Shown here: piece by piece, positions 1 through 31,291 of the stretch
Layout of the letters: each line of letters starts with the position of its first letter
How positions within the stretch are numbered: the first letter of the stretch is position 1
IMG/VR virus record: IMGVR_UViG_3300033183_000048
Span: 1 to 31,291 of that record
Strand: one strand, 5' to 3'
Origin: a virus
DNA length: 31,291 bases
Notes under the pieces: model-generated
The model's database searches: none
Told to the model about the DNA's origin: nothing
What the model saw: only the letters and a program-made list of their open reading frames with translations
Position numbers and translations under genes: made by a program

Positions 1-98
1 AGTACAGCCGCAAGTGCTTCTACCTGTGCAACCTTGGCATCATCGAATACGACAGGAGGTCTGCCGCCACCTTCACCTTGCCTGCCGTTTTTAGCCAT
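1..98 (-). CDS. Probable terminase small subunit, N-terminal part (cut by window edge)
   Basis: The first 32 codons of a gene that runs off the left edge are visible. It opens Met-Ala-Lys-Asn-Gly-Arg, then a Gly-rich turn, Gly-Arg-Pro-Pro, and the start of a helix (FDDAKVAQVEALAAV). A basic Gly-Arg-Pro opening before a helix-turn-helix is common in phage small terminases, which recognise the packaging site on the genome. The ATG at 98 overlaps the stop of the ABC-GNAT gene by 8 bases, so translation is likely coupled. The matching C-terminal end may be the partial gene at 31211-31291. Too little is visible to prove the family; any phage HTH protein could start this way. Confidence 0.55.
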   Translation of the reverse strand, partial: MAKNGRQGEGGGRPPVVFDDAKVAQVEALAAV

Positions 99-1164
99 GA
101 TGTTTCTCCGTATATTCAAAAGTAGCTGTCAGTCTTGCTTCTGAAACACTACCAGAAAGCACACCTTTAGATTCTCCTACTCTAGATGGCTTACGAGTCA
201 TAACCCAATTTTTTGTCGCTTGCAGACCATGTATAAAAGCAGGTGAACTTGTGACTAGTGTCATTCTGTACCCATCCCGCTTATATTTTGATGCAATCTC
301 AGACATAAAGCGATTACCTAGTCCAATCCCTTGATAGTCAGGTTTGACAACTATTCTGTGTATTCGTTTCATATTCTTCACTTTAGGATGTGGAAAATGT
401 AAGACGCTACACCAAGCAACAGGATGTCCATTGATTTCGCATATATACTTATGCGCTGCATTGTTATGTTCGTGGCTCAAATAATGAAAGTCCATGAACT
501 GCTTCCACTCGTTTTGCTTGGCTTCTCTAATTGAACATTCAATTTCTGGTCGCCTAAGTGACCTCCGATAAAATTTCATCTCGTTACAGTCATAAACCCA
601 ATCAGGCTCTAGCCACTGCTCAATGTCATAATGACAACTCACAGCAATAAACTGCTTATCTTGCTTTCGTATAAATTTCTGTATTGCTGATGAGCCGATC
701 TGAGCAACCTGTCTATCAACGACAGATGTAAATTCATCGTAAATGAACGGTTTGCTACTGCTTAAAATCAATCTCGCAAGTTCTGCTCGCATCTTTTGAC
801 CGTTAGACAACACGCTAAACGGCTTTAACCAATCTGGTGGAGACGCAAAACCAACTTTAGACAATACTTCTGTAATCTGCTTTGCGGAATATTCGTCACC
901 GAAATCATCAATTATTGAATTATCAGACCAATCGAATCCTTGAAATAACTCATAATCTTTAAATAAATGCTTTGCGATTGTAGTCTTACCAGTGCCAGAT
1001 GCACCAACAATCAGACCGATATTCCATGATTGATCTTCAATCGGAATATTGACGTTGAATTTCTTAGTGACTACATCAATGTCGCAATCGAACATAGACT
1101 TAACTTTATTAGCTTTGAACGATTTACTTGCGTGAGACTCAACTACAAACTCTGAACACGGCAT
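91..1164 (-). CDS. ABC-type ATPase fused to a GNAT acyltransferase
   Basis: This 357-residue protein has two domains. Residues about 30-205 form an ABC-class ATPase: Walker A GASGTGKTT (54-62), degenerate signature LSNGQ (119-123), Walker B with D143-E144, D-loop near 149, and an H-loop histidine at 178. There are no membrane segments, so it is not a transporter. Residues about 208-340 form a GNAT domain with the acyl-CoA loop QGIGLG (278-283). In phages, GNAT-fold proteins include Mu Mom, which modifies adenine in DNA; protein acetylation is the alternative. It overlaps the ParB-like gene upstream by 22 bases and the probable terS start downstream by 8, so the three are probably one translational unit. 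The domain assignments are seen directly; a role in DNA modification is inference. Confidence 0.85.
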   Translation of the reverse strand: MPCSEFVVESHASKSFKANKVKSMFDCDIDVVTKKFNVNIPIEDQSWNIGLIVGASGTGKTTIAKHLFKDYELFQGFDWSDNSIIDDFGDEYSAKQITEVLSKVGFASPPDWLKPFSVLSNGQKMRAELARLILSSSKPFIYDEFTSVVDRQVAQIGSSAIQKFIRKQDKQFIAVSCHYDIEQWLEPDWVYDCNEMKFYRRSLRRPEIECSIREAKQNEWKQFMDFHYLSHEHNNAAHKYICEINGHPVAWCSVLHFPHPKVKNMKRIHRIVVKPDYQGIGLGNRFMSEIASKYKRDGYRMTLVTSSPAFIHGLQATKNWVMTRKPSRVGESKGVLSGSVSEARLTATFEYTEKHHG

Positions 1165-1685
1165 TTGTATCCATCCCTATCAAGTTGATTGAAGACTTTT
1201 TCTTGTTGTTGTTCGTCCGAGCATTCCACAATCACATTAAAAATTTCTGCGTAATTTTGTTCTTCTGGCTCAATTTCTTCATCATCAAACAATCTAGCAA
1301 GTTCGTCAGCGTCAAAACCTGTTAGTTCCAGATCAAAGTCTAACTCTTGTAAGCGTTCTAGCTCTGCCTGTAATGCTTGATCGTCCCAACCTGCGTTCAA
1401 TGCAAGTTTGTTATCTGCGATCACATAGGCTTTACGCTGTGCTTCTGTTAATCCTTTCAGTTGGATCGTAGGCACTTGGGAAAGGCCTAATTTTTTAGCC
1501 GCCATTAAGCGTCCATGACCTGCAATGATTACATTTTGCTCGTCAATCAATATTGGATTAGTAAAACCAAATTCTTTAATGCTTGCCGCCACTTGTGCGA
1601 CTTGTTCGTCACTATGTGTACGGCTGTTCATTGCGTAAGGAATAATATCGGACGGGTCGCAATATACGACTTTTAGATCAGCCAT
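1143..1685 (-). CDS. ParB/Srx-fold protein
   Basis: A 180-residue protein whose residues 1-95 form a ParB N-terminal (Srx-like) domain with the conserved IIAGHGRLMAA stretch (53-63). An acidic linker follows (about 125-145), then a small C-terminal segment ending GYKCRVQSL. The same ParB module often sits at the N-terminus of phage DNA methyltransferases. Here the methylase is absent and the next gene is the ABC-GNAT fusion. ParB-like folds bind nucleotides and can act as DNA-binding or nicking modules; which applies here is not visible. The gene overlaps DUF3310 by 8 bases and the ABC-GNAT gene by 22. No ParA is present, so plasmid-type partition is unlikely. Confidence 0.85.
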   Translation of the reverse strand: MADLKVVYCDPSDIIPYAMNSRTHSDEQVAQVAASIKEFGFTNPILIDEQNVIIAGHGRLMAAKKLGLSQVPTIQLKGLTEAQRKAYVIADNKLALNAGWDDQALQAELERLQELDFDLELTGFDADELARLFDDEEIEPEEQNYAEIFNVIVECSDEQQQEKVFNQLDRDGYKCRVQSL

Positions 1686-1902
1686 TCTTTAACTCCTGCA
1701 CATATCTGTCCCAGAACCATTTGGCTTTCTCTGCACATTCGACTGGATTGTCGTGTTTACTGTTTACACGCCAGTTGTATTTCATGTGAGTTAGCCGTAG
1801 GTAACCAAGGAATTCTTCCCTTGATGAACAGGCTTTCATTGCGTCTATGCACTCAATAGTGCCTTGGCAATAATGACTAGGATGATTGACCGAATCTGAC
1901 AT
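1678..1902 (-). CDS. DUF3310 protein (T7 gp1.7-like nucleotide kinase family)
   Basis: A 74-residue protein starting MSDSVNHPSHY. It carries the family hallmarks: VNHPSHY near the N-terminus, then IECIDAM, then a Trp-rich C-terminal helix (KAKWFWDRYVQEL). DUF3310 includes T7 gp1.7, which has nucleotide kinase activity. A GTG codon 15 bases upstream also opens the frame, but the ATG at 1902 is preferred because GGTGGAG lies 9 bases before it. It overlaps the ParB-like gene. Family placement is firm; activity of this copy is inferred. Confidence 0.85.
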   Translation of the reverse strand: MSDSVNHPSHYCQGTIECIDAMKACSSREEFLGYLRLTHMKYNWRVNSKHDNPVECAEKAKWFWDRYVQELKNG

Positions 1903-1952
1903 CGTGTTTAGCTCCACCGGAATTACCTGTCCGTCCAGTAGAGCTAATTATA

Positions 1953-2198
1953 TCACGATTCATGTTTATAGTAGATTTCAGCAATTACCTTTCCATACTT
2001 TGGCTTTTTATCTATGCCGTACATCAGATAGCTTGGCTTTTTGCTGATTGGGTTGCATACCCAGAATTCTTGCTTGTACCGGACGATCTGAAGGCTGTCT
2101 GTGTAATAGTCAGGCCGCCTTTTAATGATAAATCGTCTACGATGCAGAAGGGTTTTTGCGTAATCCAAAGCGTTTAGCGGATCGGTAAATTTTCGCAT
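1953..2198 (-). CDS. Hypothetical small basic protein
   Basis: An 81-residue protein of no family I recognise. It is strongly basic, with an RRR and a KRR cluster in its first third, and rich in Tyr. No cysteine pair or membrane segment is seen. The ATG at 2198 lies 62 bases inside the zinc-ribbon gene, an unusually long overlap, and its ribosome site (GGAT) is weak. A later start may be real, but no later ATG keeps most of the protein. The frame is open over its whole length and the downstream gap is short, which supports it as a gene. Confidence 0.6.
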   Translation of the reverse strand: MRKFTDPLNALDYAKTLLHRRRFIIKRRPDYYTDSLQIVRYKQEFWVCNPISKKPSYLMYGIDKKPKYGKVIAEIYYKHES

Positions 2199-2325
2199 TT
2201 ACTTTATCCAGTTGATCGTCCAAGTATTCGTCCAGATGCGTGATATCGCCACATGACTTACACCACTTATAATCTGACAGCTTAACTCCGCAGTGCGGGC
2301 ATTTATCTGTTACCACTTTGACCAT
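2137..2325 (-). CDS. Small zinc-ribbon protein
   Basis: A 62-residue protein with two CxxC pairs, CPHC at residues 9-12 and CKSC at 22-25, which would bind one zinc ion. An Asp-rich stretch (DEYLDDQLD) and a basic tail follow. Such small ribbons are common in early phage regions and may bind nucleic acid or host proteins; no specific function can be assigned. The ATG overlaps the end of the membrane-protein gene by 16 bases, and the 3' end overlaps the next gene by 62. Confidence 0.75.
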   Translation of the reverse strand: MVKVVTDKCPHCGVKLSDYKWCKSCGDITHLDEYLDDQLDKVNAKIYRSAKRFGLRKNPSAS

Positions 2326-2468
2326 GTATCTTTCTCCGATTTGAAGAAGTCTCGTGGGTAAATGCTAACACCAAAGAACTTGATAAGCAGAATGTTGATA
2401 CCTGCTGACAAGAAGAACGTAGCAATGATCGCTACAAAGAAGATTAAGAAAAGTGCCATTGATTCCAT
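2310..2468 (-). CDS. Small single-span membrane protein
   Basis: A 52-residue protein beginning MESMALFLIFFVAIIATFFL, one continuous hydrophobic segment (about residues 4-33) followed by a short polar, aromatic and charged tail ending in Trp-Ser-Lys-Trp. The ATG has an AGGAG 7 bases upstream in the phrase AGGAGCGAAT, shared with several other genes here. It overlaps the zinc-ribbon gene start by 16 bases. It is likely an inner-membrane protein; roles such as superinfection exclusion or host takeover are possible but unsupported. Confidence 0.8.
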   Translation of the reverse strand: MESMALFLIFFVAIIATFFLSAGINILLIKFFGVSIYPRDFFKSEKDTWSKW

Positions 2469-2480
2469 GATTCGCTCCTA

Positions 2481-2506
2481 AAGAAAAGACCGCTTATGCG
2501 GCCTTT
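2481..2506 (-). terminator. Intrinsic terminator with the stop codon in its loop
   Basis: In the minus-strand RNA, AAAGGCCGC-ATAA-GCGGTCTTT forms a 9-bp stem (one G-U pair) with an ATAA loop, followed by TCTTT. The loop holds the TAA stop of the gene ending at 2494. It should end transcripts from the promoter at 2727-2773, or attenuate readthrough into the membrane-protein gene. Confidence 0.75.
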
Positions 2507-2688
2507 CTCAAAATTTTTCCTTGAACTGCTCGACCTTCGTTGCGTAGCGTTCCATCTGCTTTGCGATAAGCTAGCGCGTAACGGCCAGACTTAGTGATCT
2601 TTGTGATCTCGAAAACAACTGTTGACCAGTTCTTGTGATAGGTGTTGTATTCGTTGACCAGATCACCAACTTTAAATTCTGTATTCAT
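2494..2688 (-). CDS. Hypothetical small protein, possible SH3-like barrel
   Basis: A 64-residue protein starting MNTEFKVGDLVNEYN and ending RKAA. The VGDLV opening and alternating hydrophobic pattern (TVVFEITKITKSGRYALAY) fit a small beta-barrel of the KOW/SH3 kind, but no family is recognised. AAGGA lies 9 bases before the ATG. It is the first gene after the palindrome-marked promoter at 2727-2773 and ends inside a terminator hairpin, so it may have its own short transcript. Confidence 0.7.
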   Translation of the reverse strand: MNTEFKVGDLVNEYNTYHKNWSTVVFEITKITKSGRYALAYRKADGTLRNEGRAVQGKILRKAA

Positions 2689-2726
2689 GTCTGTATTTCC
2701 TTTTGATTAACTACCCTATGTAAGTA

Positions 2727-2773
2727 ATTATGGATTGTTCACTGCACAAAAGATATTAGACATTGGTCTTATA
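2727..2773 (-). promoter_or_regulatory. Predicted activator-type promoter with palindromic site (copy A)
   Basis: A palindrome (plus-strand TATTAGAC-ATTG-GTCTTATA, 2754-2773; 7 of 8 arm positions pair) is followed, reading leftward after 21 bases, by CATAAT as a -10 box (2732-2727). There is no good -35 box. The centre lies about 43.5 bp before the predicted start near 2720, where class II activators bind. The site overlaps the stop codon of the CHC2 gene. Two near-identical arrangements exist at 6511-6557 and 10824-10869. Confidence 0.6.
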
Positions 2774-3158
2774 CAGTTTCCAGTTGCTCAATCCGCGCCT
2801 TGGCTAACTTATAACGCTTGAAGTCACTGTGCGTCAGGTATTTACCTGCACCTTTCTCTTGTTCGTACAAGGTAATCACCATTTTATCTTCTAGCTCTGT
2901 TGATCTTAGTTTGAACTTTGGGTCATAAGTCCCTGTGTATTCGCCAGAGAATAGTTCGCTAGTTGGCAGTCCGATTGCTTCAACCACATCTGTCCCACGC
3001 GCACCGCAAGCAAAGCAATGGATCAGAACCTTGCCATCATCTGTTTCCGTGATGGTCATGCTTGGGTTCTTGTCGTTGTGAACTGGACAACAGGCTTGGT
3101 AGCCACGATGTGATTTCTTAACCTTATCCAACTTCCGCAGAATATTTTCTAGACTCAT
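2769..3158 (-). CDS. CHC2-type zinc-finger protein (primase N-terminal domain only)
   Basis: A 129-residue protein with the DnaG-type zinc-binding module: CPVH at 24-27, the following NDKNPS, and CFAC at 48-51, matching the CHC2 pattern seen in bacterial and phage primases. The Toprim catalytic domain is absent, so alone it should not make primers. It may load onto DNA, work with the adjacent helicase, or recruit host primase. AAGGGAAG precedes the ATG, and the start overlaps the helicase end by 35 bases. Confidence 0.85.
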   Translation of the reverse strand: MSLENILRKLDKVKKSHRGYQACCPVHNDKNPSMTITETDDGKVLIHCFACGARGTDVVEAIGLPTSELFSGEYTGTYDPKFKLRSTELEDKMVITLYEQEKGAGKYLTHSDFKRYKLAKARIEQLETV

Positions 3159-4617
3159 ATTTGTACTTCCCTTTAGCGTATTTGATGTTTTGGTGTTTGA
3201 TCCAGTTAGACACTTCGTCAGACACGGCTTTTGCTAAAATCGGCCTTACTTGAGGCCATTCTTTGAATTTCTCTTTGTATTTGTGATTAGCCCACCCTTC
3301 TGTTTTTCCTTTCTTGGCGGCATACAAGTATAACTCGCCTAACCACTCAGCCTTCCGTTCTTGTGAATAATTGTTATTGTTTAGCTTGGTTAGTATCTGG
3401 TCATCCGTGACGATCTGTTGCGTCCACGGTATCTCATAACCACAGTCACACTTGATGCCGATGAACTGGCGTGTGCATTGTGGGCATTCTTTAACCTTTG
3501 GCTCTTTCTTCTCTTTCTTGATCTGGTTGCGCTCATCGAACCGTTGCGATCCATCGTCTAGCGAATCAGGCACGATATCTTCCACAAATCCGTGTCTCTG
3601 ACAGTTTCCAGCATGGTCTAGGATGATTGCGTATTCTTTGCCTTCAAATGTACGCTGTACACGGCCATATCTTTGGCACAGGGCAATTTTAGAAGCCGTA
3701 GGGAAGCAATCAATCAAGCATTTGACAGATGGTGCGTCATAGCCTGTGTTAAGCAACCGTGAGCAACTGAGAATCTTGTACTCGCCTCGATCATGCGCCT
3801 CATAGATGATCTGGCGTTCTTCATCGTCCATGTAACCGTCAATATGGACAGCCGGAATACCTGCGAGATTGAACTTCTCAACTAGGAATTTACTGTGCTT
3901 GATCGATGGGCTGAACGCGATTGTCTGGCTGTTTTCGCCATGTTGCATCCAGTTGTAGATGATGTCACCTGCAAGTGCCTTGTCGTTTTCATAGACCTTA
4001 CCTAGTGAATCGTCATCATAATCTGATCCGCCAGTTCTGATTCGTCTTCTTCTAACACCAGATAAGTCAGGACGTTTACCACCGTAATAGTGGATTGGGC
4101 AGAGATATCCTTTGTCCAGAAGCCCGCGTGGAGTGATCGGTAGAATGAGATCGTCATAGTGGTTTCCCAGACCTCTTGAATAAGGTGTGGCACTGAGTCC
4201 GATGAATGGGACATTACTGAAAGCCTCCATCATTTTAGTGACTGTATCGTAGTGTACATGGCACTCATCAACAATGACTACGCTTGGCTCTAAATGCCAC
4301 CATTTCCTGCGAGCTAACGTCTGCACTGACGCAATCTGAATTGGTTTAGATGGATCATTCATCTCATGTGATCCCTGCATGACTCCGATAGGCATCTTGT
4401 GATTCGTAAATGAATCAACTGTCTGCTGAATCAGCTTTACGCGGTCTGCGATAAACAAACCTCGATTCCCTTTCTTGTAGGCTTCATTCAGGATGTAAGC
4501 GGCTGTGATCGTCTTGCCGAATGAGCAAGGCGCGGCTAGAAGTGGTCTTTTGTTACCTCTAGCCAGAGATTCCCTTAGCATCTGAACGGCCTTTTCTTGA
4601 TGTGGCCTTAGTTCCAT
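3124..4617 (-). CDS. Superfamily 2 DECH-box helicase with zinc ribbon
   Basis: A 497-residue helicase starting MELRPHQEKAV (Q-motif-like). It has motif I APCSFGKT (about 29-36), motif II DECH (117-120), motif III SAT (142-144) and motif VI QRYGRVQR (315-322), so both RecA-like lobes are complete. A zinc ribbon (CPQC then CDC) lies near 378-392, and a basic C-terminal region follows. Such helicases in phages are linked to replication initiation or branch processing. The ATG at 4617 is chosen because AGGAAG lies 10 bases upstream; an earlier in-frame codon lacks this. It overlaps both neighbours. Confidence 0.9.
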   Translation of the reverse strand: MELRPHQEKAVQMLRESLARGNKRPLLAAPCSFGKTITAAYILNEAYKKGNRGLFIADRVKLIQQTVDSFTNHKMPIGVMQGSHEMNDPSKPIQIASVQTLARRKWWHLEPSVVIVDECHVHYDTVTKMMEAFSNVPFIGLSATPYSRGLGNHYDDLILPITPRGLLDKGYLCPIHYYGGKRPDLSGVRRRRIRTGGSDYDDDSLGKVYENDKALAGDIIYNWMQHGENSQTIAFSPSIKHSKFLVEKFNLAGIPAVHIDGYMDDEERQIIYEAHDRGEYKILSCSRLLNTGYDAPSVKCLIDCFPTASKIALCQRYGRVQRTFEGKEYAIILDHAGNCQRHGFVEDIVPDSLDDGSQRFDERNQIKKEKKEPKVKECPQCTRQFIGIKCDCGYEIPWTQQIVTDDQILTKLNNNNYSQERKAEWLGELYLYAAKKGKTEGWANHKYKEKFKEWPQVRPILAKAVSDEVSNWIKHQNIKYAKGKYKYESRKYSAEVG

Positions 4618-5051
4618 TGATTGAGTTCTTCCTGTGGTATCCAATAACACTTAACAGGGCGGTCTTTGCGTTTTGTTTTATAAAACCGTTCCTGTCTTCC
4701 GTCTTCTGCATCAATCCAGCCTCTGATTTCCCATCGATTGAATTGACCGACAAGTAAAACATATTTCCCTGTCATTTCGTTAGGATGGATGCATAAATCG
4801 CCATTTTCATGCTTGGTTGACCTAATATGCCAATCAGCTACGTCAGGCTCACCAAACTTACCAAGGTTAGGATCAAAATACAGATTCATGCTCTTGGCGA
4901 ACGCAAGTTCAGCACAAGCACCTTCAATGTTGTTTTCCCAACCGTTAGACAGTCCAATCGGATCACCACGATCATTGAATTTTGCGCTGATGTGCCTTCT
5001 AGCTCCGATCTGAGCAGCAAGCAACACTTCACTTGGTGTTAGTTCAATCAT
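4608..5051 (-). CDS. Conserved phage protein, possible PD-(D/E)XK-like nuclease
   Basis: A 147-residue protein. Glu residues in IEGACAELAFAK (41-52), an Asp in GEPDVADW (67-74) and IRSTK (76-80) fall in the order of a PD-(D/E)XK nuclease core (E, then D, then xxK), but the second acidic residue of the motif is Ser here, so the match is imperfect. I recall related phage proteins with the same E..A and DV..W.(V/I)R(S/T)T pattern without known function. It starts with a 4-base ATGA overlap and its 3' end overlaps the helicase start, so it belongs to the replication operon. Confidence 0.7.
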   Translation of the reverse strand: MIELTPSEVLLAAQIGARRHISAKFNDRGDPIGLSNGWENNIEGACAELAFAKSMNLYFDPNLGKFGEPDVADWHIRSTKHENGDLCIHPNEMTGKYVLLVGQFNRWEIRGWIDAEDGRQERFYKTKRKDRPVKCYWIPQEELNQWN

Positions 5052-5212
5052 CTCAACTCCAGAATCGCTTTATAATTATCTCTTGCTCTGCCTGTGTAAC
5101 GTGATGCAGAACCAGTTTTCATGTAAGCCTGATTGATAGCATCATTTGGACTCATTGCGCGGAAATATCCGACATAAGTTCCCATGTACTCAACTCGATA
5201 AATGTTAATCAT
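5048..5212 (-). CDS. Hypothetical 54-residue protein
   Basis: Starts MINIYRVEYMGTYVGYFRAM and ends ILELR. The first half looks like two beta strands, and an Ala/Asn/Gln helix follows. No family is recognised. The ribosome site is AGGAG in the recurring phrase AGGAGCGAAC, 7 bases before the ATG, and the stop overlaps the next start as ATGA. Both make it a convincing gene despite its size. Confidence 0.8.
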   Translation of the reverse strand: MINIYRVEYMGTYVGYFRAMSPNDAINQAYMKTGSASRYTGRARDNYKAILELR

Positions 5213-5220
5213 GTTCGCTC

Positions 5221-5415
5221 CTATCCACGTTGGTGGATTTTCTTACCGTTATTATCAAACACCGTAATCATGCATCTGCCGTTTTCCGCAGTACGCTGAG
5301 TAATTCGTATCGGTAAATCGTAGTTCTGAACACCTGCAAACCAATCTTTTGCCTTATCCAGTGTCTTTACCTCATGCTGTGCTTCTTTGAGTATGCTTCC
5401 TTTAGGGCAATCCAT
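5221..5415 (-). CDS. Hypothetical 64-residue protein
   Basis: Starts MDCPKGSILKEAQHE and ends GKKIHQRG. The pattern suggests a helix followed by beta strands (LPIRITQRT, CMITVFDNNGKK). The frame is open further upstream from a TTG, but that extension runs through a stable RNA hairpin; the ATG at 5415 with AAAGG about 10 bases before it is a better start. The gene lies just downstream of the long non-coding region, so that region may be its leader. Function unknown. Confidence 0.65.
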   Translation of the reverse strand: MDCPKGSILKEAQHEVKTLDKAKDWFAGVQNYDLPIRITQRTAENGRCMITVFDNNGKKIHQRG

Positions 5416-5466
5416 ATCTACTACCTTTGTTTGTGCCAATCGGTTCAGCCTTGAGTTTCTTTGGGC

Positions 5467-5508
5467 AATACTCACCCTAACCCGCTTGAGCAAGTTAAAG
5501 TGAGTACC
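5467..5508 (-). promoter_or_regulatory. 19-bp RNA hairpin with UCAA loop
   Basis: In the minus-strand RNA, positions 5508 to 5490 pair without a break with 5467 to 5485 around the loop 5489-5486 (TCAA). Six of the 19 pairs are G-U. On the plus strand those six would be A-C mismatches, so the structure favours minus-strand RNA, the direction in which the genome is transcribed. It ends about 50 bases before the start of the 64-residue gene. It could be an RNase III processing site, an mRNA stabiliser or part of a larger RNA. Confidence 0.6.
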
Positions 5509-5767
5509 CTTGTGCCAATTCGGACTAGCCTGTCGTCACACTTGGGATGCAATCACCTGATGAGGCTTGCACTGGATTGGTTACGATTCATCAACCGCCT
5601 CTGCGCGTCCAATCCCGCGATCTATGTTCCACCCAAGGTTTCCCAATATAGGTTCAGAAGATCGCCACTCATAACGCTAACGACAAGATTCACAAAGACC
5701 CAACTTTTTTAACGTGCTGTGAGACTGATACATGACACCTGCACGACTTGCCGTGTTCAGGACAGAG

Positions 5768-5911
5768 ATGACTAAAGGAGAAAAAGTGGTCACAAAGCTA
5801 ACTGATTGTTATACTTTGTACCGTGTTCCGGAGTGCGGTCACGGGTTTTTCTCGTTTCTTCAGTCCGGTCTGCTAGGAAGCTACCAACTTCCGTCCGGAA
5901 CATTTTTTTAA
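5768..5911 (+). CDS. Possible plus-strand 47-residue ORF
   Basis: ATG at 5768 is preceded by AGGA with a 5-base gap. The frame runs 47 codons (MTKGEKVVTKLTDCYTLY, then VPECGHGFF) and stops at 5911 in a run of seven T that follows GGAAG/CTTCC and TTCC/GGAA inverted repeats, so the end could also be a plus-strand terminator. It would be the only plus-strand gene here. No family is recognised and no promoter is evident, so it may be chance. Confidence 0.25.
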   Translation: MTKGEKVVTKLTDCYTLYRVPECGHGFFSFLQSGLLGSYQLPSGTFF

Positions 5912-5912
5912 T

Positions 5913-6059
5913 TTACGCTTCTGGGTCAGGTTCGTCAACTTCTTGTTCGATTAACTTAACGCCTTGGCATTTTGGACAGACAGGTTTTTCGTCTAAGTCC
6001 ATAAAGAAATCATAACCACATTCCAAGCAGTGCATCGCAGCTTCAAAATCGTAGCTCAT
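5913..6059 (-). CDS. Small zinc-ribbon protein, 48 residues
   Basis: MSYDFEAAMH, then CLEC (11-14) and CPKC (28-31) as a four-Cys zinc site, then a very acidic tail (EQEVDEPDPEA). Its start overlaps the stop of the upstream gene in TGATG, so translation is coupled. The acid tail resembles DNA-mimic or protein-contact tails, but no target can be named. This is a second small ribbon of the same general kind as the gene at 2137-2325, without close sequence identity. Confidence 0.75.
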   Translation of the reverse strand: MSYDFEAAMHCLECGYDFFMDLDEKPVCPKCQGVKLIEQEVDEPDPEA

Positions 6060-6283
6060 CAGTCATACTCCGATAACGGTTCAAGATTGTCAGGATATTC
6101 GCTCAATGCGGCCTTCCACAAGTCTGGCGGACAGATACTCTTGTCCATGCCGTCAACTGACACTAGATCGAGTTCTTCTGGATCGTTATACGTTGCCTTG
6201 GCATATAGCCAAATGCAGGTATGCGTCTCAGCTGTGATGAAGTCATCGATTGATGTAATGAATGTGGAAACCATGTGTTGCAT
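6059..6283 (-). CDS. Hypothetical acidic protein, 74 residues
   Basis: Starts MQHMVSTFITSIDDF. It is rich in Asp and Glu, ends EPLSEYD, and has no membrane segment or zinc site. GGAG lies 5 bases before the ATG at 6283. It follows a hairpin at the end of the 59-residue gene and couples to the zinc-ribbon gene. No family is recognised. Confidence 0.7.
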   Translation of the reverse strand: MQHMVSTFITSIDDFITAETHTCIWLYAKATYNDPEELDLVSVDGMDKSICPPDLWKAALSEYPDNLEPLSEYD

Positions 6284-6293
6284 ACAAACTCCA

Positions 6294-6313
6294 GAAGCCG
6301 CTTATGCGGCCTC
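6294..6313 (-). other. Hairpin around the stop codon of the 59-residue gene
   Basis: Minus-strand GAGGCCGC-ATAA-GCGGCTTC pairs over 8 bp (one G-U) with the TAA stop in the loop, the same core as the terminator at 2481-2506. No T run follows; a GGAG ribosome site for the next gene does. It is more likely an mRNA stabiliser or translation-spacing element than a terminator. Confidence 0.55.
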
Positions 6314-6481
6314 ATCCTGTTTAGCTTCATTTATCAGGTCAATAGCTTGCCAAATCAAACGATAAACATCATCTAATTTCTTAGAATCATTTGAACCTGC
6401 GCAAGCTAAATAACTAGCCGCATGGTGCAATGTTTGCTTTGCGTGATCCATTTTTGTTTCAACAATTTGAGTGTTTTGCAT
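6302..6481 (-). CDS. Hypothetical helical protein, 59 residues
   Basis: Starts MQNTQIVETKMDHAK and ends KQDEAA. The sequence looks all-helical, with hydrophobic residues at three- to four-residue spacing (LHHAASYLACAG, then VYRLIWQAIDLINEA). AGGAG precedes the ATG by 8 bases. It is the first gene after the palindrome-marked promoter at 6511-6557. Function unknown. Confidence 0.75.
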   Translation of the reverse strand: MQNTQIVETKMDHAKQTLHHAASYLACAGSNDSKKLDDVYRLIWQAIDLINEAKQDEAA

Positions 6482-6510
6482 TTCGTATCTCCTAATTGAC
6501 TACAAGGCCG

Positions 6511-6557
6511 ATACTAATGCGTTATTTTACTCTGATGTATTAGACCTTAGTCTAAGT
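6511..6557 (-). promoter_or_regulatory. Predicted activator-type promoter with palindromic site (copy B)
   Basis: A perfect 6-bp inverted repeat TTAGAC-CTTA-GTCTAA (6540-6555) is flanked on the left by TA as in the other copies. Reading leftward, 21 bases after the element there is TAGTAT (6516-6511) as a possible -10 box; the predicted start is near 6504 and the palindrome centre lies about -43.5. It overlaps the 3' end of the NinG gene and precedes the 59-residue gene by 57 to 59 bases. Confidence 0.6.
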
Positions 6558-7114
6558 TTCTTTGTGAATATGCGTTTGATGCGCTTGAGGTCATCAATGC
6601 TGTAATTCTTTGGCGTGTTGTCTGTCTCGATGCGATCTAAGAACTCTTGTCCGTAACGCCAGACGATGCCGACTCTGAACTTATCGATGTTGCCTGACAG
6701 ATAACGGTTACACTTTTTGCATTGACCGTGGATGTTATCCAGACGGAATCTCAGATGTGGCGCACTGCCTCGTGATCTGTAATGCCCTGCGTCATAGCCA
6801 CCACCTAACGATTCAGACTTCAGTGATGTGTTGCATGAAATACAATTCTTGTTTCGATCACGCCATCGAACGTATGCGTTGACTGCTGCTTGCGCTTCTT
6901 TCGTCCACTGGCCTTTTGTCTTCAGCTTTTCTTTCTTTACGCGATCTTCTTGGCGTTTCTGCTTGCGTGTTTTATCAGCCAGTTTATCTGCGTTCTTCTC
7001 TGTGTATTCCTTGAGACACTCATAGCCACAGAATGCCTTAAAGCGAGATACGAACACCTCGCTTGCAGGGACTTTCTTGCGACAGTTAGAGCAGCGTCTG
7101 GTTACGGATTTCAT
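6527..7114 (-). CDS. ninG: NinG/Rap-like recombination protein
   Basis: A 195-residue protein starting MKSVTRRCSNC. An N-terminal zinc finger (C8, C11, C29, C33), a Lys/Arg-rich helix (about 40-75) and a C-terminal HNH-like zinc nuclease core (C91, C94, GH at 110-111, the later H129, C132, C135) match lambda NinG (Rap), a structure-specific Holliday-junction or D-loop endonuclease. An upstream TTG opens the frame by 10 codons, but ATG at 7114 has AGGAA in front. It overlaps the 63-residue gene by 29 bases. With NinB, ERF and the exonuclease it forms a phage recombination set. Confidence 0.85.
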   Translation of the reverse strand: MKSVTRRCSNCRKKVPASEVFVSRFKAFCGYECLKEYTEKNADKLADKTRKQKRQEDRVKKEKLKTKGQWTKEAQAAVNAYVRWRDRNKNCISCNTSLKSESLGGGYDAGHYRSRGSAPHLRFRLDNIHGQCKKCNRYLSGNIDKFRVGIVWRYGQEFLDRIETDNTPKNYSIDDLKRIKRIFTKKLRLRSNTSE

Positions 7115-7277
7115 CTTTGTGAATATTCCTGATCTTTTGGTCAATCAGTGTCTTTGCGAAAATCAGAATGTCAATTTCTCTTGGTTGCAGTACAGTGCCA
7201 TACTTAATATGCACATCACCATGCCTACCACCTGCAAAACCCATTTCTATGGTCACGGTTGCTTCACGTTTAGGCAT
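7086..7277 (-). CDS. Hypothetical 63-residue protein
   Basis: Starts MPKREATVTIEMGFAGGRHG. Beta-rich at first, then a helix (EIDILIFAKTLIDQKIRNI). GGAG lies 8 bases before the ATG. It sits between ninB and ninG with overlaps on both sides, so it is translated with them, but no family is recognised. Confidence 0.7.
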   Translation of the reverse strand: MPKREATVTIEMGFAGGRHGDVHIKYGTVLQPREIDILIFAKTLIDQKIRNIHKDEIRNQTLL

Positions 7278-7707
7278 TTTGCTTCTCCTTCAGTTGTGCA
7301 TACACAGAGTCATCAGGAGTGACTAGGAGTACGCCACGTTCTGCCCAGAACATATCAATCCGTTCCATGTACGCAAACATATCACCTTTTGATAACTTTG
7401 CTGTGGACTTAAGTTGAGCAGGTATTTGGCTCGTGCCGATTGTCTTAGGTTCATCGTAACCAAGAAAATCATGCTTCATGCGCAGATGGATTTCTTCAGT
7501 CGTAAAGTCTGACTGATTACGTCTGTTCAGTTCATCTGTGATCTGTGCGATCCAGACCCAATACAAAGCGTTCTGGCTTAACGTTCGGTTTCCTGCCTTA
7601 CATTCGATCTTCAGCCATCCATTCTCAGACAGCATATGCTTCATTATCTGATAGGCGTTATCGAGTGCGCCTTCATGCGTGATAACGAATTTCTCTGAAT
7701 CTTTCAT
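7270..7707 (-). CDS. ninB: NinB-like recombination mediator
   Basis: A 145-residue protein starting MKDSEKFVITHEG. The stretch NRTLSQNALYWVWI (about 40-53) is the NinB family signature, and the length matches lambda NinB (Orf), which assists loading of annealing proteins on SSB-coated DNA. The ATG at 7707 follows AGGAGCGAAC, the recurring ribosome site of this phage; an upstream in-frame ATG lies inside a palindrome and is rejected. It is the first gene below the palindrome-rich region 7717-7886. Confidence 0.85.
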   Translation of the reverse strand: MKDSEKFVITHEGALDNAYQIMKHMLSENGWLKIECKAGNRTLSQNALYWVWIAQITDELNRRNQSDFTTEEIHLRMKHDFLGYDEPKTIGTSQIPAQLKSTAKLSKGDMFAYMERIDMFWAERGVLLVTPDDSVYAQLKEKQNA

Positions 7708-7716
7708 GTTCGCTCC

Positions 7717-7886
7717 TTGTGTATACACAATGTATATACATCGGGTAATGGGATTGCATTACCATTATTCCTGTAAATCAGGGATTACATTCCCGATTTG
7801 TAGCTTGTAGTCTAAAGTGAAATAAGCAACTTTAATGTTTCTCAAGCAACTCATCTGCTTCTTTTTGTACGACATAATTCGTACAA
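7717..7886. promoter_or_regulatory. Palindrome-rich control region upstream of ninB
   Basis: Within 170 bp there are: a perfect 14-bp palindrome TTGTGTATACACAA (7717-7730) abutting a perfect 10-bp one, TGTATATACA (7731-7740); GGTAATG/CATTACC with a 6-bp gap (7744-7763); AAATCAGGGA/TCCCGATTT with one bulge (7775-7799); TTGTACGA/TCGTACAA with a 6-bp gap (7865-7886); and AAGCAACT repeated 20 bp apart (7824, 7844). GGGATTGCATTACC (7750) and GGGATTACATTCCC (7781) are similar and 31 bp apart, about three DNA turns. No convincing -10/-35 pair was found. It looks like a cluster of protein-binding sites. Confidence 0.6.
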
Positions 7887-8030
7887 TTACTCGCTATCTC
7901 TGAGTTTTAATTCAAGCAGCATCGCCTTGTCTTCTAACTGACGCGCTTTCATCATGTGTCCAAGCGCATAACGTCTTAACATTTTTATGTACGTTTTTTT
8001 TAGTTTTCTTAACACTTTTCTGCGCTTCAT
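7887..8030 (-). CDS. Hypothetical very basic peptide, 47 residues
   Basis: Starts MKRRKVLRKLKKTYIK and ends LELKLRDSE. It is helical, strongly basic in its first half and more balanced later. The ATG at 8030 overlaps the stop of the HTH gene as ATGA, which supports this start over longer ones; no separate ribosome site is seen. It may bind nucleic acid; function unknown. Confidence 0.55.
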   Translation of the reverse strand: MKRRKVLRKLKKTYIKMLRRYALGHMMKARQLEDKAMLLELKLRDSE

Positions 8031-8227
8031 ACGATGTGCGTCCATGTTTTCATGTTCACAATCTTGCAAACATGAGACTTGGTGATCTCAAACTTTTCTG
8101 CGATCTCTTGGAGTTGTAGCCCTTCATCACGCAACTGGCGAATCAGAGCTACATCTTCAGGATCAATCTTTCTTTTCCAATGGTGTCTCCAATGGTTGTT
8201 TGGCTTTTCCACTGAATATCCTTTCAT
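8027..8227 (-). CDS. Small HTH DNA-binding protein
   Basis: A 66-residue protein with a clear helix-turn-helix in its second half: IRQLRDEGLQLQEIAEKF, then EITKSHVCKIV, and a Trp near the end. The pattern is that of the small HTH found alone or at the end of phage HNH endonucleases. The ATG at 8227 gives a 65-base overlap with the previous gene; a GTG at 8212 with AAAGGA before it is an equally good start. It could be an early regulator or the remnant of a homing nuclease. Confidence 0.7.
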   Translation of the reverse strand: MKGYSVEKPNNHWRHHWKRKIDPEDVALIRQLRDEGLQLQEIAEKFEITKSHVCKIVNMKTWTHIV

Positions 8228-8312
8228 AGTTATCTGAGAATTTCTTCTGATTCACTTTGCGTGGCCTGTCGCCTTTTCCGACTAGGCTTTGGCGTTTCGT
8301 CATGTTTGCCAT
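8163..8312 (-). CDS. Small conserved phage protein with GDRPR...F motif
   Basis: A 49-residue protein, MANMTKRQSLVGKGDRPRKV, then FSDNYERIFSGK. Small phage proteins with a GD(R/K)RRP...F..N(F/W)..IF arrangement are familiar, which supports it; none has a role I know. GGAG lies 7 bases before the ATG. It shares 83 bases with the end of the upstream gene in another frame. Confidence 0.65.
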   Translation of the reverse strand: MANMTKRQSLVGKGDRPRKVNQKKFSDNYERIFSGKAKQPLETPLEKKD

Positions 8313-8454
8313 TTGCTTTCTCCAGCATATCAATGATTGATACAGCCGACTCAATTTCGGCCTTACATTCTTTCAGGTTTTCCATCGATAATTTCAAGTC
8401 AGCCATTCTCAGGTGACGTTTGATCTTGTCGAGATCGTGAAAGTTTTTACTCAT
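8230..8454 (-). CDS. Hypothetical helical protein, 74 residues
   Basis: Starts MSKNFHDLDKIKRHLRMADL. Two amphipathic helices (about 8-48) precede a basic, polar tail (KPSRKRRQATQSESEEILR). GGAG lies 7 bases before the ATG at 8454, which overlaps the upstream stop by 8 bases. The tail is encoded in DNA shared with the next gene, so its unusual make-up may be a by-product of the other frame. Confidence 0.65.
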   Translation of the reverse strand: MSKNFHDLDKIKRHLRMADLKLSMENLKECKAEIESAVSIIDMLEKANGKHDETPKPSRKRRQATQSESEEILR

Positions 8455-8632
8455 CGTCATACTCCATTTCTTTAGCGTCATCGATAATCTGGACTTTAAC
8501 CAGTTCTAAGACACCTAGCGTTTCAGGTACAGACAGGTTGCGTTCAGCACCCATCTCGTTAATGCAATCGAGAATATCCAATGCAAGTTCCTGCAAGTGG
8601 TTCTGCTTGAATGAGCCGTGAACTACTGTCAT
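8447..8632 (-). CDS. Hypothetical helical acidic protein, 61 residues
   Basis: Starts MTVVHGSFKQNHLQELALDI and ends KEMEYDDE. It appears all-helical with a hydrophobic core (VLELVKVQIIDDA). AGGAAG lies 8 bases before the ATG, and the start overlaps the previous stop as ATGA. No family is recognised. Confidence 0.7.
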   Translation of the reverse strand: MTVVHGSFKQNHLQELALDILDCINEMGAERNLSVPETLGVLELVKVQIIDDAKEMEYDDE

Positions 8633-8817
8633 TTCGCGTACTTCCTGAGTTTGTTTCGCTTAATGTACTCAATCGTTGAAGTCGTGACACCAAACTTATC
8701 TGCAAGAGATGGGTTCGATACCTTACGCCATTCAGTCTTGAGCCGTTCCTGTTCAACCAACAATTCGCAGATATGATCTACATCTTCATCGGTTAGTTTG
8801 TATGAAGTCTTATCCAT
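8629..8817 (-). CDS. Small HTH DNA-binding protein
   Basis: A 62-residue protein starting MDKTSYKLTDEDVDHI. The second half holds a helix-turn-helix (NPSLADKFGVTTSTIEYIKR) and a basic C-terminus (NKLRKYAK). GAGG lies 7 bases before the ATG at 8817; an earlier TTG is less likely. It is the first gene after the hairpins at 8845-8888 and is a candidate early regulator, possibly of the palindromes described here, though nothing shows which. Confidence 0.75.
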   Translation of the reverse strand: MDKTSYKLTDEDVDHICELLVEQERLKTEWRKVSNPSLADKFGVTTSTIEYIKRNKLRKYAK

Positions 8818-8844
8818 CGCAAGCCTCAATGCTATACTAGCCTC

Positions 8845-8888
8845 ACCACTATCGCTCCAGTGGTAGCCCGCTTCACGCGGGCTTTTTT
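8845..8888 (+). terminator. Plus-strand-facing intrinsic terminator with neighbouring hairpin
   Basis: On the plus strand, AGCCCGC-TTCAC-GCGGGCT (8865-8883) is a perfect 7-bp stem followed by a run of T to 8888. Directly before it, ACCACT/AGTGGT (8845-8864) forms another hairpin. Read on the minus strand, the run becomes A before the stem, so it should not end minus-strand transcripts well. All nearby genes are on the minus strand, so its target transcript is unknown. Confidence 0.65.
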
Positions 8889-8892
8889 ATCA

Positions 8893-9153
8893 CTAGAATG
8901 GAATTGCGTCATTCACATCTGCTGTAACATTGGATGTTACGGCTTGTGGTGCAGATTGCACTACATTCTGCTCTTTAGGCGTGTAAGCCATTGAGAAGAA
9001 CTTATTGCCGTTCGCTGACTCGCGTACCCAAGCGGATACCCAGTATTCAACTCCATTGATTTCGCAGTTGCCTGTATATTCAGGCTGCTTCTCATTTGTG
9101 CGCTTGTTGTTCTTGAACAGTGCGCCACGCAGATTGTTGTCATATTCGCTCAT
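8893..9153 (-). CDS. Single-stranded DNA-binding-like protein
   Basis: An 86-residue protein starting MSEYDNNLRGALFKNNKR. Beta-rich core (VEYWVSAWVRES, FFSMAYTPKE), then a flexible linker rich in Val, Ser and Ala, ending DAIPF. The C-terminal acidic-hydrophobic tip resembles the DDDIPF tail by which SSBs bind partner proteins, and the start and length match a common phage SSB-like family. AAGGAG lies 6 bases before the ATG. It follows the exonuclease with a 4-base overlap, as expected in a recombination operon. Confidence 0.75.
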   Translation of the reverse strand: MSEYDNNLRGALFKNNKRTNEKQPEYTGNCEINGVEYWVSAWVRESANGNKFFSMAYTPKEQNVVQSAPQAVTSNVTADVNDAIPF

Positions 9154-9755
9154 AGCTTCTCCTTAATTTCCGCTACTTCTTTCTCAATAATCTGGCAAGC
9201 ATGAGTCACCAGACGCTCCAGTTGCTCGATGTACGTCTCATCACGATGTACACGAACAATCAGATTCGGCATTTGCGGATGGTATGACATAAAGTCCCAC
9301 CACTCGCGTCCTGTAATCCATAGACAACCCATAACTTGCGCCTTGTATTCACTGGGCAGTTTCCCACTACGCAAATACTTAACGTGCGTACTTGGCTTGG
9401 GCGCTTTGATCTCGATCCCACCTTTATCACCTACTAGGCCATCAGGTGACACACCGCATCTCAAAGAATCGTGCATACAGAAACCAACTTCCTGCACTTC
9501 TACGTCATATTCAAGTTCGTAGTTCATGCGAGCAAATGGCTCTAATTCTGTGCCACGTTCCATCCATTCAGTCTTAGGGAAGTATGTTGTTTCGCCAGTG
9601 ACCAACTCAGCAATCAGATCGTTAATGTACGATTCTGCCGATGATGAAGGCGTACCACTCGCTGTAATGATCTTGGAAAACCCAGAGCCGCTAGGACAGC
9701 CCAAACGCGCTTGTAGCCATTCAGGTGTACCCTGTTCCATCTCAAGAATCTTCAT
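9150..9755 (-). CDS. YqaJ/lambda Exo-like exonuclease
   Basis: A 201-residue protein starting MKILEMEQGTPEWLQARLG. It carries the YqaJ nuclease set: GTPEW..AR at the N-terminus, RGTELEPFAR (67-76) with a conserved Glu, SPDGL with D105, EIKAP with E115 and K117, and Q140 in the following helix. It should digest one strand of duplex ends and feed the ERF annealing protein. AGGA lies 9 bases before ATG 9755, which overlaps the upstream gene by 14 bases. Confidence 0.9.
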   Translation of the reverse strand: MKILEMEQGTPEWLQARLGCPSGSGFSKIITASGTPSSSAESYINDLIAELVTGETTYFPKTEWMERGTELEPFARMNYELEYDVEVQEVGFCMHDSLRCGVSPDGLVGDKGGIEIKAPKPSTHVKYLRSGKLPSEYKAQVMGCLWITGREWWDFMSYHPQMPNLIVRVHRDETYIEQLERLVTHACQIIEKEVAEIKEKL

Positions 9756-9954
9756 TGTCTGCGATCCTTTGTAAGACGACTTGCGCGTGAGCAATAAAGG
9801 CACTGTGTGCCGCTACGTCCAACTGGCTAAATGCCTGTGGGCTTGCTTGCTCTACGTCAGCAAAAAACTGGTCAATAGACTGACCAACCGAATGGCTCGC
9901 CAGTCTACGATGCAATTCCATAAACAGGATTGCTGTTGATACATCACTTAGCAT
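9742..9954 (-). CDS. Hypothetical 70-residue protein
   Basis: Starts MLSDVSTAILFMELHRRLAS and ends RIADNEDS. It is helical with His and Ala. It lies between the ERF and exonuclease genes with overlaps of 11 and 14 bases, so it is co-translated with the recombination pair and may help it. AAGG precedes the ATG. No family is recognised. Confidence 0.65.
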   Translation of the reverse strand: MLSDVSTAILFMELHRRLASHSVGQSIDQFFADVEQASPQAFSQLDVAAHSAFIAHAQVVLQRIADNEDS

Positions 9955-10528
9955 TATTTGAAGCCTTCTTCTGAAGCATTGCGAGTGCCTTGTCATAGTA
10001 ACTAGCCTCCATTGAATCCACATCAGAACAGTTAAACACTGCGCAGAACTTACTTACATCGGCCTCAGTCGATGCTAATAGCTCATGTAGTGTCTGTGCT
10101 TGCTTGCGTGTGATTCGTCCGCCTACGGGCTTCTGTGTGCGCCCCATAGCACTTTCTGCATCGTCATCGACAGCAGGTATTCCGGCCATTGCCTGAAGTG
10201 CGTATCTACGCGCATATGTGATTGCCGATCCAGCGGCTTGCGGATCGAGTTTCGTCATTGGCAACGTAAATGTAGATTCAAGCCATTCGCCTGACTCATG
10301 CATAACGCGAGTAGTCACACCGATACCTTTCTCATCGGTATATGGCAACTGCGTGTAGCTCAGGCCGTATTTAGCAAATGGTTCTTTGATTGCCTTAATG
10401 ACCGATTCCAGATCGGCATACTTAGACTTGAAGAATGGATTAGCACTGTCTTTCACAGCACCGGACATTTCTGCTTGTGCCTTGGCAAATGCCGCTGACA
10501 ACTTTGCAATGCTTTCTGATTGGTTCAT
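9944..10528 (-). CDS. erf: ERF-family single-strand annealing protein
   Basis: A 194-residue protein starting MNQSESIAKLSAAFAKAQAE. The core shows the ERF signature: NPFFKSKYADLESV, then PFAKYGLSYTQ, then AAGSAITYARRYALQAMAGI, and an Asp-rich DDDAESA. ERF (P22) anneals single strands for recombination and genome circularisation. The ribosome site AAGGAGCGAATCA is the phage's usual one, and a sigma-70-like promoter lies at 10556-10584. It heads the recombination operon. Confidence 0.9.
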   Translation of the reverse strand: MNQSESIAKLSAAFAKAQAEMSGAVKDSANPFFKSKYADLESVIKAIKEPFAKYGLSYTQLPYTDEKGIGVTTRVMHESGEWLESTFTLPMTKLDPQAAGSAITYARRYALQAMAGIPAVDDDAESAMGRTQKPVGGRITRKQAQTLHELLASTEADVSKFCAVFNCSDVDSMEASYYDKALAMLQKKASNNAK

Positions 10529-10555
10529 TGATTCGCTCCTTTAATGAACAACTAG

Positions 10556-10584
10556 ATAATAACCTTTGTGCTTTTTTGTTGCAA
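10556..10584 (-). promoter_or_regulatory. Predicted sigma-70 promoter of the recombination operon
   Basis: On the minus strand, TTGCAA (10584-10579), a 17-bp gap and TATTAT (10561-10556) match 4 of 6 and 5 of 6 consensus bases. The predicted start near 10549 leaves about 20 bases before the ERF ATG. It sits just after the terminator at 10585-10608, so it would restart transcription. Confidence 0.55.
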
Positions 10585-10608
10585 AAGAAAACCGCTGTTA
10601 AGCGGCTT
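10585..10608 (-). terminator. Intrinsic terminator with the stop codon in its loop
   Basis: Minus-strand AAGCCGCT-TAAC-AGCGGTTT pairs over 8 bp (one G-U) and is followed by further T (CTTTT). The loop contains the TAA stop of the 61-residue gene, the same design as at 2481-2506. Confidence 0.75.
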
Positions 10609-10783
10609 TCAGTGTTTGCAGATGCGCTTTGGCCTCTGCTTCTGTGGCAAACTCAGCTACCACAGTTGCTCGCCAAGGCGATGGTTGCTTGGCAACTCCG
10701 CGAACCTGCCAAGCGTAGATTGAGCCATCAAACTGCGAACGCAGTCCTTTGACTTCAAAGTGAGAAAAAGATTGGTTAGACAT
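10598..10783 (-). CDS. Hypothetical 61-residue protein
   Basis: Starts MSNQSFSHFEVKGLRSQFDG and ends LQTLKAA. A beta-rich N-terminal half (IYAWQVRGV, RATVVAEF) precedes an Ala-rich helix. GGAGG lies 7 bases before ATG 10783; a longer frame from 10825 lacks this. It has its own promoter (10824-10869) and terminator, so it is a one-gene unit of unknown function. Confidence 0.75.
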   Translation of the reverse strand: MSNQSFSHFEVKGLRSQFDGSIYAWQVRGVAKQPSPWRATVVAEFATEAEAKAHLQTLKAA

Positions 10784-10823
10784 AAGCACCTCCGTAGATG
10801 CGTTGTGAATTTCTATATTGCAC

Positions 10824-10869
10824 ATTTTACGGATCGTGAAAATTATCTGTATTAGACATTAGTCTAATA
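10824..10869 (-). promoter_or_regulatory. Predicted activator-type promoter with perfect palindrome (copy C)
   Basis: TATTAGACATTAGTCTAATA (10850-10869) has perfect 8-bp arms around ATTA. Reading leftward, TAAAAT (10829-10824) follows after 20 bases as a -10 box; the predicted start is near 10817 and the palindrome centre at about -42.5. The right arm touches the T run of the terminator at 10869-10893, so termination and initiation are packed together. Confidence 0.65.
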
Positions 10870-10893
10870 AAAAAAGGCCACATCCGTGTGGCC
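10869..10893 (-). terminator. Strong intrinsic terminator of the late operon
   Basis: Minus-strand GGCCACA-CGGA-TGTGGCC is a perfect 7-bp stem followed by seven T. It lies 59 bases after the stop of the phosphoesterase gene and separates late genes from the early region. Confidence 0.9.
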
Positions 10894-10951
10894 TAATGGG
10901 GTAGTAGTCGGAAGTGAGATAAGGGTATCTCGAAATCTTTATACCAAAATG

Positions 10952-12136
10952 TTACGAATGTGCCAACCCAACTGGACATACGTTACGCGCAATCAGTCCA
11001 TATTCTTTGTCGAATATCATGCTGTGCATTTCTCTAGCCGCAAACCATCCGTGAGATGATGCGTAGCTGTCAGAAGGTGCTAACGTGTTGAATGATTCGA
11101 TCTTACAGCCGTTGACCTCTTTCAAGACCTGATGATGAATGTGTCCTGTCAACCAATGGCGGTATGTTGTATTACCCCAGTCTTGCGGCCATAGACTAGC
11201 CATGACATTAGGCAGGTTTTCCATCTTCTGTCCGTCACCATGCGTTACACCGATCAGGCACTTTCCAAACACATATTTGTGATATTTAGACGGATCAATT
11301 ATCACATTTACGTTATCGTTGTTTGAGTAGTACATCGACAACGCCAACTGAATCCAATGCGTAGAATCCTGATCGTGATTACCTGCCGCGTTCACCACTG
11401 TGACTGTTTCGTGCTTCTCAAGAATACGGTTAATGCCGTGTATCATCGCCCACACAAAGACTTTGATGATCCGGTAATACCTTGAGTCCGCATCGAGGTG
11501 ATGACCTGACTGTGGCGTTTTGTTAGACCGTGAGTCAACGTGTAATGCATCACCTACGTTTACGAACAGAGCTTCCTTACTTGGCGGAGCAGAATTGACA
11601 AGGTAGTCAATAGCACCTTGCATGACTTCGTATGCCACTTGCGAATCAAAATCAGCAACTTTAGTTTCATCTTGATGCGTAAGTAATCCAAAGTGAGCAT
11701 CGCCCATAACATATGCCGTAAGCACTTTTTCTTCACTGACACCAAGGTGCTTGATAGGCTTTGATAATCCATCGTAATCGCGTAACGCATCTTTGATACC
11801 TTCTAATACTGCTATTGCTTGTGCTTCTTCATCTGCGCGGGTTTTAACCCACTGCATCATCATTCCCTTCTCTTTGTGATACAGGGTAGATGTGCCGCGT
11901 AGCTTTAATGTTTCAGGTAGGACATGGATGAGATCGTGGTCTGGTGAATAACCACGCTGTTCTGCGTGTTTCTTCACTTTCTGGACTGCTTCACTGATTG
12001 TTGTGTGATGCATATCCAAGGCTTTGGCGGCCGCACTGATTGAACCAAGTTCAATAACAGCTTCTAGTTTTTGCCTTTGTGCATCCGTTCGGCAAAACTC
12101 TAGTAATTTCGGATCAAGTTTTGTTGGTGACCCCAT
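10952..12136 (-). CDS. Metallophosphoesterase with N-terminal HTH
   Basis: A 394-residue protein. Residues 20-55 are a helix-turn-helix (GSISAAAKALDMHHTTISEA). Residues 140-340 carry the calcineurin-type metal motifs in order: GDAHFG (145-150), VGDALH (194-199), GNHD (252-255), THGD (298-301) and GHIHH (331-335). It should be a two-metal phosphoesterase, probably acting on nucleic acid or nucleotides. Similar HTH-phosphoesterase proteins are known in phages, without a clear role. It ends the late operon, after the lysis genes; the recurring AAGGAGCGAAT site precedes its ATG. Confidence 0.9.
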   Translation of the reverse strand: MGSPTKLDPKLLEFCRTDAQRQKLEAVIELGSISAAAKALDMHHTTISEAVQKVKKHAEQRGYSPDHDLIHVLPETLKLRGTSTLYHKEKGMMMQWVKTRADEEAQAIAVLEGIKDALRDYDGLSKPIKHLGVSEEKVLTAYVMGDAHFGLLTHQDETKVADFDSQVAYEVMQGAIDYLVNSAPPSKEALFVNVGDALHVDSRSNKTPQSGHHLDADSRYYRIIKVFVWAMIHGINRILEKHETVTVVNAAGNHDQDSTHWIQLALSMYYSNNDNVNVIIDPSKYHKYVFGKCLIGVTHGDGQKMENLPNVMASLWPQDWGNTTYRHWLTGHIHHQVLKEVNGCKIESFNTLAPSDSYASSHGWFAAREMHSMIFDKEYGLIARNVCPVGLAHS

Positions 12137-12149
12137 TGGATTCGCTCCT

Positions 12150-12542
12150 TCAATAACTCCATACTGTTGGGCGAATCATTCCGTCTTCAGGTTCACAAAT
12201 ATCTAAGTGCAGAAACCGCCCCGATCCTTTCTGCGCTACACCGATACCTGTAAACCCTATTTCTAATGCTAACTTTAGAACCTCGTATGCCTCACCACGT
12301 TCAACACCTATATCTGCTGCTTTACCCGTGGTATGCGCACCACCCTTTGTCGCGCCTCGTTCGATCTTTTTGGCCTCGATTGGATGACTGATGTCTCTGT
12401 ATGCCGATGTCACGCGCAATGGCTTCGCATAAGCTACACGGAGTTCTGTCAGCATCTCCATAAACCTTGCGTCCATCTTTTCGATACCAGTATGTGAGCA
12501 TGACATCTCCTGACTTGTGAAATACGGTGATTCCCAACTCAT
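12150..12542 (-). CDS. M15-family peptidase endolysin
   Basis: A 130-residue protein with the peptidase M15_3 core: TSAYRD (45-50), GGAHTTGKAADI with H70 and D77, and FLHLD with H112, giving the His-Asp-His zinc site. It should cut peptide bonds in peptidoglycan. No signal peptide is seen, so it needs a holin; the gene before it, overlapping as ATGA, is one. No cell-wall-binding domain, as usual for phages of Gram-negative hosts. Confidence 0.9.
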   Translation of the reverse strand: MSWESPYFTSQEMSCSHTGIEKMDARFMEMLTELRVAYAKPLRVTSAYRDISHPIEAKKIERGATKGGAHTTGKAADIGVERGEAYEVLKLALEIGFTGIGVAQKGSGRFLHLDICEPEDGMIRPTVWSY

Positions 12543-12904
12543 TTCTTCACCATCTCCATGATGCCTTTTCCTGCCTTCACGCCAAAGGACGCTAGCACGA
12601 TAACCATTAAGATTTCATGATACCAAGTCGGCAAAGTTGCCAAGGCATCGAAACCCGCTTGTATATGTGAAACCATGCTTGGTATAAAAACAAGAATCAG
12701 AGGTATGCTGAACACGATAGTCAGCCACTCGTCTTTCCAACTGTTCTTGGACGCTTCCGCCATGATCCTTTCCCAATCCGCAGTCGATTGCGCTGCTGTC
12801 TTGAGTGCGGTGGCTTTCGCCTCTGCGGTGGCCTTGGTTGATTCCGCCTTGGCACTGACCCATGTACCTGCCAAGTTCGTGATAGCTGTGACTAATCCAA
12901 TCAT
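12539..12904 (-). CDS. Holin (GTA 3TM holin-like)
   Basis: A 121-residue membrane protein. An amphipathic N-terminal region with an Ala/Lys/Thr-rich segment (17-45) is followed by WKDEWLTIVFSIPLILVFIP (membrane segment about 60-80) and a second segment about 93-112, ending with Lys. This matches the holin family named for three transmembrane helices of gene transfer agents. It lies directly before the endolysin with a 4-base overlap. Confidence 0.8.
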   Translation of the reverse strand: MIGLVTAITNLAGTWVSAKAESTKATAEAKATALKTAAQSTADWERIMAEASKNSWKDEWLTIVFSIPLILVFIPSMVSHIQAGFDALATLPTWYHEILMVIVLASFGVKAGKGIMEMVKK

Positions 12905-13086
12905 ACGTCATCACCTAATTGATCCGTTTGAACACAGATCGCCTCATAATTGATCTTTGGTTGCGGTGCAGTTGCCATGAAGAAATCTCGTGCTTCAAAG
13001 CAGTCTTCCATAGTCGGATACATACCGTTAGGGCTGACATAGTATCTGTCTGCCTCCACAAGTATGACAAACAGAATCCAAGTCAT
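12901..13086 (-). CDS. Small exported or membrane-anchored protein of the lysis cassette
   Basis: A 61-residue protein starting MTWILFVILVEADRYYVSPN. The short hydrophobic start could be a signal or anchor, and two Cys (DCFEARDFF; AICVQTD) may form a disulfide outside the cytoplasm. Similar small two-Cys proteins sit in lysis regions of other phages. It could be a spanin part or a periplasmic factor, but no lipobox or Pro-rich segment is seen. It overlaps the holin start as ATGA. Confidence 0.7.
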   Translation of the reverse strand: MTWILFVILVEADRYYVSPNGMYPTMEDCFEARDFFMATAPQPKINYEAICVQTDQLGDDV

Positions 13087-13087
13087 A

Positions 13088-13822
13088 TCAATCGTCCTGA
13101 TCTAATATGATGTCAAATGCGGCAGTAATTCGTGCATTGTTAGATCGAACCTTTGCCCTAACATCAATATCTGATTTTTCGGGAATCCGCACAGGGGCAG
13201 TAAATTCATACTCATATTTACCGCCACTGCCTGATACTTCAAACGAATGCCCAACCCTGAATGATTCTTGTCCAAAATATCGGACAAACATATCACCTGT
13301 CGCATCTGCACCTGCCTGACAAGTGCATACGCCTTTTGTGAGATATCCGATCTTGCCCGCAGGGATTGTATATACAGCCATTAAGGTCTGCGCTTTACCT
13401 GCTTTGATTCGCGCCACATTTGTGCCACCTTTCTGGACACTAATATCGCCTACGTTTGAGGTAGAGCCATTGGTAACGTAAGCGCGGAATAATCGCTTGA
13501 ATGAATTGGTACTTGTGACAGCCGCAGAACTGCTGACTACGATTGTTTCTTCCAGTTCCACATAGTCTGAGTCCAAGCCAACAAGAACGACTGATTTGCC
13601 GTTGTCTGATGCGTTTACGGCAGGAATACTGACTGTTCCTGCTGTATCCCATGTTGACCAAGGATAGGTAACATCGTTGATGTCCCAGATCGTGCCTGTC
13701 TGGTTCTGGCTCATCGCTGGAACAGCACCAAACTTATGTATCGAACTGATGTTTTGGAATTGGCCTTTGGCAACACCAAGTCCGTAATTCGGAAGTCGGA
13801 TCATATCCATGAACTGAGACAT
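13088..13822 (-). CDS. Putative virion structural protein
   Basis: A 244-residue protein starting MSQFMDMIRLPNYGLGVAKG. It is beta-rich throughout, with FKRLFRAYVTNG, GDISVQKGGTNVARI and IPAGKIGYLTKG segments, and ends DIILDQDD. I recall similar proteins among structural genes of marine phages, but have no firm function. It may be a minor tail or decoration protein. AAAGGAG precedes ATG 13822, and the start overlaps the upstream stop as TAATG. Confidence 0.7.
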   Translation of the reverse strand: MSQFMDMIRLPNYGLGVAKGQFQNISSIHKFGAVPAMSQNQTGTIWDINDVTYPWSTWDTAGTVSIPAVNASDNGKSVVLVGLDSDYVELEETIVVSSSAAVTSTNSFKRLFRAYVTNGSTSNVGDISVQKGGTNVARIKAGKAQTLMAVYTIPAGKIGYLTKGVCTCQAGADATGDMFVRYFGQESFRVGHSFEVSGSGGKYEYEFTAPVRIPEKSDIDVRAKVRSNNARITAAFDIILDQDD

Positions 13823-14271
13823 TAAATTGCTCCTTTGTTCTTCACCAACCAAAGCAACCAGATCACGATGCCGATTGCGCTCAATGTTCCAACAACTATT
13901 GCCAATGCTAACGCTATTTCTTTGATTTTCCTAGCCTTTGCTTGTTTTACTCTAATCTCAGCCAGATGCTTCTGCTTTTCAGCTTCTCTGCGATCTGCAC
14001 AAAACTTCATGTACTTATCCCAGTGACCAGTCCATTTCAGGATTTCTTTGACTTCTTCCCACTGTTGCTCCATCTGCGCGTGTGCAGCATAGAGTTCCAA
14101 GTCTGTTTTTTCTGGATCACTATGAACGGCTTTTTCGACTGCTTGTTTTGCAGTCATCATATCGCCAATGCCTTTGAATATCGCAGTGATGTCACCTGCG
14201 TGTTCTTTGGCTTCTTTGACAACTGCACAGGCCGCATTAAATGTGGCTAGCGCAGTGAGTGGATCGATCAC
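13822..14271 (-). CDS. Coiled-coil protein with C-terminal membrane segment
   Basis: A 149-residue protein starting from GTG, (M)IDPLTALATFNAACAVVKE. A helical, charged middle (about 45-115) fits a coiled coil, and residues about 118-142 form one hydrophobic segment before a short KNKGAI tail. The start overlaps the previous stop as GTGA. Such proteins with a DPLTAL start are common in marine phages near tail and lysis genes. A role in lysis or virion assembly is possible. Confidence 0.7.
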   Translation of the reverse strand: MIDPLTALATFNAACAVVKEAKEHAGDITAIFKGIGDMMTAKQAVEKAVHSDPEKTDLELYAAHAQMEQQWEEVKEILKWTGHWDKYMKFCADRREAEKQKHLAEIRVKQAKARKIKEIALALAIVVGTLSAIGIVIWLLWLVKNKGAI

Positions 14272-14501
14272 TTGTCTGCCTTGCTGTCGAGCTTATTAAA
14301 TATAGCTTTCAGCATATCTTTGACTTCTGTCATATCGTCACGGTAGTCGTCACGCCTGACATAAGTTTCTGGAAGGTTTCTTTCTAATTCTTGAATGTCT
14401 TTCTTCAGGCCATTCACTGCGTCCCAAATAGTCCGCAGAATCCAACCTGAAAGCATAAGGATCGCACCAAATACAGCATTGACAAGGCTTTGCATTTCCA
14501 C
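14268..14501 (-). CDS. Small membrane protein with coiled coil, possible holin or antiholin
   Basis: A 77-residue protein: an N-terminal membrane segment (VNAVFGAILMLSGWILRTIW), a coiled-coil-like region with NLPETYVRRDDYRDDM, and an end with FNKLDSKADK. This arrangement, including YVRRD and F.KLD.KADK, is a common small phage family often called holin-like. GTG at 14501 has AGGGA 8 bases upstream; an ATG two codons later is the alternative. Its topology differs from the holin at 12539-12904, so it may be a regulator or a second holin. Confidence 0.7.
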   Translation of the reverse strand: MEMQSLVNAVFGAILMLSGWILRTIWDAVNGLKKDIQELERNLPETYVRRDDYRDDMTEVKDMLKAIFNKLDSKADK

Positions 14502-14533
14502 TGGTTTGATCCCTATACAGTTGGTTTACAAGA

Positions 14534-15082
14534 TTATATCGAATCAGGCCAATCGTTGATAGGCGCATTCCCTGTCATGTTGCCATCGGCATCAACTGGC
14601 GCATCGTATAACTTGATAAATGCTGTCAGTGATTTGACTGCCTTGATCTTGGCTTCAATGTCATTAGAAGCCTGACGCACTGCTGCACGATATGTCAGCA
14701 CATCAGCAGATACAGAATAGTCAGCAACCTCAGTCGCCTTAATCACCATCCAATCAGTCGGGGCAAGCAATGATCCTGCTGTGACTTTAGTCTGCTCGAT
14801 TGCCTGTGACTTCAGACCTTTGGTGACGATCTGTACGCCATTTTCGTCAAGGATTGGATTACCGTCTTCATCGACCGCATCTACATCTGTGAGCGATTTA
14901 GGATTACCCGCACTCCAGTAGAAACGGTTGTCGAATGACTCTGGTTCGTCTTCCCAGACAAGACCCATTTCAGCCTTGTATTCGTCAGACCATACGTTCC
15001 AGTTGGTTGGATGCTTTACACCGTTGTCGTCAGTCCAAGACCGCCCAACGCGGATGATACGGTCATTATATTTCCATGCCAT
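14534..15082 (-). CDS. Tail-fibre assembly or attached structural protein
   Basis: A 182-residue protein starting MAWKYNDRIIRVGRSWTDDN. The C-terminal half (LLAPTDWMVIKATE, then LTYRAAVRQASNDIEAKI) resembles the C-terminal domain of phage fibre-assembly chaperones. Gly/Asn/Asp turns occur (DEDGNPILDENG; DADGNMTGN). It follows the fibre gene by 12 bases and has GGAG before its ATG, supporting a role with the fibre. It could also be a virion part. Confidence 0.65.
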   Translation of the reverse strand: MAWKYNDRIIRVGRSWTDDNGVKHPTNWNVWSDEYKAEMGLVWEDEPESFDNRFYWSAGNPKSLTDVDAVDEDGNPILDENGVQIVTKGLKSQAIEQTKVTAGSLLAPTDWMVIKATEVADYSVSADVLTYRAAVRQASNDIEAKIKAVKSLTAFIKLYDAPVDADGNMTGNAPINDWPDSI

Positions 15083-15094
15083 GATCTTCTCCTA

Positions 15095-17428
15095 TCAGCG
15101 GGCTGTTGAGTACTTAAATGGATTTTCGGCAAATGCCATGTAGATGTATGTCACTCCTGATCCATCAATATCACTAGAACTGCCTCTGATTTTAAATCCA
15201 TTTGATAAGAAATCTATGGGGTGTCCTGTCGCAGATGATTGATCGGCTGTATTACTGTTTGGTTGTAACCAAGTTATGCTTGGGTTGTATGCGTCCCTAG
15301 CGGCATCTTGGATGATCCACGGGTTAGTTGTACTAGCGGTCTTGATACATACAAATGCAGGTCTGAATCCAAGATAGACAAATGGGTCTGATCCGCCAAC
15401 GTAGCTACCGAATTTACTGAAGCCTTCGACACTATGGAAGCAGTAGGCGATGTAGTCATTGCCTGTATTGTTTGTTGATGAACCTGAGTAGTTGTTCACA
15501 TAAAACACAGTGCTTGTTGGTTGTGACGTTCCTGCTGTTCCTGATAAGAATCTTGGGTTGCTACCAGTCTGTACTGCGGCAGTTGAATTAAGTTCCAAGA
15601 ATCCGTTTGCGGTAATGTCTTGCACACCTTGATGATAGACAGCCCACGATGATGAAGCGTCACGATCTTTAACAATGATACATTCTGGTGCTTGGTCAAG
15701 GCCGTGTCCGACTGACTCGTTAGTGCTACCAGTATACGAGACAACACTAAACCCTGATGTAGTATTCGCAGAGACAGTCGAAGTGATGGAGCCATCAGTG
15801 TTGCTTACGCCTGATCCATTGGCTTTCCAGTTCCAAGCAACATAGTTAATACCGCTTTCGTTTGTGCCACCTGTACCAGTTCCATCTACTGTGAAACCAT
15901 CACTATCCAGTGAACTGATTGTGTTGTTTCCTGAACCTTCAGCGTCAGTTGCGTTTGTAGCTAAATAATTTGGTTGCGTTAATCCAACGCTAGTCAGACG
16001 ATGGTAGTAGGCTTCATTTCTTCCTTTTACCCACACCATATCGGGTTGAAAGCCAACGCCAGTAATAGCGTGATTAGTAGTATTGTCGCCCGTATACAAC
16101 ACAGTATTAAAGTAATCTTCAGGACTACTATCCTGTGCCGGATCAATGACAGGATCAGGTAGGTTGGCTGTGCTTAGTGCATTGAAGTCTGTTGGCGGTG
16201 TTTGGTCAAAACCTAATTGCCCACAATTTAACTGTGTGGACATAGAACTTGCCGTATACATAATCACATATGGAAACCACTGATCGCCATCATTCCATGT
16301 TGCAGTTGCAGTTGCGGCAGTTTCTGTACCATTGACATAGAATGTGACCGATTTCGTATCAGCATTAACAGCAATACCAATCACATCATTGGCGCTGTAA
16401 TTTGCCCCGCTTAAATATGTTGGATCGGCAGTCGCCAAACTTCCAGTGTATAAATCAGTCGTATTTCTTGCGATTCCAACACCTACTGAATTATTTGGCT
16501 TAACTGTAATTTTCATCTCAAAATACCATTTACCTATTGATGGTATTTCAAAATTTGCTCTTAAAGCATCGTCAGCAGTTGCGCTAGTCGCTATTAGATT
16601 GCCGTCTGACAGCGTGATTGCTGTGTTTTTATCTAAAGGATTCCAAGTACAGAAGTTATCAGTCGGACTATCCAACACCACATCGCTTGCAGTGAAATTG
16701 TTTGATGTCCAATCGTTGTTGTTGCCTGATACATCATTACCAATGTCAGTAGGGCTAGCAAAGTCGAGATAGAAGCCGTTTGTACCGTAAGAGCCTGAGT
16801 ATGCCTTGGGAATCCACACACCTGATTTGGTTTCACCGAATGAATCACCAGTTAACGCCTGATCATTGACGAAATTGACCTCAGCCATATAACCATCAAA
16901 GTATCCGTAGACACCGCTACTATCATCAGACGCACCTAGCTTTTGCTCAACCTGATACGATAGCCAAGTTTCTTTTGTGTCTGCCGGATATGTTGATGAA
17001 CTAAACGATGTGACACGCTGACCATTGACATATATTTTAGCCCTGTCTCCACTTGTCCCATTAGCAAAATCAGCGACAAATACCAAGTGATACCATGCAG
17101 ATGGGTCACGAAATACTTGGTTGGTGTAAAGGATTAAATCGTTTGTGCCGCCTTGCCGTGAAAAGAAACGTAAGCTGTTATCTGTCCAAAACCATGCGTT
17201 AGTTCTGTTGTTATCATCTGAGAATGCATCAAACAGGAATTGATGTGTGCCAAGATTGCCACGCTTGACCCACATAGAAAGAGTCCATTTTTGACGATTA
17301 CCTTCCGTAGATGGAGTCCGACTCAGATACGCACTATCGTTATCATTGAACCGCAGTGACTGATCTATCGTTTTTGGATAGAATCCAGTTACACCTGCGC
17401 CTGATAATAGAAAGTCACTTCCAAACAT
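15095..17428 (-). CDS. Tail fibre with LamG- and SPRY-like domains
   Basis: A 777-residue protein. After a short head-like start, residues about 25-215 form a LamG/concanavalin-like jelly roll (LSMWVKRG, then WYHLVFVADF, then KIYVNGQRV). Residues about 285-400 resemble SPRY (GKWYFEMKI, then GVGIARN, then FYVNG). The rest has three related modules, each with a phrase like F.P..V.VK (FQPDMVWVKG near 460, QAPECIIVKD near 578, FRPAFVCIKT near 690), and ends AFAENPFKYSTAR. It is probably the receptor- or sugar-binding fibre. It begins in a TAATG overlap with the upstream gene. Confidence 0.85.
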   Translation of the reverse strand: MFGSDFLLSGAGVTGFYPKTIDQSLRFNDNDSAYLSRTPSTEGNRQKWTLSMWVKRGNLGTHQFLFDAFSDDNNRTNAWFWTDNSLRFFSRQGGTNDLILYTNQVFRDPSAWYHLVFVADFANGTSGDRAKIYVNGQRVTSFSSSTYPADTKETWLSYQVEQKLGASDDSSGVYGYFDGYMAEVNFVNDQALTGDSFGETKSGVWIPKAYSGSYGTNGFYLDFASPTDIGNDVSGNNNDWTSNNFTASDVVLDSPTDNFCTWNPLDKNTAITLSDGNLIATSATADDALRANFEIPSIGKWYFEMKITVKPNNSVGVGIARNTTDLYTGSLATADPTYLSGANYSANDVIGIAVNADTKSVTFYVNGTETAATATATWNDGDQWFPYVIMYTASSMSTQLNCGQLGFDQTPPTDFNALSTANLPDPVIDPAQDSSPEDYFNTVLYTGDNTTNHAITGVGFQPDMVWVKGRNEAYYHRLTSVGLTQPNYLATNATDAEGSGNNTISSLDSDGFTVDGTGTGGTNESGINYVAWNWKANGSGVSNTDGSITSTVSANTTSGFSVVSYTGSTNESVGHGLDQAPECIIVKDRDASSSWAVYHQGVQDITANGFLELNSTAAVQTGSNPRFLSGTAGTSQPTSTVFYVNNYSGSSTNNTGNDYIAYCFHSVEGFSKFGSYVGGSDPFVYLGFRPAFVCIKTASTTNPWIIQDAARDAYNPSITWLQPNSNTADQSSATGHPIDFLSNGFKIRGSSSDIDGSGVTYIYMAFAENPFKYSTAR

Positions 17429-18111
17429 TACGATACCGCCAGTGTTGGTGCGCCTAAGATGATGCGTCCAGATGCCGCTACAACGTATGGAACAACGTCA
17501 GTTGCAGATGCAGTGGTTGATAGAGTGAGTCCTGCGCCACCGACAGTTTCGTAATCTGTGCCTAGCGATACAGTGCGTCCGCCAGTTCCGTCTTGAATGA
17601 AAACGATGAAACCAGACTGACCAACTGTTTCAGTGGTTGGATTAGACAATGTGATGTTTGCGCCAAGCGTATACACAAAGTTCTGATACGTTGAGAAGTT
17701 GATCGTCTTGTCAGCAGATAATGTTGCTGTCTCTGTGTCACCAACACCTCGTGCCGCAGTCAAAGTACCTATTACGTCAACAGCACCACTGTCAGCGATT
17801 GTAAGCCTCGCTGTGCCATCATCTGTCTTGAGTGATAATCCTGCACTGTCAATGGCCTGAACGACTGCTGTGCGGAATTCTACTTCATTGGATGTTTGAT
17901 CGAGATATGCAATGCTAATCCAAGCATCATCAGCTTCATTACGCATCTTCAGAAGATCATTTGCTGTGTCGTACCACAACTGATTCGCAAATGTGGTTGA
18001 TGGCTCTGATGCACCAGAACTAAGAGAAGCCAACGCGCCTAACGCATCATTCAGATCAGACCGAAATGCCGGAAAGCCTTGGTTAGCAATGTTGAAATCG
18101 TGTTGGCTCAT
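17428..18111 (-). CDS. Minor tail or fibre-base protein
   Basis: A 227-residue protein. MSQHDFNIANQGFPAFRSDL, then LWYDTANDLLKMRNEADDAW, is a motif I recall from fibre-like proteins in marine phages, followed by a beta-rich C-terminus ending with Gly/Thr/Ser repeats. It may connect the tip protein to the large fibre. It overlaps the tip gene stop as ATGA and the fibre start as TAATG. Confidence 0.75.
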   Translation of the reverse strand: MSQHDFNIANQGFPAFRSDLNDALGALASLSSGASEPSTTFANQLWYDTANDLLKMRNEADDAWISIAYLDQTSNEVEFRTAVVQAIDSAGLSLKTDDGTARLTIADSGAVDVIGTLTAARGVGDTETATLSADKTINFSTYQNFVYTLGANITLSNPTTETVGQSGFIVFIQDGTGGRTVSLGTDYETVGGAGLTLSTTASATDVVPYVVAASGRIILGAPTLAVS

Positions 18112-20960
18112 GCCTCTAATCTCCCGTAGCCTTTCGCTACATAGTCGAATGTTCTATCTACGGCTGTACCGCTTGAGTTCTTAAACGTAATTGTAAACCC
18201 TGAAGCCGACTTATTGGTAATTTCATAGTAATCACCAGTTGATAAAGTTGCAGCAATGCCGATTGCAGGTGTTTCCTTGAAGGCATAATTATACGTTACA
18301 TCGTATGCACTTGCTCCTGATGCAATATCATCACCTGATTCAATGCGATCCTGCATATCAACAGAGACAGAGACTTGCTGAACAACTGGTGTTGCCTGAG
18401 TATCTTGTGTCGATAAGCGCAGACGAAACTCAAACGCACGATGTGTGTAGTCACCAACGATAAACGGCTTCCATGATGACCATGTTGGTGTACCTGTTGG
18501 ATCATCGTCTGTATGGCGTAATTGCAATTCAACGTCAGTGTTATCGAATGCATTTACATCGCCATCAAATTCGCCTTCACGCGAATCGAATAACCCAGTC
18601 GCATCATCGAACGTGTTGACATAATCGAGGCGTGTAGTCTTCAGGGTTGCTGTTAGACGCGCTGTATATATCCCTGCAAGGTCTACTGAGTTAGCAAAGT
18701 AGTAGAAGCCTTCATTGTCAACGAAACCGCCACCGCCATCGAATAGGCCAGTCGCATCGTCAAAGTTACCAGTGCCATCGTCAAAGTTAGTCGATGTATT
18801 CAGGATCAGATGATCGTCAGCATCAATTTCTACAACATCATCGTAAGTGCCGTTGAAGTCAGGATGCTCTGAAACCGTAGTAACAAGATTGAGCGACTCA
18901 ACACCTGCTACGTTAGTTAGGACTTGGATCGTTGCAGGATTCAGTGAAGCATTGCCTAACTTATCGACTGCCTTAATGAAATATGTGCCTTGTCGCGCAG
19001 GAACGATCACAGAGTTCGCAGGACGCGCTAACTGATCGACTAGCGTTACAGCATTCTGATATGTCGCACCTGATGTCAGCGATGAATAGCGTAAGCGATA
19101 GTGAGATAGATCGAGATCGCCAACAGGAGTCCAAGTTAAACTCAATACACCTGCAACTACGTTCCCTGTGAAGTTAGTGACATCTTGTGGAGGTGCTGTC
19201 TTACCAACTACCTGATGCTGTGCGGTGTGGTAATCAGACCGAACGCCCAGAGTTGTGATTTGTCTTGCACGAATATCATATGTCGCGCCATCAACGGCAT
19301 CGAGTAATTCAAAGCGATTGCCTGATGCCTGACCTAAGTTGAGCCATTCAGTATCAGTGGTTAATTTAGCCTGTACTTCATAGCGATCAAAGAATACTGA
19401 GTCGCCAGTGACTTTAACCACAAGTTTAGTCACAACCTTCTGCGCAATGATCGTCAGTTCGTCAGATACAGCAACACCGACTTCAGGCACATCGAATGGA
19501 TTAGGTAATGTTGTGTTTTCCGCTAAATCAGCAACAGTTTCTTCACCATCAGCCCAATCATAAACACCAGATGCAGTTTCTCTGAGGCTGAGGTTGACTG
19601 TTGGATTGAATGCACCCATCTCAGCAGTCCATGCTAAGACTTCAAATTCTTTCTGATCCCAGCCGTAACGATCCAGAGTGAGTTGTACTGTGTCACCTAC
19701 CTGCACTTGGAACGCTTTAAGATTGCATGACAAGTTTACAACGATCTGCTGTCGTGCCTTCTCTAGCTGAATCTTTGCGAGTCGCTGACAAGTCGCATTT
19801 GATGTGACTAATTGGAAGTCCACATTGCGATAGATTGTTTCGCCATCTTCAGTTGCATACATCTCATTAGTCACAGGGACATATGATTGAGACTGGTACA
19901 GACTTGTTGGCTCTGAATACACGCCTTTGACTACATTAAATGTGTCTCTGCGTGAGTCGGCAGTACTGACGTTAATCGCGCCTACGATCTCATCTTCAGT
20001 CAACTCAATAGTTGGTGAACGATATTCGCCAACAATCAACTTCCACTTACCACCTTGGAATACAAGACTGCCAGAGCAAGCTGTCAGCATCTTCTGAAGA
20101 ATCCCTTGTGGCGATTCGCCAGAACCAAACGCGCCATTGATTGTGTAGCGTTTCTCAGTTGATGCGTCTGCTAATACAACATCTTCATCACAGACTGTTT
20201 CTGCGCTTGCGAATGACACTGTGTCAATTTCATCAGCGTCAGCACCTAGCCCGTAAGTTGTGTCTAGCAAGTAATCCTTGATTGCAGTAGCAGCATTCGA
20301 TGTTGCGTTCCGCCCTGTAACCTCACAAGTGAAGTTCGGGATACCTTGAGCGAATACGTCTTGGCTGTATGTCATTTTGACAGCGATGCAAGCGATTCCC
20401 TTGAACGTCTTATCTGCACCTGCTGTACCTGATAGAAGATTGAATGTCGTACCTGATTCAGAGCCATTACTAACTTCTACGCTGAGATATCCAGATTTGC
20501 CGTTATATTCAAGATCGTATTGCGTATTAAATTCTGGGTCAGTCTTGATAACTGTGTCGTTAGCATAAATCTTAGATACATCTGCGATCTGATGTCCTGC
20601 TAAAGTCGCTACGAAATATAAATCCTTATTTCCGTTCTGCAACTCCATGAAAACGATATTGCCACCAACACGGGTCTTACCGTAAATGATTCTGGCGTTT
20701 TCAGCAGGTTTCCGTGTAGTGACTAATTGTCCAGACAGTGCAGAACCTGCATCTGGCATTTCAGGGTCTTCTGCTAGTACAGCACCAACTGCACCACTGA
20801 TAGCAGTCATTACGAATGCTGTGGTAGCCATAGATGCAGCAGTTGCCATCGTAGCACCTGCAACACCCATATAAGCTAGTGCCGCACCACCTGTATAGAC
20901 AACAGCCGCAGTGATTGCGGCTACTTTGACTACTTCAACAAAACTTTTCCAGAAGCCCAT
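18108..20960 (-). CDS. Tail tip protein J-like (host specificity)
   Basis: A 950-residue protein. It starts MGFWKSFVEVVKVAAITAAV with a long hydrophobic Ala/Gly/Met region to about residue 63, as in many J-type tip proteins. PAENARIIYGKTRVGGNIV follows, then a long J-like region to about 580 and a fibronectin-III-like domain about 588-683. Residues about 722-806 hold repeats of FDDxTGxFD. It should form the tail tip, assemble on the hub proteins and contact the cell surface. Length is near that of lambda J (1132). It overlaps both neighbours. Confidence 0.85.
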   Translation of the reverse strand: MGFWKSFVEVVKVAAITAAVVYTGGAALAYMGVAGATMATAASMATTAFVMTAISGAVGAVLAEDPEMPDAGSALSGQLVTTRKPAENARIIYGKTRVGGNIVFMELQNGNKDLYFVATLAGHQIADVSKIYANDTVIKTDPEFNTQYDLEYNGKSGYLSVEVSNGSESGTTFNLLSGTAGADKTFKGIACIAVKMTYSQDVFAQGIPNFTCEVTGRNATSNAATAIKDYLLDTTYGLGADADEIDTVSFASAETVCDEDVVLADASTEKRYTINGAFGSGESPQGILQKMLTACSGSLVFQGGKWKLIVGEYRSPTIELTEDEIVGAINVSTADSRRDTFNVVKGVYSEPTSLYQSQSYVPVTNEMYATEDGETIYRNVDFQLVTSNATCQRLAKIQLEKARQQIVVNLSCNLKAFQVQVGDTVQLTLDRYGWDQKEFEVLAWTAEMGAFNPTVNLSLRETASGVYDWADGEETVADLAENTTLPNPFDVPEVGVAVSDELTIIAQKVVTKLVVKVTGDSVFFDRYEVQAKLTTDTEWLNLGQASGNRFELLDAVDGATYDIRARQITTLGVRSDYHTAQHQVVGKTAPPQDVTNFTGNVVAGVLSLTWTPVGDLDLSHYRLRYSSLTSGATYQNAVTLVDQLARPANSVIVPARQGTYFIKAVDKLGNASLNPATIQVLTNVAGVESLNLVTTVSEHPDFNGTYDDVVEIDADDHLILNTSTNFDDGTGNFDDATGLFDGGGGFVDNEGFYYFANSVDLAGIYTARLTATLKTTRLDYVNTFDDATGLFDSREGEFDGDVNAFDNTDVELQLRHTDDDPTGTPTWSSWKPFIVGDYTHRAFEFRLRLSTQDTQATPVVQQVSVSVDMQDRIESGDDIASGASAYDVTYNYAFKETPAIGIAATLSTGDYYEITNKSASGFTITFKNSSGTAVDRTFDYVAKGYGRLEA

Positions 20961-21517
20961 TATCTACCCCAATCCAGTTGTCGATCTGCTAGCAGAGCAA
21001 CTTGTGCCAACGATGTGTCATTAGGGTAGCGAGATTGCTGTTCAGCATCGGTCAGTTTGCGTGTTCTTGGCCTATTCAAGTCGATAAGTCGGCTTTCTGC
21101 GTTGATAGCTATCGTGACCTTCTCGCCATCTTCCTGAATGTTGATTGTATCAATTCTGCCACTGAACGTCTGATATAAACTTGATACAGGTACGTTATCA
21201 TCATCAAGCGCACCGACATAAATGACTAATGGGCGTAATTTATAATTCTCATTCAGAATGGCAGATAGTACAGATGTGTCTAATCCAGATAGCATGACTG
21301 TGACACCTTCAGCAGATAGATCAGCCGCTTCTGTGGCCTCTGAGATGCCAAGAACTCTACCAATCCCTGTCCAACTCTTACCATCGACTGATAGGTCACC
21401 GTATCCTGTCCAGAATCGCAGAATACCGTCAGAGAATTCCATTTCGACAGCCTGAAAAGGTTTGAGTTCAGTTGCGTTAAACTCAGTCGCCAATGCTTCA
21501 GGCAGGGTACGACTCAT
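20960..21517 (-). CDS. Tail hub/tip assembly protein (DUF2163-like)
   Basis: A 185-residue protein. FWTGYGDLSVDGKSWTGIG near the N-terminus and SGRIDTINIQEDGE, then AESRLIDLNRPRTRKLTDAEQ, match a common family placed directly before the J-like tip gene. It is likely part of the distal tail hub. Overlaps on both sides (ATGA, TAATG) support one tail operon. The exact family name is from memory. Confidence 0.75.
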   Translation of the reverse strand: MSRTLPEALATEFNATELKPFQAVEMEFSDGILRFWTGYGDLSVDGKSWTGIGRVLGISEATEAADLSAEGVTVMLSGLDTSVLSAILNENYKLRPLVIYVGALDDDNVPVSSLYQTFSGRIDTINIQEDGEKVTIAINAESRLIDLNRPRTRKLTDAEQQSRYPNDTSLAQVALLADRQLDWGR

Positions 21518-22134
21518 AATGCTTCCTTAGCACCAAATGTCACGCCATACAGTGACGCTTCATTCACATTCATTTCAGTGACGTTAGAAGACAGTCTGAA
21601 TACGCCTTTACAGTTCGTAGTCACGATTGTGTCATCGTCATCTGGTGATGACCTTAGATTCGGCCAAATGGTCAGTGTGGCGTTTCCTGATGCGTCTGAA
21701 TCAACATCATCCAACACTTTGTATAAACGTGATGAAGAACCGCTTCCCAACTGAATGTAATCACCTGCTTTCAAGATGCCTGTCGTACTAACAGTCCATC
21801 CGTCAGTAATCAGTTCGTTTCCTGTCTGCGATGCGCCATTAACAACGGGGCTACCAGTGGCCACGCCTCTAGGTGTTGAAGCGGCAGGATCGCCAAGTAA
21901 AAATGTTCCATAGACACCATTCAACTTCATCAAAAATGTAACCCAATATTCAGCGTCTTCACGCTTCATTACAGGTAATGAGATATCAGCTTCCCAGAAC
22001 TGTCCAGTGTACTTGTACACTTGCTGTGCCGCAGAAAAAGGCGATACGTTCATACCGACAATATCATTTGCCCGCAGATTAACGCCTTTGATGCCTGTGT
22101 GCGTTGGTAACGCTAAAGGATAAGTTATCGCCAT
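21514..22134 (-). CDS. Distal tail protein
   Basis: A 206-residue protein: MAITYPLALPTHTGIKGVNL, then FWEADISLPVMKREDAEYWV, then GTFLLGDPAASTPRG, a pattern of distal tail proteins that cap the tube between tape measure and tip. The middle has beta strands with Gly/Asp turns. It starts by TAATG overlap with the tape measure gene. Confidence 0.75.
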   Translation of the reverse strand: MAITYPLALPTHTGIKGVNLRANDIVGMNVSPFSAAQQVYKYTGQFWEADISLPVMKREDAEYWVTFLMKLNGVYGTFLLGDPAASTPRGVATGSPVVNGASQTGNELITDGWTVSTTGILKAGDYIQLGSGSSSRLYKVLDDVDSDASGNATLTIWPNLRSSPDDDDTIVTTNCKGVFRLSSNVTEMNVNEASLYGVTFGAKEAL

Positions 22135-23558
22135 TATGACATCGCCCTAGCAAATGAACCGCCACGCTGTTTCGCATCTACGATAGCCGCTTTGGTTGCG
22201 TTAGTGATCTGTGGAAGCATTGATTGTATTTCAGTCCGTACAGTCTGCGCTACGCCTGTTGAGATGTTTAATGTGACGTTGATTGGCGATCCACCCATTG
22301 ATTGACCTTGATGATGATCGATCACAGTCTCATTTGGATGCAGGATTGCAGGGAATCCACCCTTGCCATCTACACCGCCCGAACGCGAACCTCTGCCAGT
22401 GTAACCGCCACCTGCGAATGAAGGTTGTGCGGCAGATGGTGAAGCAGTAAGTCCACCTCCTGTCGTTGTATATCCTGCGGCTGTTGAGTATGTCGTTCCT
22501 TTCGCAGATAGGATTGCGTTAGATAGCGGCCCGACTATCGCTGCTCTGATCTGAATACGGATCAAGTCTTCAATGATACTAGTTGCCATATCACGGAACG
22601 CATCTTTAACAGACTTTGTACCCATCGCCATACCAACCAAGCTACTTTCAAAGCTACGCAATGTGCGCTTCTCAAAGTCGCTTAATACAGCGTCACTGTC
22701 TTTGACGAACCCAGATAATCTTAATAACTCTGCGTTTACATCTTTAAGTTTTAGGCTAGTGACTTCAGTAGAATCGTTGACTGCAACAATCGTAGGAAGA
22801 ATCTGTTTGAAGTTCGTTCCTGATTCCTTGAATGCCTGACTCTGTTGACGTTGCTCTGTTACTGCGTCTTTCACAGCATCACTGAATTGGCGTTGCGCAC
22901 CTTTGGCGATCAGTAATTCAATTTTGGCGTTAAATAGGCTGTCTGTTAAATCATCAACTGTTTTCTGCGCTGTATCTACCTGTGCAGCAAAGTCGCCACC
23001 ATAAGGGTTTGTACGCGCTTCAAGGTTTGCCTCTGCTAAAGCTGTTTTGGCGGCAGATAACTTTTGCTCTAACTCAGATACGTTCTTTTCTGCACCGCGA
23101 ACATCTTTGGCTAATATTGCGAACTTAGCGTCACGGATTTCAGGTGGTAACTGCATAAGGTTATCTGAGACACCTTGCAGTTCCTTGAATAGATCAGAGA
23201 AACTCTTTCTCGTTTCGTTGAGGTTCGGTATCAACACCATTGCTAGTGATGCACCTAATGCGGCAATCGTACCGACTAATGGCGCGCCAAGAACGATACC
23301 TAAGTCAGCCGCTTGCTGTGACAAAGCAAACATTGGATTAGTTCCGCCTTGAACCTGCCCAACTAACTGCTGAATCTGGACACCTGCGCGTCCTGCGCTT
23401 GATCCAAGACCGCCAAAAGAACCACTGAGTCCTTTTGCTTGCGTTGTTGTCCTTTGTGCCTGTCTGCCTAACTTGTCGAATTCACCACGAACATTCTTGA
23501 TCGTAGGCGACATTTTATCCGTGGCAATCAGTTCATATTCAAGTCTTTGGTCAGCCAT
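22134..23558 (-). CDS. Tail tape measure protein
   Basis: A 474-residue protein. The N-terminus (MADQRLEYELIATDKMSPTI) leads into long helices, with a hydrophobic segment about 88-110 (IVLGAPLVGTIAALGASLAM), a long coiled-coil region (about 130-330) and a Gly-rich C-terminus with GGFPAILHPNETVIDH. Tape measures set tail length at roughly 1.5 angstrom per residue, giving about 70 nm; that is an estimate. It follows the frameshifting chaperones, the expected position. GAGG lies 7 bases before the ATG. Confidence 0.9.
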   Translation of the reverse strand: MADQRLEYELIATDKMSPTIKNVRGEFDKLGRQAQRTTTQAKGLSGSFGGLGSSAGRAGVQIQQLVGQVQGGTNPMFALSQQAADLGIVLGAPLVGTIAALGASLAMVLIPNLNETRKSFSDLFKELQGVSDNLMQLPPEIRDAKFAILAKDVRGAEKNVSELEQKLSAAKTALAEANLEARTNPYGGDFAAQVDTAQKTVDDLTDSLFNAKIELLIAKGAQRQFSDAVKDAVTEQRQQSQAFKESGTNFKQILPTIVAVNDSTEVTSLKLKDVNAELLRLSGFVKDSDAVLSDFEKRTLRSFESSLVGMAMGTKSVKDAFRDMATSIIEDLIRIQIRAAIVGPLSNAILSAKGTTYSTAAGYTTTGGGLTASPSAAQPSFAGGGYTGRGSRSGGVDGKGGFPAILHPNETVIDHHQGQSMGGSPINVTLNISTGVAQTVRTEIQSMLPQITNATKAAIVDAKQRGGSFARAMS

Positions 23559-24026
23559 CTTGTCGCCTCATATCGAAATACGCGATCCATCCATTAAATT
23601 CTTCGTATGTCATTTGTTCTACTTCCGCCACAGTCTTATGTAGCGTTTCGGCCAAGACATACTTAGCCTTCAACTCAGAATCGTTTGTTAGTTTCCCAAC
23701 ATTTGCTCCGTAGTTGGCGCGGCAACAATCTGTGCAGCTAACCGTGAAATGACGTTAGGATCGACCTTAGTCATCAGTGTTGGCTTGTCGCTCAGATCAA
23801 AGACCTTATCACCGCTTTCGTTTTCACATTTCATAATGACCATACGGACAATGAACTCTAGGTCATCTTCTTGTGCAAACTTAACCAATTTCTTTCTGTC
23901 TGCTAACGTGAAAGGCTGACTGTACATGACAGTCGGATTGCCTTTCTCGTCAGGCCATTCAGGTACTTCTAATCGTGTAACGCCTTGTGCATCGAAATGC
24001 GCTTTAGCTCGCTCCAGTACATTCAT
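23551..24026 (-). CDS. Tail assembly chaperone, -1 frameshift product (lambda gpGT-like)
   Basis: If ribosomes slip back one base at 23697-23691, translation passes the TAA at 23690 and adds 46 codons (LTNDSELKAKYVLAET, then EQMTYEEFNGWIAYFDM), ending at TGA 23553-23551 inside the tape-measure start. The total is about 158 residues. The added part resembles the T-domain of lambda-like chaperones, including a TYEEFN..I.Y phrase. In lambda, the GT product binds the tape measure and is needed for tail assembly. Confidence 0.85.
23688..24026 (-). CDS. Tail assembly chaperone, unshifted product (lambda gpG-like)
   Basis: A 112-residue protein starting MNVLERAKAHFDAQGVTRLE and ending TEQMLGN. FTLADRKKLVKFAQEDD and a C-terminal helix precede the slippery site. 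The position between tube and tape measure genes and the frameshift site identify it. AAGG lies 7 bases before the ATG. Confidence 0.9.
   Translation of the reverse strand: MNVLERAKAHFDAQGVTRLEVPEWPDEKGNPTVMYSQPFTLADRKKLVKFAQEDDLEFIVRMVIMKCENESGDKVFDLSDKPTLMTKVDPNVISRLAAQIVAAPTTEQMLGN
23691..23697 (-). other. -1 ribosomal frameshift slippery site GGGAAAC
   Basis: In the chaperone frame the codons read TTG GGA AAC TAA, so GGGAAAC is in the correct X XXY YYZ phase and sits directly before the stop. Lambda uses GGGAAAG at the same place. No strong downstream pseudoknot was identified by eye. Confidence 0.9.
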
Positions 24027-24039
24027 GTGTTTACCTTAA

Positions 24040-24432
24040 TTAAGCTACTGTATCTTTAGTAACTGCACCATTTGCTTGGAATGAGAAAGTTGCCTCGATC
24101 ATACCGTCAAATGATGCTGATACGCCTTCTTCAGTGATAATAGCTGACAATGTGTAGTATGTGTCAGTGCTATCAGCACCTTCTGGATACAAGTTCAATG
24201 TGACTTCAGAACCTGCTGTCATTGCGCCTTGTCCAGTTGTATCTGTTTCATCCCAGTAGACTGAGATCGATCCAGAAGCAGATGTCAGTGAAGGCTTGTA
24301 TGAACGCGCAGAGTCGCCCATTGTTGTGTCTTCAACTGTTTCGCTAGTGATCGTAAGTGACCAATCGCGTACTTCTGCAACAGTGTTAGAGCCGACTTTG
24401 ACGACTCCTTCAGAACCTTTATGTGTTGCCAT
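24040..24432 (-). CDS. Major tail tube protein
   Basis: A 130-residue beta-rich protein, MATHKGSEGVVKVGSNTVAE, then VRDWSLTITSETVEDTTMGD, then SISVYWDETDTTG. The W.(L/V)....E..DTT.(G/F) pattern is typical of tube proteins of the TP901-1 type. Position before the chaperones agrees. AGGAG lies 7 bases before the ATG, a strong site suited to an abundant protein. Confidence 0.85.
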   Translation of the reverse strand: MATHKGSEGVVKVGSNTVAEVRDWSLTITSETVEDTTMGDSARSYKPSLTSASGSISVYWDETDTTGQGAMTAGSEVTLNLYPEGADSTDTYYTLSAIITEEGVSASFDGMIEATFSFQANGAVTKDTVA

Positions 24433-24475
24433 GTTTTGTCTCCTAGCAAGGTTAAGGTCAGCCGTTAGGCTCTAA

Positions 24476-24910
24476 TCAGGTGTTACCTCTAGTGAAATTA
24501 TACATGACTTCTACTGTCACGATAACGCCACCGATAGGGGCAATAGCACCTTCATCTGTCTCGATTGAGACAATCTGTGTATCCAATGAATATCCGCCTC
24601 GCGTTCTGTCTGCGTCCAAGGCTTCTTCAATGGTTTCAATTAACTGGTTACGCGCTGAATCAATCGTAGTGGATTTAACATACCCAATCAGTTCGTAGGT
24701 AATTGTGCCTTCTCGCGTAATCGCATCATCGCCAATCGTAGCGTCTGAACGTGTCTCTCTGGTTGTCTGCACTAGGATCGCAGGAAACTGTGCATTCGAC
24801 AGTTCGCTGAAGTTGAACGGTTCGCGTGTAACGTACGCAGGTGTGACAGGCGTAGTAGCTGACTGCAATGTAGATACTATGTTTGAAGCGACTGATTCAC
24901 GAACACTCAT
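24476..24910 (-). CDS. Tail terminator/completion-like protein
   Basis: A 144-residue protein, MSVRESVASNIVSTLQSATT, with REPFNFSELSNAQFPAILVQ and a C-terminal strand VIVTVEVMYNFTRG. Alpha/beta pattern and the position directly before the tube gene suggest the tail terminator, which caps the tube. No close motif confirms it. It starts in a 4-base overlap with the neck gene. Confidence 0.65.
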   Translation of the reverse strand: MSVRESVASNIVSTLQSATTPVTPAYVTREPFNFSELSNAQFPAILVQTTRETRSDATIGDDAITREGTITYELIGYVKSTTIDSARNQLIETIEEALDADRTRGGYSLDTQIVSIETDEGAIAPIGGVIVTVEVMYNFTRGNT

Positions 24911-25329
24911 AATGACAACCTGCTCCTAAAAAACTTTCCTAGAAATGCTTTCTCACGATCATTAAAGCCAAAGAAAGGTCTAATTTGGTTATTGAAATAT
25001 GCTTTTCTTGATTCTTCTGCTCTATCAAAATAAATCTTTTGGAAACTTTGTCTTACACGCTGTGTTGCCATAGCTCCAAGCATTCTTCCGCTAAAATTCA
25101 AATTAACAGGAAATACTTGTCTTCCTTTTTGTGAACGGAACTTAGCATACTTGTCAGAATATGGCTTGAATGGAAAATTAATGCCTTTTCCTTTTCTGGT
25201 GCGATCCAGAATCATATTAACGCCTTGCTGCGCGGTAATAGCCAATGCGCGATCAATCTGTGCAGGTAAATACTTAATCTTACGATCCAAGTCCAATCTA
25301 AGACTCGCATCATTGACCTTAATTTTCAT
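24907..25329 (-). CDS. Neck / head-tail joining protein (HK97 gp10-like)
   Basis: A 140-residue basic protein starting MKIKVNDASLRLDLDRKIKY. It contains RALAITAQQGVNMILDRTRKG, followed by KPYSDKYAKFR, and ends FLGKFFRSRLSL. The helix plus FKPYS.KYA..R is seen in HK97 gp10-like neck proteins. Position between adaptor and tail terminator agrees. Confidence 0.7.
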   Translation of the reverse strand: MKIKVNDASLRLDLDRKIKYLPAQIDRALAITAQQGVNMILDRTRKGKGINFPFKPYSDKYAKFRSQKGRQVFPVNLNFSGRMLGAMATQRVRQSFQKIYFDRAEESRKAYFNNQIRPFFGFNDREKAFLGKFFRSRLSL

Positions 25330-25739
25330 CTGACTAAGCGTCCGGCAACGAATAAATCTTTCTCATCGTTCTGGACTGTGCCATCTTCATCGTAGTCGTA
25401 TTCAACGCCATCATTGAAGACTGCTTCCATTTCCTGAGAATGCAGATCACGGTAGAAGTCGATCATTTCACGGAATCTGTCGCCTTCAACCCAGTTGGTC
25501 AACTGAGGTAGCGCATACTTCCATAAAACAAGATATACGTTAGCGCGAGTCCATTGACTATCGGTCAACAGAGTTTCATCCATCTCGCCTTTATACCCAG
25601 TGCGAGGCCACCACTTGCGTCTAATTTCACGCTTGATGTCTTCTTCTGCTTTCGCGTGTTCGTCAGTGAATGCACTGATGCCTAATGAAAGGATGTCTGG
25701 AACGATTGCAGTCAGATCGGAATCAGTAGAGAAAGCCAT
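25326..25739 (-). CDS. Head-tail adaptor/connector
   Basis: A 137-residue protein starting MAFSTDSDLTAIVPDILSLG. Helical, with Trp-rich KREIRRKWWP and ALPQLTNWVEGDRF, as in connector proteins that sit under the portal. The ATG at 25739 forms a TAATG with the upstream stop and has AAGGTG before it; an ATG two codons earlier is too close to that site. Confidence 0.7.
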   Translation of the reverse strand: MAFSTDSDLTAIVPDILSLGISAFTDEHAKAEEDIKREIRRKWWPRTGYKGEMDETLLTDSQWTRANVYLVLWKYALPQLTNWVEGDRFREMIDFYRDLHSQEMEAVFNDGVEYDYDEDGTVQNDEKDLFVAGRLVR

Positions 25740-26014
25740 TACCATTTCACCTTATTTGCCCAATATGCCGCAGACATTTTACCTTTGGCGATGTTCTTTG
25801 CGTGACGCGCTTTGAAAGATTGTCGTCTTGCGCGATCAGACGCAGATTCACCTTTGCGGTATGGCGAACCAGATACACCTTGCTGACCGAATCGAATCAG
25901 GCGAACTTTATCACCTGACTTAGCTAATACTGCATGGCTTTTCTTGGGATGCTTAGGTGTGCGCTTAGGCTTGTTGTAGCCCGCGAACTTCATTCCACGA
26001 TAGGTAATTGCCAT
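25739..26014 (-). CDS. Conserved small basic phage protein near the capsid genes
   Basis: A 91-residue protein, MAITYRGMKFAGYNKPKRTP, then VLAKSGDKVRLIRFGQQGVS, and a Lys/Arg/Ala-rich C-terminus ending YWANKVKW. I recall this family next to capsid genes in marine phages, without a known role; it may bind DNA or the capsid interior. AGGAGG, an ideal ribosome site, precedes the ATG. It is the first gene after the coat-protein terminator. Confidence 0.75.
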   Translation of the reverse strand: MAITYRGMKFAGYNKPKRTPKHPKKSHAVLAKSGDKVRLIRFGQQGVSGSPYRKGESASDRARRQSFKARHAKNIAKGKMSAAYWANKVKW

Positions 26015-26030
26015 GAAACCTCCTAGAAGG

Positions 26031-26050
26031 AAAACCCCACCGGAGTGGGG
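26031..26050 (-). terminator. Intrinsic terminator after the coat protein gene
   Basis: Minus-strand CCCCAC-TCCG-GTGGGG followed by TTTT. It lies 16 bases after the coat protein stop. Partial termination would raise coat protein mRNA relative to tail genes. Confidence 0.85.
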
Positions 26051-26065
26051 CTATCCAGTCAGTAC

Positions 26066-26899
26066 TTACAGACCTGCGTCAAAATACATTTCAACTCCGT
26101 AAGAGTCGTCTAGCTCACCTACACCGTAGATAGCTGTTGCGTTTAGCTCGAAACCACGGTTTGAAGCATCACGCTCTGGCTCGATGTTGAAGTCACGCTT
26201 CATAGCGATTGCCATTGCTTCAGGAGCAAATACACAACCTTTCGCGTCACCAGAACCATCAACAGTTACGTTAGCTGATTCGTAGATGTCGATACCTGCG
26301 ATTGTTCCAACGTATCCATTACGCATTGCTTCGTTCTGGATGTCGCCACCGTTAGGGTTAGCGAATGTGTTGGTCAAGTTCGCCTTGAGTGCATAAGTCT
26401 GGTATGGGTGGAATACACCAACCAAACGTCCAGTTACCTTGTTAGCGCGTAAAATAGCCGCTGCTTGGAACAAGTATGCTGCTGTCAACTCAGTAGTAGT
26501 CGCACCCAAAGAGTTAGAGAAGCCATCGAACAAGCCGATAACGTCTGTGTCCATCTTAGTAGCGATAGAGTTGCCAAGTACTGTACCTAGCTCGTCAGCA
26601 GGGTTTCCAGCACCCATTGCAGCCATGTCAGTCAAGAATACCTGCGCACCAACTTCACCAACAGCGATAGACACTGAAGAAGTAGACACAGTAGTTGATG
26701 ACATATCAGTACCTTCAGTAAGGTCTGCCGCAGAAACAGCAGGATACTTAGGAACCTGAATTGTAGTACCTGCCTGTGCTTCGATGTTGTACACAGTGAC
26801 AAGGTTGCGGAGCAAAGACGCTTCTTCAGCAGTGAAACGCGCCTGAGCGACGATATTGACGAACAGATCGTCAAGAGTTGAGGTAGTTGTTGCGGCCAT
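26066..26899 (-). CDS. Major capsid protein (HK97 fold)
   Basis: A 277-residue protein. MAATTTSTLDDLFVNIVAQA, an E-loop-like stretch (GTTIQVPKYPAVSAADLTEG), and LVGVFHPYQTYALKANLTNT, then YVGTIAGIDIYESANV, are typical of a common marine coat protein family. It lacks the long N-terminal delta domain, in keeping with a separate scaffold gene. AAGGAG lies 8 bases before the ATG, and a terminator follows, as expected for the most abundant protein. Confidence 0.9.
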   Translation of the reverse strand: MAATTTSTLDDLFVNIVAQARFTAEEASLLRNLVTVYNIEAQAGTTIQVPKYPAVSAADLTEGTDMSSTTVSTSSVSIAVGEVGAQVFLTDMAAMGAGNPADELGTVLGNSIATKMDTDVIGLFDGFSNSLGATTTELTAAYLFQAAAILRANKVTGRLVGVFHPYQTYALKANLTNTFANPNGGDIQNEAMRNGYVGTIAGIDIYESANVTVDGSGDAKGCVFAPEAMAIAMKRDFNIEPERDASNRGFELNATAIYGVGELDDSYGVEMYFDAGL

Positions 26900-26936
26900 T
26901 TGGCATCTCCTTACAACAGTTTAATTTACAAACGAT

Positions 26937-27605
26937 TTATCGCTTGCCCTTCATTGCGGCATACGCTTCTTTGCCACCGTTATCCCATGAAGCAAGCATA
27001 TCAGCCACAGATGAAGGCTTCTGTGTAGAGCCACCTGCCGCACCTTTCGATCCTGTGCCACTAGGTGACGCTTTCACGAAATGTGGATTCGCAGTAAGGA
27101 ATTCCGACACAAGTTCATTAACTCCCATCGGATTTCCGCTGTCATTATAGCGCACAGTTCCGTCATTATCCAAAACCTCAACAGAACCGTCTTCTGCAAG
27201 CCGTGTTTTGTTCTTCAACAGAGCAACAACTTGGTCAGGTGACACTGCATTGTTTTGTGATGCGGCATTGATTAGTGCGCCATCAACTTGAATCTCTTGT
27301 AGGCGTGTTTTGTACTGGCTGATCTCTTGGTCTTTCTTTTCAGCTAACTGCTGTAAGACCTTCTCAAACTCGCCTTTCTCTTTCTGGCGTTCAATCTCAG
27401 CCTGTTGCTTTTCTTCAAGCAAACGTCTGGCTTCTTCAAGATCAACACCTTCTAACTTCTTCTCATACTTCTTGCGCTCTCGCATCAATCGTTGCTCAAC
27501 GATCTTTTCCAAGTCGGCTTGAGTAAAAGTCTTTTCGCTCTCTGTGACTTCAACTTCAGGAGTTGATTCCATTTCGTTTCCGTCAGCCATGATTTCATCG
27601 CTCAT
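26937..27605 (-). CDS. Capsid scaffold protein (DUF4355-like)
   Basis: A 222-residue protein starting MSDEIMADGNEMES. Acidic start, then FTQADLEKIVEQRLMRERKK, a long charged coiled coil (about 35-100) and a flexible Gly/Ser-rich part with GTGSKGAAGGSTQKPSS, ending in a basic KGKR tail that probably binds coat protein. GAGGT lies 7 bases before ATG 27605. Position between portal-side genes and coat gene agrees. Confidence 0.85.
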   Translation of the reverse strand: MSDEIMADGNEMESTPEVEVTESEKTFTQADLEKIVEQRLMRERKKYEKKLEGVDLEEARRLLEEKQQAEIERQKEKGEFEKVLQQLAEKKDQEISQYKTRLQEIQVDGALINAASQNNAVSPDQVVALLKNKTRLAEDGSVEVLDNDGTVRYNDSGNPMGVNELVSEFLTANPHFVKASPSGTGSKGAAGGSTQKPSSVADMLASWDNGGKEAYAAMKGKR

Positions 27606-27634
27606 GTTACGCACCTCATAATGAGTTGGTTAAG

Positions 27635-27757
27635 TTATTTGGATGGTTTCCATCCCGTCTTTCGCAAAGTCCCGTAGACGTAAGCCGCACATCGCTTCTT
27701 ACTATAGCCACGTTGCTTGCAAACCTTTTTGAGTTCTCGTTCTAGCTTCTTAGGCAT
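27635..27757 (-). CDS. Small basic phage protein, 40 residues
   Basis: MPKKLERELKKVCKQRGYSK, then a stretch ending AYVYGTLRKTGWKPSK. A short basic family with Y.YGTLRK..W at its end is common beside head genes. GAGGT lies 6 bases before ATG 27757. A longer frame from 27832 runs inside the Mu F-like gene and is rejected. Role unknown; DNA or capsid binding is plausible. Confidence 0.75.
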   Translation of the reverse strand: MPKKLERELKKVCKQRGYSKKRCAAYVYGTLRKTGWKPSK

Positions 27758-27758
27758 C

Positions 27759-28643
27759 TTAGACCTCGATATCAAATACAGGCCGCCAGTGATGGCGACA
27801 GTTATATCCGCCACGGACAATGAACGGATCACCTGCGGCTTTCCCAGTCCATTCGTTATTCGCCCACATTTCGCGGATTGCGTCTTCTGTGTATTTCTTC
27901 CCTGCGTGTTTAATGCACCAAGGCCGTGAATCTTGAATCACTGATCCATAATACTTCCACTCAGTCGCACCGATTTCTTTACCTGCGGCTACGGTTAGTG
28001 AAGCATCAAACTGCATTAGCGAATCATGTACCATTTGCGTGGCGTACCTTCGCATATTACGGCCTGTGCGATCCGCTGCATAAATCTGATGAAGTTGACG
28101 CACTGCTTCTTCGGCCTCTGGTGAGTCAGAGTTGGCGATATTGACCAATCTCTGGACTTCAGCCTGATCCGACTGAATGTATACACCATTGACCTTCTGT
28201 CTGATGTTCTTGATGGATTCATCAATCGGTCTACCAGTAAGCGTGTTTTGGTAAACCTCATTAGCGAGTTCGTCCGAAAAGGTGACAGCGATGTCCTGAA
28301 ACCCTTGGAACGATATTCTTTGGAGTTGGCTAATAACCTCTGGCGAGACACCCACAAACGATTCGTATTGCTCAAACATTTCTCCAAGCGATTCGACAAC
28401 TTGTTGGTATTCCCTGACATTGATGTCTGCTTGCGTGAGGTAGGTTTCCCGCATGATTTGCTGGATGTCTGCTCTGGCCTGTACCGCCCAAGCCAGATCG
28501 AACAACTTGCCTTCTTGTGTTGGCGCACTGACCATATACCCTGCAATCCTGTTTTCCAAGGTTTGCAGAACGTCGAGCATCCTTCTTTCATGCGAGTTAC
28601 CTAACGCATCAACAATTCGGGCATGATCGAGATCAGCAGCCAT
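27759..28643 (-). CDS. Mu F-like head morphogenesis protein
   Basis: A 294-residue protein starting MAADLDHARIVDALGN. Long N-terminal helices are followed by the Mu F domain: ATQMVHDSLMQFDASLTVAA, then GSVIQDSRPWCIKHAGKKYT, and Cys/His residues near the end (GGYNCRHHWRPVF), which may bind metal. Mu F-like proteins are packaged with or near the portal. The ATG overlaps the portal stop as TGATG, and AAGGA precedes it. Confidence 0.85.
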   Translation of the reverse strand: MAADLDHARIVDALGNSHERRMLDVLQTLENRIAGYMVSAPTQEGKLFDLAWAVQARADIQQIMRETYLTQADINVREYQQVVESLGEMFEQYESFVGVSPEVISQLQRISFQGFQDIAVTFSDELANEVYQNTLTGRPIDESIKNIRQKVNGVYIQSDQAEVQRLVNIANSDSPEAEEAVRQLHQIYAADRTGRNMRRYATQMVHDSLMQFDASLTVAAGKEIGATEWKYYGSVIQDSRPWCIKHAGKKYTEDAIREMWANNEWTGKAAGDPFIVRGGYNCRHHWRPVFDIEV

Positions 28644-30019
28644 CACTGTCCTTCAGTTGGACTGAAGTCTCCTAGTGTGCGAGCAACATCAATTTCTTCA
28701 TGTGCCTGATGCAGTAGCTCGTCATCCAGCACTAGATCAACGATTTGCTTATCGACTTCACGCATAAACGTAGGTGACTGAACACCAGAAGCGCGAGCCA
28801 TCTGCAAGAACTGAAGTTCGTTCGGATAATCGCGGATGTCGAATGAATCAGGATAACTAACCTCTACGTCTGGAGTGACACCTGACCATATACAGACAAA
28901 GAACCAGATATGCTCTTCTGCCAATTCAAGTAGATCAGCCTTCTCTGCCAAGCGAGCATTCAATAACTGGAACTCAGTCTGAAGCGCAATGCCTGATGCC
29001 TTCACAGCGTCAGTGCCACGGACAGCACCAAGGTGTGCCATACGGTTAATCATTTCAGTCTTCTTCTGGATGGACTCCATGACTGCCTGAAGGTTCGCGC
29101 CAGATGGTTGTAACTGATATGGCTTGAGGTTCGCATCGAGTTCGTCAGGCATATGGACAATACCACCTGCACCTGCTGATGCGTCAGTGTCGTAAGTTTT
29201 AACCAACGTAGGATGGTTAGAGATACGGATCAACTGCTCAATCTCTGACAGTTCTTGGTAGATTGCCTTCTGCATGATCGCAATATCAGCAATGTCTGAC
29301 TTACCAATACCTTTCGTTGGTGTGCGAGCCGCAGGAAGATAAACAGCAGGAATCATCCCGATTGGGTTATCCATTGTCTCCAATAGACGTTCTGTGTCAT
29401 TGCTGACTTCATAGAGTTCGACTGTTTCTTCTGTCCATACACGGAAGTGCGTGACTGACTCAGTAGAGTTTTCACGGATTACTTCTTCACGGAGCTTTAG
29501 GTAAACAAGTTTCTGTCTACCTGACTCAGTACGTTCCCAACGCCAGTCGAATACGTTTTCAGGTGTGTACAGATTTAAGTACGGACGAATATCCTGTGCG
29601 AGTTCTTCAGCGCGTGTACCTGCATTGCTCTTTGGCTTATCTACAACGATCCAACAGTGACCATAAACAGCAGACCAAATCTGTGCATCCTTCATAAAGG
29701 TATCGAGCGAACGGCCTTCAAGGTCAACATCACGCATCATCGGAATCAGAATTGGATTACTGTCCAGTGAGTTCCATGTGCGAACTGGCGGATTACGCCA
29801 TAAGAAAGACGAATAGATGTGAATGACGTTAGCGCAGTGGTTATCAATAGGAGTCAGGTCTAACCGTCTTGCGTAATCGTTTTTGTCTTCTTGGATGTAT
29901 TGGACAAGATATTGTCCGTCTTTGTAATGCTCGCCACCAAGGTAAGAGCGCAAGTGAAATTCCCACTGGTCTACATAATCGTTGTAGTCGGGATGCGTAT
30001 AAGTAATTTCCTGAGACAC
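28643..30019 (-). CDS. Portal protein
   Basis: A 458-residue protein starting at GTG, (M)SQEITYTHPDYNDYVDQW. Family hallmarks include Trp/Tyr-rich N-terminal helices, VYGHCWIVVDKP, NPIGMIPAVYLP, a helical stem with IYQELSEIEQLI, and a C-terminal region with ASGIALQTEFQLLNARLAEK. It forms the ring for DNA entry. AGGTGG precedes GTG 30019, two bases after the terminase stop; a GTG at 30031 is the alternative. Confidence 0.85.
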   Translation of the reverse strand: MSQEITYTHPDYNDYVDQWEFHLRSYLGGEHYKDGQYLVQYIQEDKNDYARRLDLTPIDNHCANVIHIYSSFLWRNPPVRTWNSLDSNPILIPMMRDVDLEGRSLDTFMKDAQIWSAVYGHCWIVVDKPKSNAGTRAEELAQDIRPYLNLYTPENVFDWRWERTESGRQKLVYLKLREEVIRENSTESVTHFRVWTEETVELYEVSNDTERLLETMDNPIGMIPAVYLPAARTPTKGIGKSDIADIAIMQKAIYQELSEIEQLIRISNHPTLVKTYDTDASAGAGGIVHMPDELDANLKPYQLQPSGANLQAVMESIQKKTEMINRMAHLGAVRGTDAVKASGIALQTEFQLLNARLAEKADLLELAEEHIWFFVCIWSGVTPDVEVSYPDSFDIRDYPNELQFLQMARASGVQSPTFMREVDKQIVDLVLDDELLHQAHEEIDVARTLGDFSPTEGQ

Positions 30020-30021
30020 CG

Positions 30022-31236
30022 TTAAGTCCACCTAGTAGGTTGAGGTATGTCATATTGTCTCTTGATTGGGTATAAGAAATCAATTAAATAGCCCAAAGCG
30101 TCATTCATGTGGTCAAAGCCTGAGTCTTTATCTGGTTGGCTAGTACCTTCTTTGTATGTCTGACGTTCAAGTGACTTAATGACTTGCTTGCAGCGCGGAT
30201 CAATAATTAAGTGTCTTTCACCGTCCGCAGATTTAAGTCTTGCGTTGACTGAGTTGATTCTGTCTCTGATAGCTGAGTGCTTGTCTCTGACCTTAACTGC
30301 GAAACCTGCATTTTGCAGGATTGACAAGTCTGTTCGTCCACCTGCTGATGTTTTGCGTTGTCTTGAGGCAGGATCGGGATAAACGCAAATCTGCCTGTTC
30401 GGATAGCGGGCTTTGATTTCATCTACCATCTCATCCGTGTTACTTCCGTAGATTACGATCTCGTCAATTACTTTAAGAGTCGATCCATCGCGGATTGCCA
30501 GTACCGCAGACATTGGGTCAAGGTTGAAGTCCATGCCCACATGAAGTAATGAATCATCGTCTTGGCATCGCTGGACTGTTTCTGATCTGTCAAAGTTGTA
30601 GTAGATGATTCCTGCGTAATTAACAAACTGCGCATTATATTCTTGGTTAAATGTTCGTTCATCGAGATCACGCTTGGCGGCATCAATTTCATCTGCCGTA
30701 ACGTGTCCGCCATCAATCGTTGTGTACTGAAAGCTGTTCCAATCATCTGCTCCGTCAGAACCTTTTGTCCAGAGATCATAGAAGTGATTACGGCCTTTTG
30801 GTGTTCCGATAAACAGCGCATTGCCTTGTCGATCTGATAGTGATGGTCTAAGAACTTCATACCAAGCCTCTGGCCTCATATCTGCAAATTCATCTAGGAC
30901 TACAAAGTCCAGTGATCTACCTCGTAGATTATCTGGCTTTTCTGCGCCTTTAAGTGAAATGATCGAGCCATTCCACAAGGTAACCGTAAGACTAGATTCG
31001 TTTGTCTTCTGGATATATTCCTTTGGCAATGTAGCCAATAACATATCCCATGCGATTTCCTTTGCCGCCTTGTAGGTAGGCGCAACGTACCAACAATGTC
31101 TGCCTTTGCCTTTAAGCGCATTGGTCAGCAGTTCTACCGTAGATAGAAACGTCTTGCCGAACCGTCTACCTGCTACAACAACACGAAACCTGTTCGCATC
31201 TGTGTAGATACTACTTTGAGGTTTGGTTAGGTTCAT
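30022..31236 (-). CDS. terL: Terminase large subunit
   Basis: A 404-residue packaging motor. ATPase: Walker A VVAGRRFGKTF (20-30), Walker B FVVLDE (111-116), coupling motif GTP (144-146). Nuclease: D236 in GMDFN, D288 in YPDPA, and Asp near 375-379 in FDHMNDALGY, the three acidic positions of an RNase H-like domain. Length is slightly short but complete. It overlaps the end of the upstream partial gene by 26 bases. Confidence 0.95.
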   Translation of the reverse strand: MNLTKPQSSIYTDANRFRVVVAGRRFGKTFLSTVELLTNALKGKGRHCWYVAPTYKAAKEIAWDMLLATLPKEYIQKTNESSLTVTLWNGSIISLKGAEKPDNLRGRSLDFVVLDEFADMRPEAWYEVLRPSLSDRQGNALFIGTPKGRNHFYDLWTKGSDGADDWNSFQYTTIDGGHVTADEIDAAKRDLDERTFNQEYNAQFVNYAGIIYYNFDRSETVQRCQDDDSLLHVGMDFNLDPMSAVLAIRDGSTLKVIDEIVIYGSNTDEMVDEIKARYPNRQICVYPDPASRQRKTSAGGRTDLSILQNAGFAVKVRDKHSAIRDRINSVNARLKSADGERHLIIDPRCKQVIKSLERQTYKEGTSQPDKDSGFDHMNDALGYLIDFLYPIKRQYDIPQPTRWT

Positions 31237-31291
31237 GCACGTTTACAACGATAGGTGGTAACTCGCGTTCTTCGGTATGGTCTTCTTTCCA
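31211..31291 (-). CDS. Probable terminase small subunit, C-terminal part (cut by window edge)
   Basis: The last 26 codons of a gene entering from the right edge are visible: WKEDHTEERE then LPPIVVNVHEPNQTSK and a TAG. It is the only open frame there, and its stop lies 26 bases inside the terminase large subunit gene, where the small subunit normally ends. Acidic, Pro-containing tails are common in small terminases, which bind the large subunit with their C-terminus. It may be the other end of the gene that starts at 98. Confidence 0.6.
   Translation of the reverse strand, partial: WKEDHTEERELPPIVVNVHEPNQTSK

Follow-up and report, generated by a model that had tools for sequence, protein, structure and literature searches.

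The viral DNA analysed here, referred to below as the window, is an entire 31.3-kb IMG/VR record (31,291 nucleotides) from an uncultivated marine phage, with the gene content of a lambda-like tailed phage (NinG, NinB-like, Erf, exonuclease, portal, TerL and tape measure). It carries three copies—A, B and C—of a site that, judged from the sequence, is very probably a CrbR/ErdR box (ACTU motif) placed in phage promoters, with the CrbR of the host or a close paralogue as the predicted activator. The identity of the sites, their register, their conservation and the exchange of the genes behind them were all established by computation. In the acetate system CrbS/R, the response regulator is CrbR/ErdR, a protein of the LuxR type that activates acs in Pseudomonas; in the acs promoter of P. 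fluorescens, the ACTU motif spans −52 to −36 as an imperfect inverted repeat, which is required for the activation by CrbR and which activates also in E. coli once CrbR has been supplied (PMC5715377).

The original prediction had described a palindrome, TTAGAC-N4-GTCTWA, at positions 2756–2771, 6540–6555 and 10852–10867, and a rescan of the window recovered all three copies. With up to two mismatches allowed on both strands, the window contains 14 matches to the palindrome, compared with a mean of 3.7 in shuffled windows, none of which reached 14. An inverted repeat is indeed present at the three sites, but the conserved unit is longer, comprising 18 bp (TWAGACYAAKGTCTAATA, read on the coding, i.e. 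minus, strand) with TA added at the downstream end, and its centre is an asymmetric YAAK, hence the site is more than a plain palindrome. In this register, the ACTU/CrbR-type boxes occupy positions 2754–2771 (site A, TAAGACCAATGTCTAATA), 6538–6555 (site B, TTAGACTAAGGTCTAATA, in the 3′ end of ninG) and 10850–10867 (site C, TTAGACTAATGTCTAATA, directly after a terminator), all of them on the minus strand, as are the genes near them. We know of no site for FNR/CRP, LexA, TetR or a restriction-modification controller protein that would match, and a search of the literature for the motif halves as text returned only unrelated papers.

Concerning the surroundings of the sites, a −10-like box follows each of them on the minus strand—CATAAT at 2727–2732, 21 nt past site A, TAGTAT at 6511–6516, 21 nt past site B, and TAAAAT at 10824–10829, 20 nt past site C—and no −35 box is seen at any of the three promoters. 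The spacing of 20 or 21 bases given originally holds when counted from the 18-bp unit, but becomes 22–23 from the 16-bp palindrome. Shine-Dalgarno sequences and start codons come next (starts at 2688, 6481 and 10783 for A, B and C, respectively), and the centre of each site lies about −43 from the predicted transcription start, within the range of about −52 to −36 characteristic of the ACTU motif. Site A also terminates the 129-aa primase-like gene (2769–3158, minus strand), its TAA being the stop codon, which agrees with the overlap described earlier for the copy preceding the 64-residue gene; site B encodes the C-terminal LRLRSN of the NinG-type protein (6527–7144, minus strand), and site C is preceded by a terminator-like hairpin with a T run (10875–10894, minus strand), closing the upstream transcription unit. 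The genes behind the promoters, also on the minus strand, code for 64 aa (A, 2494–2688), 59 aa (B, 6302–6481) and 61 aa (C, 10598–10783); the last one starts at 10783, preceded by a Shine-Dalgarno GGAGGT, and not at 10825. None of these small genes gave a database match, the 64-aa gene being without any PHROG or Pfam hit.

The asymmetry of the phage sites is common to published ACTU sites, such as TACGACTAAAGTCTAAA and TACTACCAAAGTCTAAT (PMC5715377). A scoring matrix was built solely from bacterial acs promoters, with 47 out of 63 upstream regions selected; it was based on an order-level sample, used in place of a first, class-wide one that had given a diluted matrix because most of the genomes sampled there showed no site. 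With the acs matrix, no hit in the window exceeds the three sites, which score 24.0 (B), 22.8 (C) and 22.2 bits (A) and all lie on the coding strand; in 60 random replicas, the score never rose above 17.0 bits. Next in the window come the same three sites read backwards, followed by one hit of 12.0 bits. A matrix restricted to 20 acs sites, each differing at at least two positions, gave 21.9–22.7 for the three sites against a null maximum of 17.7. With a matrix confined to the six P. fluorescens sites from the literature, sites A–C again occupied ranks 1–3 (19.0, 17.7 and 15.7), with a 95% null value of 16.5 and a null maximum of 18.9; it should be noted that the 15.7 of site C falls inside the range of random maxima, so the literature-only matrix is weaker evidence for this site. 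By both the acs-derived and the published-site matrices, A, B and C possess the 17-bp imperfect inverted repeat of the ACTU motif. Upstream of acs, several genomes of the order sampled have a site just one base off in 18 (CTAGACCAAGGTCTAATA), the Thalassotalea region carries TTAGACTTAGGTCTAATT, further genomes of the same order have CTAGACCAAGGTCTAAT, and Alteromonas exhibits several ACTU-like repeats.

The distance to the −10 box points in the same direction. When the −10 offset profiles were computed separately for 35 acs-locus sites and 42 phage sites, the mean −10 score peaked in both at 22 nt after the final AAT of the box. The shared offset suggests that the phage box sits where CrbR activates acs, i.e. 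adjoining the −35 region, which would also explain the missing −35 box.

For the conservation analysis, 19 relatives were collected by similarity to the 394-aa protein alone. The closer clade keeps the sites at the same places as in the window; loss of the motif from close relatives, which the original prediction had named as evidence against itself, is therefore not what is seen. The number of sites per genome is three in the window and two in several relatives. Four relatives (L005, L007, L010 and L013) have a weaker form of the site, TTAGACTAAAGTATTA, at position C, while L004 and L008 have the variant TTAGACTAAAGTCGTAT, still scoring 20.4 bits with the acs matrix. No site was detected in three distant, ninG-bearing relatives (L014, L015 and L018)—the ninG of L015 ending without the LRLRSN tail—nor in the cultured distant relatives Vibrio phage 1.233.A and Pseudoalteromonas phage HS1. 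A close isolate relative was not found, TerL being about 50–56% identical to its counterparts from Pelagibacter and Vibrio phages.

It had also been expected that related phages would carry the motif before the same genes; what is found instead is that the site is kept while the gene behind it is swapped. The 90-bp promoter with site A is nearly identical in L027 from the site to the start codon, the genes beyond are unrelated, and the breakpoint of the exchange is located exactly at the start codon. The slot holds a different gene in L060 as well, where, in addition, the cassette of site C—promoter together with gene—is located behind site B; the content of slot B also varies among the relatives. 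As the sites persist while the genes behind them differ, they behave as fixed promoters with exchangeable genes.

Outside this family, TWAGACYAAKGTCTAATA was matched exactly in 75 stretches of the viral collection, compared with 27 for the reversed pattern. Non-coding positions account for 48 of 63 distinct viral sites and for 3 of 21 control sites; both a −10 box and a Shine-Dalgarno/start codon follow 24 of the 63 viral sites and none of the 21 controls. Since the viral sites were picked by the exact pattern, their within-site invariance is in part due to selection; position and spacing were not selected for. The site-bearing contigs, many of which are fragments, belong to several unrelated groups, including T4-like marine phages; this is the only statement made on lineages, since counting them by shared proteins merged the groups through common proteins. 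Short palindromes, as well as single sites with two mismatches, do arise by chance; nevertheless, the shuffled windows and random replicas, the conservation in relatives and the reversed-pattern control all contradict a chance repeat without function, the probability of which appears negligible. Some other phages show a −10 offset unlike that of the window and also a −35 box. In five records (L046, L050, L055, L058 and L066), the promoter immediately following the site has a −35 box (TTGACC), which makes the activator geometry there different, and in eight others (L033, L042, L051, L064, L073, L076, L078 and L089) a second inverted repeat, e.g. TGTTGCATTTTTGCAACA, precedes the site and is perhaps a terminator or another operator.

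Among the bacteria, a scan of the genome collection yielded 32 stretches with the motif. In Acinetobacter (L106, L099, L100, L105, L107, L116–L118, L120 and L123), it is found on the opposite strand near a gene for a dctA-type symporter, about 120 bp upstream as checked in L099 and L106, the flanks of the others being alike; this locus is possibly a further CrbR target. One copy precedes a porin gene in genomes of the OM252 clade, and another is located upstream of a gene in SAR86. In a sequence from Alteromonadaceae (L121), two tandem copies of the palindrome are present upstream of a porin gene (3026–3080). The dctA-type symporter and the porins as targets pointed to a regulator of carbon-source use.

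The original prediction had seen in the three promoters a phage regulon with its own activator. The regulon has stood up well—three promoters without a −35 box, whose site is spaced as for an activator and is conserved in relatives—but the attribution to an activator of the phage's own is probably wrong, since the site, its asymmetry and the −10 spacing match the box of the host CrbR/ErdR in acs promoters. The two small helix-turn-helix (HTH) proteins proposed for this role (8027–8227 and 8629–8817) occur, among the records tested, only in the window family, where both genes co-occur with the sites; neither was detected in the other site-bearing viral groups tested, several of which are fragments. 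Nor was a phage-encoded LuxR-type activator seen, as none of 37 site-bearing viral records, which may be incomplete, contained a GerE domain over the cut-off. That one of the two HTH proteins is nevertheless the activator, having reached a CrbR-like specificity by convergence, seems quite unlikely: such convergence would have to reproduce the site, the asymmetry and the −10 spacing of the acs promoters, the 8027 protein is not of the GerE type (it gives a weak HTH_7 match), and changes occur in its recognition helix, whereas site B is invariant. Because both genes are present in the site-bearing clade, not being found in the site-lacking L014, L015 and L018, and because the 8629 protein has kept the sequence of its recognition-helix region, a phage regulator retains a low weight.

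The activator might also be a host LuxR-type response regulator other than CrbR, and such regulators may share the box specificity. The occurrence of the motif before the dctA-type, porin and SAR86 genes implies that more regulators or more targets exist, and the acs sites of OM252 (CGAGACGATTGTCGTAT) are rather different; however, the phage sites can be predicted from nothing more than the published ACTU sites and the acs promoters of alteromonads, and another regulator is unlikely. It is very unlikely that the sites act as operators in repression, or as decoys titrating the host CrbR: a regulator could be titrated by three high-scoring copies in one phage genome, but downstream of every window copy there are a −10 box at activator spacing and a Shine-Dalgarno sequence with a start codon, and no −35 box is present.

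The activator is thus taken to be, most likely, the CrbR of the host, as suggested by the identity of the sites together with their geometry. In the mechanism proposed, the host CrbR, which is paired with the acetate-linked sensor kinase CrbS, or else a close paralogue of identical specificity, would bind the 17–18-bp site, whose centre precedes the start by about 43 bp. Like a class II activator adjoining the −35 region, it would bring the host sigma-70 RNA polymerase to promoters that have a −10 box but lack a −35 box. The small, often exchanged phage genes would thereby become tied to the carbon and acetate status of the host, with the sites staying in place as docking points while the gene cassettes behind them change. 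It is inferred that the host has CrbR, that CrbR binds the sites, that transcription starts at the predicted positions (near 2720, 6504 and 10817) and that the genes serve accessory or host-takeover functions; given the CrbR-type boxes in its promoters, the phage probably borrows a sensor system of the host. Whether unrelated phage groups of gammaproteobacteria have independently acquired the box of the acetate regulator as a docking promoter for exchangeable small genes, reading host acetate and carbon via CrbS/R, is an evenly balanced question.

Phage-encoded activators of middle or late promoters, e.g. Mu C and P2 Ogr, likewise act on class-II-like promoters that lack a −35 box and form a phage regulon; here, by contrast, no matching phage regulator was found and the box belongs to a regulator of the host. 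The known ACTU regulon of CrbS-CrbR (MxtR-ErdR) shares with the phage the 17-bp asymmetric inverted repeat, the register of about −52 to −36 and the −10 distance, but its sites precede acs, actP and related genes, whereas those of the phage, with no −35 box seen, precede small uncharacterised genes (PMC5715377, PMC8402216). The nearest precedent is represented by the Pho boxes of cyanophages, the use of which by the host PhoB has been tested (PMC10976474). In both cases, a set of phage genes is placed under a host two-component response regulator, and several phage promoters, three of them in the window, carry the host regulator's box; the regulator is, however, of the OmpR type in cyanophages and of the LuxR type here, with acetate/carbon as the signal, the hosts are presumed to be heterotrophic bacteria, and cassettes are swapped behind a fixed promoter site. 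No link between CrbR and phage promoters was found in the titles or abstracts of seven open-licence papers retrieved for CrbR together with phage.

Among the host two-component regulators used by phages, PhoB in cyanophages is the best-documented example; the present results predict, from sequence, a different regulator with a named pathway, acetate use, for uncultivated viral contigs of several groups. Variable small phage genes might be found by way of the slots behind the box, and a link between the carbon state of marine bacteria and infection is conceivable.

A few other features of the window may be mentioned. A stretch of about 400 bp (5500–5912), between the 90-aa and 48-aa genes, is without a convincing coding-strand gene; it gave no Rfam match, and its RNA fold is not significant (z = −1.45). 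A DNA search with part of the window against 395 genomes returned only short matches of 30–47 bp, which are uninformative as to the host; the segment 14832–14878 matches several bacterial genomes at once (35–47 bp, 84–94% identity), the 182-aa open reading frame around it having no Pfam match. Finally, the 357-aa protein encoded at 91–1164 combines an ABC-type ATPase part with a GNAT acetyltransferase part and matches phrog_11143, a family of unknown function, over almost its full length.
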